Assembly: GCA_001552935.1 (NCBI GenBank)
Contig: KQ959677.1
Span: 88,094-152,093, forward strand
DNA: 64,000 bases
Source of the DNA: Umbribacter vaginalis
Lineage (GTDB): Bacteria; Actinomycetota; Coriobacteriia; Coriobacteriales; Eggerthellaceae
Direction of reading: 5' to 3'
Shown: piece by piece, positions 1 to 64,000 of the stretch
Numbering within the stretch: position 1 is the stretch's first letter
Layout: each line of letters opens with the position of its first letter
Notes under the pieces: generated by a model
The model's input: only the letters and a program-made list of their open reading frames with translations
Database searches by the model: none
What the model was told of the DNA's origin: nothing
Position numbers and translations under genes: made by a program

Positions 1-2366
1 CCCGCCGCTCCCTTTTAAAAGCAGGGGGAGTTTTGGGTTTATTTGCACTTGCAGGTGGTGCTACTTCATGTTCTTTCTTAGGTGCGCACGTAGAAAAACC
101 GCAGCATACTGAAACAGTGGGATATACCTATCATCAGGGACATTGCGGTGGGATGTGCCCGCTTAAGTGCACTGTTCGTGATGGACGCTTGGTTTTGGTT
201 GAACCCAATACATGTTGTCACGATCGTTATGAAACTATTTGCTTGAAAGGCATATCGGAAATTCAGCACATTTATGGAGCAGGACGTGTACAAACTCCTC
301 TTAAACGTGTTGGTAAGCGCGGTGAAAACAAATTCGTTTCCGTGTCGTGGGAAGAAGCGCTTGACGATATTGTTGCAAAATTACAAGCTATTCGCTCGCA
401 ATACGGTAATAAAGCAGTGTATGTGCGTACATGCGATGAAACGGGTCCTATCTTTTTGAAAGATATGCTGCAAGCACAAGGCTCAGGAAATACGGGTATT
501 GATGTTGGTAATGGTAACGGACTTGACCCTGCTATTGGGCTTGGTGGCGGATATGCAACCGCAACTGCTGAGGCGCGCGACTGGGTAAATTCGCGTTTAG
601 TTCTTACGGTTGGAAGCAATTTCTGTGAGTCAACACTGCCACAAGTGCGTTTGTTTTTTGAAGCTAAAGAAGCGGGCGCGCGTATGATTACGGTGGATCC
701 GCATTTCTCAACAACAGCAGGTAAATCTGACGAGTGGATTCCTATTGAGCCTGGTACTGATGCTGCGCTTTTCCTCGGTATGATTGTTCATATTCTGGAT
801 AAGGGCTTAACCGATCAGCAATTTATGAAGCTGCACACATCGTTTCCGTATTTAGTAGATATATCTACGGGAAAATTGTTGCGTCATCATGAACCTGATC
901 TGAATGCCAAAAAGCCTGAAAAAGGCGATACGAACCCCTTTTATGTATGTGATGCGAACACGTCTGCGCCATGCGCCTATACTCAATGCGCTAACCCTGA
1001 TCTAAACGCTACGATAACTTTCCAAAATAAAACCTACACCACGGTGTTTAATCTGCTGAAACAAACACTGAAATCGTTTAGCGTTGCCGAAGCAGCGCGC
1101 ATTACGCATATTCCAGAAAAGAAAATCTGCGAACTTGCAGCCTTATATGCCCAAGGCCCTTCGTCACTGGCGCTTGGTTGGGGCGGAAACGATAAGATGG
1201 CAAATGCAGATATTGCTGGCCATGCAGCTGCTGTTTTGACAGCGCTTACCGGGAATGTTGGAAAACCTGGAGCTGGCGTTGGTGTGTATGTTGGAGGCAG
1301 TTTTGGTACGGGTTATTCCGCTAAATTCGGCTCGTGGTCGCTGCCATCGTATATGAAGGCTTCAAAAAATGAAATGGCTGCGTACGATTTTCGCACTAAG
1401 CCAAATAGTGTTCGTGCTGCTATCGTCTTTGGCGATGATACTGCACAGCACTTCGGAAATATGAATGTTACCAAAGCGTGGTATGAAAAACTCGATTTGG
1501 TGGTGCAACTTGATCCGTACTTCACAGAAGCGTGCAAGTGGTCTGATTATGTTTTGCCACTCACAACTCGTTTTGAAAATGACTGTGCATTTTCCAATAT
1601 CAAAACGGGATATAACAATATTGTCATGCAAAACAAAATCATCGATCCACTGTTTGAAGCAAAAACCGACTTGTGGGTCCAGCAAGAAATCGCGCGCCGT
1701 TTAGGATGTGCTGACGTGCTTCCGAAAACAGGTGAAGATTATGTTCGCCAATTGCTTAAAGGATCAAAAGACCCCTCAATCAATACGCTTACACCTGAAA
1801 AAATTAACGAAGCGTTTGGTGTGTGGCCTATCAAAGGAAACGAAAAAATTAAACGCTGTTTTGAAGATGGTAAATTTTCCACACCATCGGGCAGAATGGA
1901 TGTTTATTACGAAGACATGCTGGCATTTAATCAGCAATTACCCTTATGGGAAGCGCCTCTTGAAGCCTACGAAGATAATCCGTTGCGCGAGCGTTTTCCT
2001 TTGCAATTTGCAAACACGCGTACACGCTTTAGAATTCACAATCAGTTTAACGATGCTCAATGGCTTCAAAGTATCTATGTGCCAACTATTGCTGTTAATC
2101 CAGCCGATTTGGAAAAGCGTGGCATCAAAAATGGCGATGTCGTACGCGTGAAAAACGACCGCGGCCTTATTAAAGTGCATGTACAAGCAAATGAAGCCAT
2201 TCGTCCTGGTTGTGCACGTTTGTATGAAGGAGCAACGGCTGACTTCACGATTGAAGGTAACATGCAAGAGCTCACCAACGATGCGTATGTTCCCCGTGGT
2301 GAAAAATTGATGGTTGGGCCTGTTATTCCATTTTCAGATACCTTAGTTGAAGTTGAGAAAGCGTAA
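1..2366 (+). CDS. Molybdopterin oxidoreductase (DMSO reductase superfamily), catalytic subunit, 5' partial
   Basis: Catalytic subunit of a membrane-anchored, exported molybdoenzyme that passes electrons between the quinone pool and an unidentified substrate. The reading frame is open to the window edge: codons from base 3 spell R-R-S-L-L-K followed by a hydrophobic stretch, a twin-arginine signal, so the true start lies upstream and the TTG at 33 is not the start. After the signal comes a C-x3-C-x3-C-x23-C [4Fe-4S] motif (nucleotides about 144-242), then the molybdopterin core and a C-terminal dinucleotide-binding domain (from about 1990). It is followed by FeS, NrfD and TorD-like genes, the usual A-B-C-chaperone order. 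I cannot assign the molybdenum ligand or the substrate (DMSO, polysulfide, thiosulfate and others are all possible). Confidence 0.9.
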   Translation, partial: RRSLLKAGGVLGLFALAGGATSCSFLGAHVEKPQHTETVGYTYHQGHCGGMCPLKCTVRDGRLVLVEPNTCCHDRYETICLKGISEIQHIYGAGRVQTPLKRVGKRGENKFVSVSWEEALDDIVAKLQAIRSQYGNKAVYVRTCDETGPIFLKDMLQAQGSGNTGIDVGNGNGLDPAIGLGGGYATATAEARDWVNSRLVLTVGSNFCESTLPQVRLFFEAKEAGARMITVDPHFSTTAGKSDEWIPIEPGTDAALFLGMIVHILDKGLTDQQFMKLHTSFPYLVDISTGKLLRHHEPDLNAKKPEKGDTNPFYVCDANTSAPCAYTQCANPDLNATITFQNKTYTTVFNLLKQTLKSFSVAEAARITHIPEKKICELAALYAQGPSSLALGWGGNDKMANADIAGHAAAVLTALTGNVGKPGAGVGVYVGGSFGTGYSAKFGSWSLPSYMKASKNEMAAYDFRTKPNSVRAAIVFGDDTAQHFGNMNVTKAWYEKLDLVVQLDPYFTEACKWSDYVLPLTTRFENDCAFSNIKTGYNNIVMQNKIIDPLFEAKTDLWVQQEIARRLGCADVLPKTGEDYVRQLLKGSKDPSINTLTPEKINEAFGVWPIKGNEKIKRCFEDGKFSTPSGRMDVYYEDMLAFNQQLPLWEAPLEAYEDNPLRERFPLQFANTRTRFRIHNQFNDAQWLQSIYVPTIAVNPADLEKRGIKNGDVVRVKNDRGLIKVHVQANEAIRPGCARLYEGATADFTIEGNMQELTNDAYVPRGEKLMVGPVIPFSDTLVEVEKA

Positions 2367-2380
2367 AGGAGGATCGTATC

Positions 2381-2998
2381 ATGACACGTTATGCTCTCGC
2401 TATTAGTCAAGCGCGCTGTGTTGGATGTCACACCTGTTCACTAGCGTGTAAAATGCAAAATAATATACCCGATGGTATGTTATGGAATAGAATTTTAACT
2501 GAAAATGCCGATGTAATTGATGGTGCACAAGGTACGTATCCGCAGCTTTCACGTGCGTATCTTCCTATGTCGTGCCAACATTGTGCTAAGCCTGCGTGCC
2601 AAAAAGTATGTCCAACAGGCGCCACGTATAAAGACGATAAAGGGCGCGTGGAAATTAACTACGATAAATGTATTGGATGCCGTATGTGCATGGCAGCATG
2701 TCCCTATAATGCACGTGTGTTTAACTGGGAAGAGCCTGCTCGTGCTACAGGATTCAACTATGGAAGCTCAGACGTTCCTGTGCGCAATAAAGGCGTTATG
2801 GAAAAATGCACCTTATGCAAAGAGCGCACCGATAAAGGTGAGTTGCCTATGTGTGTTCGTACTTGTCCTGCTCGCGCCCGTGTTTTTGGCGATCTTGACG
2901 ATCCGAATAGCGAAATTTCTAAACTGCGCGCCCAAGGCAATGTTCGTACGCTGCTTGAAGATATGGGCACCGAGCCGCAAGTGTTCTATTTGGTGTAA
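2381..2998 (+). CDS. Four-cluster ferredoxin subunit of the molybdoenzyme (DmsB/PsrB/NrfC type)
   Basis: Electron-transfer subunit linking the molybdenum subunit to the membrane anchor. The 205-residue protein has sixteen cysteines in four groups (C13/16/19/23, C65/68/73/77, C97/100/103/107, C143/146/158/162), matching the four [4Fe-4S] clusters of DmsB, PsrB and NrfC. It has no signal peptide, as expected for a partner carried across the membrane with the Tat-signal-bearing catalytic subunit. A strong AGGAGG lies just upstream of the ATG, and the gene starts 14 bases after the catalytic gene ends, so the two are surely co-transcribed. Confidence 0.95.
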   Translation: MTRYALAISQARCVGCHTCSLACKMQNNIPDGMLWNRILTENADVIDGAQGTYPQLSRAYLPMSCQHCAKPACQKVCPTGATYKDDKGRVEINYDKCIGCRMCMAACPYNARVFNWEEPARATGFNYGSSDVPVRNKGVMEKCTLCKERTDKGELPMCVRTCPARARVFGDLDDPNSEISKLRAQGNVRTLLEDMGTEPQVFYLV

Positions 2999-3010
2999 GG
3001 AGAAACGGTT

Positions 3011-4219
3011 ATGATTGCTAACGTAATACGTCGTATGGAGCTTAATACCTTACATACATCAACGAAAGTTGTTGCGCTTGTTTCTGTACTTGGAGTGCTT
3101 TTTGGGCTTATAAGCTGGGTGTATCAGCAGTGGTTTGGCCTTGGTGCAACGGGCATGAACAATGGAACATCGTGGGGCTTGTACATTGCCGATTTTATGT
3201 ACTTTGTAGGATTATCGGCAGGAGCACAAGCAATTGCGTGTGCTGGATACGCTTTCAATATTAAATCACTGCGTTCTATTTCGATTCCGAGTGCCATTGT
3301 TGCGCTTGTTATGCTTTGCATGGGCGGACTTTCTGTATTAGTTGATCTTGGTGGTATCGAGCGCGTGTTTCATATGTTTTTGAGCCCTAATTTTGCTTCT
3401 CCTTTAGTTTGGGATATGACAGCTATTAGCGTATGTCTTATTCTTGACGTGTTGTTTTTAGCGTTTTTGCTCCTGAAAAAAGAGCGTCAAGCAATACTGT
3501 TAGCCCGTATTTTAGTGCTTTCATTTTTTGGCTTGCTGTCGGTTGATGCGTGGATTTTTGGTCTTGAAAATGCAAAAGAGGGATGGAACAGCGCTATCCT
3601 TGCACCCATCTTTATCTGTTCAGCGCTCGATTCAGGTGCTGCATGTGTAGCTTTGTGTCTTGCCTATCTTGAAAAGCAGCAGCATGTTCGCGTTGAAAAA
3701 CATATCTATCCAACGCTCGCTTTGATCATGGTGGTTGCAGTAGTATTTGAGTTCTATTTTATCATGTGTGAAGTAGTTACTACCGCTTACGCCCATACTG
3801 CAACAGGAACCTTTATTTTAGGTCAAATGTTTGTTGGTTCTACGGCACCGTTTTTTTGGTTTGAAATTATCGGTGGTTTAGTAATTCCATTTTTCTTGAT
3901 GATTTCTACAAAACGCCGCGCGTCAAAACGCTTCTTTTTCACAGCGGGAGTATTGGTAATGCTTGGTGTATTTTGTAAGCGCATCTGGTTGTTGCTATCG
4001 TCATTCGTGAAGCCAAATGTGTATGGTGCACCTGGATTGACGAGCGGTTCTGTAGAAACACAAGGAGTGCACAGCATTGGTATGTGGTCTCCGTTAAGCT
4101 ATTATGCACCGAGCATTTCAGAAATTGGCGTTACGTGTGCTATGGTTGGAATTGCACTGTTAGCATTAATTATATTGTTTAAGCTTTGTGTGCCATTACA
4201 TGAACCTATCAAGGACTAA
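3011..4219 (+). CDS. NrfD/PsrC-like membrane anchor subunit
   Basis: Integral membrane subunit that exchanges electrons with menaquinol for the adjacent ferredoxin subunit. The 402-residue product is almost wholly hydrophobic with about eight to ten membrane spans. Near residues 50-70 it carries the NrfD-family signature NNGTSWGLYIADF followed by FVGLSAG. GGAG lies 9 bases before the ATG and the gene starts 12 bases after the FeS gene. No heme-binding histidine pattern of the DmsC-unrelated cytochrome b type is evident, so NrfD-type quinol oxidation or reduction without heme is the best reading. The direction of electron flow cannot be told from sequence. Confidence 0.9.
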   Translation: MIANVIRRMELNTLHTSTKVVALVSVLGVLFGLISWVYQQWFGLGATGMNNGTSWGLYIADFMYFVGLSAGAQAIACAGYAFNIKSLRSISIPSAIVALVMLCMGGLSVLVDLGGIERVFHMFLSPNFASPLVWDMTAISVCLILDVLFLAFLLLKKERQAILLARILVLSFFGLLSVDAWIFGLENAKEGWNSAILAPIFICSALDSGAACVALCLAYLEKQQHVRVEKHIYPTLALIMVVAVVFEFYFIMCEVVTTAYAHTATGTFILGQMFVGSTAPFFWFEIIGGLVIPFFLMISTKRRASKRFFFTAGVLVMLGVFCKRIWLLLSSFVKPNVYGAPGLTSGSVETQGVHSIGMWSPLSYYAPSISEIGVTCAMVGIALLALIILFKLCVPLHEPIKD

Positions 4220-4223
4220 TGAT

Positions 4224-5003
4224 ATGGAACAGCGCCTTTCATTGCAGCATGTGTCTGCCAACAATAACGATGCTTCCTTAGGTATGCCGCATTCGGCATA
4301 TCGATGGAGTGTCTATGCAGGCTTGCTTAATTTGCTTGGAAGTTTGCTTATTACGACACCGAATAGACTACCTGCTTCATTATTTGATCCAGAAGCATGG
4401 CATGCGAGCGACACGCTTGGTAATGCCTGCTTGCATGATGCGTTTGATCATTTTGCCGCATATCTTGAACAGCTTCAACGTACGCACGGAAGCGCTGCGC
4501 TTACTGAAGCAGCCTGTGAGCAAACTGCACTATTTATTGGCCCTCCCAAACCTACCTGTCCACCGTGGGAGGGCTTTTATGCCGAGCAACATAATGAAGT
4601 CGGCTATGGCCGCTGTGCTCTTGAAATGCTTCATGCATTGCAGGATGCGCACCTTACGATTGAGGGATCAAATAGGCAATATGCCGACCATATTGGTATT
4701 GAGTGCATGTATGCGGCTACTTTAGCGCAGCGTATTGCTGATGCCTTTGACCATACTACTGAGCAGAATAGTAACAAGCATCAGAATACTGACGAGGAGC
4801 AGAATACTGGCGATGTGTATACGTCCATGTGCACTTTGAAAGCTTTTCTTGCTGATCATCCGTGTGCATGGATCGATGCCTTGTATGAGCGTGTACAACA
4901 CCATGCTCCTGATGCGTATTGCGCACATCTGCTTGAACTGGTGCGTGCTGTGCTTAATAATCCGCCGTATGATGAAAACAATATTATAGACGAGTTTAGC
5001 TGA
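4224..5003 (+). CDS. TorD/DmsD-family molybdoenzyme maturation chaperone
   Basis: Cytoplasmic chaperone that holds the Tat-signal-bearing catalytic subunit until the molybdenum cofactor is inserted. The family signature is visible as LFIGPPKPTCPPWEGFY around residues 98-114 and YADHIGIE downstream. I chose the ATG at 4224 because AAGGA lies 8 bases upstream and the preceding stop is at 4217-4219; an in-frame GTG at 4188 would overlap the anchor gene. A glutamine/asparagine-rich stretch (about residues 180-200) looks like a flexible insertion. It closes the molybdoenzyme operon and is presumably specific for its catalytic subunit. Confidence 0.85.
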   Translation: MEQRLSLQHVSANNNDASLGMPHSAYRWSVYAGLLNLLGSLLITTPNRLPASLFDPEAWHASDTLGNACLHDAFDHFAAYLEQLQRTHGSAALTEAACEQTALFIGPPKPTCPPWEGFYAEQHNEVGYGRCALEMLHALQDAHLTIEGSNRQYADHIGIECMYAATLAQRIADAFDHTTEQNSNKHQNTDEEQNTGDVYTSMCTLKAFLADHPCAWIDALYERVQHHAPDAYCAHLLELVRAVLNNPPYDENNIIDEFS

Positions 5004-5195
5004 GTATACACAGAGTTACACCATGGGATTGGAAATGCTTTTTGTGTCAGCTGTTTCATTGCAGTTATGCTACAGTTTATAAGATGTAACAGGGTCAAGC
5101 GCTGTTTTGTCATATACTAGCATAGACAAAGAAAACAAAATCTATACATCAAGCGTAGGTTTTGTAGTGCATTTTGAAATGTAAGGATGGTTTTT

Positions 5196-5735
5196 ATGTT
5201 GAAGATCGTACGATCTCCCGATCCATTGCTCAATACGGTGTGTGACGCTGCTTCATTTGACGATAAAAGTCTTAAACGTTTATCAACACAAATGGCACAA
5301 ACGATGTATAAAAATAATGGTGTAGGTCTTGCTGCACCGCAGGTAGGTGTTCTGAAACGTCTGATTGTTGTCGATTGCGATTGGCCTGATGGTGTAAAAG
5401 ATCCGCTCGTGCTTCTTAATCCAGAAATTATTGAATTGCAAGGCGATCCTGTTATCGATTATGAGGGCTGCTTGTCGGTACCAGGAGTAAGCGCACCTGT
5501 TTCGCGGCCACCGTGGGCGCATGTTCGTTATTTCGACTTAAAAGGCGAAGAGTGGGAAATTGAAAGCGACGGCCTGCTTGGTCGTTGTTTACAGCATGAA
5601 ATTGACCACCTCAACGGCATCACCTTGTTTGAAAGCTGTGTTCCTACGTACAAATTGAAACTGCTCGATGCGTATGCAAAAGCACGCGCAGCAGGTGCGA
5701 TGCCTGGTGACGTTTCAATCGAAAGCGCTTCATAA
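5196..5735 (+). CDS. def: Peptide deformylase
   Basis: Removes the N-formyl group from nascent proteins at the ribosome. All three metal-site motifs are present in the 179-residue protein: GVGLAAPQVG (42-51), EGCLS with metal ligand C92, and QHEIDH with ligands H134 and H138 and catalytic E135. The ATG at 5196 is preferred over the one at 5187 because AAGGA (5183-5187) then sits 8 bases upstream. The stop codon shares one base with the fmt start (TAATG), so formylation and deformylation enzymes are translationally coupled. Confidence 0.96.
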   Translation: MLKIVRSPDPLLNTVCDAASFDDKSLKRLSTQMAQTMYKNNGVGLAAPQVGVLKRLIVVDCDWPDGVKDPLVLLNPEIIELQGDPVIDYEGCLSVPGVSAPVSRPPWAHVRYFDLKGEEWEIESDGLLGRCLQHEIDHLNGITLFESCVPTYKLKLLDAYAKARAAGAMPGDVSIESAS

Positions 5736-6709
5736 TGCGCATTGTTTTTATGGGAACGCCGGCGTTTGCGGCAACTATCCTCAAGCACCTGCTTGCAAGC
5801 AAAATGCATGACGTATGCGCTGTTTTTACAGCGCCTGATGCCGTGCGTTCGCGTGGATCGCACCTTGAGACGTCTGCGGTTGGATGTATTGCGCGCGATG
5901 CCGATGTGCCGTTGTATCAGCCAGCTTCCTGTAAAAACCCCCAGCTTATCGATACGCTTGCCGCGCTACAGCCCGACGTGATTTGCGTTGCTGCGTATGG
6001 AATGTTGCTTCCCGAAGCGCTGCTTAACGTTGCGCGCTATGGCGCCATTAACGTGCATGCGTCGCTTCTTCCGCGCTGGCGTGGAGCAGCTCCGATCGAA
6101 CGTGCTATTTTAGCGGGCGATACGTATGCTGGCGTGTGTAGTATGCGCATGACAGCAGCTCTTGATGCGGGCGATTTCTGCTTTCCGAAACGCGTTGCGC
6201 TGGGCGAACTTTCCTATGACGAACTCAGCGAACAGCTGGCGTGTTTAGGCGCGCAATCACTACTTGAATGTTTAGATGCGCTTGCTCAAAATTCAGTTGA
6301 ATGGCAAGTGCAAGATCACACGCTTGTTACGTATGCACATAAGCTCACCAAAGATGAGTTGTATCTTTCTCCTGATGACACGGCACTTCAAGCCTGCAGA
6401 AAGGTTCATGCTTCAAGCAATGCGCACCCTGCACGCGCGCTGCTTGCTGGGCGTTCTGTTCGCGTAATGAACGCTTCAGTGCTTGATGACGTGGCGCTTA
6501 ACAGCCCTTTATTGCATGAACGTCTTAACTCGCTTTGCGCAGGTGATATGTGTTTTCATGCAAAACGTCTGTTTCTTGCTTGTAAATCTGGTATCCTTGA
6601 AATTCATAGCCTTATTCCCAGTGGAAAACGCGCTATGGATTCTTGCGCATTTGCGTCAGGGATACAAGGAATAAAACATGCTACCTTAGTTTGGGAGAGC
6701 GCAAAATGA
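5735..6709 (+). CDS. fmt: Methionyl-tRNA formyltransferase
   Basis: Transfers a formyl group from 10-formyl-tetrahydrofolate to initiator Met-tRNA. The 324-residue protein starts MRIVFMGTPAFA, typical of the family, and carries the folate-site block INVHASLLPRWRGAAPIE with the catalytic Asn and His. The C-terminal OB-like tRNA-binding domain is present, so length is normal. It overlaps def by one base and rsmB by four (ATGA at 6706-6709), giving a def-fmt-rsmB operon, a common bacterial arrangement. Confidence 0.97.
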   Translation: MRIVFMGTPAFAATILKHLLASKMHDVCAVFTAPDAVRSRGSHLETSAVGCIARDADVPLYQPASCKNPQLIDTLAALQPDVICVAAYGMLLPEALLNVARYGAINVHASLLPRWRGAAPIERAILAGDTYAGVCSMRMTAALDAGDFCFPKRVALGELSYDELSEQLACLGAQSLLECLDALAQNSVEWQVQDHTLVTYAHKLTKDELYLSPDDTALQACRKVHASSNAHPARALLAGRSVRVMNASVLDDVALNSPLLHERLNSLCAGDMCFHAKRLFLACKSGILEIHSLIPSGKRAMDSCAFASGIQGIKHATLVWESAK

Positions 6710-8751
6710 CAGAACAGGCAGGCCAGAGACCTAACAAACCCTCACGTGTACGACAGGCAGCACATCACGCATCGCACACATCTTCGCGAACGCACCAATC
6801 AAAACAATCATCTGCATCCGCACAGCACAAATCATTTTCACGAAAAACTTCATCGTTTGCGCATAAGAAAGCCTCATCTGGTTCACACACGGGCGCTCCT
6901 GCACACAAGAATTTTACGCCTGCTCATAAAAAAGCAGCATCCTCGCACTCATCTGCGCCGTTTTCACGCAAGAAACCGCATACCGATCGCGCGAAGTCAA
7001 CTTCTTTTGCATCAGCTACATCTGATCGCATGAAAGCAAAATCCTCGCACCCATCTTCCCGCACGTCTTCGGAAGCTGCCTCACATGATAGTGCATATGC
7101 TCGCAAGAAAGCAGCAAGTTCACGTGCACGTGTTACTTCCAGCGAAAAGCACCAGCAAGGATACCGCCCACGCACTATGAAAAGTGTTCGGGCGCGGGAA
7201 ATTAAACGTATTACGTCAGATACAACGCTTGCTTACAACGGCGAGCTGGATCCAAAAGCAGGAAAGCGCAGCGCTATAGCTCCAGGCAATATTACGCGTG
7301 AAAAAAATCGTCGAGAACGTGAGCTTAAGCGCGCAACATCTCACATGGACGACAGCGCCCGCGCACGTGAAAGCAAGCATGTTTCAGGTGACTTTTATCC
7401 AAATAAAGCATCCGATGCGCGACTTTTAGCACTTCGTGTAACGCGCTTGGTACGCCTGCGAAAAGCCTATACGCAAGATATTTTGAACGCTCACCTTGAT
7501 AAGTGCAGCTTATCTTCAAGCGATAAATCGTTTGCAGCGCTGCTTGCATTAGGTGTTGCTACGTGTTATGGCACGCTTGATGAAATTATTGATCGCGCAT
7601 TGGAAAAACCAGCCGATGCGTTTGAAGATATTCGTGATGCGTTGCGCATCTCAACCTATGAGCTTATGTTCCTGAATAAAGAGGCTCATGCTGCTATTGA
7701 CCAGGGAGTAGAATTAGTGCGTGCGGTAAGCCCGTGTGCAAGTGGTTTAGGAAATGCCATTTTGCATCGCGTTGAGCGCTCACGCGCATCGTTTCCTTAT
7801 GGTGACCCGAAGCGCGATACAGCAGCGCTTGCGCGCACTTATGGTTTCCCAAAATGGCTCTGTGAGCGGCTTATTGCCGACATGGGAGCTCAAAATGCCG
7901 CACATTTTATGAAAGCAAGTAATGCGCCTGCTCCTTTATATATTGCCATTAATAGTATTAAAAGCAGTATCGAAGAGGTACAATCTGCCTTTGAAAGTGC
8001 TGGTAGTAGGCTTTGTGATGTAACGGTCAATGATATGTCTGTTGCCTTGTGTAAGCGCGTTATTAACCCTCAAAGCATTCTTCATCCCAGCATAAAAGCA
8101 CTTTTTGATGAGGGTAAGATTTTCGTATCTGATGCGTGTGCTCAACATATCGCTCTGCAAGCTGCCTTGTTGCTCAAAGGAGAGAAGTTGCTTGAAATTG
8201 GCTGTGGTCGTGGTAGCAAAACACTGTTACTACAAAGTCATTATTATGCAGCTCACAATAAGCAAGCTCAGCTTGATGCTGTTGACTTGCATTCGTATAA
8301 ACTTGACATTGTGCGCGAGCGTACAAAGTGCTACGGCGTAAACGTTCGTGAATTTTATTGTGGAAACGCAACGCGTCTTTCAAGCTTTGTTCCTGCGAAC
8401 AGTTACGATGTAGTGTTTGTCGATGCTCCGTGCTCGGGGCTTGGAACACTGCGCCGTCATCCTGAAATTCGCTGGCGTTTAAGTGCTGAGGCTATTGAAG
8501 AGATTGCCCAGCTTGAATTGGATATGCTTGCATCTGCTGGCGCCTATGTTGCAGTTGGTGGGTCACTGGTATATTCAACATGTACAATTACGTATGCGGA
8601 AAATAACAATGTTGTAAAGCAGTTTTTAGAATCACAGCAAGGCGCGTCATTTGTACTTGCTCCTTTTGGTTCACAATCGTGCATTTCAGTTCAGCTGAAT
8701 GCCGATGGAGCTGATGCTCATTTTGCTGTTCGCTTTAAACGCATACGTTAA
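6706..8751 (+). CDS. rsmB: 16S rRNA m5C methyltransferase RsmB with long basic N-terminal extension
   Basis: SAM-dependent methylation of C967 of 16S rRNA is the family function. From about residue 236 there is a NusB-like RNA-binding domain, followed by a Rossmann methyltransferase with motif I (LLEIGCGRGSKT), motif IV VDAPCSGLG and motif VI VYSTCTITYAEN, which supply the two catalytic-type cysteines. Residues 1 to about 235 are unusual: rich in Ser, Lys, His, Ala and Arg, with repeated A-H-K-K-like and S-R-K-like units, probably disordered and nucleic-acid binding. The ATG at 6706 overlaps the fmt stop and has GGGAGAG upstream; at 681 residues it is far longer than usual RsmB (about 430-450). 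Confidence 0.9.
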   Translation: MTEQAGQRPNKPSRVRQAAHHASHTSSRTHQSKQSSASAQHKSFSRKTSSFAHKKASSGSHTGAPAHKNFTPAHKKAASSHSSAPFSRKKPHTDRAKSTSFASATSDRMKAKSSHPSSRTSSEAASHDSAYARKKAASSRARVTSSEKHQQGYRPRTMKSVRAREIKRITSDTTLAYNGELDPKAGKRSAIAPGNITREKNRRERELKRATSHMDDSARARESKHVSGDFYPNKASDARLLALRVTRLVRLRKAYTQDILNAHLDKCSLSSSDKSFAALLALGVATCYGTLDEIIDRALEKPADAFEDIRDALRISTYELMFLNKEAHAAIDQGVELVRAVSPCASGLGNAILHRVERSRASFPYGDPKRDTAALARTYGFPKWLCERLIADMGAQNAAHFMKASNAPAPLYIAINSIKSSIEEVQSAFESAGSRLCDVTVNDMSVALCKRVINPQSILHPSIKALFDEGKIFVSDACAQHIALQAALLLKGEKLLEIGCGRGSKTLLLQSHYYAAHNKQAQLDAVDLHSYKLDIVRERTKCYGVNVREFYCGNATRLSSFVPANSYDVVFVDAPCSGLGTLRRHPEIRWRLSAEAIEEIAQLELDMLASAGAYVAVGGSLVYSTCTITYAENNNVVKQFLESQQGASFVLAPFGSQSCISVQLNADGADAHFAVRFKRIR

Positions 8752-8979
8752 GCATAGCTTTCTTTGCCGGAACGCTTTTTTGTGCTGCGCTGCTCGGTGC
8801 GCTTTTTACTTGAAGCTGTTCGTGCACTTTCATGCAGGCTTTGTTCGTGTGCTCTTTACTCATTACTGCTTTGTGTGCCGTTTACTATGCAATTTAGTGC
8901 TCTCTGGATATTTTCATACACAAAGGGCTTATACCATGGTAAAACAGTACAAGACCATTCAACAGAAAGAAGGCGTGTT

Positions 8980-9930
8980 ATGAATTCAGCTCGCGTTTTT
9001 GAAGTCGTAGAAGTTGCTGAAAAAGCCGCTATTGCATCCGCTGCCTTTAACGGGCGCGGCGATAAAGTTGCGGCAGATCAAGCAGCCACTACTGCTATGC
9101 GTGATGCATTTAATGCTATGAACTTTTCTGGGAGGGTTGTTATCGGAGAAGGCGAGCGCGATGAAGCTCCTATGCTTTTCATTGGTGAAGAGCTTGGGCG
9201 TGGTGGCGAAGAGATAGATATTGCGGTTGACCCGCTTGAAGGCACAAATTTGTGTGCTGCCAATGCAGCAAACGCTCTCTGCACCATTGCTATTGCCCCA
9301 CGTGGCGCTCTGCTTTTTGCCCCTGATACGTATATGCAAAAAATTGCAGCAGGCCCGCAAGCTCGCGATGCAATCGACATTGATGCTCCTGTTGCCGATA
9401 ATATTCATCATGTTGCAGAATCGCTTGGAAAACCGGTATCTGAGATGTGTGTTTGTGTTCTTGAACGCGAGCGCCATACTAAACTCATTGCAGACATTCG
9501 CAAAACAGGTGCACGTATCCGCTTAATTGGTGATGGTGATGTATACGGAGCGCTTGCAACAGCGCTGCCTCATACTGGTATCGATTTATATATGGGCTCG
9601 GGTGGAGCTCCTGAGGGTGTTCTTGCGTGCTGTGCGCTTAAGGCAGTAGGCGGTGCATTTATGGGTCGTTTGCGTTTTGACTTGGATGTTCATGGTAAAG
9701 AAAAACGAGAACGCGCACTGAAAACTGCCCAGCTCGATTTGGATGCACCACTCACGATGGATATGCTCGTGCGCTCTGATGATGCGGCATTTATTGCAAG
9801 TGGTGTTACGCATGGCGAATTGCTTGACGGTGTTCGCTTTGACGAAACCAGCGTTACCACATCAAGCATTCTTATGCGTGCGTGCGATCATTCGGTGCGC
9901 TTTATTACCACTCAGCATCAACGCAGCTAG
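8980..9930 (+). CDS. glpX: Fructose-1,6-bisphosphatase, class II
   Basis: Hydrolyses fructose 1,6-bisphosphate to fructose 6-phosphate, the committing step of gluconeogenesis. The 316-residue protein matches the GlpX family: VIGEGERDEAPML (about 54-66), DPLEGTN (84-90, metal binding) and later IGDGDVYGAL and MGSGGAPEGVLA blocks. Start ATG chosen from family alignment and AGAAGG seven bases upstream; the frame is open further upstream but that part resembles nothing. In an organism showing few sugar genes here, a gluconeogenic phosphatase fits growth on amino acids, which is inference only. Confidence 0.94.
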   Translation: MNSARVFEVVEVAEKAAIASAAFNGRGDKVAADQAATTAMRDAFNAMNFSGRVVIGEGERDEAPMLFIGEELGRGGEEIDIAVDPLEGTNLCAANAANALCTIAIAPRGALLFAPDTYMQKIAAGPQARDAIDIDAPVADNIHHVAESLGKPVSEMCVCVLERERHTKLIADIRKTGARIRLIGDGDVYGALATALPHTGIDLYMGSGGAPEGVLACCALKAVGGAFMGRLRFDLDVHGKEKRERALKTAQLDLDAPLTMDMLVRSDDAAFIASGVTHGELLDGVRFDETSVTTSSILMRACDHSVRFITTQHQRS

Positions 9931-9938
9931 AAAGCACA

Positions 9939-11318
9939 TTGCCGTTCGTGAGAATTTTATCGATTACAGCGCAAAAACCCGATTCAACAGGCAGTGGAAT
10001 TTATCTGAGCCATTTGCAGCATGCGTTTGAAAAAGCAGGGCACGATGTAGCGCTTATCTATGGCTGTGATGTTCACGATGCGTATACCTTTACATACCCT
10101 ACGTTTCCTGTGGTATTTAATACCTCACGCGTGAACTTTCCTGTTGTTGGCATGAGCGATACGATGCCGTACACTTCAAGCATCTATCGAAATTTAACTC
10201 CTGTTCAGCTAGATGTTTTTGAACATGAATTTAGACGTGTGCTTTTGACAGCGCGCAAGGAATTTAAGCCTGATGTTGTTATTTGTCATCATTTGTATGG
10301 TGTTATGACGCTTGCTTACGACGTGTTTAAAGCCTGCTCTGCAAGCGCTCCCAGCACTGCGGGTTGTGATGATACGTATGAAACCATGTCAGGTACGCCA
10401 CACATACCGCATATGATTGCTATTTGTCATGGAAGCGATTTACGGCAATTGCGAACACATCATCTGTTTTATGAACGTGTACGTGCGTGCCTCTCCAAGT
10501 TTGATGCTGTTATCGCACTTCATGAGAACCAAAAAATACAGATCACAAGTTTATTTCCTGAAGCTTGCAAATGCGTGTATGCGCTTGGTGCAGCATTTGA
10601 CAGTGCTCTGTTTCGGTATTCAGACACTCTTCAAGCAGTGCTATCAAGCTCAACGGGTAATTCGCTTTCAGTACACGCTGCGCACCAGCAGCACAGTTCA
10701 GGCATAAAACCGCGTACGTTTAACTTGTGCTATGTTGGCAAAATATCCTATAAAAAAGGAGTTCACAGCTTACTTCGATCACTTGCGATAGACGATACAT
10801 CGCGCATCGCTAAGCTTTCACTTATTGGTGGCAGTGGTAGTACTGACGAATGGCGCCAAGCACGTAATCTTGCGCACTGCTTGCCGTTTCCGGTTCATAT
10901 GCTAGGAGCGCTCTCTCAAGAACAGGTAGCGTTACACTATCAGTCAAGCGATATCTTTGTACTTGCATCATACTATGAAGGATTACCGCTGTGCGTGATT
11001 GAAGCGCTCGCGTGTGGTTGTGCTGTTGTATGCAGCAATACAGCAGGTTTGTATGATTGGATTACGCATCATATTCCGCATGCGCTGTGTTACTTCGTTG
11101 ATTTACCTGCAGAACGTGAAGTAGGCGTACCAGTGTGCAGTGAACTTCCTGGCTATGAGGTACGTTTCAAAGATGCCATCGATGCTATGATTGACACACT
11201 TTTGAACGAAACAGATACTCAGCGCATTCAACGTCTGCACTACACCCAGCAAGAACTTTCTGCTCTTACGTGGGATGCGCTCGCTAAGCGTATTCTCGAT
11301 GCAGGCAGATGTAAGTGA
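9939..11318 (+). CDS. GT4-family glycosyltransferase
   Basis: GT-B fold glycosyltransferase, probably transferring a sugar from a nucleotide donor to a cell-surface or lipid acceptor. The N-terminal half starts VRILSITAQKPDSTGSGIY, with the glycine-rich acceptor-side loop; the C-terminal half contains CYVGKISYKKGVHSLL and the EX7E-type donor site SYYEGLPLCVIEALACG. Start is uncertain: TTG at 9939 (AGAAAG upstream) or GTG at 9948 both give the conserved N-terminus. It follows glpX by 8 bases. Acceptor and sugar cannot be told; no other cell-wall polysaccharide gene lies nearby. Confidence 0.82.
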   Translation: MPFVRILSITAQKPDSTGSGIYLSHLQHAFEKAGHDVALIYGCDVHDAYTFTYPTFPVVFNTSRVNFPVVGMSDTMPYTSSIYRNLTPVQLDVFEHEFRRVLLTARKEFKPDVVICHHLYGVMTLAYDVFKACSASAPSTAGCDDTYETMSGTPHIPHMIAICHGSDLRQLRTHHLFYERVRACLSKFDAVIALHENQKIQITSLFPEACKCVYALGAAFDSALFRYSDTLQAVLSSSTGNSLSVHAAHQQHSSGIKPRTFNLCYVGKISYKKGVHSLLRSLAIDDTSRIAKLSLIGGSGSTDEWRQARNLAHCLPFPVHMLGALSQEQVALHYQSSDIFVLASYYEGLPLCVIEALACGCAVVCSNTAGLYDWITHHIPHALCYFVDLPAEREVGVPVCSELPGYEVRFKDAIDAMIDTLLNETDTQRIQRLHYTQQELSALTWDALAKRILDAGRCK

Positions 11319-11485
11319 TATTTCGTGTATATTTCATGCGATGGCTCCACATATTCTCGACGCAGGTGGATGTGAGACATCAGCAATCTTCGATGCAGAT
11401 GTTCGCACAATAATCAGTGGTTGGCATTTAGTTGAACTGCAGTTTCTTTGGTTTTTCGTCGCTTTAGCATTCTTCAAAATAGTAG

Positions 11486-11514
11486 TTGATAAATCGCTTT
11501 CAGCATGGTATAGT
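11486..11514 (+). promoter_or_regulatory. Sigma-70-type promoter of the pyr operon
   Basis: TTGATA at 11486-11491 and TATAGT at 11509-11514 are separated by 17 bases, close to consensus. Transcription would begin around 11520, immediately before the PyrR-binding loop, so the two signals support each other. Confidence 0.8.
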
Positions 11515-11520
11515 TCGTTT

Positions 11521-11554
11521 AGTCCTTTAAGGCGGTACCGAGAGACCGACAAGG
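11521..11554 (+). promoter_or_regulatory. PyrR-binding loop (anti-antiterminator) in the pyr leader
   Basis: The leader has the elements of PyrR-binding loops known from Bacillus and lactobacilli: AGTCCTTTAAG, then a CCGAGAG loop closed by CGGT/ACCG, then GACAAGG. The lower stem pairs CCTT (11524-11527) with AAGG (11551-11554). PyrR bound to UMP would stabilise this structure and so favour the downstream terminator, lowering pyr expression when pyrimidines are plentiful. Confidence 0.85.
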
Positions 11555-11577
11555 CAAACATACAAGCGAATTTATGT

Positions 11578-11611
11578 TGTCACCTGTCTTAAAGCTGGTG
11601 GCATTTTTTTT
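11578..11611 (+). terminator. Attenuator terminator of the pyr leader
   Basis: A seven-pair stem TGTCACC/GGTGGCA (one G-U pair, 12-base loop) is followed directly by eight T residues, a rho-independent terminator lying before pyrR. The upstream AACATA (about 11556-11562) can pair with TATGTT (11573-11578), which overlaps the left arm; this is a plausible antiterminator. Confidence 0.8.
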
Positions 11612-11692
11612 GCTGCCGCGCATGTGACATTCGCTTCGTGTAACCTGTCGCTCTCACCTTACGATACGTAGTTATTGAGAAAGGAGAGATGC

Positions 11693-12322
11693 ATGGCAAC
11701 ACGCACGCAGCAATCAAACGACGAAGTGCAATCATCCATCAAGCATGTATGTATGGATGCGCAGGATATCGATCGTTCAATTAACCGTATCGCCCATGAA
11801 ATTTTAGAGAAAAACTCGGGCTCTGAAAACATGGTCGTTATCGGAATTTTGACACGTGGTGACGTTTTGGCGCATCGGCTGGTTAAAAGCATCCAGGCAA
11901 TCGAAGGCAAAACGCTTCCTTTAGGCAGCCTTGATATCAGTTTTTATCGCGATGACGTTCTGCACCACATTTCGCCAGAAATTCACTCAACGAATATCCC
12001 TTTTTCTATTGAAGATGCAACGGTCATCTTAGTTGATGACGTGCTGTATACCGGCAGAACAGTACGTTGCGCTCTTGATGCGCTTATGGATTTGGGGCGC
12101 CCGCGCTGCATTCAATTTGCAGCACTTGTCGATCGTGGGCATCGTGAACTTCCCATTCGCCCCGATTATGTAGGCAAAAATGTTCCCACATCCGATGAAG
12201 AAAACGTAATAGTGCTTTTGGATGAAAGCGACGGCAGTTCGTGTGTAGAAATAGTTGCGCTCGACAAAGATGCTCACAAAGGAGCGTTGCCACTGCAAAA
12301 TACCACTACAGAGCAGGCATAA
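11693..12322 (+). CDS. pyrR: PyrR, pyr operon attenuation regulator / uracil phosphoribosyltransferase
   Basis: RNA-binding regulator that senses UMP and controls the operon it heads; family members also have weak uracil phosphoribosyltransferase activity. The 209-residue protein has the PRPP-binding loop VILVDDVLYTGRT (111-123) and the PyrR-typical segment LVDRGHRELPIRPDYVGK. Start ATG at 11693 has AAAGGAG upstream. About 20 residues at the N-terminus are extra compared with the family. Its position behind a PyrR loop and terminator shows autoregulation. Confidence 0.96.
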   Translation: MATRTQQSNDEVQSSIKHVCMDAQDIDRSINRIAHEILEKNSGSENMVVIGILTRGDVLAHRLVKSIQAIEGKTLPLGSLDISFYRDDVLHHISPEIHSTNIPFSIEDATVILVDDVLYTGRTVRCALDALMDLGRPRCIQFAALVDRGHRELPIRPDYVGKNVPTSDEENVIVLLDESDGSSCVEIVALDKDAHKGALPLQNTTTEQA

Positions 12323-12366
12323 CGCCTCTTATACGTATCAGAAGCTACTAAAGAAAGGGGAGAGTA

Positions 12367-13311
12367 ATGGCTTTTCAACATAAGCATCTTATTGATATAC
12401 GCGAATACAGCAGCGAAGACATTCAAACAATTCTTCATACAGCCGACAAGTTCCGTGCAGTAAACGAGCGTCGCATTAAAAAAGTGCCTGCATTGCGTGG
12501 ATTTACGGTTGTAAATATGTTTAACGAACCATCGACTCGCACGCGTTCGTCCTTCGAGCTAGCAGAAAAGCGCCTTTCGTGCGACAGCTTGAATTTTGGC
12601 GGATCGTCAACGTCTACCGTTAAAGGCGAAAGCCTGGAAGATACCGTAAAAACGCTGTGCGCCTACAAAATTGATATGATTATCGTGCGCGATAAGCGTG
12701 CAGGTGTTCCACGTAAAATTGCCGATATTTCGGGTGTGAGCGTTATCGATGCAGGCGATGGTAAGCATCAGCATCCCACACAAGCGCTGCTTGACCTGTA
12801 CAGCATTTGGCGCCATTTTGGTACCTTATCGCATCTTAAAGTGGGAATTGTAGGCGATGTTGGACACTCGCGCGTGTGCGGATCTCTTGTTCCTGCACTG
12901 AAAATTATGGGTGCGCACGTAACACTTATTGCTCCAAAAACACTGCTTCCTGCGTATCCAGAAGCTTTAGGAGCCGATGAAGTTACCAGCTCTCTTGATG
13001 ATGCGCTCGGTGATCTTGACGTTGTGTATATGTTGCGCATTCAGCGCGAACGCTTGGAAGGTGCGCCGTACCCCAGCTTGCGAGAGTACAACTTGCTTTA
13101 CGGCCTTACGCGTGAGCGTGAACATTTCATGAAAGACACGGCGGTAATTTGCCATCCGGGTCCGATCAATCGTGGAGTTGAGCTGGACGATTATATGGCA
13201 GATCATCCACAACGTTCCCTTATTCTCGATCAGGTATATTCCGGTGTGTTAGTACGTATGGCTATGCTGTATCTGTTATTGGGAGGTAATGATGAATCAA
13301 TTTCTCATTAA
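12367..13311 (+). CDS. pyrB: Aspartate carbamoyltransferase catalytic chain
   Basis: Condenses carbamoyl phosphate with aspartate, second step of pyrimidine synthesis. The 314-residue protein has the carbamoyl-phosphate site FNEPSTRTRSSFE (53-65) and HPTQALLDLY near residue 140. No regulatory chain gene pyrI follows, as is usual in Gram-positive bacteria, so control is expected through PyrR. GGGGAGAG precedes the ATG. The 3' end overlaps pyrC by 20 bases. Confidence 0.97.
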   Translation: MAFQHKHLIDIREYSSEDIQTILHTADKFRAVNERRIKKVPALRGFTVVNMFNEPSTRTRSSFELAEKRLSCDSLNFGGSSTSTVKGESLEDTVKTLCAYKIDMIIVRDKRAGVPRKIADISGVSVIDAGDGKHQHPTQALLDLYSIWRHFGTLSHLKVGIVGDVGHSRVCGSLVPALKIMGAHVTLIAPKTLLPAYPEALGADEVTSSLDDALGDLDVVYMLRIQRERLEGAPYPSLREYNLLYGLTREREHFMKDTAVICHPGPINRGVELDDYMADHPQRSLILDQVYSGVLVRMAMLYLLLGGNDESISH

Positions 13312-14614
13312 AAATGCGCATTTGGTTGACCCGCAAGTATCGCTTGACGAACAAGGCGATGTGCTGATAGAAAACGATGCGATTATCGCAGTTGGTAGTG
13401 CAACACAAGAACATGATACAAGTCATGCGCAGGTTATTGACGCAAGCGGAAAAGTGCTGGTTCCAGGCCTTGTGGATATTCATGTGCATTTTCGCGACCC
13501 AGGTTTTGAGTACAAAGAAGACATTGTGTCGGGTTCGCGCGCGGCGCTCAAAGGCGGGTTTAGCGACGTGTGCTGCATGGCGAATACCGATCCTGTTATC
13601 GATAATGCTGCTGTGTTGCGTGCTGTTATGAGTAAGGCTCACCATCAGGCGTTTTGTAAGGTGCATGCCGCTGGTGCGTGCACGAAAGGCCTCAAAGGTG
13701 AAGCGCTTGCCGATATTGGTGAGATGTCTGCGTTAGGCGCTGTTGCGTTTACCGACGATGGTCATGGTGTGCAGTCAAGCTCAATGATGCGTCGCGTTAT
13801 GGATTACGCGCACCCGTTCAACAAGGTAATTATGAGTCACTGCCAAGACGAAGACCTTGTTGACGCAGGTCAGATTAACGAAGGAGCTGTCTCAACGCGC
13901 CTCGGTTTACTCGGCTGGCCTGCTGCTGGTGAAGAAATTCAAATTTCTCGCGATATGCAATTGGCGCAGCTTACACAAACACCGCTTCACATTCAACACC
14001 TTACCAGTGCTGCTGGTGTAGAACAGTTGCGTGCAGCAAAGGCGCAAGGCGTGCCTGTTACCTGCGAAGTTACTCCTCATCACCTGTTCTTGCACGACAG
14101 CGACATCGATGAGAGTTACAACACTAATTTTAAAGTAAATCCGCCGCTGCGCACACAAGCCGACTCTGATGCGCTGGTGCAAGGCCTGCTTGATGGAACA
14201 ATTGATTGCATTGTTACCGATCACGCGCCTCATGCTGCCTACGAAAAAGCACGCGAATTTGAGCTAGCACCGTTTGGCATGATTGGGCTTGAAACGTCGC
14301 TTGCGCTTATGATTACACACCTTGTAGCACCTGGAAAACTTTCATGGTCGCAGCTTGTAAGTTTAATGGCTGTAAATCCACGCGCTATTTTGCGCCTCGA
14401 TCCGGTGCGTATTGCGCCTCAATCGCGCGCAAGCTTAACGCTTATCGACCCTAATGCGTCGTGGGATGTAACAGAGCAAGAATTTGAATCGAAGTCGAGC
14501 AATTCTGCATTTTTAGGCGCTCATCTGCAAGGACGCGCCTGCGATGTATTTATTGACGGCAAGCATATGTTGATTGATGGCACGCTGGCACACCAGCCGC
14601 TTTCACAGCAATAA
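13292..14614 (+). CDS. pyrC: Dihydroorotase, class I
   Basis: Cyclises carbamoyl aspartate to dihydroorotate, a zinc-dependent amidohydrolase. Metal ligands are seen in DIHVHFRDPG (H64, H66) and further on in the SHCQDEDL and HIQHLTSA segments, with the catalytic Asp in TDHAPH. The protein length (440) and the FRDPG motif mark it as the class I Gram-positive type. The ATG at 13292 is favoured over 13289 because GGGAGG (13281-13286) is then 5 bases away. It overlaps pyrB by 20 bases. Confidence 0.96.
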   Translation: MNQFLIKNAHLVDPQVSLDEQGDVLIENDAIIAVGSATQEHDTSHAQVIDASGKVLVPGLVDIHVHFRDPGFEYKEDIVSGSRAALKGGFSDVCCMANTDPVIDNAAVLRAVMSKAHHQAFCKVHAAGACTKGLKGEALADIGEMSALGAVAFTDDGHGVQSSSMMRRVMDYAHPFNKVIMSHCQDEDLVDAGQINEGAVSTRLGLLGWPAAGEEIQISRDMQLAQLTQTPLHIQHLTSAAGVEQLRAAKAQGVPVTCEVTPHHLFLHDSDIDESYNTNFKVNPPLRTQADSDALVQGLLDGTIDCIVTDHAPHAAYEKAREFELAPFGMIGLETSLALMITHLVAPGKLSWSQLVSLMAVNPRAILRLDPVRIAPQSRASLTLIDPNASWDVTEQEFESKSSNSAFLGAHLQGRACDVFIDGKHMLIDGTLAHQPLSQQ

Positions 14615-14637
14615 TACGTAAATTACCAGGGGGATGT

Positions 14638-15447
14638 ATGTCAAAGCTTGCGCTTTATAATGCTGAGTTTGTATCAAATGAGCATGTTGGTGGTAACATT
14701 TATCTTATGAAACTTGTTTGTGCGCCGCTTGCAAGCAGCATAAAGGCAGGTCAGTTTGTACATTTACAGCTTCCTTGTGCTTCAGAACACCTGTTGCGCC
14801 GCCCGTTTTCTGTGTATCGAAGCGATCCGCAAACAGGCGTTCTGGAGATTTTATATGCGCAGATAGGAGAGGGAACGCGCCTGCTTGCCCAGCTTGATGC
14901 GCGTCATGTTGACACCATCAACATGATTGGTGCTATTGGGAACAGCTGGCAAGATATGCATCCTGTGTGTGAACGCGATCGCGTGTTGCTGGTAGGAGCT
15001 GGACTTGGCAGTGCGCCATTATACATGTGGGCTCGCTATTTGCACGAGCACTCCATACCTTGCGACGCTATTCTTGCGGCGCGCAACGCTGAGTATCTAT
15101 GTACGCGTTTGGATTATCAGCGCATTGTATCGTCGCTTACCTGCACAACCGATGATGGTTCTTTTGGTATTCCAGGTACTTGTATTCCCGTAGTTGAGCG
15201 CCTGATAAAAGAGGCACAAGATCAAGGGACACCCTACACCTGTATCAGCGTCTGTGGCCCGAGTATTGTAATGAAGCTGGTAAGCAATCTTGCACATGAT
15301 TTTGGTATTTTTTGTCAGGTTTCACTTGAGCGTTCAATGGCATGTGGTATTGGGGCGTGTTTATCATGTACGGCTGATACGCACTGTGGAAAGAAGCGCG
15401 TCTGTATTGATGGCCCCGTCTTTGACGCAAGCGAATTAGTATGGTAG
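14638..15447 (+). CDS. pyrK: Dihydroorotate dehydrogenase B, electron transfer subunit
   Basis: FAD/[2Fe-2S] subunit that lets PyrD of the 1B class pass electrons to NAD+. The FAD-binding RRPFSVY lies near residues 57-63, the nucleotide-binding LLVGAGLGSAPLY near 118-130, and the C-terminus holds a C-x4-C-x2-C-x11-C cluster motif (CGIGACLSC then C in KRVC). Together with a 1B-type pyrD next door this shows an NAD-linked enzyme rather than a quinone-linked one. GGGGG lies upstream of the ATG. Confidence 0.95.
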   Translation: MSKLALYNAEFVSNEHVGGNIYLMKLVCAPLASSIKAGQFVHLQLPCASEHLLRRPFSVYRSDPQTGVLEILYAQIGEGTRLLAQLDARHVDTINMIGAIGNSWQDMHPVCERDRVLLVGAGLGSAPLYMWARYLHEHSIPCDAILAARNAEYLCTRLDYQRIVSSLTCTTDDGSFGIPGTCIPVVERLIKEAQDQGTPYTCISVCGPSIVMKLVSNLAHDFGIFCQVSLERSMACGIGACLSCTADTHCGKKRVCIDGPVFDASELVW

Positions 15448-15504
15448 CGCTTGCTCGGTTGTGCTTGTGCAGTAAGGTTTCAGTAGGAAAGAGAGGAATG
15501 TGGA

Positions 15505-16494
15505 GTGCACGCTAACTTCAAGAATACGCACGTCACGAACACGCACGAATGTCAATTGGTTGCGCACAGAGATGCACAAAACGATGTTGACATGCGCGTT
15601 TCGCTTGCTTCTCTGAGCATGAAAAATCCGCTCACGGTTGCGTCAGGCACCTTTGCCAGCGGGCGCGAGTATGCCGATTTCATTGATATATCACGTTTGG
15701 GTGCCATTACTACCAAAGGAGTATCTGCGTGTGCGTGGGAAGGAAACGATCAGGGACGTTTAGCGGAAACGCCCAGCGGTATTCTTAATTCTATTGGGTT
15801 ACAAAATAAAGGCGCCAAGCACTTCATAGAAAACGATCTTGCCTGGCTAAAACAGCAGCAAACGCGCGTTATCGTGAATGTGTGCGGTCATTCATATGAC
15901 GAATACTTCCAAGCACTTGACGCGCTTGAACAAGCAAGTGGCATTGATGCGTATGAGATTAATATTTCGTGTCCTAATGTAGATGCAGGTGGAATGGCAC
16001 TTGGCACACAGCCGAACGCTGTTGAGCGCATTGTGTCGCTTCTGCGTGAGCGCACGTGCAAAACACTTATTATCAAGCTTACTCCCAATGTAACTGATAT
16101 TGCAGAAATTGCGCGCGCTGCTGAAAGCGCCGGTGCTGATGCGCTTTCGCTTATCAACACCTTGCTTGGCATGGCAATTGACGCACATCGCCGCCGTCCT
16201 ATCTTATCGCGCGTGGTAGGGGGATTGTCGGGTCCTGCCATTAAGCCTGTTGCGCTGCGTTGCGTATGGCAAGTTCACAAAGCGGTCAACATTCCCATTC
16301 TTGGTATGGGTGGCGTTGCGAGCGGTACCGATGTTGCCGAGTTTATGCTTGCTGGGGCAAGCGCTGTTGCCATAGGCACCGAGAATTTTGTTGATCCTTG
16401 CGCAACAATGCGCATTCTTGATGAGTTGTATACGTATGCACGCGAACAACATATTACCCATATCTCAGAGTTAATAGGAGGCTTAGAGTGCTAA
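15505..16494 (+). CDS. pyrD: Dihydroorotate dehydrogenase B, catalytic subunit
   Basis: Oxidises dihydroorotate to orotate using FMN, in complex with PyrK. The family N-terminus MRVSLASLSMKNPLTVASGTF begins only at residue 30, and INISCPNVDAGG and MGGVASGTD blocks follow. The GTG at 15505 has GAGAGGA seven bases upstream, while the ATG at 15592 has no ribosome site, so I use the GTG; this adds about 29 residues of His/Asn/Thr-rich sequence of unknown purpose. The 3' end overlaps pyrF by seven bases. Confidence 0.93.
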   Translation: MHANFKNTHVTNTHECQLVAHRDAQNDVDMRVSLASLSMKNPLTVASGTFASGREYADFIDISRLGAITTKGVSACAWEGNDQGRLAETPSGILNSIGLQNKGAKHFIENDLAWLKQQQTRVIVNVCGHSYDEYFQALDALEQASGIDAYEINISCPNVDAGGMALGTQPNAVERIVSLLRERTCKTLIIKLTPNVTDIAEIARAAESAGADALSLINTLLGMAIDAHRRRPILSRVVGGLSGPAIKPVALRCVWQVHKAVNIPILGMGGVASGTDVAEFMLAGASAVAIGTENFVDPCATMRILDELYTYAREQHITHISELIGGLEC

Positions 16495-17213
16495 GAAATT
16501 TTAACGATCAACCCTGCTCTGAGCGCGTTATTGTAGCGCTTGACTGCCCGCATGCTCAGGCGCTGAATTTGGCGCGCCAGCTTGCAGGATATGCCAGCTG
16601 GGTTAAAGTGGGAATGACGCTGTATTACGAAGCGGGGCCTGCAATTGTAAAGGAACTTAAAGCGCTTGGTTTTAAGGTTTTTCTCGATTTAAAAATGCAT
16701 GATATACCGCATCAAGTTGAAGGTGGCGCCTTGAGTGCTGCGCAAACGGGTGCTGATATGCTTACGTTTCATTGTCTCGGTGGAAAAACAATGCTTGAAG
16801 CGGCGTGTCGTGGTTTAGAACAAGCACATGAGTTGGATGCAAATATTATGTGTGCTAGTTTAGGTATCACTATTCTTACGAGTCATTCACAAGCCGATTT
16901 AGAACAGATAGGTCTTACTGGTTCGGTTTCAACGCGCGTAAGTGCACTGGCACAGCTTGCGTGTGACGCTGGCTTAACAGGCGTTGTTGCTTCACCTTTT
17001 GAAGCGCAACAATTGCGAAGTGAACTGGGAGAAGAAGCTTTTATTGTAACGCCTGGCATCCGTTTGCACGCCGCCCAAAATGACGACCAAAAACGCATTG
17101 CAACACCGCGGATGGCTTTCGAGGCGGGAGCCTCTCACATTGTGGTAGGTCGCCCGATTACACAGGCAGAAAATCCTGTAAGCGCCTTTAAAAATATCTG
17201 CGTTGATATATAG
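16488..17213 (+). CDS. pyrF: Orotidine 5'-phosphate decarboxylase
   Basis: Last step to UMP. The 241-residue protein has the RVIVALDCP start strand, the catalytic DLKMHDIPHQ (DxKxxD) and the phosphate-binding end block GASHIVVGRPIT. It starts with GTG, with AGGAGG seven to eight bases before it, and overlaps pyrD. It ends the pyr operon. pyrE and carAB are not in this window, so the pathway must be completed elsewhere. Confidence 0.96.
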   Translation: MLRNFNDQPCSERVIVALDCPHAQALNLARQLAGYASWVKVGMTLYYEAGPAIVKELKALGFKVFLDLKMHDIPHQVEGGALSAAQTGADMLTFHCLGGKTMLEAACRGLEQAHELDANIMCASLGITILTSHSQADLEQIGLTGSVSTRVSALAQLACDAGLTGVVASPFEAQQLRSELGEEAFIVTPGIRLHAAQNDDQKRIATPRMAFEAGASHIVVGRPITQAENPVSAFKNICVDI

Positions 17214-17296
17214 ACTTTTTCCAGATAATTAGCTAAGATATTTTTGAACGCGATGCTTATGTGTGCATATTTCATCGTGAAACTTACATAAAGAGT

Positions 17297-17324
17297 TTGC
17301 AATATGGAAGCTAACACGTATAAT
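17297..17324 (+). promoter_or_regulatory. Promoter of mihF
   Basis: TTGCAA at 17297-17302 and TATAAT at 17319-17324, spacer 16 bases, in the 200-base gap between pyrF and mihF. The perfect -10 fits strong expression expected of an abundant nucleoid protein. The leader of about 85 bases that would follow shows no hairpin I can call. Confidence 0.65.
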
Positions 17325-17413
17325 GGCTTCGACAGTTTATTGAACTTTTTAGGTAAGCACCCCTGCACCTGCGTTCAATAGGTAATCATTCGATTCAACT
17401 TAAGGAGATCACG

Positions 17414-17722
17414 ATGGCTATTCCTCAGCTCAGCCCAGAAGAGCGTAAGGCCGCCCTCGAAAAGGCCAAGGCTGCTCGTATTAAGCGTGCAGAAGTTCGC
17501 GAAAAGCTTAAAGCAGGAGCGCTTTCAGTGAAGCAAATTCTCGATATGAAAGACGATCCTATCATTGGTCGTATGAAAGTTTCAACGCTTATTGAAACTC
17601 TTCCTGGTTATGGCAAAGCTAAGTCAGAAAAGATTATGAATGAGCTGCAAATTGCCGATAGCCGTCGTCTTCGTGGTCTTGGCGAGCGTCAGCTTGCTGC
17701 TTTGCTAGAGCGTCTTGTGTAA
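17414..17722 (+). CDS. mihF: Actinobacterial integration host factor mIHF
   Basis: Nucleoid-associated DNA-binding protein found in actinobacteria, required for phage L5 integration in mycobacteria and for chromosome compaction. The 102-residue product shows the family pattern: a charged N-terminal helix (PEERKAALEKAKAARIKR), a central LKAGALSVKQIL and the H2TH-like ETLPGYGKAKSEKIM. It heads mihF-gmk-rpoZ, the same order as in other actinobacteria, and is the best taxonomic marker in the window. Confidence 0.95.
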   Translation: MAIPQLSPEERKAALEKAKAARIKRAEVREKLKAGALSVKQILDMKDDPIIGRMKVSTLIETLPGYGKAKSEKIMNELQIADSRRLRGLGERQLAALLERLV

Positions 17723-17731
17723 CGTTTGTTT

Positions 17732-18292
17732 ATGCGCAAAGGTAATTTATTTGTATTATCGGGTCCATCAGGTGCTGGTAAAGGCACATTGGTGGCCCGA
17801 TTACTTTCTGTAATGCCACATTTGTGGCTTTCTGTTTCTGCTACAACCCGTAACCCCCGACCAGGGGAGCGCGATGGAGTTTCCTATTATTTCTTCGATA
17901 AAGAGCAATTTCAGCATGCGATAGATCACGATGAAATGCTTGAATGGGCATCGTATGCAGGTAATTTTTATGGCACGCCTCGTGCGTCAGTAGAAGAAAA
18001 ACGCTCACGTGGCATTGATGTATTACTTGAAATTGAAGTGCAGGGAGCGCTTCAAATTAAGAAAAAGTGTCCTGATGCACACCTTATTTTTGTAGAAACG
18101 CCATCGCTATCGGTTTTAGAAGCTCGTTTGCGAGCACGCAATACCGAAGATGAAGAAGCAATATGCAAGCGATTAGCGCAGGCAGAACTTGAACTTAGCT
18201 TAAAAAAAGAGTACAATTACGTTTTAGTCAATGACGACCTGGACACTGCACTACACCAGCTTGTTGACTATATAACCAGTTCATCACATTAA
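17732..18292 (+). CDS. gmk: Guanylate kinase
   Basis: Phosphorylates GMP to GDP with ATP. The P-loop GPSGAGKG lies at residues 10-17, the GMP-binding ATTRNPRPGERDGVSYYF near 41-58. Length (186) is typical. Start: ATG at 17732, with no clear ribosome site; a TTG at 17726 is also possible. The gene follows mihF by 9 bases, so translational coupling to mihF is likely. Confidence 0.96.
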   Translation: MRKGNLFVLSGPSGAGKGTLVARLLSVMPHLWLSVSATTRNPRPGERDGVSYYFFDKEQFQHAIDHDEMLEWASYAGNFYGTPRASVEEKRSRGIDVLLEIEVQGALQIKKKCPDAHLIFVETPSLSVLEARLRARNTEDEEAICKRLAQAELELSLKKEYNYVLVNDDLDTALHQLVDYITSSSH

Positions 18293-18310
18293 AAGCGAGG
18301 ACAAACAAAC

Positions 18311-18571
18311 ATGAGCATCATTGATCCAAAAATTGATGTTTTACTTGAAAAAACTGATAACGACCGCTTTTTGCTATGCTCACTTGCATCGAAGCGTGCA
18401 CGTGACATTAACGATATGATGCATGGCCAGCGCGAACGCGCTCTTCAGCTACAAACAGCGGTAGATATTGCGCGCGCATCGCATGCAAAGCCGCTTTCTA
18501 TTGCCTTTGAAGAAATTGCACGTGGCGATATTTCGTATGATCCTTCTTCAATCGATATTAAAAATCACTAG
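18311..18571 (+). CDS. rpoZ: RNA polymerase omega subunit
   Basis: Small subunit that aids assembly of RNA polymerase by holding beta-prime. The 86-residue protein has the diagnostic SKRARDINDMM near residues 28-38 and the C-terminal IAFEEIARGDISY found in Gram-positive omega proteins. GAGGA lies about ten bases before the ATG. It follows gmk by 18 bases, a widespread pairing. Confidence 0.95.
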   Translation: MSIIDPKIDVLLEKTDNDRFLLCSLASKRARDINDMMHGQRERALQLQTAVDIARASHAKPLSIAFEEIARGDISYDPSSIDIKNH

Positions 18572-18583
18572 TCAAGGTTTATT

Positions 18584-19795
18584 ATGAGCGACGCTTACCA
18601 GCGCATTTGTTTACTCCACTATCATGAAATTGGTCTTAAAGGCCACAATCGTGCATCATTTGAATTGCGTTTGCTGCACAATGCAGAAGCTTTGCTTAAA
18701 GATTTTCCGCTCGTAGCGATTCATCGAGTATCAGGTCGCTTGGTGTGTTTCTTTAAAGAAAAAACTGACCGTGATACCGTGTTACGTGCAGCTGAACTTC
18801 TTAAAATTATCCCTGGTGTTGCTCGTGTGTCAAGCGGCTTTAAATGCCCTCGTATTCTTGATGTGATGGGCAACGTTGCATGCTGTGCACTTGAAGAAGT
18901 ACCGCACTTTGAAACATTTAAAGTGCAAGCACGACGCAATCATACCGATTTTCCAACAAATTCTATGGAACTTAATCAACGTATAGGTTCCGTATTGTGT
19001 GAACATTTTCCCGATAAGCGTGTTTTGATGAAGTCGCCTGATGTTGTTGTGGGCATCGAAGTTGTGCAAAATGCTGTGTATGTGTACGCGCACAGTGAAC
19101 GTGGTATTGGTGGTTTGCCGGTAGGGTCGTCAGGCAGGGTAGTGTGCTTGCTTTCAAGCGGTATTGATTCTCCTGTTGCCTTGTGGCGTATGGCCAGACG
19201 AGGGGCAATTTGTATCGGTTTGCATTTTTCAGGTCGCCCTCAAACGAGCGATTCAAGTGAGTATCTGGTGGATGATATTGCGCACGTTCTTGAGCGCTCA
19301 GGTTGTATTGCGCGTGTGTATGTTGTACCATTTGGCAACTATCAAAAAGAAATCGCGCTCAGTGTTCCCCCTGCTTATCGCGTTATTATGTATCGGCGCC
19401 TTATGATGAAAGTGGCGCAGCGTGTAGCGTTGCGTGAAGGAGCAGGTGCGCTCGTTACGGGAGAGTCGCTTGGTCAAGTTGCCTCACAAACGCTTGAAAA
19501 TCTGCAATGCACCAACGATGCTACAACGCTTCCTGTTTTTAGGCCTTTGATCGGCTGTGATAAACAGGAAATTATTGCTGATGCTGAGAAACTTACCACC
19601 TTTGAAATATCCTCGCAAGACGCATCCGATTGCTGTACGCTTTTTATGCCACGTAATCCAGAAACACACGGATCACTCGATCAAGTGCATGAAAGCGAAG
19701 CTGTTTTGCCTCTTGAACGCTGGATTGATGAAATTATGAGTGCTCTAGAAGTGCATGATTATAACTGTCCTGCGTATAAAAAACCAAAGAAGTAG
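18584..19795 (+). CDS. thiI: tRNA 4-thiouridine synthase ThiI
   Basis: Adenylates U8 of tRNA for sulfur insertion; in some bacteria it also feeds thiazole synthesis. The N-terminal ferredoxin-like and THUMP regions run to about residue 165; the ATP-pyrophosphatase loop SSGIDSP follows near residue 192. At 403 residues it lacks the C-terminal rhodanese domain of the E. coli protein, so, as in Bacillus, sulfur transfer would rely on a cysteine desulfurase; none is adjacent here. AAGG lies 8 bases before the ATG. Confidence 0.94.
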   Translation: MSDAYQRICLLHYHEIGLKGHNRASFELRLLHNAEALLKDFPLVAIHRVSGRLVCFFKEKTDRDTVLRAAELLKIIPGVARVSSGFKCPRILDVMGNVACCALEEVPHFETFKVQARRNHTDFPTNSMELNQRIGSVLCEHFPDKRVLMKSPDVVVGIEVVQNAVYVYAHSERGIGGLPVGSSGRVVCLLSSGIDSPVALWRMARRGAICIGLHFSGRPQTSDSSEYLVDDIAHVLERSGCIARVYVVPFGNYQKEIALSVPPAYRVIMYRRLMMKVAQRVALREGAGALVTGESLGQVASQTLENLQCTNDATTLPVFRPLIGCDKQEIIADAEKLTTFEISSQDASDCCTLFMPRNPETHGSLDQVHESEAVLPLERWIDEIMSALEVHDYNCPAYKKPKK

Positions 19796-20100
19796 CATAG
19801 CTTTGCAAAATTGCTACATTGCAACATGGTACTGTTGTAGCGTTGGAGTGCGGTTTTGGTATGTTGCTTTGCCGTTATAGCAGGTATTGCTTTATTTTTG
19901 TTGCTCTATTCATCTTCTGTTCGTTGCTGCATAGCAACTTTTAAGCACCTCTGTTAACAGCTCATTGGCAGCTTTTCGCACCTCTTTTAGCGGCTTTTTC
20001 GCGTATTTATAAGAGCTTTTTACCTGCAAAATATCATATAAATGGCGTCTTTTTGCCGTATTTTCTTTACTATGCTTGCTTTGCGATTAAGGAGCAAGCT
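19796..20100. other. Intergenic gap between thiI and comEA
   Basis: 305 bases without a credible gene. It holds an inverted repeat GCTACA (19813-19818)/TGTAGC (19836-19841) with no T-run, and a T-rich stretch from about 19890 to 20090 with several short T4-T5 runs. I can name no promoter with confidence. Confidence 0.5.
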
Positions 20101-20961
20101 ATGGATACGCAAAGCATTAAGCGCTGCATTAATAACGTGCAGCATCATAAAAAATTGATGTCGCTTATAGGTTTATTGCTCTTGATTACTCTTGCACTAC
20201 TGTGTAAATTTGTGCTGTTTAGTAGCTATTCTCCCTTTAGCGAAAAAACGTTAAGCTACCACCATTCAGCTTCAAGTAAACCATCTTTCAAAGCATCTCC
20301 GAGCTCAACGGATTACGCACGTACTTACAATATGCATGGCAGTGATACGGGTATAAGCGCGTCACATTCAAAAGGTGTATCTGCTCAGCACAAAACGCAG
20401 TCGTCAGGAAGTAAGAACGCTCAGTACAACGTTCCTTCTGCTGGTGCTACTTTGCCTGCGGATTGTGATATTACGGTTTATGTCAGCGGTGCTGTAACTA
20501 CTCCTGGTATGTATACGCTTAAAACGCCTGCGCGTATTGATGCTGCGCTTGCTCAAGCAGGAGGTTTTAGTGATGCTGCTGATCGTGATAGAGTAAATTT
20601 AGCTCAGAAGCTCAGCGATGGTCAGCATGTCTATATTCCACGTATAGGGGAGCGTGCATCTGTTGATATGTCGCGTACACACGCGCGGAGTTCACGTCCG
20701 CAATCGCGGCGTCAATCGTCCAACGCTTCTTCATCATATCCTGTACCGACTGATGAAATAAGCGCAGATAATCCACTTAACCTTAACACAGCATCCAAAG
20801 AGGAATTGATGCAACTTAAAGGTGTGGGCGCATCGCTTGCCAAGCGCATTCTTGACTATCGCAGCATGCGTGGATCGTTCCAATCAAAAGAAGAACTTCT
20901 TATGATTGCCGGCATCGGTGAAAAATTGTATGCGCAGATAGAAAGCTTAATTTATTTGTAA
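20101..20961 (+). CDS. comEA: ComEA-like competence DNA-binding protein
   Basis: Membrane-tethered receptor that binds double-stranded DNA during natural transformation. The 286-residue protein has one N-terminal membrane span (about 21-40), a serine-rich linker, an SLBB domain (ITVYVSGAVTTPGMYTL, about 121-180) and a C-terminal pair of helix-hairpin-helix motifs (NLNTASKEELMQLKGVGASL, then IAGIGEKLYAQIESL). AAGGAG precedes the ATG. It lies directly before comEC with 9 bases between, the conserved late-competence arrangement. Pilus and ComF genes are not in the window. Confidence 0.93.
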   Translation: MDTQSIKRCINNVQHHKKLMSLIGLLLLITLALLCKFVLFSSYSPFSEKTLSYHHSASSKPSFKASPSSTDYARTYNMHGSDTGISASHSKGVSAQHKTQSSGSKNAQYNVPSAGATLPADCDITVYVSGAVTTPGMYTLKTPARIDAALAQAGGFSDAADRDRVNLAQKLSDGQHVYIPRIGERASVDMSRTHARSSRPQSRRQSSNASSSYPVPTDEISADNPLNLNTASKEELMQLKGVGASLAKRILDYRSMRGSFQSKEELLMIAGIGEKLYAQIESLIYL

Positions 20962-20970
20962 AAGGCGTTG

Positions 20971-23814
20971 ATGATAGCAATGCGCGGCACTTCACACAAC
21001 ATATCTGCACCGCTTTGCAATGCACTGCCATCTTTATGCTGGAGCGCGTTTAGTTTGTGGTTGTGCTGCGCATGCATACTTTCACATGGCTTTTCACTGC
21101 CGTTCTCAAAGCTAACGGAGCTTAATACCTTCGAAGTGTGTGAACAGGTACTATGCAGCCCGTCTGTTATGCTTCTTATCGGTGTGATTGGCGCAAGTGG
21201 TGTTATTCTTGCACTCATGCACACAAAAGCAGTGTGGTTTTTCATTGTTGGAAGCATTCTTGCGTTTGTGTTCTCGCTTTTCTCACTTGTACTGTATGCA
21301 CAGTCACTTCATCAGCTTGCTGATGTTCCTTGGGACGCAACGGAAAATTATGTCGTTCATGTTGAGAAAGATGCGCAAACAAAAGGCGCTCAAGCACGCA
21401 CACTCGTCACGCTTTATAACGAAGATGGAACACTTGTACTGCCATCAGGCTTAAAGTGCGTGTGCGATATGCCCGTACTTGATGCGCTTGTGCTTACGCA
21501 AAGTAGCATGACCGTGAAAGGTACGCTTCGTGCGCTGAAACCGAATGAATACCAGCGTTTTATTTCATCGCATGTGGTGGCGCGTCTTACCGTAACGCAT
21601 GCCGATACACCACGATATCGTGGTTTGTGGGCACCGCTTTTTATGCTTCGCGAACAGCTTATTGACAAGCTTGTGAAGCGCCAAACGCCAGAAAGTTCAC
21701 TTATTGCAGTAATTACGTGTGGTTTTCGCAATTCACTTGCAAACTTTGATACCTATGATGTCTTCAAGCAATCAGGGCTCGCACATCTTATTGCGGTATC
21801 AGGTGCTCACATGAGTTTGCTGTGCGGTTTTATATCTTCTGTATTGGGCAAATTTCACGTTGCAAAACGTATGGTATGTACGCTGATGATAAGTTTTATG
21901 GGCATGTATTTACTCATTGCAGGATTTCCAATTTCTGCTTTACGGGCTGCAGCAATGAGCTGCCTTGCGCTTGGCGCTTATTTTGCAAAACGACGTTCAA
22001 ATGCCCTTCAGGCGCTGTGTATTTGCATTATCGTTTTTCTTGTGTGCGATACTACCTGCGCTCTGTCTCTTTCATTTGCGCTTTCAGCGTTAGCAACAGC
22101 TGGCATACTGATGTTTTCGCGCCTTTTTGAGTGGCTTATAAAGCGATACGTGCCATTTTTGAAGTGTATTGCAAGCATACTGAGCGTGTCGGTTGCTGCT
22201 CTCATACCTACCCAAGCACTTTCGTGTGCATTTTTTGAAACACTGTCGCTGTATAGTTTATGTGCCAATATACTTGCTGCTCCTTTTTTTATAATCCTGT
22301 GCTGTGGTGGAATATTATCACTCTTGCTATCATGCTGTGCGCCTTTTATAGCTGATTTTGTTTTTATAGGTGTTGAAGCGTGTGCTTTTGTGTTAGTAAG
22401 CAGCCTGAAAGTGCTCAATACTGCGCCCTTTGCGTGTGTGCACGTGAGCATATCAGTACCTGGAGCTCTTGCTTGTAGCGTTTGTGTATCGGGAATTATA
22501 TATGCCGTATGGTATATAAAGACAAACCCGCATGCGCAAAATCGGCTCCGTTGTTGTTCAAATAAGCAGATGAATGGTGTGTTTTCGCGTGTTGCTCACG
22601 TGGACTTGTTAAGCACATTACTATCGAGGGTGCACGCAGGTGTAAAGAAAAGTGAACATATGCTTCCCTCTAAGCACTCCACATTGCGCATGCGAATTAT
22701 GGTAGCTGCAATATGCTGTTTTGTATGGAGCGTGTGTGCAGTTTATGTTTGTAACAGAGAGCCTCCATTGTATCGTTTAACAGCCTTTAGTTACGACAAG
22801 CAATGCTGTTATTTGCTTACATCGCAAAGCGAACAAACGCTTATCAATGTTACGTCGCCCGTAGCGCCGCTTATTGACTTTTTGAAACGGCATAATGTAG
22901 AAATGCTCGATTATGTGGTGCTTTCAGATGATAATCCTGCTCACTATAGCGCGCTGTTAGAGCTGTATGATGCGATACCATACCAAGCGCTTGCAAGTTT
23001 TGTAGAAAACCCCGAACAGATGCAGCACGCTGACACGTTTGCAAGTTTTCTAGGACATCGCGATACGCAGTACCAGGTCAACAAAGTATCGGCAGATTTT
23101 TCTACGCCAATGCGTGTGTATCGCGCACGAGATGATACAACTAACAAGGTTTCTTTTACGTCATCCAACCTACTCACGTTTTCAAATGTGATAGCGTACG
23201 TAAAAACAAGGGGAGTGACGTACCAACATCTGCGCTATGACGATACGCTGAGGTGTGGAAATGCCGAATTGCGTGTGGTATGGCCTCATCGCGTTCATGA
23301 GACATACCGTAATAGCGATACCTTAGCGCTGACACTTCGCTTATTGACAGATGCAGAAAAATCTTCTCTACCAGCGCAAACGAGCAACGCAAACCATTCA
23401 CCAGCAAAAACGCACGATACAATCTCCCCATCAGCAAAAACGAATATGGCAGGTACGCACGCGCTTGCTTCTCGTGACGCACACGTTTCAACGCCAGTAC
23501 ATATGGGCAAGCATGTAAGCTTGATTGCGCCGTTTCTTTCCTTTGAAGAAATTACCGACATTTTGCTTGAACGAAATAGCTATGATATGGAGCTTGCGTG
23601 CATTGCTCCAGGTGTATGTGACGACCCTTTTACAGCAGGTGAGCTGCATGCACGTGTGTATGTTTTGAGTCCACCTCAAACGCCCTTAGACTCTTCTACA
23701 AACAAAAATTCGCAGAGCCAGTACACTCCTACCAGCTATGATATGCAACTCGTAAGAGAGGTATCTGTCAGTTTCACGAAAAATTCCATGCGTGTTGACC
23801 ATGCGCCACCGTAA
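20971..23814 (+). CDS. comEC: ComEC/Rec2 DNA-uptake channel with degenerate C-terminal metallo-beta-lactamase domain
   Basis: Forms the inner-membrane channel for single-stranded DNA in transformation. The 947-residue protein has about ten membrane spans and the competence-domain signatures HLIAVSGAHMSLLCGF (near residue 275) and GFPISALRAAAMSC. The C-terminal part matches the position of the usual metallo-beta-lactamase domain, but the HxHxDH ligand motif reads LSDDNPAHYSALL at 22921, with only one His retained, so metal-dependent nuclease activity is doubtful. A low-complexity insert (about 23360-23500) lies inside that domain. AAAGG is five bases before the chosen ATG. Confidence 0.9.
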   Translation: MIAMRGTSHNISAPLCNALPSLCWSAFSLWLCCACILSHGFSLPFSKLTELNTFEVCEQVLCSPSVMLLIGVIGASGVILALMHTKAVWFFIVGSILAFVFSLFSLVLYAQSLHQLADVPWDATENYVVHVEKDAQTKGAQARTLVTLYNEDGTLVLPSGLKCVCDMPVLDALVLTQSSMTVKGTLRALKPNEYQRFISSHVVARLTVTHADTPRYRGLWAPLFMLREQLIDKLVKRQTPESSLIAVITCGFRNSLANFDTYDVFKQSGLAHLIAVSGAHMSLLCGFISSVLGKFHVAKRMVCTLMISFMGMYLLIAGFPISALRAAAMSCLALGAYFAKRRSNALQALCICIIVFLVCDTTCALSLSFALSALATAGILMFSRLFEWLIKRYVPFLKCIASILSVSVAALIPTQALSCAFFETLSLYSLCANILAAPFFIILCCGGILSLLLSCCAPFIADFVFIGVEACAFVLVSSLKVLNTAPFACVHVSISVPGALACSVCVSGIIYAVWYIKTNPHAQNRLRCCSNKQMNGVFSRVAHVDLLSTLLSRVHAGVKKSEHMLPSKHSTLRMRIMVAAICCFVWSVCAVYVCNREPPLYRLTAFSYDKQCCYLLTSQSEQTLINVTSPVAPLIDFLKRHNVEMLDYVVLSDDNPAHYSALLELYDAIPYQALASFVENPEQMQHADTFASFLGHRDTQYQVNKVSADFSTPMRVYRARDDTTNKVSFTSSNLLTFSNVIAYVKTRGVTYQHLRYDDTLRCGNAELRVVWPHRVHETYRNSDTLALTLRLLTDAEKSSLPAQTSNANHSPAKTHDTISPSAKTNMAGTHALASRDAHVSTPVHMGKHVSLIAPFLSFEEITDILLERNSYDMELACIAPGVCDDPFTAGELHARVYVLSPPQTPLDSSTNKNSQSQYTPTSYDMQLVREVSVSFTKNSMRVDHAPP

Positions 23815-24029
23815 GAAACGCTGTAGAGCTTCTGAGCATTTCGTGTGCATGCGTGCTAAATACGTTATCATAAACAGCAGCGTAGCGCGTTGTGTGGGGG
23901 CGCCATAAGGCTGTATGTTCATCACAAGCTATGTGTAATTGGCGTAACGTGGTGGTGCGGGTGGTGGTGGCTTGCTTGCAGTGTCGCGTTACATTCAACA
24001 AGGAGAGTTTTCATACAAAGGAGCACAGC

Positions 24030-25034
24030 GTGGATGTTTCACAAGCACCATTATCATCAGGCACAACACAGCACACTGCGCAAACTCCAACAGGCGTGTA
24101 TTTAATTATGGGTCCTGATCGCTTTAAGCAAGCGTTCTATCTTAATTACTTTCGCACGTATTTTAAAAACCAACAACAAACGCCGAGCGGTCATGTCATT
24201 GAACGTTTCGATGCAAGTGAAACAGCGGTAAAAGATGTCGTTGCGTGCTGCGCAAGTTTTTCGCTTTTTAGCTCGTTGCGCCTGATAGAATGCCATAATG
24301 TTGATGCGTACAAAAAATCAGATATTGATACGTTGCTCGATTATTGTAAACAAGCTTCTCCCAGTAGTGTTTTGTTACTTGTGTCATCATCTATGATGAG
24401 TGCATCGCGCTTATGCAAAACGCTGCTTGCCCTTGATAAAAAACGCGTTATGCCATGTCCTGCACTCAGTAAAAAAGAGCTTGTGTCTTGGATTGCAACG
24501 CGAACACGTGCGCATGGCCTTGATTGCAGCGCATCGGTGTGTAATGCCATTATGGATGCGTGCGGCTCTGACACGGCGCATATCGATAGCGAAATTTCAC
24601 GCATTGCGCTTAGCACATCCACAAAACAATTTCGCGATGTAGCAGATATGGCACCTTTTCTTCCGCAGATCGATGATAGTGGCTGGTGGATTTGCACTGA
24701 TGCGCTTATGCAGCGCAACACTGCTCGTGCCCTTGCATATGTTCGCGCGCATCCTGAGAGCGTATTTAACGTGCTCCAACGCATACAAGAGCACCTTGAG
24801 AAGCTGCTCTATATTCACCACTGCACAAATACGCATACCACACCCAAACTCACTGAACAATTTGGCGGTTCGTCGTGGCAGTATCGATCGTATCCGCGCT
24901 TTGCGCAAAATTTTACGACAGGCGAGCTTGCACATCTGTACGTTCGTTCGTGTGAACTTGATGAAGTGATGAAATCAGGCAAAAACCCTGTTTATTCGTT
25001 CATGCTGTTTGTGTTGTTGTTCAAAGTAGGATAA
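24030..25034 (+). CDS. holA: DNA polymerase III delta subunit
   Basis: Clamp-loader subunit that opens the sliding clamp. The 334-residue protein shows the HolA layout: an N-terminal AAA+-like fold without a working P-loop (YLIMGPDRFKQAFYLNYF), the middle DSEISRIAL block and a C-terminal helical domain with WQYRSYPRFAQNF. The GTG at 24030 has AAAGGAG six bases upstream and is taken as start; the frame is open to 23892. holA after comEC is a conserved order. Its last 43 bases overlap the convergent degV gene. Confidence 0.9.
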   Translation: MDVSQAPLSSGTTQHTAQTPTGVYLIMGPDRFKQAFYLNYFRTYFKNQQQTPSGHVIERFDASETAVKDVVACCASFSLFSSLRLIECHNVDAYKKSDIDTLLDYCKQASPSSVLLLVSSSMMSASRLCKTLLALDKKRVMPCPALSKKELVSWIATRTRAHGLDCSASVCNAIMDACGSDTAHIDSEISRIALSTSTKQFRDVADMAPFLPQIDDSGWWICTDALMQRNTARALAYVRAHPESVFNVLQRIQEHLEKLLYIHHCTNTHTTPKLTEQFGGSSWQYRSYPRFAQNFTTGELAHLYVRSCELDEVMKSGKNPVYSFMLFVLLFKVG

Positions 25035-25909
25035 GCACGCGACGTGCCATAATAGAAAAGCGTTAAGGTACCAGGGCCAGAGTGTGCGCCAATAACAGGA
25101 TCAACGTATCCAATTAAGCAATCGTGTACTCCACATTGCTCACTTAACATTGTGGCAAGCTTTTGCGCATCTTCGATACAATCGCCATGGCTAATGATAA
25201 CGTGCTGCTCAGCAAGTGGTTGCCATGCTGATTTTTTGAATTCGTCAATCATGGTTTGCATCGACTTTTTACGTCCGCGCACCTTTATTTGAGGAGCTAG
25301 CGCACCTGCGTCAGTTACATTGAGTACGGGCTTGATGTTAAGCATTTGACCTGCAAAACCTGCTGTACGGCTTACGCGCCCGCCACGTACCAAGTATTTC
25401 AGATCGTCAACGGTAAACCAGTGAATGACATTACGTTTGTGCTGTTCACACCACGCACGAACCTCCTCGATGCTGCGTCCTTCGCCACGTAATTCACACG
25501 CGCTGCGCACTAACAAGCCTTGACCGCCTGACGCGCACAGCGAATCAACATAGTAAATACTGCGCTCAGGATAGCTTTCTTTCAGCTGGTCAAGAAGCAG
25601 TGCAATAGCTTGAAACGTTCCCGAAAGTGCTGAGGAAAAGCCGATATACAGCAAATCTTTGCCGCTCTCGAGAATTTCGGTGCTTAAGTCTTTCGCGAAT
25701 TCAAGCGAGGGGAGTGTTGTTGTAATAACTTTTCCATCACGCATCATGGTATAGAAGCGTTGAAGGTTGCTTGTTTGTCCTTTGAGATAGCTTTGATACG
25801 TTTCACCATCAACCATAAATCGTAAAGGAAGTATCTGTAGATCGTAAGTATCTATCACTTCATCTGGCAAATTACTACACGTATCGGTCATGATAGCAAA
25901 TTCACTCAT
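24992..25909 (-). CDS. DegV-family fatty-acid-binding protein
   Basis: DegV/FakB-type proteins bind a fatty acid for phosphorylation by FakA, feeding exogenous fatty acids into phospholipids. The 305-residue protein shows DTCSNLP at the start, TTLPSLEF, GFSSALSGTFQ, the conserved VDDLKYLVRGGRVS and a C-terminal GAHSGPGTL. ATG at 25909 has AAGGAG upstream; an in-frame start 18 codons earlier lacks one. No FakA kinase lies nearby. Its 3' end overlaps holA on the other strand. Confidence 0.9.
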   Translation of the reverse strand: MSEFAIMTDTCSNLPDEVIDTYDLQILPLRFMVDGETYQSYLKGQTSNLQRFYTMMRDGKVITTTLPSLEFAKDLSTEILESGKDLLYIGFSSALSGTFQAIALLLDQLKESYPERSIYYVDSLCASGGQGLLVRSACELRGEGRSIEEVRAWCEQHKRNVIHWFTVDDLKYLVRGGRVSRTAGFAGQMLNIKPVLNVTDAGALAPQIKVRGRKKSMQTMIDEFKKSAWQPLAEQHVIISHGDCIEDAQKLATMLSEQCGVHDCLIGYVDPVIGAHSGPGTLTLFYYGTSRAYPTLNNNTNSMNE

Positions 25910-26282
25910 AGGTACTCCTTTTATTGGTACGGTTCTTGCTGGTGCGGTTCTTGCGCATTGCATTGTTACTATACACAGACAACGCCATAAATTCTCTCAA
26001 ACGCACGTGCTGTCGCAATTGTATTGTATATGCCGCTGTAGTCTTTCAGTACGCATACGTTTAGGTGGGCGCAACGTGGCGCTGTTCTAACGCTATGCTT
26101 GCATTGGCGCTAAAGGTATTGGTAAATCCTTATGCCTACCATGTACGCTCCATGTTTCGATTGTTTTAATATTCTATACTTCTTAAGATATGCTCTCATT
26201 CGTAAAAAATTTCGCTATACTTACTATTCATAATTATACTTGTTTATTGCAAGAAATTGAGTATATAAAGAGGAGTGCTCGC
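25910..26282. other. Divergent intergenic region degV / ileS
   Basis: 373 bases. I looked for a T-box leader before ileS (the AGGGTGGNACCGCG box and a specifier stem) and found none. AT-rich sequence at 26150-26270 contains several -10-like hexamers; TTGTTT with TAAGAT 17 bases later (about 26160-26190) is a weak promoter candidate for ileS. Nothing else is supported. Confidence 0.5.
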
Positions 26283-29141
26283 GTGGGAAATTCATACAAA
26301 TCAACCATGAACTTGCCAACAACAACGTTTTCGATGAAGGCAAACCTTGCTCAAAATGAGCCTAAACGTCTTGAGAAATGGGATGAGCAGCACATTTATG
26401 AGCAAATACTTGAAAAGAATAAAAATGGTAAGCCCTTCGTGTTACATGACGGGCCTCCGTATGCGAATGGGCCTATTCATATTGGGCATGCGTTTAACAA
26501 AATCCTGAAAGACTTCGTTATTAAAAGCCATGCTCAGCAGGGGTATTTCACGCCGTATGTACCTGGATGGGATTGCCATGGCCAACCTATCGAGCACATG
26601 GTTGAGCAAACGCTTGGCAAAGAAAAAATGGCACAGATCGATCAGGTAACGCTGCGTCGTTTGTGTCGCCAATGGGCTGAAAAATATGTCGATATTCAGC
26701 GCAAAGGCTTCAAGCGTCTCGGTGTAAATGCAGCGTGGGATACGCCGTATCTTACGTTTCAGCATAATTACGAATCAGGCAACGTTGAAATTTTCAAGAA
26801 AATGTATCTTGATGGCTCGGTGTATCGAGGTCGCAAGCCTATTCATTGGTGTAAAAATTGTCACACGGCACTTGCTGAAGCAGAAATTGAGTACTCAAAT
26901 GAAACCTCAAGTTCGCTGTATGTTCGCTTTAAAATGGACAGCATTCCCGATGCGTTTGCACGTGCTGGATTGAAAGAAACCCTGTGGGTGCTGATCTGGA
27001 CAACCACCGCGTGGACGCTTCCTGCAAATGCGGCAGTGTGTGTGGCTCCTCATGCGCGCTACGTATGCGTGCGTGCGCAAAATCATGCTATGCTGATGGC
27101 GCAAGAACTTGTTGAAAAAGTTGCACAGCTTCTTTCGTGGGATAACTACGAACTTTTGCGCGATTCAACAGGGGAAGTGGTGTCGCTAGAAGGCATTGAG
27201 CTTACGGGACTTACCTATGAGTGTCCAGTCATAAAAGAGCATCATGGCAGCTTTATTTATGGCGATCATGTAACACTTGACGATGGTACGGGTGTTGTTC
27301 ATACCGCTCCTGGTCATGGTGTAGATGACTACCTCGTTGGATGCAAGTTTGATATTCCCGTGTACATGCCGGTAGATGATAACGGCAAACTTACCAAGGA
27401 TGCAGGTGAGCGCTTCTGTGGCTACGATACTGATGATGTTGCGCCCGACATGATTGCTTACCTTAAAGAAGAAGGCACGCTTGCTGGTGCGCTTGAAATT
27501 ACGCACAGCTATCCGCATTGTTGGCGCTGCCATCAGCCCGTCATCTTCCGCGCGACCGACCAGTGGTTTGTGTCGATGGACAAAACCAATTTGCGTAAAG
27601 CCGCACTTCACGCTATCGACAACGATGTGCAATGGGTGCCTGCGTGGGCAAAAAATCGTATTGGTGCAATGGTTAGCGAACGTCCCGATTGGTGTATTTC
27701 GCGCCAGCGCTCGTGGGGCGTTCCCATTCCTGTGTTTACCTGCAGTAAGTGCGGCGAAGTGGTTGCAACAGAGCAAACGTTCGATGCGGTTATTGCGCTC
27801 TTTGAAAAAGAAGGCGCTGATGCGTGGTTTAGCAAAAAACCAGAAGAATACCTGCCCGCCGACGTGTGCTGTGAGAAATGTGGCTGTCATACGCTTATTC
27901 CTGAAAAGGACATCTTGGATGTGTGGTGGGAATCGGGTGTGTCACACACCAGCGTGTTGAAGCATCGCAGTGCTGAGGGCCTGTATTTTCCTGCGGATAT
28001 GTATCTGGAAGGCTCCGATCAGCATCGCGGTTGGTTCCAGTCGTCGCTGCTTACGAGCATTGGTGCGTATGGATGCGCGCCGTATAAATCGGTGATGCAT
28101 TGCGGCTTTACCGTTGATGAAAACGGCGAAAAGATGAGCAAATCGAAGGGCAACGGCGTTGATCCTGCCGATGTAACCAGTACTTTTGGTGCTGACATTT
28201 TGCGTCTGTGGGTTGCAAGCGTTGATTATTCACAAGACGTTCGCGTGTCTGATTCCATATTAAATCAGGTAGCAGGAACGTATCGTCGTTTCAGAAACAC
28301 GCTGCGCTTCATTTTGGGCTCGCTGGGCGATTTCGACTTCGATAGCGATGCCGTTTGCAACTTTGAGCAGCTTACCGCGCTTGATCAATGGATGCTCTGC
28401 TCGCTTCAAAACTTGCTTCATGCTGTTCAAGCAGCGTACGATTCCTACAAATTCCATACCGTGTATCGCTTGATTTACGACTTTATGGTTGGTGATTTAT
28501 CGGCTGTGTATCTTGAAGCAATCAAGGATCGCTTGTATTCTGAAGCGCCGAACTCGCCGTTGCGCCGCAGTGCACAAACAACGCTTGCCAATGTACTTGA
28601 AGTGATGGTGCGCATTCTTTCGCCTATCATCACGTTTACTGCTGAAGAAGTGTGGGAGAACTACCCGCAATCGCATTTGCAACGCCCCGGGCGCCCCGAA
28701 AGCGTTCAGCTTGCAGGATGGCCTGATGACGCAAGTTTCTTCCCCGTGATTCCTGAAAATGCTCGCGAACGCATTGCTGCACGTTTTGAGCGTGTTTTTG
28801 AAGTGCGCGATGTTGTTCTTAAAGAGCTTGAAGAAAAGCGTGCAACAGGTGAGCTGGCGAAAGCACAGGAAGCAGCGGTACACATTTACGCGAATAGTGA
28901 GCATCTTGATGCTTTACGTGCGCTTGATGGAGCAGGCGTTGAGGAGCTTTTGGTGGTATCTGAAGTGCACTTACACGAAAGCGCCGATGACGCTATTACG
29001 GTTGAAATTCAGCATGCTCGTGGCGAGAAGTGTCCGCGTTGTTGGAATTATCGCAGTTTAGGTACGCAAAGCGACTATCCTGATGTGTGTGAGCGCTGTG
29101 CGCAGGTCCTTCGCGAAATTAACTATCACGCCGAGTGTTAG
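26283..29141 (+). CDS. ileS: Isoleucyl-tRNA synthetase
   Basis: Charges tRNA-Ile; contains the editing domain that removes valine. The 952-residue protein has the HIGH motif (PIHIGHA), an intact CP1 editing domain, the KMSKS motif (EKMSKSKGNGV near nt 28130) and a C-terminal zinc-binding pair CPRC/CERC. Layout matches the bacterial type 1 enzyme. GTG at 26283 with AGGAG seven bases upstream is taken as start; an ATG eight codons later is possible. It leads ileS-lspA-rluD, a common Gram-positive order. Confidence 0.97.
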   Translation: MGNSYKSTMNLPTTTFSMKANLAQNEPKRLEKWDEQHIYEQILEKNKNGKPFVLHDGPPYANGPIHIGHAFNKILKDFVIKSHAQQGYFTPYVPGWDCHGQPIEHMVEQTLGKEKMAQIDQVTLRRLCRQWAEKYVDIQRKGFKRLGVNAAWDTPYLTFQHNYESGNVEIFKKMYLDGSVYRGRKPIHWCKNCHTALAEAEIEYSNETSSSLYVRFKMDSIPDAFARAGLKETLWVLIWTTTAWTLPANAAVCVAPHARYVCVRAQNHAMLMAQELVEKVAQLLSWDNYELLRDSTGEVVSLEGIELTGLTYECPVIKEHHGSFIYGDHVTLDDGTGVVHTAPGHGVDDYLVGCKFDIPVYMPVDDNGKLTKDAGERFCGYDTDDVAPDMIAYLKEEGTLAGALEITHSYPHCWRCHQPVIFRATDQWFVSMDKTNLRKAALHAIDNDVQWVPAWAKNRIGAMVSERPDWCISRQRSWGVPIPVFTCSKCGEVVATEQTFDAVIALFEKEGADAWFSKKPEEYLPADVCCEKCGCHTLIPEKDILDVWWESGVSHTSVLKHRSAEGLYFPADMYLEGSDQHRGWFQSSLLTSIGAYGCAPYKSVMHCGFTVDENGEKMSKSKGNGVDPADVTSTFGADILRLWVASVDYSQDVRVSDSILNQVAGTYRRFRNTLRFILGSLGDFDFDSDAVCNFEQLTALDQWMLCSLQNLLHAVQAAYDSYKFHTVYRLIYDFMVGDLSAVYLEAIKDRLYSEAPNSPLRRSAQTTLANVLEVMVRILSPIITFTAEEVWENYPQSHLQRPGRPESVQLAGWPDDASFFPVIPENARERIAARFERVFEVRDVVLKELEEKRATGELAKAQEAAVHIYANSEHLDALRALDGAGVEELLVVSEVHLHESADDAITVEIQHARGEKCPRCWNYRSLGTQSDYPDVCERCAQVLREINYHAEC

Positions 29142-29151
29142 AGAGGAGCAC

Positions 29152-29736
29152 GTGAAAACTTTGAGTTGCGATACCGTTCGTCATGCCAGTTCCTCTCAGC
29201 AACCAAAAGCACGCACGTACAAAGGTGCGCGCGTGCTTACTTTAGTGCTTATCAGTATTGCCGTATTGGTTATTGATGCATTTACGAAGCGCCTTGTTTC
29301 TCACGTGAGTGAAGGAACGCTTATTGTTGGTCCTTATCTGGGGATTTTCGATATTCGCTTTGTCAAAAACACCGGAGCAGCATGGGGAATTTTCAGCAAC
29401 GCTACGTTTTTACTTGGTGTATTTTCAGTTGTGTTATGCACGGGCGTTTTTGTGTACTTTTTAACCACCCATCACCGTATGAACTGGGCAAAAACTATTG
29501 GTCTTGCACTTATTATCGGTGGAGGTTTTGGAAACGCAATTGATCGTTTTGCGCTTGGTTATGTGATTGATTTTATTGAAACAACGTTTATCAAATTCCC
29601 TATATTTAATGTAGCTGATATGGGTGTTACCTGCGGTATTGTTATTTTTTTGTGTGGACTCTTTGTGCAATCATCGCATCCGCATACCCATGAAGAAGCA
29701 TCGCGCATACACGATGCACAAGAGTGTAGCGTATGA
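29152..29736 (+). CDS. lspA: Lipoprotein signal peptidase
   Basis: Cleaves signal peptides of diacylated prolipoproteins such as the PstS encoded later in this window. The 194-residue protein has four membrane spans and the family blocks NTGAAWGIFS, GGGFGNAIDR and FNVADMGV, which supply the two catalytic aspartates. A hydrophilic N-terminal tail of about 25 residues is longer than usual. GTG start with AGAGGAG upstream; the gene starts 11 bases after ileS and overlaps rluD by four bases (ATGA). Confidence 0.95.
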   Translation: MKTLSCDTVRHASSSQQPKARTYKGARVLTLVLISIAVLVIDAFTKRLVSHVSEGTLIVGPYLGIFDIRFVKNTGAAWGIFSNATFLLGVFSVVLCTGVFVYFLTTHHRMNWAKTIGLALIIGGGFGNAIDRFALGYVIDFIETTFIKFPIFNVADMGVTCGIVIFLCGLFVQSSHPHTHEEASRIHDAQECSV

Positions 29737-30803
29737 GTGCGACACGCTGTTATATCGTTCAAAAACCCTTTCACGGGATGCGTCTTGATGTGGTACTTGC
29801 ACAAGCAGGTTTATTTGCGTCACGCTCTCAAGCGGCTTCGGTACTTGAGAATGGTGATGTGCTGGTAAACGGTAGCGCTCAACATAAAAAATACAACGTC
29901 AGCACAGGGGATGTTATTATTTATCCCGTTCTTAGTGATGCCCCGTGTGCAGTATCGTTGTACGGAGAAGATATTCCTCTTGATATTCGCTACGAAGATG
30001 ATGATCTGATTGTTTTGTCAAAGCAAATCGGTTTAGTGTGTCATCCGTGCGACGATCATACGCACGGAACGCTTGTAAATGCACTTGTGTATCATTGTGG
30101 AGCTGAACATTTATGCAATTTGCAAGGCGAAAATGACAGGCTTGGTATTGTTCATCGCCTTGATATGAACACGTCTGGCCTGATGCTGGCGGCAAAAACG
30201 GATGTTGCTGGTGAAGCTTTGATGCACGCTATTGCTGCACGCAGTGTTGACCGTCACTATATGGCACTTGTGCATGGCATTATTCCACATGATACTGCAC
30301 TTATTGATGCGCCGCTATCACGTGCTATCAATGATAGAAAGCGCATGTCAGTTCGTGATTGTCCACAGTCACGCAGCGCACTTACCTCGCTTACGGTTCT
30401 TCGCCGTTATGAAGCGGGTTCGTATGATGATGGTTTTACGCTTATCGACTGTAAATTATTTACGGGGCGCACGCATCAAATTCGTGTTCATTTAGAATTT
30501 GTTAAACACCCGCTGGTAGGCGAGCCGGTATATAATAATTTTGCGCCGTATAAAGGCAAAGAAAGCCTTGAGCTTCAACGGCAATTTTTACACTCGTATC
30601 GCATTGCGTTTACGCATCCACGGACCGAAGAACAGCTTTCCTTTATGGATAATCTTCCGCGAGATTTGCGCCGTGCGCTTACTGTATTGGAAAATCGTAC
30701 GAGTAGCATAACTGATGCAGGACAACGTATTTTTACTGAACTTGAGCAAAGTCCGTGTCCTTCGGTTGAAGGCTTTGCGCTAAAGGACATTTCTAACGTA
30801 TAA
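29733..30803 (+). CDS. rluD: RluD-family 23S rRNA pseudouridine synthase
   Basis: Converts uridines of 23S rRNA to pseudouridine. An N-terminal S4 RNA-binding domain (residues about 15-70) precedes the catalytic domain with GIVHRLDMNTSGLMLAAK, whose Asp is the catalytic residue, and the TGRTHQIRVHL block. Length 356, somewhat longer at the C-terminus than E. coli RluD. The family is certain; whether it acts as RluD or another Rlu paralogue is inferred from its place beside lspA. Confidence 0.9.
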   Translation: MSATRCYIVQKPFHGMRLDVVLAQAGLFASRSQAASVLENGDVLVNGSAQHKKYNVSTGDVIIYPVLSDAPCAVSLYGEDIPLDIRYEDDDLIVLSKQIGLVCHPCDDHTHGTLVNALVYHCGAEHLCNLQGENDRLGIVHRLDMNTSGLMLAAKTDVAGEALMHAIAARSVDRHYMALVHGIIPHDTALIDAPLSRAINDRKRMSVRDCPQSRSALTSLTVLRRYEAGSYDDGFTLIDCKLFTGRTHQIRVHLEFVKHPLVGEPVYNNFAPYKGKESLELQRQFLHSYRIAFTHPRTEEQLSFMDNLPRDLRRALTVLENRTSSITDAGQRIFTELEQSPCPSVEGFALKDISNV

Positions 30804-30814
30804 GGCGGTACATT

Positions 30815-31951
30815 ATGTCGTGTATAAGTGATACTCAAACAGCAGCTAGAACTGGTATAACTCCAGATGCGGACGCAGATGCAGCACGCAGTAAGCAGCG
30901 CGTTGGTGTGTTGCTGGTAAACACTGGCTCACCTGACGCTCCCACACCGCCTGCCGTTCGTGCTTTTCTGAAAGACATGCTAAGCGATAAGCTCCTTATC
31001 CACAACGTGAACTGGTTTGTATGGCAATGTATTGTGCGCTTGTTTATTTTGCCACGTCGTGGAGTAACATCTGCTGAGCGTTATAAAAAAATCTGGACGG
31101 AGCAAGGCTCACCCTTAATTGACGCAATGAGCTCGCTTTGCAAGCAGCTATCAGCGCGTTTAACCACGTCAAACACGCAATGTACCTTTGCAATGGGTAT
31201 GAATTATGGTAATCCGTCTATTCAATCGGCACTTGAACAACTGCAAGCAGTGCAAGTAAACAAACTGGTCGTGCTGCCTTTGTATCCGCAGTATGCGTTT
31301 TCAACAACAAAGTCGAGTTTTGTGCGCGTGCAATCGGCACTTAAAGCACTCAACTGGAATTGCGAATGGAGTTATATCGACAACTACCACGCCGATAGTA
31401 CTTATATCAATGCGCTTGCACAGTCTATTCACGATGCTGGTTTTTCCAAAGAGCAAAATGATAGGTTGGTGTTTTCGTTTCATTCAATCCCTGTGCCCGA
31501 TGTTGATGCAGGCGATCCGTATCAAAAGCAAACGCAAGAAACGGCGCGTGCAACAGCAGCGGCGCTCAATCTTACACCTGAACAATGGAATTTGTGCTAT
31601 CAGAGCAAGTTTTCAAAATATTGCGAATGGCTTACTCCCTCAACACATGACACCATTATTCGCATCGCTCAACAAGGTCATGAACGGGTATTTTTTATCT
31701 GTCCAGGCTTTGCGGTTGATTGTCTTGAAACGCGCTACGATGTTTTTTATGACATTAAACCCACTTTTGATGAACATGCTGCAGCTGGAGAAGACGGCAC
31801 CGCGCGCGAATTTATCTATGTTCCCTGTTTAGGAAAAAGTACGCTGCAATGCGACGTGTTAGCTCACGTGCTTGCGCCTTATATCGATGAGTGCAACGCG
31901 CTTGGTGCAAAGGCGTCTGCTCAGGAACATACGCCGCAAGAAATGAGATGA
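30815..31951 (+). CDS. hemH: Ferrochelatase family protein
   Basis: Inserts iron into a porphyrin or coproporphyrin to form heme or coproheme. The 378-residue protein starts with the family strand VGVLLVNTGSPDAPT, and carries FSFHSIPVPD with the metal-site histidine and CPGFAVDCLETR with the conserved glutamate. Which substrate it uses cannot be told. No other heme-synthesis gene is in the window. AAGGCGG lies before the ATG. An N-terminal extension of about 28 residues is present. Confidence 0.9.
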   Translation: MSCISDTQTAARTGITPDADADAARSKQRVGVLLVNTGSPDAPTPPAVRAFLKDMLSDKLLIHNVNWFVWQCIVRLFILPRRGVTSAERYKKIWTEQGSPLIDAMSSLCKQLSARLTTSNTQCTFAMGMNYGNPSIQSALEQLQAVQVNKLVVLPLYPQYAFSTTKSSFVRVQSALKALNWNCEWSYIDNYHADSTYINALAQSIHDAGFSKEQNDRLVFSFHSIPVPDVDAGDPYQKQTQETARATAAALNLTPEQWNLCYQSKFSKYCEWLTPSTHDTIIRIAQQGHERVFFICPGFAVDCLETRYDVFYDIKPTFDEHAAAGEDGTAREFIYVPCLGKSTLQCDVLAHVLAPYIDECNALGAKASAQEHTPQEMR

Positions 31952-31955
31952 TCGC

Positions 31956-33437
31956 ATGACACGGCAACGCGACTATGAAGGTGAACATCTACCCGTAAGT
32001 ATGGATATGGGTACGCGTGTGGACGCGGGCGAGAACGCTTGCACACGTGCGAGCCAATGTGCGGGCAATGACGTAAACGTCTATGCTCACGAACACGTTC
32101 ACGCAAACGAACACACATTTGCGCCTGCGCAAAAAACGCAGAAGTGTGTGGTGCTTGGTGTAAGCGCGTGCGTTGCCATCTATAAAGCGTGCGAATTGAT
32201 ACGCCAACTGCAGAAACGCTCCTTCGATGTTCGCGTTGTGATGACGGAACACGCAACTCATTTTATCGACCCAACACTGTTTCGTGCGCTTACGAAACAT
32301 CCTGTTGCCGTAGGACTTTTCGATAAGCCAAGTGATCCTATCCATCATATTTCGCTTGCGCGCATGGCTGACGTGTTTGTTATTGCACCAGCTACCATGA
32401 ATGTTATCGCGAAATTGGCCGCCGGCATTGCCGACGACATACTTACTACGTCGGTGCTTGCTACGAGCGCTCCTCTTATCATTGCTCCAGCTGCAAACAG
32501 CGTGATGTATGAAGCGCCTGCATCGAAAGAAAACAGGCGCAAACTGGCAGCGCGTGGTGTTCGTTTTGTTGAAGCTGATGCCGGCGAGCTTGCTTGCGGA
32601 GAAGTAGGAAAAGGGCGCATGGCAGAGCCTGCAAGCATTGTTGAAGCGGTGTGTTTGTGCTTTGACGACGCGCATCACGCGAACGCCTTGCAGGGAGTCG
32701 ACGCTTCTGCGCAGCTTGCGGGAAGCGTTGATGCGTCTTCGCAGCTTACCAGACAGCGCGTGGCGTCCAAAGCGCGTAAAGAACTCAGCGGCAAACGCGT
32801 TCTTATTACGGCTGGCCCAACGCATGAATACATTGATCCTGTACGATTTATTGGCAATCCATCATCAGGCAAAATGGGCTTTTGTTTAGCCCAAGCAGCG
32901 TGCCGCTTAGGAGCTCGTGTCGAGCTGGTATCAGGACCTACCAATCTTTCTGCACCCGAGGGCGTTCAACTTATACGTGTTACGTCAGCGCAAGAGATGT
33001 TTAAAGCAGTACAAGAGCGCTTTTCGAGCTGTGATGTTGCTTTATTTAGTGCTGCGGTAAGTGATTTTCGTCCGCTTGAATGCGCCGATCATAAACTGAA
33101 AAAAGCAAACAACTATAATAGTTTGACGCATATTGATTTGGTGGAAAACCCCGACATTCTTCAGCAGATGGGTGCAGCAAAAACGCACCAAATTGTGGTT
33201 GGTTTTGCAGCTGAAACAAGCAACGTGATACCGTATGCTCGCGAAAAACTTGTTGCAAAGCATGCCGATATGATTGTTGCGAACAAGGTAAGTGCAACGC
33301 AAGGTTTCGCGTGCGATACATCGCAAGCAACGCTGGTGTTGCCTCAGGAATGCATTGAATTGCCTGAAATGCCAAAAATCCAGTTAGCAGGAGAAATTTT
33401 TCATGTACTTGTGAAACGTTTATTGTCGTTTGCTTAA
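31956..33437 (+). CDS. coaBC: Phosphopantothenoylcysteine decarboxylase / phosphopantothenate-cysteine ligase
   Basis: Bifunctional coenzyme A synthesis enzyme. The N-terminal flavodoxin-like CoaC domain (about residues 60-240) shows HHISLARMAD with the catalytic histidine and ELACGEVGKGRMAEP with the redox cysteine; the C-terminal CoaB domain has GKRVLITAGPTHEYIDPVRF and SNPSSGKMG-like NPSSGKMG. Two usual CoaC signatures differ: VSACVAIYK replaces the glycine-rich SGGIAAYK, and PAANSVMY replaces PAMNxxM. The first 55 residues (His/Ala/Asn-rich) are extra. Ribosome site is weak; it follows hemH by 4 bases. Confidence 0.93.
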   Translation: MTRQRDYEGEHLPVSMDMGTRVDAGENACTRASQCAGNDVNVYAHEHVHANEHTFAPAQKTQKCVVLGVSACVAIYKACELIRQLQKRSFDVRVVMTEHATHFIDPTLFRALTKHPVAVGLFDKPSDPIHHISLARMADVFVIAPATMNVIAKLAAGIADDILTTSVLATSAPLIIAPAANSVMYEAPASKENRRKLAARGVRFVEADAGELACGEVGKGRMAEPASIVEAVCLCFDDAHHANALQGVDASAQLAGSVDASSQLTRQRVASKARKELSGKRVLITAGPTHEYIDPVRFIGNPSSGKMGFCLAQAACRLGARVELVSGPTNLSAPEGVQLIRVTSAQEMFKAVQERFSSCDVALFSAAVSDFRPLECADHKLKKANNYNSLTHIDLVENPDILQQMGAAKTHQIVVGFAAETSNVIPYAREKLVAKHADMIVANKVSATQGFACDTSQATLVLPQECIELPEMPKIQLAGEIFHVLVKRLLSFA

Positions 33438-33487
33438 TAGGAATTCCGTGCATAAAAAACGCACGAAAAACGGAGAAAACAGTGCAT

Positions 33488-33517
33488 AAAAAAACATGCC
33501 AGAGAAGCTCTGGCATG
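33488..33517 (-). terminator. Rho-independent terminator of tRNA-Pro
   Basis: A perfect ten-pair stem CATGCCAGAG/CTCTGGCATG with a three-base loop (33495-33517) is followed on the minus strand by seven T residues. It lies 10 bases past the tRNA 3' end. There is no T-run on the plus side, so it does not serve coaBC. Confidence 0.9.
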
Positions 33518-33526
33518 ATTACAATC

Positions 33527-33603
<77 letters not shown>

Positions 33604-34083
33604 AATTACGAAGCTTTTAAGTACGATTGCGCTTGTTGTATTCGTGTACGGTACGTGCGCGTTTCGTTCTTAAGAGCCTATTTATAATACTTGCTTCGCG
33701 CACTAAATTCAAGACTTGCATTCGTATTTTTTTAGAATGCACGCGCATGTGTGGTTGCGCTCACACGTATTGCACGCGTTTGCCATCATGGAGTATGCGC
33801 ACCATGCTTGTAGCTTCTTCGTACAGGCGCCATTCAAACGCTTGCGACAGTTCAGCGTAAATGCCACGTAACCAGGTGAAAATTCCAATACACACATCCA
33901 ATTTCACGAGCTTAAGGCGCCGTTCTTATACGTCATGCTCTGAGGTACATTTTTGCTCAAAACATGCGATTTATTCAAGAATAGCTGCAATTACATAAGC
34001 GAACAGCTCAAAATTCTCTATAATAAGGAAGAGAGCTTACAGCCATAGTATCGATATACACTCGATTGCAAGGATAGACATGC
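33604..34083. other. Gene-free stretch between tRNA-Pro and the CDP-alcohol phosphatidyltransferase
   Basis: 480 bases. Short open frames on both strands lack ribosome sites and family resemblance. Two TATAAT hexamers are present, at 33683-33688 and 34019-34024; the second is well placed to be the -10 of the downstream gene, but I see no matching -35 for either. AAGGA at 34070-34074 is the ribosome site of the next gene. Confidence 0.5.
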
Positions 34084-34791
34084 ATGGATAAACACCTCTA
34101 CAATACCGCACGTAAACATCACGCATCTGCACATAATCTTGAAACTTGGGATAAATCAACTGATGCGGCAATCGACTCTATTGTTACTATTCCTAATCTT
34201 ATTTCACTTATTCGCTTGTGCATGGCACCGTTGTTTCTTATCTTTTTATTTGGTGGAAATGATATTTTTGCCGCGGTCGTGTTTGCTCTTGCATCGGGAA
34301 CCGATTTCCTTGATGGGCAAATTGCACGAAGAACAGGAACGGTGTCAAAATTAGGGCAAATTCTTGATCCAGCGGTCGATCGAGTGCTTATGGCATGCGC
34401 TGTGCTTGGATTATTCCTTGTGGGTCGCTTGCCGTTATGGCTGATAATTATCGTTATTGTACGCGATTTTGGACTGGTTATTGCAGGTGCTATCCTCCTG
34501 CAACGCTGGCATAAGCGCATCCCCGTTATTTATCCAGGTAAAATTGCTACAACGCTGCTTTTTATAGGTTTTGCTGGACTGTTGTTAAATGCGCCTCTTG
34601 TTCCAGGTTTAGCGATTATACCTTTTTCTGCGCTTCCAGGTTTTAATGCGGTATCGTGCTCGTGGGGAATTTGGTTTGTGTATGCTGGACTTATTTTGGG
34701 ATTGCTGACTGCGCTGTACTATATTGTTGCAGGAATTAAAAGTATCAGTCATTGCATGAAAGATACCTCGAACAGCTCAGTATATAAATAA
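34084..34791 (+). CDS. CDP-alcohol phosphatidyltransferase family protein
   Basis: Membrane enzyme that swaps CMP of a CDP-lipid for an alcohol. The complete CDP-OH motif is visible around residues 78-101 as DGxxAR, then G, D and D (DGQIAR...G...DPAVD), within a protein of about five to six spans and 235 residues. It could be a phosphatidylglycerophosphate, phosphatidylinositol phosphate or cardiolipin synthase. A second member, fused to CinA, lies at 58718-60559 in the classic pgsA place, so this copy is more likely a cardiolipin or other head-group synthase. Confidence 0.85.
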   Translation: MDKHLYNTARKHHASAHNLETWDKSTDAAIDSIVTIPNLISLIRLCMAPLFLIFLFGGNDIFAAVVFALASGTDFLDGQIARRTGTVSKLGQILDPAVDRVLMACAVLGLFLVGRLPLWLIIIVIVRDFGLVIAGAILLQRWHKRIPVIYPGKIATTLLFIGFAGLLLNAPLVPGLAIIPFSALPGFNAVSCSWGIWFVYAGLILGLLTALYYIVAGIKSISHCMKDTSNSSVYK

Positions 34792-34816
34792 CAGCGCACA
34801 TGATTAGGAATATACT

Positions 34817-36568
34817 ATGAAGCCTCACAACAATACATTTTTGCGTATACGTATGCATGCAGCGCATTCACAACGGCGCAGCTATGTGCAGCACGCGTAC
34901 CAGAGACAGCAATTGCTTCAGATGCATCGAATGAATAGCCGTGTTTGTAAGTGTCTGCGCGCGCTTGCGTGTTTATTCCTTGCAAGCGTTTTATGCATAA
35001 CGCTCAATAGTTCCTCATTAGGTGCCGTTCCTTTTACTATGCATACGTGGTGTTCAGGAAGCGGTATACCAACAGCCTACGCCGATGTGCGCAATACCGA
35101 TCAAACGCAAGCAGGATCCGTCGGCAGTTTATCGATACCGGTTGATCAGTGTCCTTCTATTACAGCAGAAATGGCCATTGTTATGGATGAGCAGGGACGC
35201 GTTTTGTTTGCACGTGACGCGTATCAAGCTAATCCTATTGCATCGATTACAAAAGTTATGACAGCGCTTGTTGCCCTTGAAAACGCGCCGCTTACAACCC
35301 CTATAACAGTAACGCAAGAAGCGGCACGAGTAGGCGAGTCGAGCGCACACCTTAAAGCGGGCGATACGATGCCTCTCAGCGAAGCGCTCAAAGCGCTGCT
35401 TATTCCATCTGGAAATGATGCCGCCATCAGTATTGCTGAAAGCGTTGGGACACTTATTCTCCAAAAGCAAAAAGCTACAAGCACAACAGAAGGTTCGTCT
35501 CATGCGCACAACAAATCTGGGAATAAAAACACAAAAAAACAGCTCGATCCAACGTTACAAAATTCCACGTCAGCATTGACAGCCAACACGTCTACCACCG
35601 CGCCTACTTCAGCAAATCATTCAGCTGCTTATGAAGCATTTATACAAGAAATGAATGCCTATGCGTCACGTCTTGGATGCAGCAATACGCTCTATGAAAA
35701 TCCTCACGGTTTAGATGATGGTGCTTTTGCAGGTAATTTACATAGTTGTGCGTACGATCAGGCACTTATTGCCCTTGAAGCAATGAAACATCCTGAACTT
35801 GAAAAAATCGTATCAACAGGCTCAACGAACATTCGCGTTAAACGCAATGGAATTGATACGTCGGTAGCACTCACATCGCATAATACTTTTATAAAAAATT
35901 ACCATTTTGCGCGTGGAATTAAAACAGGAACAACTGATGCCGCAGGCTATGCGTTTATGGGTGCTGCGCGCGATGCACAAGGACGGCTGCTTGTTTCTGT
36001 TGTTCTAAAATCACGTTCTGATCAGGATAGATTTAAAGATACCCAAAAGCTTTTTGAATGGGCGTACGGGCATTTTGTTGAGTACCATTTCATTAATTGT
36101 TCTCAAGCAATACCCGATGAACAGGCTGCAAAGCTGTTAAACAAACTAAACGTTTCCGAAGATAAAATCGAGCAGCATAAGCTTCCTGTACTTGCACGAT
36201 TATCGATTAGCAATGCAAATATTTCAGCGGATGTTACAACAACACATTTTCCTGTTCATCAAGTAAATATGTTTGGCGGTAACATTACGCAGCGTGTGGT
36301 GCTTACGCGCTCCATTTCGCATGCTCGATGTGGTGACGAGGTAGGCACCTTACAGTTCTATCAAAATAATGCTGTTATTGAAGAAGTGCCTCTTATTGTG
36401 TATCAGGCAAATTCAAAAACACACGATGAGGGTTTTTCGCTTGGGGGAGTATTTCATGCAATTGAGGAATTTCTAGGAAGACTGCTCCAAAACAATGCTG
36501 AAAGTGATGTTACAATCGAATTGTACAATACAGCGCACCTTATACACGATGCGCGTTCTCGTGTATAA
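34817..36568 (+). CDS. dacA: D-alanyl-D-alanine carboxypeptidase (penicillin-binding protein 5 type)
   Basis: Trims the terminal D-Ala of peptidoglycan stem peptides outside the membrane. The three active-site motifs are clear: SITK with nucleophile S143, SGN at 197-199 and KTGT from K368. An N-terminal tail of about 44 residues rich in His, Arg and Gln precedes the hydrophobic signal (about 45-70). A serine/threonine/asparagine-rich insert at about 215-270 sits inside the catalytic domain, between motifs two and three. The C-terminal beta-rich domain follows. Length 583 exceeds the usual 400-450 through these extras. Confidence 0.92.
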   Translation: MKPHNNTFLRIRMHAAHSQRRSYVQHAYQRQQLLQMHRMNSRVCKCLRALACLFLASVLCITLNSSSLGAVPFTMHTWCSGSGIPTAYADVRNTDQTQAGSVGSLSIPVDQCPSITAEMAIVMDEQGRVLFARDAYQANPIASITKVMTALVALENAPLTTPITVTQEAARVGESSAHLKAGDTMPLSEALKALLIPSGNDAAISIAESVGTLILQKQKATSTTEGSSHAHNKSGNKNTKKQLDPTLQNSTSALTANTSTTAPTSANHSAAYEAFIQEMNAYASRLGCSNTLYENPHGLDDGAFAGNLHSCAYDQALIALEAMKHPELEKIVSTGSTNIRVKRNGIDTSVALTSHNTFIKNYHFARGIKTGTTDAAGYAFMGAARDAQGRLLVSVVLKSRSDQDRFKDTQKLFEWAYGHFVEYHFINCSQAIPDEQAAKLLNKLNVSEDKIEQHKLPVLARLSISNANISADVTTTHFPVHQVNMFGGNITQRVVLTRSISHARCGDEVGTLQFYQNNAVIEEVPLIVYQANSKTHDEGFSLGGVFHAIEEFLGRLLQNNAESDVTIELYNTAHLIHDARSRV

Positions 36569-36596
36569 GCTTGTGCGCGGCACAGAGCGATGAGTA

Positions 36597-36624
36597 TTGA
36601 TGATAGGTGTAGATAATTTATAAC
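36597..36624 (+). promoter_or_regulatory. Putative promoter of the zinc-ribbon/FHA gene
   Basis: TTGATG at 36597-36602 and TATAAC at 36619-36624 with 16 bases between, inside the 129-base gap before the FHA gene. It would give a leader of about 65-70 bases. Weak but the only fitting pair. Confidence 0.4.
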
Positions 36625-36697
36625 CGAGCGCGTTAACAATGTATCTCAATGCTCTAAGCTATAAATGAGAACCTGACAATAGAGTAGGGGTGTACTT

Positions 36698-37138
36698 ATG
36701 ACAAAAACATGTCCTGTTTGCACACAAGAATGTGATGCAAATTCAAACGAATGCCCTGCTTGTGGTTTTAGTTTTAATGGTGAAACCCGCGAATTTTCGC
36801 CGGTACATCTTCCGCTTAAAGGCGAAGATACACCCTTAACAAGCAACCGAGACTACGGTCAGTTCAAAATTATTCGCGGTCCTTATTCAGGCGCAATTAT
36901 TGGCTTAACACCTGGTGAACTTACTATCGGTCGTGCTCCTACGTGCGAAATTTTCCTCAACGATATGACCGTATCGCGCAAACATGCTAAGTTGCAAGTG
37001 ACAAAAGACGCAACGGTTCTTATTGATGAGCATTCTTTTAATGGCGTTTGGGTAAACGACAAGCTTATTGACACTATTACGCTTTCACCAGGTGATAAAA
37101 TTCAAATCGGAGAATTTTGTCTGTACTTCACGCGCTAA
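36698..37138 (+). CDS. Zinc-ribbon and FHA domain protein
   Basis: FHA domains bind phosphothreonine peptides in Ser/Thr-kinase signalling. The 146-residue protein starts with a zinc ribbon (C5-x2-C8, C19-x2-C22) and has an FHA domain from about residue 66 with the binding residues in LTIGRAP, VSRKHAKL and SFNGVWVN. This layout recalls small actinobacterial FHA proteins such as GarA, which control metabolism after kinase phosphorylation; however, I see no ETTS-type phosphorylation motif at the N-terminus, so that role is not shown. No kinase lies nearby. Confidence 0.88.
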   Translation: MTKTCPVCTQECDANSNECPACGFSFNGETREFSPVHLPLKGEDTPLTSNRDYGQFKIIRGPYSGAIIGLTPGELTIGRAPTCEIFLNDMTVSRKHAKLQVTKDATVLIDEHSFNGVWVNDKLIDTITLSPGDKIQIGEFCLYFTR

Positions 37139-37285
37139 GTGTATACTTCAAGAACTACGTGTGTTTTTTAAGAGCGTTTGTCATTGCGGTATAGTTCTTG
37201 GCAATATGTTATGGCTCTTCTATGCATTTATGCAGATAAGCTTACACGTAGCGCTACCGCTATGCCATGCTACTCGTGTGTACTG

Positions 37286-38320
37286 CTAATACATCATGCA
37301 ACCAAGGCAGTAAAATACACCGCATATCACTACAAATGTTAGAATTTGCGGCATCGATTTTAGGCGCATTTCGGGTGTGATTGGATTGTGAATGAGTGCG
37401 CTTGCAAATGGCGCGACACATAACACAAACGCTACAACAACTACTACATCGGCACTTAAGATTGATTCAAGACAGAATATTTCGGCAACGATGGTAAGAA
37501 TAACACCCACGACGTACAGTGTTTTTGCCTGCTCACGGCTCATAATGCCTGCCAGTGTGCGCCTGTGAGAGCTTAGGTCTTTTTCACGATCAGATAAGTT
37601 GTTAGTAAACATGATGAGTGCAACAAGCAAAATCAAAGGTATAAGGCTTAGTGCGAATGCACTGGAATAGCTTTGCGTTAAGCCATATGTCACTGCTGAT
37701 GGGATAAGGCCACCCATGACAACGCCGCTTGACAATTCACCAAGTGGCAGATAGGAAAGGGGAGTTTTGCCAGCTGAATAAAACACGAGAACCAGCGCAC
37801 CAATTATTCCAATGACCAGGGGAATTATGTCACTTTCATACACAATATATAAGCCTAAAATAAAGCTCATGACAACATACGCAATTGCTAGGCGCTTTAC
37901 CGAGCGGGGATTTATGTGGTGATATACGAGAACAGCGTCACTTTCTTCCACAAAATCGGTTTTTGAATCGGCTCCTTTTTTATAGTCGAAATAATCGTTA
38001 AGCGTGTTTGCGGCTGATTGAAATAAAATAACAATTATCAACATTATACAAGCCGCTGGATAAGAAAGCTCATCAACGCTGCGAAACGATACGCAAAAGC
38101 CGTACAAGAAGGGGATAATTGCGGCAGGCCAGGTGTGTGGAGCGGCAAGCTGAAGTGCAAGTTTGAAGCTAAGTGGCGTCCAGGCGTTCTGCATTGCGGG
38201 TTCGGATTGAGTACTGGCCTTACAAGTCTCTTGCATACATGCTTGTGAAGCGTTAGTATTGTGTTGACACAAGGGCGTTTTATCAGGTTGAACTGGCGGT
38301 TGTAAGCGTTCATCAGTCAT
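37286..38320 (-). CDS. menA: UbiA-family prenyltransferase, probably MenA
   Basis: Attaches a polyprenyl chain to 1,4-dihydroxy-2-naphthoate in menaquinone synthesis. The 344-residue protein has about nine spans and the two Asp-rich sites NDYFDYKKGAD and NNLSDREKD, which bind the diphosphate through magnesium. The first is the MenA form. ATG at 38320 has AGGA about 11 bases upstream; the frame is open to 38485 but that part is not hydrophobic or conserved-looking. It supplies the quinone expected by the NrfD-type enzyme at the window start. Other men genes are absent here. Confidence 0.85.
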   Translation of the reverse strand: MTDERLQPPVQPDKTPLCQHNTNASQACMQETCKASTQSEPAMQNAWTPLSFKLALQLAAPHTWPAAIIPFLYGFCVSFRSVDELSYPAACIMLIIVILFQSAANTLNDYFDYKKGADSKTDFVEESDAVLVYHHINPRSVKRLAIAYVVMSFILGLYIVYESDIIPLVIGIIGALVLVFYSAGKTPLSYLPLGELSSGVVMGGLIPSAVTYGLTQSYSSAFALSLIPLILLVALIMFTNNLSDREKDLSSHRRTLAGIMSREQAKTLYVVGVILTIVAEIFCLESILSADVVVVVAFVLCVAPFASALIHNPITPEMRLKSMPQILTFVVICGVFYCLGCMMY

Positions 38321-38566
38321 AGTGTTCGTTGTTCCTATCACGGTTGTTTCGTGTAACGCTCCTATTGTTGCACACCGTGATAAAAGATTGCTCCACAACG
38401 TAAAATGTAGGAAACTGTAACCTAGTTGCGAGTACATGTACGTGTGAGATGCTGTTGCCATGTAATATAGATGAGGTCTGTGCATCAGAGAGTGCTATCC
38501 GATGAAGCATTAACAGGCGAATACGTACAAACGACATTGCGCTTGTTATCGAAATAAGGTGAGTGT

Positions 38567-39001
38567 ATGAAAAAAACTTACAACATTCCTATTCGTTATA
38601 GTGAAACCGATTGTATGGGTGTGGTATATCACGCTAATTATGCTTTATATTTTGAAGATGCGCGTTCGCGCTTTATAGCCGATTTGGGATTTCCTTATGC
38701 TGAACTGGAAAAACAGGGTGTTATGTCGCCCGTGGTTGACCTTCAAATTTCATACCACAAGCCTTTGCGCTATGGCGATACGGCAAGCGTAACCGTTTGG
38801 GTAAGCAAGCTGCGCGCAACGCGGATTACCTATGCGTTTGAAGTGCGCGCTGCCGCGGATGCACAGTGTGCGCATCCTTATACGACAGGCTCGGTAAGCG
38901 TTTGCATCGTGGACGCCCACACGTTTCGCCCGATTAGCATTAAGCACCGTTTGCCTGCGCTGTATCAGGCGTATGTAAGCGTTGCAGACGCAAACGAATA
39001 G
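38567..39001 (+). CDS. YbgC-type acyl-CoA thioesterase (hot-dog fold)
   Basis: Hydrolyses acyl-CoA thioesters. The 144-residue protein has the 4-hydroxybenzoyl-CoA thioesterase/YbgC signature RYSETDCMGVVYHANYALYF near residues 9-28, which holds the catalytic Asp of the hot-dog helix. Ribosome site AAGGTGAG lies just upstream of the ATG. It is divergent from menA; a role in clearing DHNA-CoA for menaquinone synthesis is conceivable because hot-dog thioesterases do that step in some bacteria, but this is inference from position alone. Confidence 0.85.
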   Translation: MKKTYNIPIRYSETDCMGVVYHANYALYFEDARSRFIADLGFPYAELEKQGVMSPVVDLQISYHKPLRYGDTASVTVWVSKLRATRITYAFEVRAAADAQCAHPYTTGSVSVCIVDAHTFRPISIKHRLPALYQAYVSVADANE

Positions 39002-39415
39002 TATCTTTTCGTAAAGGCTGTAGTGACGTGTGGATGTGTGAGTGTGTACAAATGCGGCGTTTCATGAGAGTAGAGAGTATAGCTCATTGATGGATTCAAT
39101 ATGTTCATACATTTTGTAAAACGCTACTTATGACTTGTTTTGTTATTTCCGTACTCTAGTTTACATAACTTATATTATATCTAATTTATATAACAAGAAA
39201 GACGTGCAAGAAAGTTGCACTCGTGACTGCCTATCTACCTAAATAAGTTACATATTCAAGTTCAAGCTGAATTTCAAGCTCGTATGCTGGTCAGGTATAA
39301 CACCGCGTAAATCCACAATCTGTCAAGCACTTGGCGAATGGTTATTCTAAGCGCAACGGCATTCCGACACGCACTACAACACGAATACCACACATCTATG
39401 ATACTCAGTAACTGC
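39002..39415. other. Gene-free stretch between thioesterase and membrane protein
   Basis: 414 bases between convergent genes, AT-rich in the middle (39120-39210). It contains a short partial repeat TTCAAG...CAAGCT...TTTCAAGCT around 39258-39281. No terminator with a T-run, RNA gene or supported open frame was seen. Confidence 0.5.
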
Positions 39416-40195
39416 TTAACCCCATGTAGTGCTTCCAGGTTGAGGCGCGGCTTGTGTTCCTGGCGATACCGTATTCGTTGCCGTGCCAGAATTAAACAAT
39501 GCTGACATCTGACCCGTTTCTACAGCCTCTAAAATGCGTGGATATTCAACGTATAAAAACGCTGCGTTGATAATAAGCGCTAGAACGGCCATTAAGAGCG
39601 CAATTTTGACGGGACGTATAAATAGTCGATAATCATTAAGATCGAGCTCTCTGTGGCGTTTTAAGACCTTCGTAATTTTTAGATACGAAATAATTGCGCA
39701 TATGAGCGATATTCCGCTTAAGAGAACGCCTCCAATAAGGAGAGACACGGGTGCTGCAACGCGCGTAAATGATATTAGCTTTCTGCCGCTTTCTAACTGC
39801 GAAAGCTCAGCAGCTGTTGTATTTTTAAGTCTAATATATCTGCGTGAAGGTTTACCATGAGCGTTTTGTTGTTCTGAACCAGAAACATCGTTGTTTGCTG
39901 AGTGGTCTGATGGCTCATTTTCAAATGATGTCGCATGTGTGGTATCCGCCGACGTATTTTGCGTTTTGGTGTCAAGTTCTGTTTCGTGCTGCGGATTGCT
40001 CATTTCTTGAGAAGCACTTGCTGGGAGATCATTATGAGTCAGATCAGGTTTATTATGCAGCTCAGGAGCATTATTAGATGCGTTTACTGTTGTGTCAGCA
40101 AATGATGTTTGCTCATCCTCTGACATAGGTATTTTACCTGTTGACATGCTAATACCCTTGTTGTTGGTAGTATCGTGCGAAACAGAATTGCTCAT
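39416..40195 (-). CDS. Unrecognised membrane protein with acidic disordered N-terminus
   Basis: I do not recognise this family. The 259-residue product has a long polar N-terminal region (about 1-115) rich in Asn, Ser, Thr, Asp and Glu, a basic patch GKPSRRYIRLK, two membrane spans (about 146-175 and 197-222) and a short Gly/Pro/Thr-rich tail. The hairpin of two spans resembles small DUF4190-like proteins only in layout. It overlaps dut by four bases (ATGA) so is co-transcribed with nrdR-dut. Topology would place the acidic N-terminus and the tail on the same side. Confidence 0.75.
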   Translation of the reverse strand: MSNSVSHDTTNNKGISMSTGKIPMSEDEQTSFADTTVNASNNAPELHNKPDLTHNDLPASASQEMSNPQHETELDTKTQNTSADTTHATSFENEPSDHSANNDVSGSEQQNAHGKPSRRYIRLKNTTAAELSQLESGRKLISFTRVAAPVSLLIGGVLLSGISLICAIISYLKITKVLKRHRELDLNDYRLFIRPVKIALLMAVLALIINAAFLYVEYPRILEAVETGQMSALFNSGTATNTVSPGTQAAPQPGSTTWG

Positions 40196-40641
40196 GCACG
40201 TACTCCGCTCGAACCAAAACCGCCCTCGCCTCTTTGAGTTTCTGTTAATTCATTGCATACAACCAAATTAACTTGTGGTACAGGTACAACAACAAGCTGT
40301 GCAATTCTATCGCCTTTTTCAATAACAAACGTACTATCTGTACTGGTGTTTAGAAGCGACACTTTGATTTCACCGCGATAGCCGCTATCGATAAGCCCTG
40401 GTGCATTAGTAACCGTTATGCCATGTTTAACCGCAAGTCCACTGCGAGGCACTACCAAGCCGGCATACCCACTTGGAAGCGCTATGGCAAAGCCGGTTGA
40501 TATTAAAACTCGTTGTGATGGCTCGATTGTGTAACACTCCGCCGAGCGTAAATCTAAACCGGCATCTCCCGCATACGCATACGATGGTAATTCAATATCG
40601 TTTCGCAGTGCCTTAATTGGTAATGTTATATCCTCACTCAC
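40192..40641 (-). CDS. dut: dUTP diphosphatase
   Basis: Hydrolyses dUTP to dUMP, keeping uracil out of DNA and supplying thymidylate synthesis. All five trimeric dUTPase motifs are present in 149 residues: AGDAGLDLRS, PRSGLA, GLIDSGYRGEI, RIAQLV and the C-terminal RGEGGFGSSG. GTG start, overlapping the nrdR stop (GTGA), with AAAGGG 8 bases upstream. Confidence 0.97.
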   Translation of the reverse strand: MSEDITLPIKALRNDIELPSYAYAGDAGLDLRSAECYTIEPSQRVLISTGFAIALPSGYAGLVVPRSGLAVKHGITVTNAPGLIDSGYRGEIKVSLLNTSTDSTFVIEKGDRIAQLVVVPVPQVNLVVCNELTETQRGEGGFGSSGVRA

Positions 40642-41087
40642 GAAGACAACCCTTTCACTATGTCGGAAAACTCCTGTATACTGTCGAATTTCTTATACAC
40701 ACTCGCAAAGCGAATATAGGCAACAACGTCAATCTTAGCAAGATGTTGCATAACTAATGAGCCAATTTCACGTGAACTAATTTCGTTTTTAGTGTTATTA
40801 CGAGCGCTATTTTCAATTTCATCAGCAATTTGTTCAAGTTGAGATGGTGCAATATGGCGCTTTGCGCACGCAATGATCAGGCCATGCATAAGTTTTGTAC
40901 GATCAAAAACTTCTGATGAGTTATCCGCCTTGGTAACCATAAGCGGACAGTCGGTCATACGCTCATACGTAGTAAAGCGATGACCACATGCAAGACACTC
41001 ACGCCGCCTACGTATAGAGCTATTATCTTCTGAGGGTCGAGAATCAATTACTTTAGATTCTAAATTTCCACACGCTGTACAACGCAT
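40638..41087 (-). CDS. nrdR: NrdR, ribonucleotide reductase repressor
   Basis: Zinc- and ATP-cone regulator that represses nrd genes when dATP is high. The zinc ribbon uses C3, C6, C31 and C34 (MRCTACG ... CLACGHRFTTYERM) and the ATP cone follows (from about residue 46). AAAGGAG lies before the ATG. It stands between the small SOS-linked gene and dut; no nrd gene is in the window. In Corynebacterium nrdR also follows the divS gene that is divergent from lexA, the same order as here. Confidence 0.97.
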   Translation of the reverse strand: MRCTACGNLESKVIDSRPSEDNSSIRRRRECLACGHRFTTYERMTDCPLMVTKADNSSEVFDRTKLMHGLIIACAKRHIAPSQLEQIADEIENSARNNTKNEISSREIGSLVMQHLAKIDVVAYIRFASVYKKFDSIQEFSDIVKGLSS

Positions 41088-41226
41088 ACGACTCCTTTAA
41101 CATGGATAAATGCTTATACGAAAGACACGTGCCTTCTACACACTATCTCTTTTTCTTACTACCATAGCATAACATGAAATAGGACGCTTATTTGATAATA
41201 TTACCTGCCTTCTATTTCAGAGCTTG

Positions 41227-41793
41227 CTATTGCATAAGTGCAATATATAAGGAAACACTACTGGCAAGTAAAAATGCTATTCCCCACCATGCACTTGCAG
41301 CATCGAAGCTATGTTCAAACGGTATACCACGAGCATCATTATAAATGACATCGTATATTACAACGCTTTTATCGGACAGACGTTTAACGACACGCTCAAA
41401 ACTCTGTATAAGGCTTTTTGTGGTTCGCGTAAGAAAAGTTTTTAAGGAGATAACTAAAGCAAAGGCGGCAGAGCAAAACGTATATTTCGTATGGGTATCA
41501 GATGTATGCTGCGTGCCTTTTTGCGATATTGTATGAATGGATAAAGAAGCTTTTGTAGGTATGGCATGCTGTGTAGTTGATGTGTTACGAGCAACCTTTT
41601 GATACGAAATATGTTTATCGAACACTTGTTCATGACAAGGCATTATATTCATAGGTACAACAAGATGTATACACGCACGATTATATGCGCTACTTGTTTG
41701 TTTTACATAACGATACTGCAGGTAAGAGCCAGTTTTCTTGCTTGTTTTTAATGCGCTTGTACCATAGGTTAAGGTTTTTTCAGAATTTCTCAT
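41227..41793 (-). CDS. Uncharacterised membrane protein divergent from lexA; candidate SOS-induced division inhibitor
   Basis: No family is recognised. The 188-residue product has a polar, Ser/Thr/His/Lys-rich N-terminal two thirds, a hydrophobic patch (FCSAAFALVISLKTF), a basic amphipathic stretch (RTTKSLIQSFERVVKRLSDK) and a C-terminal membrane span (last 23 residues). Its promoter TTGACA-N17-TATTAT runs into the SOS box at its start site, so LexA should repress it. YneA of Bacillus, DivS of Corynebacterium and ChiZ of mycobacteria, all encoded beside lexA, slow division during DNA damage and have little or no common sequence. No LysM motif is visible. The ribosome site is weak. Confidence 0.65.
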   Translation of the reverse strand: MRNSEKTLTYGTSALKTSKKTGSYLQYRYVKQTSSAYNRACIHLVVPMNIMPCHEQVFDKHISYQKVARNTSTTQHAIPTKASLSIHTISQKGTQHTSDTHTKYTFCSAAFALVISLKTFLTRTTKSLIQSFERVVKRLSDKSVVIYDVIYNDARGIPFEHSFDAASAWWGIAFLLASSVSLYIALMQ

Positions 41794-41812
41794 TTTCGTT
41801 ACCGTTTCTCTC

Positions 41813-41842
41813 TTGCATAGAACCTTTGTTCGATATTATAAT
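41813..41842 (+). promoter_or_regulatory. lexA promoter
   Basis: TTGCAT (41813-41818) and TATAAT (41837-41842), spacer 18. The SOS box lies within the spacer, so bound LexA would block its own promoter. Confidence 0.75.
41819..41832. promoter_or_regulatory. LexA operator (SOS box) shared by divergent promoters
   Basis: GAAC-N4-GTTC with an added 3' G (AGAACCTTTGTTCG) matches the Gram-positive and actinobacterial SOS box CGAACN4GTTCG at all but the first base. It sits between the -35 and -10 of lexA and immediately downstream of the -10 of the opposite gene. Confidence 0.85.
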
Positions 41843-41866
41843 AAGGCGCAGCAAAATTGTTGTCAA
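41838..41866 (-). promoter_or_regulatory. Promoter of the lexA-divergent gene
   Basis: On the minus strand TTGACA (41861-41866) and TATTAT (41838-41843) are 17 bases apart. The -10 shares bases with the lexA -10 on the other strand, so the two promoters overlap fully. The predicted start is near 41831, inside the SOS box, giving a leader of about 38 bases. Confidence 0.8.
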
Positions 41867-41897
41867 ACATTTTTTCGAAAAAATGAAAGGAGTTTAG

Positions 41898-42551
41898 ATG
41901 ATTCCTATTAAGCCTATAACGAAGAAGCAAAAGGTTGTTCTTGAGTGTATTGCGAAATACTACACTTCAAAAGGCTACGTACCATCAGTGCGTGAGATAT
42001 GTGATTTTGTCCATTTATCGTCACCCTCAACTGTGCATTCGCATATTGATAGTCTTGAGCAAAAGGGTTACTTACAGCGTGATAGATTTAAATCGCGCTC
42101 GTTTTCGTTGACGCGTAAAGCGTGGGAAGATCTGGGGTATCGCTCCCCTCGTCGTCCTGGGTTTTTACCTACTGATGTAGTATCTATTCCTTTAGTGGGT
42201 GAAGTGGCTGCTGGTACTCCTATTCTTGCAGAAGAAAATATAACCGATCATATTTCGATGCCCATTGAAATTGTTGGAGATACGCCATCGTTTATGCTTA
42301 CGGTACGTGGTGAAAGTATGATAGAAGCAGGCATTAACAATGGCGATTATGTTGTTGTTAAAGAACAAAACGTAGCTAATAATGGCGAGATTGTAGTTGC
42401 CCTTATTGATGACGGTGCAACAGTAAAGCGCTTCTTCAAAGAAGCAGATTGTATACGTTTGCAACCTGAAAATAGTGCTATGGATCCTATTTTAACGCGC
42501 GATTGTACTATTTTAGGAAAAGTAGTTGCTGTATTTAGGCGCGTTTACTAA
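41898..42551 (+). CDS. lexA: LexA repressor
   Basis: SOS master repressor that self-cleaves when RecA is activated. The 217-residue protein has an N-terminal winged helix (to about 70) with VPSVREICDFVHLSSPSTVHSH, the A105-G106 cleavage bond in GEVAAGTP, catalytic S140 in RGESM and K177 in ATVKRF. GAAAGGAG precedes the ATG. All residues for autoproteolysis are present. Its own promoter carries the SOS box. Confidence 0.97.
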   Translation: MIPIKPITKKQKVVLECIAKYYTSKGYVPSVREICDFVHLSSPSTVHSHIDSLEQKGYLQRDRFKSRSFSLTRKAWEDLGYRSPRRPGFLPTDVVSIPLVGEVAAGTPILAEENITDHISMPIEIVGDTPSFMLTVRGESMIEAGINNGDYVVVKEQNVANNGEIVVALIDDGATVKRFFKEADCIRLQPENSAMDPILTRDCTILGKVVAVFRRVY

Positions 42552-42633
42552 AACCATGTGAAGTGCAGACACAGGTGCATTGCTTTCGATGCGCATTGTA
42601 TTGGTATTAGTTGCATGGGTGCAGGAGTGTTGC

Positions 42634-42810
42634 GTGGCTAAAGAACAGCGTGGTACACGGATGAATGTTGCACAGGCTAAGAAACAGCGTGGTACACGGA
42701 CGAATGTTGCACGCGAGCGGAAGCAATTGTGGCTTCATCAGTGCAGGTACCTCATATATGCTTGTACGATAGCTGAATGTAATTGCGTAGCGTGTCATTC
42801 ATCAGTATAG
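42634..42810 (+). CDS. Possible small basic repeat protein (58 aa)
   Basis: Doubtful. A GTG at 42634 has AGGAG six bases upstream and opens a 58-codon frame with two near-identical 13-residue units sharing KKQRGTRxNVA-like sequence, strongly basic, ending in a Cys-rich tail. The repeat unit is 39 bases, a multiple of three, so either strand stays open and the frame may be chance. No homologue is known to me. Confidence 0.2.
   Translation: MAKEQRGTRMNVAQAKKQRGTRTNVARERKQLWLHQCRYLIYACTIAECNCVACHSSV
42636..42713. repeat. Tandem direct repeat, 2 x 39 bases
   Basis: Copies at 42636-42674 and 42675-42713 agree at about 35 of 39 positions; shared core CAGCGTGGTACACGGA then GAATGTTGCAC. A fragment (GTGTTGC...GGCTA) just before the first copy suggests a remnant third unit. 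Confidence 0.9.
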
Positions 42811-42945
42811 ATACGAGGCAAACACCTTATGGTTGGATATTCTCGTGCATTGCCTCGCTTGAACGCTTGTTTATACATCTGCGAGAGCGAATACTTGCGC
42901 GTATATAGAACTGTGAACGTATTGCCGCATAAGATATGGGGTCCT

Positions 42946-44277
42946 TTAAAATTGCACGCGAAATTCACTCCCTTTATTAAGTGCGCTTATAACGTCAATA
43001 TGCGCTGAGTGAATATCAGCAATATGCTTAACGATAGCAAGCCCTAAGCCTGTTCCGCCGGTTTGACGTGAACGTCCTTTGTCGACGCGATAAAAGCGCT
43101 CAAAAATATGTGCTTGTTGATCAGTTGAAATACCAATGCCTGTATCTTTTACTATAAGCGTAGGACGCCCTTCTGTTCGCTGCACACAAACGCATACAAC
43201 GCCACCAGCTTTATTGTAGGTGATCGCGTTTTGAATAAGATTTTCTATCATCTCGCGCAATAAACTAGCATCCCCTGTAACACACAGTGCTTCACCTTCA
43301 CAGCTGAGCGTAATATTCTTACTTCGCGCGACACTCTCGAGCGTATTACACGCTTCACGGGCAAGGCAATAAAGATCTACGTTTTCAAAATGGTGTGGCA
43401 ACTCTTGATGATCCAATTCAGAAAGCTGAATAATGTCGCATACGAGCGTTAGTAAACGGGCGGCACTTTTACGAATTTGGGCAGCTAGTCGCTGTGTTTC
43501 TGACTGTGAGACGATGTTGTTTTCTATAAGTTCAGCATAGCCGCTAATAGCGGTAATAGGAGTTTTTAATTCATGCGTTACATTAGCGGTAAAATCTTGA
43601 CGACTGGTAGCAGCAGACAGAATTTTTTCGTGTTGTGTGCGAAGCATCTGCATAACAGGTTCGAGTTCTTTATAGCGCACCTTATGCAACGAATTATCGT
43701 AATTCTGCGCAACGGCGGTAAGTGGTTTGAGCAATTCACGCGTGAGAACGTTGCCTACCCACACGCACACAAGGAATATCAACACTAAAATACCAATAAT
43801 TACAGGGATAATGCTAATGAAAACATCACGCAGCGTTTGAATGTGCATTGACACGCGTACGATAGTGCCATTATCAAGCACAACAGCATGGTAATACGTG
43901 TCATATTGCGATGTTTGTGAGTGGCGCGTACTTGAACCTTCTCCTGTTTTGAGCGCTTGTTGTATCTCTGGGCGATTAAGGTGATTTTGCATTTCAAGTT
44001 CGTTGGTATCGTTGTCGAACAGCACATCCCCATTAGCATTGATCCAGGTAAGACGCAGTGCATCGTCATCAAGCGAGCCATACATGGCGCTTACATGTGA
44101 GGTATCATATGGATTACTAAACGCCATACTGTTACGTATAAGGTGCGTGTCCGTTGTTACTTCATGTTTAATTTGTTCAAAACATACCTGATAAAAAACA
44201 AGCGTCATTGCGATTGCACTGCTAATAAGCGCAATACAAGAAATAAGCGCAAGATGAAGAATAATTTTTCGTTTCAC
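42946..44277 (-). CDS. phoR: Sensor histidine kinase, PhoR-like
   Basis: Membrane sensor that phosphorylates the regulator encoded just upstream. The 443-residue protein has a first span (about 5-26), an extracytoplasmic region of about 120 residues, a second span (about 150-172), the phospho-acceptor block THELKTPITAISGYAEL, the N box (ENLIQNAITYN) and the GTGLGLAIVKHI ATP lid. Its place beside pst genes makes phosphate sensing likely, as in Gram-positive PhoR. GTG start with AAGGA five bases upstream. Confidence 0.9.
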   Translation of the reverse strand: MKRKIILHLALISCIALISSAIAMTLVFYQVCFEQIKHEVTTDTHLIRNSMAFSNPYDTSHVSAMYGSLDDDALRLTWINANGDVLFDNDTNELEMQNHLNRPEIQQALKTGEGSSTRHSQTSQYDTYYHAVVLDNGTIVRVSMHIQTLRDVFISIIPVIIGILVLIFLVCVWVGNVLTRELLKPLTAVAQNYDNSLHKVRYKELEPVMQMLRTQHEKILSAATSRQDFTANVTHELKTPITAISGYAELIENNIVSQSETQRLAAQIRKSAARLLTLVCDIIQLSELDHQELPHHFENVDLYCLAREACNTLESVARSKNITLSCEGEALCVTGDASLLREMIENLIQNAITYNKAGGVVCVCVQRTEGRPTLIVKDTGIGISTDQQAHIFERFYRVDKGRSRQTGGTGLGLAIVKHIADIHSAHIDVISALNKGSEFRVQF

Positions 44278-44304
44278 ACGTATCCTTACTGCTTGTATGC
44301 TACG

Positions 44305-44994
44305 TTATCTTGAATCAGGCTTACGTAGACAGTAGCCAACTCCTCGAATTGTTTGTATATAACACGAAGCTTCTCCTAATTTTTGGCGCAAGGTTTTTAT
44401 ATGCATATCAACGGTACGGCTTTCACCTTCAAAATCGAAACCCCATACAGCTTGCATGAGTGCTTCACGTGTTAATACCAGCGATTCATGGCTCATTAAA
44501 TAACGCAGCATATCGTATTCTTTCAGCGTAAGCACTACGTGCTTGCCTTCCACATCAACGCTATGACGAGCATGGTCAAGCTTTATCGCGCCAACAGTAT
44601 ACTGTTCGTGTGTATGATCATCGTGCTGAGAGCGCCGTAGTACCGCACGCATACGCGATAATAATTCCATTACAGAAAACGGCTTGCAAATATAATCGTC
44701 AGCACCGTTATCTAAGCCACGAATCATATCGATTTCCGCTGTTTTAGCAGTAAGCATGATAATGGGAATATGTGCCGTTTGTGGATTTGATCGTAACGTG
44801 CGCGTGATAGCATACCCGTCATTGTCAGGAAGCATAATATCCAAGAGCACTAACTGTGGCACCCGTTCATGCAAAGCTGCAAAAAAATCAGCAGCACACG
44901 TAAATGCTTCAACATCATAGTTGCTATTTTTAAGCGCGATAGTTTCAATTTCTTGGATACTGAGATCATCTTCAACTATATAGACAAGCTCCAT
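44305..44994 (-). CDS. phoB: OmpR-family response regulator, PhoB/PhoP-like
   Basis: DNA-binding regulator of the phosphate response. The receiver domain has the phosphorylated Asp in LVLLDIMLPDNDGYAI, the conserved Thr/Ala and K (ICKPFSVMEL); the C-terminal winged helix has DFEGESRTVDMHIKTLRQKLG and IRGVGYCL. ATG at 44994 has GGGGAG six bases upstream; a GTG six codons earlier would overlap that site. It lies between pstB and the kinase gene. The phosphate role is inferred from context. Confidence 0.9.
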   Translation of the reverse strand: MELVYIVEDDLSIQEIETIALKNSNYDVEAFTCAADFFAALHERVPQLVLLDIMLPDNDGYAITRTLRSNPQTAHIPIIMLTAKTAEIDMIRGLDNGADDYICKPFSVMELLSRMRAVLRRSQHDDHTHEQYTVGAIKLDHARHSVDVEGKHVVLTLKEYDMLRYLMSHESLVLTREALMQAVWGFDFEGESRTVDMHIKTLRQKLGEASCYIQTIRGVGYCLRKPDSR

Positions 44995-45064
44995 GTGACG
45001 CTCCCCTTGCACCCGTACGCTTTTTGCATATTCAAAGCTACTAAGCGTATTGTACTACCGAGCG

Positions 45065-45826
45065 TTATCCAAAACGTCCCATAACATAATCGGCACATCG
45101 TTTATCGCGCGGTGCGTGAAAGATATCGTAAGTCGCTCCAACTTCAACCAGTTCTCCTAAAAGAAAAAACGCTGTTGTGTCAGCAATACGTGCTGCTTGC
45201 TGCATATTATGCGTAACAATGACCACGGTATAGTGCTCTTTGAGTTGAACTATGAGCTCTTCAATCTTCGCCATGGAAAGCGGATCAAGCGCGCTTGTTG
45301 GCTCATCCATTAAAAGGACGTCAGGTTCAACAGCCAGCGCGCGTGCAATACATAAACGTTGTTGTTGGCCTCCTGATAAACCGAGTGCAGAAGTTTTGAG
45401 CCTGTCTTTCACTTCGTCAAAAAGAGCTGCATTGGTAAGGCTTTTTTCAACAATGGTATCGAGTTCGGCTTTACGTTTAATGCCATGTAAACGCGGTCCA
45501 TACGCTATATTGTCGTATATGCTTAACGGGAAGGGATTTGCTTGCTGAAATACCATTCCGACACGTTTGCGCAGAAGCATGGTATTTACCTGCGGTGCAT
45601 AAATATCCTGCCCGTCTAACAACACTTTCCCGCTTACTTTGGTACGAGGTACTAAATCGTTCATCCTATTTAAGCAGCGTAAAAATGAACTTTTCCCACA
45701 ACCGGATGGACCAATAAGCGCAAGCGCTTCGTGTCGTTTAATATCAAGAGATATATCGTTAAGTGCGTGCGTCGTTTCGTAATATAAATTCATATGCTGT
45801 ATTTGTAATGCAACATCAGACATCAT
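45065..45826 (-). CDS. pstB: Phosphate ABC transporter ATP-binding protein
   Basis: Energises phosphate import. Walker A is GPSGCGKSS, the signature [15 protein letters not shown], Walker B VLLMDEP and the switch His in [10 protein letters not shown]. PstB-specific [13 protein letters not shown] and [10 protein letters not shown] segments are present. Length 253 is typical. The start overlaps pstA by four bases (ATGA) with AAAGG upstream. Confidence 0.97.
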
Positions 45827-46710
45827 GAACAGCCTTTCTTTTGAATTGCAAAGCGAGAAATGATAAATCGCGTCAGTGTGTTGATAATAAAAGTGAGGAC
45901 TAATAAAAGTAACGCTATACCAAACGCAGTTTTAAAATCACCTTGACTTGTTGCGCTTAGATACAGTTGCACGGTAAGGGTGCCGCCCGAGTCAAAAATT
46001 TTGAATAGGTAGTCACTGAACTCGTGAGGAAGCATGCCTGCACTGCCGGCAGTAAACAGCAGCGCTGCCGATTCAGCAACAATGCGCCCCAGTGCCAGCA
46101 CAATGCCTGTGATAATAGCGGGCGTTGCCGATGGTAACACGACGGTACGTGTGGTATGCCATACCCCTGCACCAAGACTTAAAGCGCCTTGTCGGTATCC
46201 ACAAGGAACGGATTTAAGCGCTTCGTGGGTATTGCACACAATTAAAGGCAATATCATTAAGCAAAGTGTTAATGCCCCACATAAAAGGCTATATCCTAGG
46301 CCAAGCGTTTGGCCAAAACAAAGCATGCCAAACAAGCCAAAAATGATTGATGGAATGCCAGCGAGCACTTGAAGTGCGCATTCAATAACTGCTACCACAT
46401 GGGAATTGCGCGCATATTCGTTGAGATACACCGCTGCACCGACACCCAAAGGAGTTGCTATGACAAGCGTTAGGATGACAATGAATATGGTATTTACCGT
46501 ATTGCCAGCGATTCCAATAATGCCTTTACGAAATGACGATACACTCGTAAGAAATTCAACGCTAATAGCTGGTAAACCGGAAGAACATACCGCAATAATA
46601 ATTGCGCCAAGCAGCACAACCGAGCACAGAGCAGCAGCGCCAAGCACGGCATATATCAGCTTTTCACGAGCGTTTTGGACCATAGATTTGCTCCATACCT
46701 TAGGCAGCAT
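45823..46710 (-). CDS. pstA: Phosphate ABC transporter permease PstA
   Basis: One of two membrane subunits. The 295-residue protein has six spans and the binding-protein-dependent permease loop ([24 protein letters not shown] region) that contacts PstB. The ATG at 46710 overlaps pstC by 11 bases; an ATG at 46683 with GGAG seven bases upstream is an alternative start. Confidence 0.95.
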
Positions 46711-47611
46711 ATACCCTCTTTTTCCTGCGCATAAAGGCTAACAGTACATTTATGGCAATGATAAACAGATACAACACTAAACCAACAGCAAACAGCGCTT
46801 CTCGATGGAGACCTTGCGCATAACCCATCTCGCTTACCAACTGAGTAGTAAGGAGGCGAACCGAATCGAACGGAAGCGGCATTTGCACTACCCCGCCAGC
46901 AACCATACTTATTGCCATAGCTTCGCCTAAGGCACGCCCAATAGCTAGTATAATACCTGTACAGATACCTGATTTTGCAGCTGGTAACACAATTTTGAAG
47001 ATCGTTTGTAAACGCGTTGCGCCAAGTGCGTAGGATGCGTTGCGTAAATTATCAGAAACTGCCTGAAGAGCGGTAACGCTTACGCTTACCATCGTTGGTA
47101 AAATCATCACAACAAGCACACACACGCAGGCAAGCATATTTGAACCGCCACTAAAGTTGTGTGTGGTGCTGCCAGCAAATAATACTTTTTCAAGCGAATA
47201 AAGAAGTGGGCATATATAGACCATTCCAAGCAAGCCATATATAACAGACGGAATTCCAGCTAAAAGTTCAATAGCAGACGAAACAATGCGCGAAAGCGGA
47301 GCTGGGGCAATTTCTGTAAGAAAAAGCGATGTTAAGATGCTCAGTGGCAAACCAATAGCTACGCTGCACGTCGCTGCAAGCAACGAAGCAGCAATAACAT
47401 ACAAAATGCCAAAGGATGGCACGTGCGCTGTGGGTGCCCAAATGGTGTTAGTTACCATATTCCCAACACCGATACGTAAAAGGGCAGGTAAACCGCTTAT
47501 GATGCAATACGCACTTATAGAGATTACCGCTAAAAGCGCTACGCATGCACACGCAGCACACACGTAGCGCGCTATAAGCTCATGAACTGATGTGCGCAAT
47601 GAGAGGTTCAT
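46700..47611 (-). CDS. pstC: Phosphate ABC transporter permease PstC
   Basis: Partner of PstA, with six spans in 303 residues and the EAA-type loop around ASYALGATRLQTIFKIVLPA. It starts 10 bases after pstS. AGGTGA precedes the ATG. Co-transcription with pstS-pstA-pstB is clear from spacing. Confidence 0.95.
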   Translation of the reverse strand: MNLSLRTSVHELIARYVCAACACVALLAVISISAYCIISGLPALLRIGVGNMVTNTIWAPTAHVPSFGILYVIAASLLAATCSVAIGLPLSILTSLFLTEIAPAPLSRIVSSAIELLAGIPSVIYGLLGMVYICPLLYSLEKVLFAGSTTHNFSGGSNMLACVCVLVVMILPTMVSVSVTALQAVSDNLRNASYALGATRLQTIFKIVLPAAKSGICTGIILAIGRALGEAMAISMVAGGVVQMPLPFDSVRLLTTQLVSEMGYAQGLHREALFAVGLVLYLFIIAINVLLAFMRRKKRVYAA

Positions 47612-47620
47612 CTACATCAC

Positions 47621-48526
47621 CTATGCTGCGCCACTTGGTAAAATTAAGCCAGATGCTTTTATAATTTCTTTGCCTTCTTGAGAATTTATATAGTTAAACC
47701 ATGCTTGGACAAGAGGCGTTTGTGAAGATATTTCTCCCTTTGTTGCCATAATAAAGGGACGGACCAAAGAATAACGTTTTTGCGCTATCGCATCGCTTGT
47801 AGGCTGTATACCATCAAGTGCAACCGCATGGACGCGATCATTCATTACATCAAGAGATATATATCCAATTCCACCGGGTGTTGCTGCAACTTTTGCAAGG
47901 ACTGCCCCCGTAGAATCAAGCTCTTGCGCGTAGCGAGCACTGTCTTTAAGCGACAGCAATTCTTCAAACGCGCTACGTGAACCCGAACCATTCTCACGTC
48001 CTATCGCAATGATAGATTCCTCTGAACCACCGCAGTCTTTCCATGAGCGAATTTGACCTTTGTAAATAGATTTCAACTGCTCGGTAGTTAATGAAGTAAT
48101 AGGATTAGCGGGGTTCAATATTATAGCCAGTGCATCAATAGCAATAACATTTGGAAGAAGTCCAGCTTGAAGTTCTGCTGCTTTAAGTTCACGAGAACTG
48201 TTAGCAATATCGCATCGTTTTGCATTCAGCGCTTCAATACCTGCGCTTGACCCCGTGTATTCAACCGAAACGCGCACATTGGGGTACTTTTCCATAAATG
48301 TTTCGCGCAGCGCTTCACAGACTTTTTGCATAGAGGTAGAACCTGCTAGACTAAGCGAGCCGCGCAGATTTTTCTGAGACGAATCATGCGCTGCATCCGT
48401 ATTGCTTGTACCTGCATGTGAACAAGCACTTAAGGTCAGGAGCGCAGCACCACCCGCTGTAGCAAGAAACGCCCGTCGTGTTAGATTTTTCGTTTCACTG
48501 CTTGTTAGTTCGTTCGTAGCCTTCAA
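47621..48526 (-). CDS. pstS: Phosphate-binding lipoprotein PstS, Tat signal
   Basis: Surface phosphate receptor. The N-terminus carries a twin-arginine motif (NLTRRAFLATAG, R17-R18) and a lipobox LSAC with C35, so a Tat-exported lipoprotein. Phosphate-site residues are in AGSTSMQKV (about 57-65), SVEYTGSSAGIEAL and GRENGSGSRSAF. Start is TTG at 48526, with AAGGAG 11 bases upstream; no better in-frame start is seen. Heads the pst operon. Confidence 0.94.
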   Translation of the reverse strand: MKATNELTSSETKNLTRRAFLATAGGAALLTLSACSHAGTSNTDAAHDSSQKNLRGSLSLAGSTSMQKVCEALRETFMEKYPNVRVSVEYTGSSAGIEALNAKRCDIANSSRELKAAELQAGLLPNVIAIDALAIILNPANPITSLTTEQLKSIYKGQIRSWKDCGGSEESIIAIGRENGSGSRSAFEELLSLKDSARYAQELDSTGAVLAKVAATPGGIGYISLDVMNDRVHAVALDGIQPTSDAIAQKRYSLVRPFIMATKGEISSQTPLVQAWFNYINSQEGKEIIKASGLILPSGAA

Positions 48527-48881
48527 TGACCATTCATCTCCTTTTTATTGGCATTTTTGTTAGAGCATGTTTATGCTCTACGACTATGCTAAAAAATGGA
48601 TGTAAGAAGGAGTGGTGGTATTGAGTAAAATTTGTGTAAAGAGAAATGTGTATAAAGACGACACACAGCCAGCGTAGATACTCTACGTCTGGCTGTGTGA
48701 TGTGCAATATATGAAAGGAGCGTCCTATATGCGCCTTACGATGGTTGAAGAAGTGCTGTTGCACATGTTACGCTTAGCAGCGTTTAACTCAAGCTATCGC
48801 ACAAGTCACGCGCTATAAGGCACGCAACGCAAAACGAATAAGCAACAATGTTTAATAGGGCGTGACGTGTATGGTAAAGCG
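48527..48881. other. Regulatory gap upstream of pstS
   Basis: 355 bases. It holds a long hairpin (48662-48699), a short one (AGAGCAT/ATGCTCT, 48562-48579) and, at about 48621-48657, TTTACACA- and TTTATACACA-like elements on the minus strand that could be binding sites for the phosphate regulator. I cannot call a promoter with confidence. Confidence 0.5.
48662..48699 (-). terminator. Strong hairpin between dapL and pstS, probable terminator
   Basis: CACACAGCCAG and CTGGCTGTGTG arms extend through GTAGA/TCTAC to a stem of 17 pairs with one bulged base and a loop of three. On the minus strand it is followed by TCGTCTTTATAC, only moderately T-rich, so termination is likely but not certain. It would separate the dap genes from pst. 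Confidence 0.55.
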
Positions 48882-50039
48882 CTACAACAGCGACTTCATG
48901 CGATCGAGCGCTTCTACAAGACGGTCGTCAGGTGTCGTAAGTGACATTCTAAAGAAACCTTCTCCATCAGGGCCGTAACCATTGCCTGGCGTAATAATAA
49001 CATGAGCGCGCTCAAGCACCTTCGTTGCGAACGATTCAGATGTTTCACCTGCAGGAACGGGAGCCCAAATGTAGATTGATGCCTTGGATGGCGTAAGTGA
49101 AATGCCTAGGTCGGCAAGTGTTGAAAGCACTAAATCGCGGCGTTTTTGATACAGTTTAGAAATCGAGCGACAGAAGCTTAAATCGCTGGTAAGAGCAACA
49201 GCAGCAGCTTCTTGCGTGGCGGTAAATTGACCCGAATCCATGTTGTTCTTAACGGTGCCAAGCGCTTTTATTGCCTGCGCGTTGCCAACAGCAAACGCGA
49301 TACGCCAACCAGTCATGTTAAACGACTTCGACAGCGAGAAAAACTCAATGCAGCATTCCTTTGCGCGCGGACGCTGCAAAATAGATGGAGCAACGTAATC
49401 ATCAAAACAAATATCGCAATATGCGTTATCGTGGCACAGCAAAATATCGTGCTTAATACAGAAATCAATTGCCTTGTCGAAATACTCAACAGGCGCAACA
49501 GCACCCGTTGGATTGTTAGGATAACCTAAAAACATAATCTTTGCTTTTTTGAGAACATCTTCAGGAATATGGTCAAAATCAGCAAGAAAATGATTGGCCG
49601 CATTCGTGGGCATGAAGTACGTGTTCGCGTTGTTAAGAACTGCTCCACCCGAATACACGGGATAGCAAATTGATGGCGCTAACACGTATTCACCAGGATC
49701 AACAAAGGCTGTGTGCAAATGTGCAAGCCCTTCCTTTGAGCCGATAAGTGCAAGTGCTTCAGTTTTAGGGTCAATCGACACGCCAAAACGATTATTCATG
49801 TACGTAGCTACTGCTTCACGGTAGTGCAAAGAGCCTGCATAATCGGGGTATTGGTGGTTTTTTGGATCGCGTATAGCACGCTGCATTGCCTCTACCACAA
49901 AATCGGGAGTTGGAGTATCAGGGTCCCCTATACCAAGCGAGATGACATCTATCCCCTTTTCTGTAAGGGCAGCTTTTTTTTCGTCAATGCGGGCAAATAA
50001 GTACGGGGGTAAATTGTTCAAACACGATGCTCGTCTCAT
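48882..50039 (-). CDS. dapL: LL-diaminopimelate aminotransferase-like class I aminotransferase
   Basis: PLP enzyme. The 385-residue protein has LGIGDPDTPTP near the start, YPNNPTGA, and the PLP lysine in SLSKSFNMTGWR. DapL converts tetrahydrodipicolinate directly to LL-diaminopimelate, bypassing the succinyl or acetyl route, and dapF follows 15 bases away in the same direction, which supports this role. A general aspartate-type aminotransferase is the alternative. GAGAGGA precedes the ATG. Confidence 0.82.
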   Translation of the reverse strand: MRRASCLNNLPPYLFARIDEKKAALTEKGIDVISLGIGDPDTPTPDFVVEAMQRAIRDPKNHQYPDYAGSLHYREAVATYMNNRFGVSIDPKTEALALIGSKEGLAHLHTAFVDPGEYVLAPSICYPVYSGGAVLNNANTYFMPTNAANHFLADFDHIPEDVLKKAKIMFLGYPNNPTGAVAPVEYFDKAIDFCIKHDILLCHDNAYCDICFDDYVAPSILQRPRAKECCIEFFSLSKSFNMTGWRIAFAVGNAQAIKALGTVKNNMDSGQFTATQEAAAVALTSDLSFCRSISKLYQKRRDLVLSTLADLGISLTPSKASIYIWAPVPAGETSESFATKVLERAHVIITPGNGYGPDGEGFFRMSLTTPDDRLVEALDRMKSLL

Positions 50040-50054
50040 GATACTTCCTCTCGT

Positions 50055-51002
50055 TTACAGTAGGTGAATAGTTCCGCTATAAACCTGCGTTGCAGGGCCT
50101 TGCATATATACAACACCTGATGGATCCCATGAAATATGGAGAACACCACCACGAAGATGCACATCAACTTCTTGTTCAGTGTATCCCGCGATCACACTAG
50201 CAACACCAACAGCGCACGCTCCTGTGCCGCACGCAAGCGTTTCACCGCACCCGCGCTCAAACACGCGCATGGAAACACTTCCCTGCTGAGCGTGCGAAAC
50301 GTCAACAAACTCGATGTTTGCATGCTGAGGAAACGCAGCGTGAGATTCAAAGAACGCACCAACACTGTCAACGCGCAATGTTTCAAGGCACTTGTTCTGC
50401 GGGTCGCTAAAAGCACTATCGTAAAGGTCGTTCCACGAAGTGACAAAACACACAGCATGCGGATTTCCCATAGAAACACACGTAAACGTAAAGTTTCCAA
50501 AGGGTGATTTCAACAAAACATCAGCAACAACATCGATTGCACAGGCTGAACCTGTGCGCTCAAAACGGCGGTTTGGATGCAAAATCGTGGGAATTTTTTG
50601 GGATTCAAGCTGGGCTTTTCCCATATTCACACAGCAGCTTTCAAAACGCTTGTGCACATCGTAGTGAATATCGACGTCTTTTATGCCAGCGCGCGTATCG
50701 ATAGCAAAATGCGTACACGATGCATCGATGTAGTTATTGTCGATAAGCCAACGTGCTGTACAGCGCAGCCCGTTGCCGCACATTTCAGCAAGGCTACCAT
50801 CAGCGTTGATGTAATTCATGAAGGCGGCAGTGTTAGACGTTTTCCCAGGTTCAACTAAAATAACACCATCTGCACCCACGCCGAAGTGGCGATCACATAA
50901 AAAAGAAACGTGATCTTTGGTAAGGGAAAGCGCCGAGCTCATGTTATCAATCATAACGAAATCGTTTCCCAAACCATGGTACTTTTGAAATGAAAGCTCC
51001 AT
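50055..51002 (-). CDS. dapF: Diaminopimelate epimerase
   Basis: Converts LL- to meso-diaminopimelate for lysine and peptidoglycan. The two catalytic cysteines are in EMCGNGLRC and LACGTGAC; the N-terminus KYHGLGNDFVMID is diagnostic. Length 315 is slightly above the usual 275-290. AAAGG is six bases before the ATG. It sits between miaA and the aminotransferase; miaB-miaA-dapF clusters are known in actinobacteria. Confidence 0.97.
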   Translation of the reverse strand: MELSFQKYHGLGNDFVMIDNMSSALSLTKDHVSFLCDRHFGVGADGVILVEPGKTSNTAAFMNYINADGSLAEMCGNGLRCTARWLIDNNYIDASCTHFAIDTRAGIKDVDIHYDVHKRFESCCVNMGKAQLESQKIPTILHPNRRFERTGSACAIDVVADVLLKSPFGNFTFTCVSMGNPHAVCFVTSWNDLYDSAFSDPQNKCLETLRVDSVGAFFESHAAFPQHANIEFVDVSHAQQGSVSMRVFERGCGETLACGTGACAVGVASVIAGYTEQEVDVHLRGGVLHISWDPSGVVYMQGPATQVYSGTIHLL

Positions 51003-51016
51003 TGAACGCCTTTCTG

Positions 51017-51994
51017 TTAGCTTACTGGTAGTGTAGCGTATTTTGCTTGTATAAATGCGCAGGCTTCATCACTATTAACAGTATCGTAATCGATCCACTG
51101 GATGCGTGTGTCCTGGCGAAAATAGGTACGCTGGCGCTTCGCATAGCGGTGCGTGGCAGTTTTCATTGCCTCGCGCGCACTTTCAAGGCTGATAGTTCCG
51201 TCCAAATACGCAACAAGTTCTTTATAGCCAATGGCACTTGGCGCGCACAATCCCTTGCGAAAGCCCTGCCGAAGAAGGCTTTCAACCTCGTGCACAAAGC
51301 CCTGCTCAAACATTGCATCGATCCGTGCGTCAATACGTTTGCGCAGTACATCAGGCGACACACGCAAGCCAAACAAAACAGCAGGAACGTAAGGTTCAAT
51401 GTGCTTAAGCGCAACTTTTCGCACGGCGTAGGATTCTCCCTGTTCGTGCAGCTCAAGTGCACGAATGATGCGCTTCGTGTCGTTGACAGGGATAATCTGC
51501 GCGCTGGCACTATCAAGCGCGTGCAAGGTGCGCCACAAGGCTTGCGCGCCTTCCTTCGCAAGAAAGCGCTGGTAAAACTCACGCACCTCGTTGTGTTCCT
51601 GCTCGCCTTCTGCAAAGTTGAACGCATCGATTGCCGCACGGATATAAAAGCCCGTGCCGCCGCATAAAATTGACCGCTTGTGCTGAGCGGCAAGCTGCGC
51701 AAAGACACGGCGCGCGTCGCGTTGAAACAGGGCAGCTGAATAGGACGCTCCAGGGTCAACGATGTCGAGCAAATGGTGAGGAACAAGGCGCTCATCAGCG
51801 GTTACTTTCCCCGTTCCAATATCCATACCACGATAGATTTGCATAGAATCGGCGTTGATCACTTCCCCGCGTATGCGCAGCGCAAGCTGTTGGGCAAGAT
51901 CCGACTTGCCCGATGCCGTAGGTCCAAGAATGACAATGACTGGTTCATGGGCGCTTGGCACAACATTAGTGCTTGAGTGGAGGTGTGCTGTCAT
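51017..51994 (-). CDS. miaA: tRNA dimethylallyltransferase
   Basis: Adds the isopentenyl group to A37 of tRNAs reading UNN codons, the substrate for MiaB next door. The P-loop GPTASGKSDLAQ lies at about 24-35, with INADSMQIYRGMDIGTGK following. Length 325. The ATG is preceded by AAAGGAG at a rather long 14 bases; a stop lies immediately upstream in frame, so no earlier start is possible. Confidence 0.96.
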   Translation of the reverse strand: MTAHLHSSTNVVPSAHEPVIVILGPTASGKSDLAQQLALRIRGEVINADSMQIYRGMDIGTGKVTADERLVPHHLLDIVDPGASYSAALFQRDARRVFAQLAAQHKRSILCGGTGFYIRAAIDAFNFAEGEQEHNEVREFYQRFLAKEGAQALWRTLHALDSASAQIIPVNDTKRIIRALELHEQGESYAVRKVALKHIEPYVPAVLFGLRVSPDVLRKRIDARIDAMFEQGFVHEVESLLRQGFRKGLCAPSAIGYKELVAYLDGTISLESAREAMKTATHRYAKRQRTYFRQDTRIQWIDYDTVNSDEACAFIQAKYATLPVS

Positions 51995-52074
51995 AACAAA
52001 CGCTCATGCTCCTTTCAATAAACCATGCAGTGGGTGTGGTGGTGAAACCCCAGCTATTCAGGCGCACCATCAGG

Positions 52075-53442
52075 CTATTGCCCAATGAGGTGCCCCTTCA
52101 AATACCACGTTTTTGCTTCGTCAATGTGCACATTAACAATAGTACCAAGAAAATCATCAAGTGTTTTGTTCTCTGGCAGTGGAAAATGAGTTGTATGGTT
52201 GTGAGGCGTTTTGCCAACAAGCATTCGCTCGTCGCGCTTCGAAGTACCTTCAACTAAAACCAGCTGGTCAGTATCCTGCGCTGTTTGATTGCTTGCGTGT
52301 GCACCACGCGCCACCGCTTCAAGCAAGCGATCAAAGCGCGCGTGGATTACGTCGTGAGGCGTCGGGTCATCCCAGCGTGCAGCAGGCGTTCCTTCGCGTT
52401 TTGAGTAAATAAAGCTGAACACTTGGTTGTATTTCATTTCATCGATAAGATCGTACGTTGCTTGGAAATCTTCTTCTGTTTCGCCTGGAAAACCCACAAT
52501 AATATCCGTTGAAAGCGCAATGCCGGGGCACGCTTGCTTTACTTTAGCAATAAGCTCGCGATAATGCTCGATGGTATAGCTGCGATTCATGCGTTTAAGA
52601 ACGCGATTCGAGCCCGATTGCGCAGGTAAATGCAAGTACGGCATCAAGTTTTCCAAATGCGCAAACTTATCAATGACGCCATCCGTCAAATCTTTTGGAT
52701 GACTGGTAGCAAAACGCAAGCGCTCGATGCCTGTTTGCGCAACCGCTTCCAAAATGTCATCAAAGCGCGGCTTGCCGTATAAATCGCGCCCGTACGAGTT
52801 GACATTTTGCCCCAGCAGTGTAATTTCCTTTACTCCGGCATCAACGTAGTGCTGCGCTTCTTTTACGATATCTTCCATTGCGCGCGAGCGTTCTTTGCCG
52901 CGAACATGAGGAACAATGCAATACGTGCAGTAATTGTTGCAGCCAACGGTAATGGGAAGCCATGCTGCCCAAAAATGTTCGCGCGTTGTGGGCAATGTTG
53001 AAGAAAAGTCATCGGAGGTTTTAAGGATTTCGCCTTGTTGGGTGCCCTCGTTATACGATGCAAGCAGCAAGGTTGGAAGCGAAGCGAGGTTTTGCGTGCC
53101 AAACACTACATTGAGATGCGGAAGCGCTTCAAACAGCTTTTCGCCATCGCGCTGACCAATGCAGCCTCCAACTGCAACGATGCGCTTGTGCAAGGGCGAG
53201 CCTTCACGCATGGGAAGATTTTTCATCGATGCCACTTGACCATACAAGCGCACGTCAGCAGCCTCGCGAACGCAACATGTCATAAAGATAACAACGTCGG
53301 CCTGTTCGATAGTATCAACGGCCGTTGCACCCATGTTCTCTAAAACGCCATAAACGCGCTCGGAGTCGTGCTTGTTCATTTGGCAGCCATACGTTTGAAC
53401 ATGAAACGTTAAATCCATAAATGGTGTTTGTGAATGAGGCAT
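52075..53442 (-). CDS. miaB: tRNA-2-methylthio-N6-dimethylallyladenosine synthase
   Basis: Radical-SAM methylthiotransferase acting on i6A37 made by MiaA. The N-terminal cluster domain has QTYGCQMNKHDSE and MTCCVRE cysteines; the radical-SAM motif is CNNYCTYC; a TRAM domain ends the 455-residue protein (LVLVEGTSKRDERMLVGKT). RimO at 60759 is the paralogue in this window; the GCQMN form identifies this one as MiaB. AAGGA lies before the ATG. Confidence 0.96.
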   Translation of the reverse strand: MPHSQTPFMDLTFHVQTYGCQMNKHDSERVYGVLENMGATAVDTIEQADVVIFMTCCVREAADVRLYGQVASMKNLPMREGSPLHKRIVAVGGCIGQRDGEKLFEALPHLNVVFGTQNLASLPTLLLASYNEGTQQGEILKTSDDFSSTLPTTREHFWAAWLPITVGCNNYCTYCIVPHVRGKERSRAMEDIVKEAQHYVDAGVKEITLLGQNVNSYGRDLYGKPRFDDILEAVAQTGIERLRFATSHPKDLTDGVIDKFAHLENLMPYLHLPAQSGSNRVLKRMNRSYTIEHYRELIAKVKQACPGIALSTDIIVGFPGETEEDFQATYDLIDEMKYNQVFSFIYSKREGTPAARWDDPTPHDVIHARFDRLLEAVARGAHASNQTAQDTDQLVLVEGTSKRDERMLVGKTPHNHTTHFPLPENKTLDDFLGTIVNVHIDEAKTWYLKGHLIGQ

Positions 53443-53479
53443 ACGATAAAATCCTTACAATAACGGGTTACTAACAGGG

Positions 53480-54760
53480 TTACAACAAGCTTGTTTGTGT
53501 ATTTGACGTGCAACTTAGAGCGGTTTCAGACGCATCGCGCAAAGGGATGCTGATGCGTAATTCATTTTTTGCGCACTGCACGTGAATGGGTGGCTGTTCG
53601 TAGAGGTAGTAGCGCGGTGCTAACTGGGCAAAACTGGATGCTATCTGCGCTTGAAAGTCGAGCAAATCGGCTTTGTCAAACGTAACTACACGCCCAAGCG
53701 CAGCGTTGCTGCGAACAGATCCAAATGTTCCTGAGTGTTCAGGTACGCTCGAGGCCGTGGTCTTTGAGCCAGCATCGAAAAGAGTTTGGTGGTGCTGTTG
53801 GTTTATACGTGTGGTATCTGAGTGTGTATCTGCTGATGATGCATGGTATAGTGAGTGATTTTGTGTCTGTTCATGAGATGTGTCCATAAGCGCTAACGCA
53901 CGTTGCAAAATATCACTCTGAGGCGTAAGCGTGTTATCAAATACGCGCCGTGCTGTGCGAAGCGATACATCAAATCCGAGAGCTTGTGCCTTTGTATGAA
54001 GCGAGGAGACACTTTTAGCTTGAGCAAGTGAAGCGATTAGTGCTGATGAAACACATGCTTGTTGATTTTCTTCGCAAGGTGTGGGCGATTGCGTGGTCGC
54101 GCTTGTATGCGAGCACGCGTGTGCATATACGTGATAGATTGTCGTAAGCATTTCAGTTGGAGTTCCAACAAAAATGTGGCAACGCGGTTGCGCGTAGAGT
54201 GCAAATTCTAAACAACATCGATATATATTGCGTGCACCACGCACATGAAGAGAATCATTGCGGTATTCAAGTGTTGGAAAGCTTGATTGATCTGCTTTTT
54301 CACTTATCGTGCTTAAGCTGCACTGTACTGCTATTACACTACCCGCTTGCAGCTTTGATGTGACAACACGTGCGCTGTTCGATTGCTGCGCAATGCTATA
54401 AAGCGCCATTCCCCTGCCATGCATGCCCCACAAATCAGGATGAAAGCTTGCTTGTTTGCTGGTAACACGAGGTTCAAAAATACGGCTCCACAACTGTTGT
54501 GGAATACCATGCCCATCATCGAGTACCAATAACGAGCGCATATTGTTGGAACTGCTCAATGCAATAAAAATGTTATGAGCATCAGCGTCATACGCATTGC
54601 GTAAAAGTTCACGCGCAATGTCTTCAACGCTGCGAATGTCTTGCTGAGCTTGGCGTGCGTGCGCCTCACCTATTGAAAGACGCACATAGCCTTGCCCTAA
54701 ATCTTCCTCGATAACAGGAACACCTGTTGAAGATGTATGCAACACATCCGCAGATGCCAT
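53480..54760 (-). CDS. MutL-like GHKL ATPase of unknown function
   Basis: The N-terminal 150 residues carry a complete GHKL ATP site: N box ELLRNAYDA (51-59), G1 DDGHGI (81-86), then RVTSK (98-102) and GMHGRGMALYSI (112-123). The TSK plus G-x-x-G-R-G-x-A-L-x-S-I spacing resembles MutL (TSK...GFRGEALASI) more than histidine kinases. Beyond about residue 200 the sequence is polar and not recognised, with no DQHAx2Ex4E nuclease motif. It starts right after rny (ATG at 54760, overlapping region within two bases) and ends before miaB. Function unknown; 426 residues. Confidence 0.75.
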   Translation of the reverse strand: MASADVLHTSSTGVPVIEEDLGQGYVRLSIGEAHARQAQQDIRSVEDIARELLRNAYDADAHNIFIALSSSNNMRSLLVLDDGHGIPQQLWSRIFEPRVTSKQASFHPDLWGMHGRGMALYSIAQQSNSARVVTSKLQAGSVIAVQCSLSTISEKADQSSFPTLEYRNDSLHVRGARNIYRCCLEFALYAQPRCHIFVGTPTEMLTTIYHVYAHACSHTSATTQSPTPCEENQQACVSSALIASLAQAKSVSSLHTKAQALGFDVSLRTARRVFDNTLTPQSDILQRALALMDTSHEQTQNHSLYHASSADTHSDTTRINQQHHQTLFDAGSKTTASSVPEHSGTFGSVRSNAALGRVVTFDKADLLDFQAQIASSFAQLAPRYYLYEQPPIHVQCAKNELRISIPLRDASETALSCTSNTQTSLL

Positions 54761-54761
54761 C

Positions 54762-56372
54762 TTATTTCGCAACTCCAACCGCTCTGCTCTCACGAATAAC
54801 AACTACTTTAACTTGACCTGGATATTGCATTTCGTTTTCAACGCGCTGTGCAATATCGTGCGCTAACACAACAGTTTGATCTTCACTTACCTGAGCAGGC
54901 TCAACCATAACACGAACTTCTCTACCAGCTTGAATAGCGTATGTTCGGTTAACGCCTTCGTATGAATTAGCAATTTCTTCAAGCTTTTCAAGGCGCTTGA
55001 TATATGCTTCAAGCGTTTCGCGACGTGCACCTGGTCGCGCTGCAGAAATTGCATCTGCAGCTTGCACTAATACATCTAAAACAGTATCAGGCTCAATTTC
55101 ATTATGATGCGCCTCAATAGCATGTACGATGTTGTCTTTTTCACCAAAGCGACGTGCGAGTTCCCCACCGAGCAATGCGTGAGAACCTTCTTGTTCCCTA
55201 TCAATAGCTTTACCAATATCATGTAATAATCCAGCGCGGCGCGCATTTGAAGGATCAAGGCCTAGTTCAGAGGCTAAAATGCCACAAAGATACGAAACCT
55301 CAAGTGAATGGTTTAATACATTTTGACCATATGATGTGCGATACCGTAATTTACCGAGCGTATGTACCAGTTCAGGATGCAAATCGTGAATACCAACATC
55401 AAAAACTGCTTGTTCACCTGCTTCAATAACGCGCTGATTTACTAACTCTTGTGCTTTTTCGTACATCTCTTCAATACGTGCAGGGTGAATACGACCATCT
55501 GCAATAAGATTTTCCATCGTTACACGGCCACTTTCTCGCCGTACTGGTTCAAAGCACGAAATAGTAACACATTCAGGCGTGTCATCAATAATTAAATTAG
55601 TACCCGTAAGTGTTTCGAAAGCACGAATATTTCGTCCTTCACGTCCAATAATTCGACCTTTGACATCATCTGATGGTATGTGAATAATAGAAACAGTATT
55701 TTCTACCGTATGCTCAGCTGCCATACGTTGAATTGCTACGCTCAAGATTGCACGCGCTTGTTTATCGGCTTCAAGCTTAGCTTTTTCTTCAGCGCTGCGA
55801 ATAATTTGAGCACTTTCATGAGCTACATCATCTTTGAGTGACGCTAAAAGTTCCTCTTTAGCTTGTTGAGCACTCATGCCAGCGATGTCAACCAAACGCT
55901 GCTCTACTTCTTCTTGAACTTTATCTAAGTCATTTTTACGCTTGTCAAGAGATCGCTGTGTTGATGATATTTGATGTTCACGCTCATCAAGAGAATCTCC
56001 ACGTCTATCAAGTGATTCTTCACGCTGTGCAATGCGCATTTCTGCTTCACGTATATCTTGTTGGCGCTCCCGACGCTCATCTTCAATTTGCGCGCGCATG
56101 CGCAAAGCTTCATCCTTAGCTTCAATTTCAGCATCACGCTTTATAGATGCTGCTTCGCGTTTAATAGAGTCGGCGTCTTTTTTGGCGCTTGATATAAGTC
56201 CTTCTGCTTGGCTTTTAATAAGCTGTGCCTCTTGTTGAGCTTGTTGTATGATATTGCTTGCCTCAGCAGCTCGTTGTTTATTCTTAGCATTATGAATAAT
56301 CGTAAACAAAAGCGTACCGAAGGCAATTCCAATAATGATGCATACAACGCCAATAATAAATTGTGCAGGCAT
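54762..56372 (-). CDS. rny: Ribonuclease Y
   Basis: Membrane-anchored endoribonuclease that starts mRNA decay. Layout is complete: an N-terminal span (about 4-26), a long charged coiled coil to about 200, a KH domain (GRIIGREGRNIRAFETLTG) and an HD domain with LLHDIGKAID. Length 536 is slightly above the usual 520. ATG at 56372 has GGGAGGG six bases upstream. In actinobacteria rny lies near recA-recX, as here. Confidence 0.96.
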   Translation of the reverse strand: MPAQFIIGVVCIIIGIAFGTLLFTIIHNAKNKQRAAEASNIIQQAQQEAQLIKSQAEGLISSAKKDADSIKREAASIKRDAEIEAKDEALRMRAQIEDERRERQQDIREAEMRIAQREESLDRRGDSLDEREHQISSTQRSLDKRKNDLDKVQEEVEQRLVDIAGMSAQQAKEELLASLKDDVAHESAQIIRSAEEKAKLEADKQARAILSVAIQRMAAEHTVENTVSIIHIPSDDVKGRIIGREGRNIRAFETLTGTNLIIDDTPECVTISCFEPVRRESGRVTMENLIADGRIHPARIEEMYEKAQELVNQRVIEAGEQAVFDVGIHDLHPELVHTLGKLRYRTSYGQNVLNHSLEVSYLCGILASELGLDPSNARRAGLLHDIGKAIDREQEGSHALLGGELARRFGEKDNIVHAIEAHHNEIEPDTVLDVLVQAADAISAARPGARRETLEAYIKRLEKLEEIANSYEGVNRTYAIQAGREVRVMVEPAQVSEDQTVVLAHDIAQRVENEMQYPGQVKVVVIRESRAVGVAK

Positions 56373-56822
56373 CAATAACCCTCCCGTTCAAATTCAAAAG
56401 TAAAATACAATAAAACATAAGGTAATGAGAGCTTATACACTCAAGATTTTAGCTATTCATTTAGAGTAATATCAATAAACCCACAGGGCATAAATTCTCA
56501 TGTAGCTTTATTGTACCGATAAGTACGCTCAATGCCTAGAACAATACCAAGAATCGCTTAAAAGAATTAAACTTTTCTATAACCATGACGCGCATGCGTA
56601 CGTAAAACACAAACTAACGCTTCAGTTTTGCAACGATAGCAATAATTGCCTGCGTATGGTGGTGTCATCGCCTTCGTCAAGTATTTGCGTTTTGCAACGA
56701 TAGCAATAAGTGCCTCTTCGTATGGAACGTACACAAACACCACGCAATGCAAATATACAGCACGTACCACGGTCTAATGCGAGATAGCCATGAGTAAGCA
56801 CGCAGCATGCAATACCGTTACA
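56373..56822. other. Intergenic region recX-rny with a dispersed direct repeat
   Basis: 450 bases. It carries two copies of a 35-37-base repeat (56625-56659 and 56689-56725, listed separately). Short open frames here read the two copies in different frames, so they are not coding repeats. The segment 56380-56560 is AT-rich and may hold the rny promoter, but no pair of hexamers is convincing. Confidence 0.6.
56625..56725. repeat. Pair of direct repeats between recX and rny
   Basis: A 21-base identical core starting GTTTTGCAACGATAGCAATA occurs at 56625-56645 and again at 56689-56709, each followed by TGCCT and then CGTATGG (35 and 37 bases in all). The spacing of 64 bases and count of two do not fit a CRISPR array. 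Confidence 0.9.
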
Positions 56823-57407
56823 CTACAAGCAGGTATTGGAAGAAGTATGAGTATCTTCGTACCATTTCGATACACGATACGCAATATCGTGCGAATATCC
56901 GCTTGCTATGAGCTTGCGAAATGCAGCTTGACGCTTGTTTTTTGCATAAAAATGCTGAGATTCCAACAAGCGTTGCGCGCGCTGCTCTTCAGAACACGCA
57001 ACACTACTTTCATTATCTATAAACTGATCAATATCGATATGCTCAAGGTGATGTTGACGTAATTCACGCTTAATACCATCAATTGCTCTACCTTGAGAGA
57101 GACGACTCTTTACAAGCATTTCTACAAACCGAGTATCATCAATAATGCCACAGATACATGCATACTCAAGTGCAGCGCTAACGTCATGAGCAGTACAGTC
57201 TTCTTTCAATAAACGTTGCCGCACTTCATAACTCGATCGCTCACGATAGCTTGCCAAGCGAACAATTTTATCAAAAAGTATACGCTGTTCAGACGACAAA
57301 GTATCAGATACGCACGATGTGTCATGCATAATATGCAAGTCTTGTACTCTTCGTGCTGCTGCATTATTGACTGCGCATGCATTAAAGTTGTTGTGCTTTG
57401 TAGACAT
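56823..57407 (-). CDS. recX: RecX regulatory protein
   Basis: Binds RecA filaments and limits recombinase activity. The 194-residue protein shows the three-helix RecX repeats, with YRERSSYEVRQRLLKEDC, IDDTRFVEMLVKSRLSQGRAIDGIKRELRQ and a C-terminal KRQAAFRKLIASGYSHDIA. It follows recA by 34 bases, the conserved pairing. The first 35 residues are poorly conserved in appearance; the ribosome site is weak, so the start could lie further in. Confidence 0.9.
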   Translation of the reverse strand: MSTKHNNFNACAVNNAAARRVQDLHIMHDTSCVSDTLSSEQRILFDKIVRLASYRERSSYEVRQRLLKEDCTAHDVSAALEYACICGIIDDTRFVEMLVKSRLSQGRAIDGIKRELRQHHLEHIDIDQFIDNESSVACSEEQRAQRLLESQHFYAKNKRQAAFRKLIASGYSHDIAYRVSKWYEDTHTSSNTCL

Positions 57408-57441
57408 ATTCGCATCTCACATCAATCAAACGCATCATAAG

Positions 57442-58482
57442 CTACTTTTTACTGGTTTTTGTTTCAGCTTTAGTGTTGGATTGAGTGGTAAGCGGAATCT
57501 GGTAAAATTCACGCACTTTAGTTTCAATTTCATCGCGTAGTTGAGGATGAGCTTGCAAGGTATCTTTCGCAGCATCACGTCCCTGACCAAGCCGTTCATC
57601 GCCATAGGTGTACCACGAACCACTTCTGCTAACAATTTTAGCTTCAGTAGCCATATCAAGAATGCACCCTTCTTTAGAAAAACCTTCGCCATAAATAAGA
57701 TCAATATCAGCTTGTCTAAATGGTGGCGCTACTTTATTCTTAACAATTTTTACGCGCACACGGTTGCCATATGGCTCCCCATTTTTCTTTAAGGTTTCAA
57801 CACGACGAATGTCAATACGTATACTGGCAAAGAACTTTAAAGCACGACCACCTGTTGTTGTTTCAGGATTACCAAACATCACGCCAATTTTTTCACGCAA
57901 CTGATTGATAAATATACACGTTGTATCCGATTTCGATAACGAACCCGCAAGTTTACGCAACGCTTGCGACATAAGGCGCGCTTGCAGGCCCACGGTGGTA
58001 GCCCCCATTTCACCTTCAATTTCTGCACGAGGCACTAAAGCTGCAACTGAGTCAACAATAATGCAATCAAATGCACCTGAATGGACCAATCGATCGCAAA
58101 TTTCAAGTGCTTGTTCACCGGTATCGGGCTGAGAAATATATAAATTTTCTAAATCGACTCCGAGACGTGCAGCATATACGGGATCAAGCGCATGCTCTGC
58201 ATCGATAAAAGCTGCATAGCCACCCATTGCTTGAGTTTCTGCTAATACTTGAAGCGCTAATGTGGTTTTACCACTTGATTCAGGGCCGTATACTTCAATA
58301 ATACGCCCGCGCGGAACACCTCCAATACCCAATGCTGCATCAAGCGCAAGCGCGCCGGTTGGTATAACTTCAACGGCAAGGTTATGATTTCCATCCCCGA
58401 GTTTCATGATGGAACCCTTACCAAACTTACCCTCGATTTCTGCAATCACTGCCTTAAGAGCATTATCTTTGTCAGCGCCCAT
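57442..58482 (-). CDS. recA: RecA recombinase
   Basis: Strand-exchange ATPase and co-protease for LexA. Walker A is [11 protein letters not shown] (about 67-77), with loops L1 and L2 ([37 protein letters not shown]) intact. Length 346 is typical. Two AAGGAG sites precede the ATG. Unlike lexA, its upstream region shows no GAACN4GTTC box; a CAAACGTTTG palindrome lies just upstream of the -10-like TATAAT (minus strand, 58522-58527). Confidence 0.98.
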
Positions 58483-58717
58483 TACCGCTCCTTACTCCTT
58501 TGCTTTTCAAAGCTTGTATCTATTATAGCGTACAAACGTTTGAAAAAACCAAACTATTTATTTTCACAGTATAAGCATTAAATCTTGCAAAAAACGAACA
58601 AAAATATCCTTATTTATGCGTTATTTCTTCCCTATTTATACGCCATTTTGCTGTAAAAAGACGCTTTATATCCGTTTCATGTGCTCGTTTTTGTATGATA
58701 TCTGTTTTGCTACTCGT

Positions 58718-60559
58718 TTATTTGTCCTGCTGATACGTAACACAACCGCTCTGAGAAACTGAAATATGTGTTATATCATCTAACTGACACGCTGCATGTA
58801 AAAGTTGAAGTGCAAGAATAGTTGTAGCTATGCGCACATCAAAACGCGATCCTGAAAATTGCACGGTATATGAACAGCAACGCTGATCTTTGCACAAACC
58901 AACACACACATAACCAATTGGTTTATGAGGAAGTGCTCCTCCAGGGCCAGCAATTCCACTTACAGCAACACTGAGAGTTGCGGCTAATTGCTTTTGTGCG
59001 CCACGTGCCATTTCTTCAACACACGCTGTTGTAACAACAGCATCTTCCGTTGAAAATTGCGCTCCTACATGGCAGATGTTTTGTTTGATTTGAGGCGTAT
59101 AACACACCAGTCCACCTTTAACAACGCTTGATGAACCAGGTACTGAGGTAAGATATTCGCAAATCATACCACCTGTAAGACTTTCTGCTGTACCAAGGGT
59201 ATATCCATGTGCTCGCGCGCAGGTAATAAGCTCGCGTGCGTATAACGTAGCATCCATCATACGATCAGCAACTGACAAAAATGATGTATCGCCCTGTAAT
59301 GACGCAGCGTTTTCCGTCTCATCACACGAAACCGTGCGAGGTGTCGTTTTCTCCAATGAAGATTGCTCTAAAGCTTGTGAACTTTCATTACAGAGGTTTT
59401 GATGGTATTGGCTTGTACATAATCCCTGAACAGATGCGCTTTCATGTAGAGGGATACTTTGCTGGAACGCACTGCCATTGCTTGTGCTTGTAACGCCCTC
59501 ACTGCATACGCAATTTTCAACCGCACAAGCGTCTGCAGATCCGCTATCAACAGCAGCAGAGAGCACTCCGCCAGCACCTTGTGCATCTTCAGAATGAGTA
59601 ATGTTGTCGCTATTTACCCCTATACCAGCCACACGCGAAGCAGAAAAACCACTCTGATCGGTTGGAGAAGATGGAGCCAGAGGAGTTGTTTCACGGGAAG
59701 GTGCCGTACTTCGAGAAGCAGTTGAATCAAAAACGCTACTAATCGTTTTAGTGCGTGCTTGCAGCCATTGCTCGAAACTGCGCCTGTTCAACGAAGATAA
59801 ACCAATCACGTGACGCGCTTTGGCAATGTAATCGAGCATGGAAACAATCGTCAATATAAGCGCGATTGTCATGACAATCCAGCTGATAATCCACAACACT
59901 TCATTGGGGCTTAACAGCATGTCTGCTTCGCTGTGCGTATCTTTAATAGTAAACAGCACGATTGCAATCATCTGAAAGACAGTTTTGAATTTGCCCAGAT
60001 AACTTGCTGCAATAACAACCCCTGCTGTCGCGGCAAGCATACGAACACCACTCACAATAAACTCGCGCGCAAGGATAATAAGAACAACCCAGCTCGGCAA
60101 AGCTCCCAGCTCGATAAGGGCAAGCAGCGCTGAAGCTACAAGAATTTTATCGGCAAGCGGATCGATGAATTTTCCGAAATCGGTTACTTCATTGCGCGAG
60201 CGTGCAAGATAGCCATCAAGCCAATCGGTAGCAGAAATGATAATAAAAATTACTGTTGCAATAATGCGTTGAATATCTTGTGTAATGATAGTAACGCCTA
60301 AAAGTGCAGGCCAAGGGCTTAAAAGTGCTGTCACAAACACAGGAACAAGGCAAATGCGTATTAACGTCACCATATTAGCAGGAGTAAGTATGCGCTGCGG
60401 CGTATCAATGCTGTGAGAAGTATTGTCGTCTATTCGAGCTTCTATAGTATTTGTATCGCACGTATACGTATCAGAGTGTTCATAATTGTGAACCGTACCA
60501 TGGCGTTCGTGTTCATTTGTTTCCACATATGAATTTTGAACAGAGCTTTTCTTGTTCAT
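58718..60559 (-). CDS. PgsA-CinA fusion: phosphatidylglycerophosphate synthase plus nicotinamide-nucleotide amidase domain
   Basis: Two enzymes that are normally separate neighbours are joined. Residues about 60-250 form a CDP-alcohol phosphatidyltransferase with the complete DGxxAR-x8-G-x3-D-x3-D motif (D115 to D137) and about six spans. Residues about 255-430 are a Ser/Thr/Ala-rich, probably disordered linker. Residues about 435-600 form the C-terminal CinA (PncC) deamidase domain with GTAESLTGG and SGIAGPGGALP. The whole 1.8 kb frame is open with no frameshift. In other actinobacteria pgsA and cinA are separate genes before recA. AGAAGG precedes the ATG. Confidence 0.88.
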   Translation of the reverse strand: MNKKSSVQNSYVETNEHERHGTVHNYEHSDTYTCDTNTIEARIDDNTSHSIDTPQRILTPANMVTLIRICLVPVFVTALLSPWPALLGVTIITQDIQRIIATVIFIIISATDWLDGYLARSRNEVTDFGKFIDPLADKILVASALLALIELGALPSWVVLIILAREFIVSGVRMLAATAGVVIAASYLGKFKTVFQMIAIVLFTIKDTHSEADMLLSPNEVLWIISWIVMTIALILTIVSMLDYIAKARHVIGLSSLNRRSFEQWLQARTKTISSVFDSTASRSTAPSRETTPLAPSSPTDQSGFSASRVAGIGVNSDNITHSEDAQGAGGVLSAAVDSGSADACAVENCVCSEGVTSTSNGSAFQQSIPLHESASVQGLCTSQYHQNLCNESSQALEQSSLEKTTPRTVSCDETENAASLQGDTSFLSVADRMMDATLYARELITCARAHGYTLGTAESLTGGMICEYLTSVPGSSSVVKGGLVCYTPQIKQNICHVGAQFSTEDAVVTTACVEEMARGAQKQLAATLSVAVSGIAGPGGALPHKPIGYVCVGLCKDQRCCSYTVQFSGSRFDVRIATTILALQLLHAACQLDDITHISVSQSGCVTYQQDK

Positions 60560-60758
60560 TACTACCTTCTATATATCTGAACTCGTTAGTATCTACGAGA
60601 GTTTAAAACTATTCTATATACAAGCTGAATATTTCTCAAATAACCGTCTATTTGATGCGTTTTACAACAGGTATGCATACCGTATACGTAACGTGCTACA
60701 CAATAATCTCACACATGTGCTGTCAATACGCTTGCAGTACGCTTACAGTACGTTTTCC

Positions 60759-62072
60759 TTATGCACGAGACGCTTCAAGTTCATAGAGCAGCGAATCGGT
60801 AATAGTAACATTGGCTACTTCTCCAGGTGTTCCTCTATCAACAAAGGTACAACCATCAACATCAGGTGCTTGAAATGCCGTTCGTCCATAAAGCATTCCA
60901 TCTTCATCGTATCCAAGCATAAGAACCGAAGCTCTGCTGCCTATGCGCGCTGCCATCCGAGGCGTACACACACAATCAGCAAGCTCGCGCAACTGTCGTG
61001 CACGCTGCATCTTTACCTCTTCGGGAACTTGATTCTCGAGGTCATACGCTCGCGTTCCCTCTTCTCGTGAATAGGGAAAAATACCAATATAGTCAAGATC
61101 AGCTTCTTCAACATAATTGCAGAGCTCTTCAAAATCATCATCACTTTCACCAGGAAAGCCAACAATAAATGTTGTGCGTATAATGCAATCAGGTATTTTT
61201 TCGCGTATATGCCGACACAATTCATCGTATTCTTGTGCGCTTCCACGTCTGCGCATACGTTTAAGAACCTGCGCATTTACGTGTTGAAAAGGAATGTCAA
61301 GGTAGTTGCATACATTAGCACGGCGCGCTATAACATCAAGCAGCTCATCAGTAATACCTTCAGGTTGAATATACATAACGCGAAACCAGGTAGTTGGGAA
61401 AACAAGCGCAAGTCTATCGATGAGGGATGCAAGGCTCGATTTCTCTTTAAAATCGTCTCCCCATCTGCCGGTATCTTGAGCAATGAGCACAACTTCTTTA
61501 GTTCCCCGCGATACTAAGTCGCTGATGTTTGCATAAATATCTTGAAACGTAAAACTGTGGTAACGCCCACGAATATACGGTATTGAGCAAAACGAACAAA
61601 AACGATTACATCCATCAGATATTTTTACATACATCGATAAGGGAGCAGCTTCATTAAGAACGTCCTTATCGGAACCTGCTGATGAGCGCGTTATATCAAA
61701 AAGCTTATCAAGCACTTCTACTATATCGTCTTCTTTTGAACATGGTACAAAAGCACGCGCTTCAGGTAATTCACGGGTAAGATCCTCACCATAGCGCGCA
61801 GGCATACAGCCAGCAACAACCAAATGACCAGTTCCAGACGCAATGCTGTCATACTGACTTACGTCAAGAATTGTTTCAATGCTCTCTTCGGTTGCACTTT
61901 GAATAAATGAGCACGTATTAACGATAACAACATCTGCTTGCTCTGGTGTGTCGATGATAGTATAGCCAGCACGCTTAAGCTTCGTTGACATGGTATACGT
62001 ATCAACTTCATTTTTTGCACAGCCCATTGTTATAAAAGCAACTGATTTATCAAGGACAGATAAAGACGTCAT
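60759..62072 (-). CDS. rimO: Ribosomal protein S12 methylthiotransferase RimO
   Basis: Radical-SAM enzyme that methylthiolates Asp of ribosomal protein S12. The start TMGCAKNEVDT is the RimO form of the N-terminal cluster motif, further cysteines are in VNTCSFIQ and VAGCMPARY, the radical-SAM cluster is CNRFCSFC, and a TRAM domain ends the 437-residue protein. AAGGA lies upstream of the ATG. It follows yajQ and precedes pgsA, as in other actinobacteria. Confidence 0.95.
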   Translation of the reverse strand: MTSLSVLDKSVAFITMGCAKNEVDTYTMSTKLKRAGYTIIDTPEQADVVIVNTCSFIQSATEESIETILDVSQYDSIASGTGHLVVAGCMPARYGEDLTRELPEARAFVPCSKEDDIVEVLDKLFDITRSSAGSDKDVLNEAAPLSMYVKISDGCNRFCSFCSIPYIRGRYHSFTFQDIYANISDLVSRGTKEVVLIAQDTGRWGDDFKEKSSLASLIDRLALVFPTTWFRVMYIQPEGITDELLDVIARRANVCNYLDIPFQHVNAQVLKRMRRRGSAQEYDELCRHIREKIPDCIIRTTFIVGFPGESDDDFEELCNYVEEADLDYIGIFPYSREEGTRAYDLENQVPEEVKMQRARQLRELADCVCTPRMAARIGSRASVLMLGYDEDGMLYGRTAFQAPDVDGCTFVDRGTPGEVANVTITDSLLYELEASRA

Positions 62073-62083
62073 AAACGCATTCC

Positions 62084-62581
62084 TTAACGATAATTGTTGA
62101 ATTGCAAAGGAATACCATAACTTTGCTGCTTCACAAACGCAATAATTTCTTGTAAAACATCACGTGAAGGAGAACTAACGCGCAGCTTATCGCCCTCAAT
62201 CTGAACTTTTGCCTTAAATTTTTCACCCTTGATGTCTTTGTTAATTTTGCTGGCAATATCTTTGTCGATACCTTCAACAACCTTACCTTCTTTTACGGAG
62301 GTGCCCTGAGCGCTATCGCGTGTATCGCTCCAGGAAATCGCTGCTAAATCAAGGCCTCGTTTAACCCATTTCGATGATAAGATATCAATAACTTGGCCAA
62401 TTACAAAATCGCTCGGTGCATGAACAGTAATAGTTTTAGCAGCTTTATCAAAATCGATACTCGACTTGGTATCTTTCAGGTCGTAGCGCGATTGCAACTC
62501 TTTTTTTGTCTGCTGAAATGCATTATCTGCTTCTTGAATGTCCACTATCGATACAATATCAAAACTTGATTCTTTAGCCAT
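62084..62581 (-). CDS. YajQ-family nucleotide-binding protein
   Basis: Members of this small two-domain family bind nucleotides, including cyclic di-GMP in Xanthomonas, and some act in tRNA or phage biology; the role here is unknown. The 165-residue protein has the family start SSFDIVSIVDIQEADNA and the second half KINKDIKGEKFKAKVQIEGDKLRVSS with the C-terminal SYGIPLQFNNYR. It lies 11 bases before rimO. AAAGG is about 11 bases before the ATG. Confidence 0.93.
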   Translation of the reverse strand: MAKESSFDIVSIVDIQEADNAFQQTKKELQSRYDLKDTKSSIDFDKAAKTITVHAPSDFVIGQVIDILSSKWVKRGLDLAAISWSDTRDSAQGTSVKEGKVVEGIDKDIASKINKDIKGEKFKAKVQIEGDKLRVSSPSRDVLQEIIAFVKQQSYGIPLQFNNYR

Positions 62582-62600
62582 AATCCGAAAAGCCTTTCTG

Positions 62601-63938
62601 TTATTGTGAACGTTCCCGCGAACTTGTACGTGCTGTTGAATTGGATTGTTTCTTTACTGATTGCTCTTTTTTGCTACTTGATTGCGAAGAGTTTTGTGTT
62701 GTTGTTTTCTTTGAGCTTTCCTGTTGCTTTGAACTTGATTGCGCATCGTCTTGGTTATCGCTTGCACGCGATGAACTATCAGATGAATCTGTTATACCGT
62801 GATCTTTTTTCCATTGCTTAATATAATCATCAAAATCAACGGTATAACTGTATACGCCGCGCTTCGAGGATTTAAGCGACACAGGCTTGCCATCAACAGT
62901 AACTTTTAAGTTAATAGGTGACGGCGTTTCAATTGTCCAACTTCCGCTTGTCAGTTCAACATCTTTGGAAATAGGCCCTTTCAGAGTTTCTGTTTTAGAC
63001 TTTTTCTTGCCTTCTGTGATAGTAACTTTACTGGTAGCATCAACGGTAGCAACACCGTACGTAATGGTAATGCTTGACGGAATGCGAGGCGCTGCTTGAG
63101 ACGTATCTTGGGCACTTTGCTCATCTTGTTGGCTCGTAGTATCAGCAATGCCGGTAATAGGAATAGCAGCAAGATCATCGGCGTGCTGGCGCGGTCGTCC
63201 AAAAAAGAGTGAAACAACGATTATAACAACCACGACAAGCGCAATAACTCCCAGCAAAAGTGGCCAGTTTAAACGCTTAATTCCATCGCTTAAACCTGAT
63301 AAATTTGAAAATGAAAACGGTGTTGGCGTTTTAACACTGCGCGCATGGCGCTTATGAGGCCAACGACTTGGAGCATCACTTAGAAAACTTTGGGGCATGT
63401 CGCTTCGCTGATATGCGCCTATATCGTGTCGTTCATCTCCTTCCACAGGAGAAATACGCCGTGAGGATCCATATAGCCCGTAATCACCCCGTGCAAAACG
63501 CGTTCTGTCATCATAAAGATCGCGTCCTAAGGGCGAACGACGTTTAGGAATCGATGTTTGATGCGTGTTTGCACTGGTAAAGCGATGGTCACGCGCAGTT
63601 GCGGCTTGATCGTTTACGCGTGATGGCGATGTGGCTGAGTACAGCGAATCGGCTCGCCTTGAAGGAAAATTACGGCGAGCTCCCCTATCAAGCTGATCAG
63701 CATACGCTTCTTCCAAAAAACGATTCACGATATCGGTAGGATTCAAGCCTAAAAAGCGCGCGTATGCATTCACCATATTACGTGCATAACCTCGTGGTGG
63801 AATATTAGAAAAATCGCCCGACTCAATCGATCGTAAAATATCGCTTCGAATGCGAAGACGACGTCCTACCACATTGATATCAAAGCCTTGGCGTTCTCGT
63901 TCTTCACGCAAGAGCATACCTGAGGTTTTGTGAGTCAT
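62601..63938 (-). CDS. RodZ-like helix-turn-helix membrane protein
   Basis: Links the MreB cytoskeleton to cell-wall growth in rods; actinobacterial relatives are less known. The 445-residue protein has an N-terminal HTH_25 domain (about 8-75, MLLREERERQGFDINVV, LRSIESGDFSNIPPRGYARN), a polar Arg/Ser-rich linker, one span (about 225-245), an extracytoplasmic beta-rich DUF4115-type domain and a Ser/Lys/Gln-rich tail of about 60 residues. ATG at 63938 is taken; the GTG at 63947 lies too close to AAGGGA. No mre gene lies in the window. Confidence 0.87.
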   Translation of the reverse strand: MTHKTSGMLLREERERQGFDINVVGRRLRIRSDILRSIESGDFSNIPPRGYARNMVNAYARFLGLNPTDIVNRFLEEAYADQLDRGARRNFPSRRADSLYSATSPSRVNDQAATARDHRFTSANTHQTSIPKRRSPLGRDLYDDRTRFARGDYGLYGSSRRISPVEGDERHDIGAYQRSDMPQSFLSDAPSRWPHKRHARSVKTPTPFSFSNLSGLSDGIKRLNWPLLLGVIALVVVVIIVVSLFFGRPRQHADDLAAIPITGIADTTSQQDEQSAQDTSQAAPRIPSSITITYGVATVDATSKVTITEGKKKSKTETLKGPISKDVELTSGSWTIETPSPINLKVTVDGKPVSLKSSKRGVYSYTVDFDDYIKQWKKDHGITDSSDSSSRASDNQDDAQSSSKQQESSKKTTTQNSSQSSSKKEQSVKKQSNSTARTSSRERSQ

Positions 63939-63971
63939 GTGTTTCACTATCCCTTACTTGTACGACAACAG

Positions 63972-64000
63972 TTAATCGTTTTGCTCAAAGGCTTTCAGCG
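63972..64000 (-). CDS. C-terminal fragment of an upstream gene, possibly ftsK
   Basis: On the minus strand a frame enters from the window edge as LKAFEQND and stops at TAA (63972-63974), 34 bases before the rodZ-like start. Eight residues do not identify it; ftsK is suggested only because it precedes rodZ and rimO in other actinobacteria. Confidence 0.25.

Follow-up and report, generated by a model that had tools for sequence, protein, structure and literature searches.

A LysM-less, tail-anchored protein divergent from lexA in Umbribacter vaginalis and its relatives: a probable SOS-controlled division inhibitor of YneA/ChiZ-type descent

The stretch of 64,000 nucleotides analysed here (the window) carries, between lexA and nrdR, a small gene read divergently from lexA, whose product is referred to below as X. 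The features of the locus are as follows, with start codons picked via a Shine-Dalgarno score:

40192-40641, minus strand: dut (dUTPase), past nrdR; Pfam dUTPase
40638-41087, minus strand: nrdR, the next gene past X; Pfam Zn_ribbon_NrdR and ATP-cone
41227-41793, minus strand: X, lexA-divergent, LysM-less and tail-anchored, 188 aa; open reading frame with ATG start
41233-41295, minus strand: C-terminal transmembrane helix of X, residues 167-187; hydropathy
41317-41352, minus strand: juxtamembrane motif of X, DVIYNDARGIPF, residues 148-159; in near relatives SIAYEDARGISFG and SLRYEDVRGISLG
41368-41439, minus strand: basic amphipathic stretch of X, residues 119-142; specific to the window copy
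41619-41632, no strand: second SOS-like palindrome, CGAACacttGTTCA, within the reading frame of X and 200 bp away from the box beside lexA
41749-41763, minus strand: N-box GTSAL of X, residues 11-15, a conserved cytoplasmic motif; in 57 of 62 homologues of the window's family
41819-41832, no strand: SOS box AGAACctttGTTCG, between X and lexA, the X-proximal member of an ancestral pair
41838-41866, minus strand: promoter-like site for X, TTGACA-17-TATTAT; 11/12, consensus match only
41898-42551, plus strand: lexA; Pfam Peptidase_S24 and LexA_DNA_bind

An earlier note, made from the letters of this stretch, had pointed to a 188-residue protein with a C-terminal membrane span that matches no family, is placed divergently from lexA with an operator between them and is followed by nrdR, and all of this holds: the reading frame and the helix are confirmed, searches of X against Pfam, NCBIfam, PHROGs and the PDB return no match, the SOS box lies between the two divergent genes, and the gene after X encodes both NrdR domains. 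By hydropathy, residues 167-187 form the sole strong membrane segment, ending one residue short of the C-terminus. An AF2 model built from the single sequence has a mean pLDDT of 32, with the helix (165-187) as its least unsure part and an N-terminus of low confidence. The basic amphipathic segment that had also been described is indeed present (at about residues 119-142), but it is peculiar to the window copy and is not conserved in shorter homologues, and therefore is not a defining feature of X. Past dut lies a membrane protein with a weak DUF4013 match (39416-40195), and a membrane ORF occupies the equivalent place at one related locus (L034).

The SOS box is found immediately downstream of the promoter-like site that reads into X. 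Perfect copies of the pattern GAACNNNNGTTC are depleted in the 1.70-Mb genome (G000), with 10 sites versus 43 for a reversed control pattern, and given this rarity the site beside lexA is not a casual one. Two of the ten fall at the X locus (41819-41832 and 41619-41632), and the remaining ones are mostly intragenic. The second SOS-box position of the window (41847-41860) reads CGCAGCAAAATTGT, which is a decayed remnant with 8/14 matches (counted by eye). The locus is AT-rich (GC 0.42 versus 0.55-0.59 in G002 and G003), and the LexA and NrdR proteins of the window sit on a long branch (0.8) relative to their genus mates. Elsewhere in the window, recA (57676-58461) has upstream only an SOS-like site with two mismatches (58529-58542), adjoining a TATAAT.

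Used alone as a protein query against 60 genomes, X finds no credible relative (the best match, at E 0.005, has stops inside), so that the family had to be reached through synteny and a profile instead. Relatives were found by place, that is, LexA was located in the genomes and the adjacent DNA was read. In the family of the window (f1, which includes Cryptobacterium curtum, G022), most genomes examined have a small gene in the slot between lexA and nrdR, and 62 slot proteins were read from 67 loci. The N-box, G-[TS]-[SA]-A-L (in a few proteins with variant letters), is present in 57 of these 62 proteins, its G and A being invariant in those. A second motif, IIxFP, is frequent in the family, not universal, and not recognisable in the X of the window, while many family members carry a YExxRGxxF-like motif ahead of the helix. 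In all 62 proteins only 0-5 aa separate the end of the transmembrane core from the C-terminus, and all 62 stay below the threshold of the LysM profile (best score 6.8 bits). The SOS boxes are paired, with a spacing of exactly 28 bp, at 58 of the 67 loci.

Outside the short motifs the sequence of the family changes fast, and dN/dS is 0.09-0.57 in 11 species pairs, which shows that the family is under purifying selection. The synonymous codons of the N-box vary freely, which rules out a cause of its conservation at the DNA level and, together with the dN/dS values, places the selection on the protein. Summed over the 62 proteins, the 20 residues ahead of the helix hold 192 Lys/Arg versus 84 Asp/Glu, and no Lys or Arg is found past it; this charge balance supports a topology in which the N-terminus would be cytoplasmic.

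The window copy was compared with this family by means of a profile of 58 f1 homologues from which its own genus had been left out. In that comparison X ranks first among the 739 ORFs of the window (E = 2.9e-6), and it scores 23.6 bits on the f1 profile, the best of 2000 shuffles of X reaching 8.5 bits. The N-box within the first ~30 residues, the C-terminal helix and the slot with its SOS box are all present, and the window ORF belongs to the LysM-less N-box family. It is a divergent copy, with an expanded middle, one decayed SOS box and a long-branched LexA.

Loss of the gene in relatives that keep the SOS box, which the earlier note counted against its own reading, does occur in part: several f1 relatives (e.g. 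G008, G019 and G062) have the double box and no X. Since the double box also serves lexA, its retention there says little. At the corresponding loci (L017, L034 and L175) the double box is followed first by nrdR, which may therefore be SOS-controlled itself.

The slot is conserved across the class Coriobacteriia. Outside the order, 16 of 17 slot proteins of the class consist of a short N-terminus, a transmembrane helix and an extracellular LysM domain (the exception being L137), and beyond the class, actinomycete and Firmicutes loci also have proteins with a helix and LysM in this place. In the sister families f4 (which includes Atopobium parvulum, G225) and f10, most members combine an N-box (G-[TNS]-x-A-L) with the helix and LysM. 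The LysM domain of such slot proteins is confirmed by Pfam, and their top match is the NCBI YneA model NF010723, across helix plus LysM (E 5e-13, 2e-16 and 7e-13), with scores of 48-60 bits, none of which reaches the curated 60-bit cut-off. X itself gives no match to this NCBIfam model.

The two forms can nevertheless be linked through the N-box. The f1 N-box profile detects proteins of f4, f6, f8, f9 and f10 above nearly all shuffles, and no protein from f11 or beyond; the N-box was likewise not found at a mycobacteria-like locus (L229). The reverse profile, made from the LysM-bearing proteins, recovers 53 of the 62 f1 proteins at scores beyond the 1% level of the shuffles, 42 of them outscoring every shuffle, and hhalign joins the LysM-bearing and LysM-less forms with P 3e-7 (probability 93). 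In a tree of LexA plus NrdR (a quick tree without bootstrap), the LysM-less families f1, f3, f5, f6, f8 and f9 cluster together with an SH-aLRT of 91, next to a group of f2, f4, f7 and f10 that for the most part bears LysM, and at least five changes of LysM state are required on it. One f4 genome (L145, G229) has a LysM-less N-box protein within this otherwise LysM-bearing family, apparently a separate and independent loss. In f2, a 210-aa slot protein (L098, G036) has a C-terminus like a decayed LysM (2.8 bits), and its family mate L114 retains the domain. One main loss plus a few others would make the neatest history, a single event being unproven. Taken together, the cytoplasmic N-box that is common to both forms points to the descent of X from a YneA/ChiZ-type gene via loss of LysM. 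In the f1 proteins the N-box and the helix have been kept, a juxtamembrane motif has been gained and LysM is gone.

X shows the position, operator, transmembrane and topology features of YneA-type inhibitors. YneA of Bacillus subtilis (NF010723) is, like X, lexA-divergent, controlled by an SOS box and inserted by one helix with the N-terminus inside; unlike X, it has this helix close to its N-terminus and depends for activity on an extracellular LysM, whereas in X a long cytoplasmic N-terminal part carries the N-box, the helix is C-terminal and there is no extracellular domain. Since X has no LysM and no match to the YneA model, the name YneA is unfit for it. The YneA helix binds helix 7 of FtsW, and without LysM it does not block division in B. 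subtilis (PMC13396833). ChiZ (Rv2719c) of Mycobacterium is also lexA-adjacent and SOS-induced, and has a cytoplasmic N-terminus followed by a helix, but it has retained LysM; its disordered cytoplasmic N-terminus plus the helix are enough for filamentation and mislocalisation of the FtsZ ring (PMC7355643).

Two further lexA-adjacent inhibitors are known to work without LysM, namely SosA and DivS (PMC6851548). DivS of Corynebacterium glutamicum is SOS-induced and has one helix (PMC6851548, PMC3989709). It is set apart from X, by description only, by an extracellular C-terminus. Its gene presumably has nrdR as a neighbour, as at the X locus. SosA of Staphylococcus aureus is small, lexA-divergent and single-spanning like X, and differs in that its helix spans residues 10-30 and is followed by an extracellular C-terminus, which is essential and on which CtpA-dependent turnover relies. 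SidA of Caulobacter is another small SOS-induced single-span inhibitor without LysM, and targets late divisome proteins; to our knowledge it is neither a lexA-divergent homologue nor a carrier of an N-box.

The position, the operator, the promoter, the nrdR neighbour and the single span are confirmed and widely conserved, so that an SOS-induced division inhibitor stays the best reading. X is thus probably an SOS-controlled inhibitor of division, a LysM-less, tail-anchored descendant of a YneA/ChiZ-type gene that would act from the cytoplasmic face and the membrane. LexA bound at 41819-41832 would cover the start of the X promoter, and DNA damage would lead to cleavage of LexA and thereby to the making of X. 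The protein would insert through its C-terminal helix, with its long N-terminal part kept in the cytoplasm and no portion exposed on the outer side, and could then block septum synthesis via this helix, probably against the FtsW/FtsI complex, which by analogy we take to be the likeliest target. The N-box and the juxtamembrane motif may act alongside the helix, with no peptidoglycan-binding LysM. In its layout X resembles a ChiZ truncation made by evolution (a cytoplasmic segment plus a helix), and from this likeness, and from SosA and DivS, which do without LysM, we infer that arrest could proceed via the helix together with those cytoplasmic motifs that are conserved. Damage induction, the inhibition of division, FtsW as the target and the role of the N-box are all read from conserved sequence and from these better-known systems, the searched literature having yielded no data on expression or phenotype from any member of the Coriobacteriia.

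Since YneA needs its LysM in B. subtilis, loss of this domain could also mean a lost or changed function, and X may be a descendant of the same gene that no longer blocks division and has taken up a different SOS-linked role at the membrane, such as signalling to another protein or sequestering one from there. The inactivity of LysM-less YneA, the several f1 genera that manage without X and the rapid change of sequence beyond the short motifs would all fit such a history. We consider it unlikely, because the operator, the position, the helix and the N-box are conserved over many genera under purifying selection, ChiZ still inhibits when LysM is removed, and the lexA-adjacent inhibitors DivS and SosA have no LysM either (PMC6851548).

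The earlier note read X as doing the same job with a different sequence, as if an unrelated protein had replaced YneA in the slot. The conservation of position, operator and single span upholds the first half of that statement, but the sequences are not unrelated, given the N-box link to a YneA/ChiZ-type gene. A replacement is therefore highly improbable, even though the LysM-bearing forms have no BLAST-level similarity to X and no Pfam family in common with it: the N-box profiles find the two forms reciprocally against shuffles, the hhalign match (P 3e-7) agrees with this, and a LysM-less N-box protein occurs inside the otherwise LysM-bearing f4 (L145, G229). The least probable of the readings is that the family is real elsewhere and the frame in the window genome is spurious or a decaying pseudogene. 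It would account for the divergence of this copy, its expanded low-complexity middle and its decayed operator, and the copy has no close relative from which dN/dS could be drawn; against it, 188 codons run uninterrupted, the N-box, juxtamembrane motif and helix are intact in one frame, the profile that excludes the genus still detects it (E 2.9e-6), and the promoter-like site and the SOS box are in place.

Tentatively, a whole branch of the order could have an SOS division inhibitor that lacks any extracellular portion and has a mechanism distinct from the LysM-dependent block of YneA, in which arrest would have to come from the N-box, the juxtamembrane motif and the helix; the N-box would then be a previously undescribed divisome-binding motif that was already in the LysM-bearing ancestor. 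The need for LysM in SOS division arrest differs between known systems, being essential in YneA and dispensable in ChiZ, and the natural series in one chromosomal slot (N-box, helix and LysM versus N-box and helix only) offers a direct test of it, with two short cytoplasmic motifs, the N-box and the juxtamembrane motif, as candidate working parts. No SOS division inhibitor is described in the searched literature for Cryptobacterium curtum or its family, for which X is a likely SOS checkpoint gene, and the LysM-less form occurs throughout this large family, whose members are actinobacteria of the gut and mouth.
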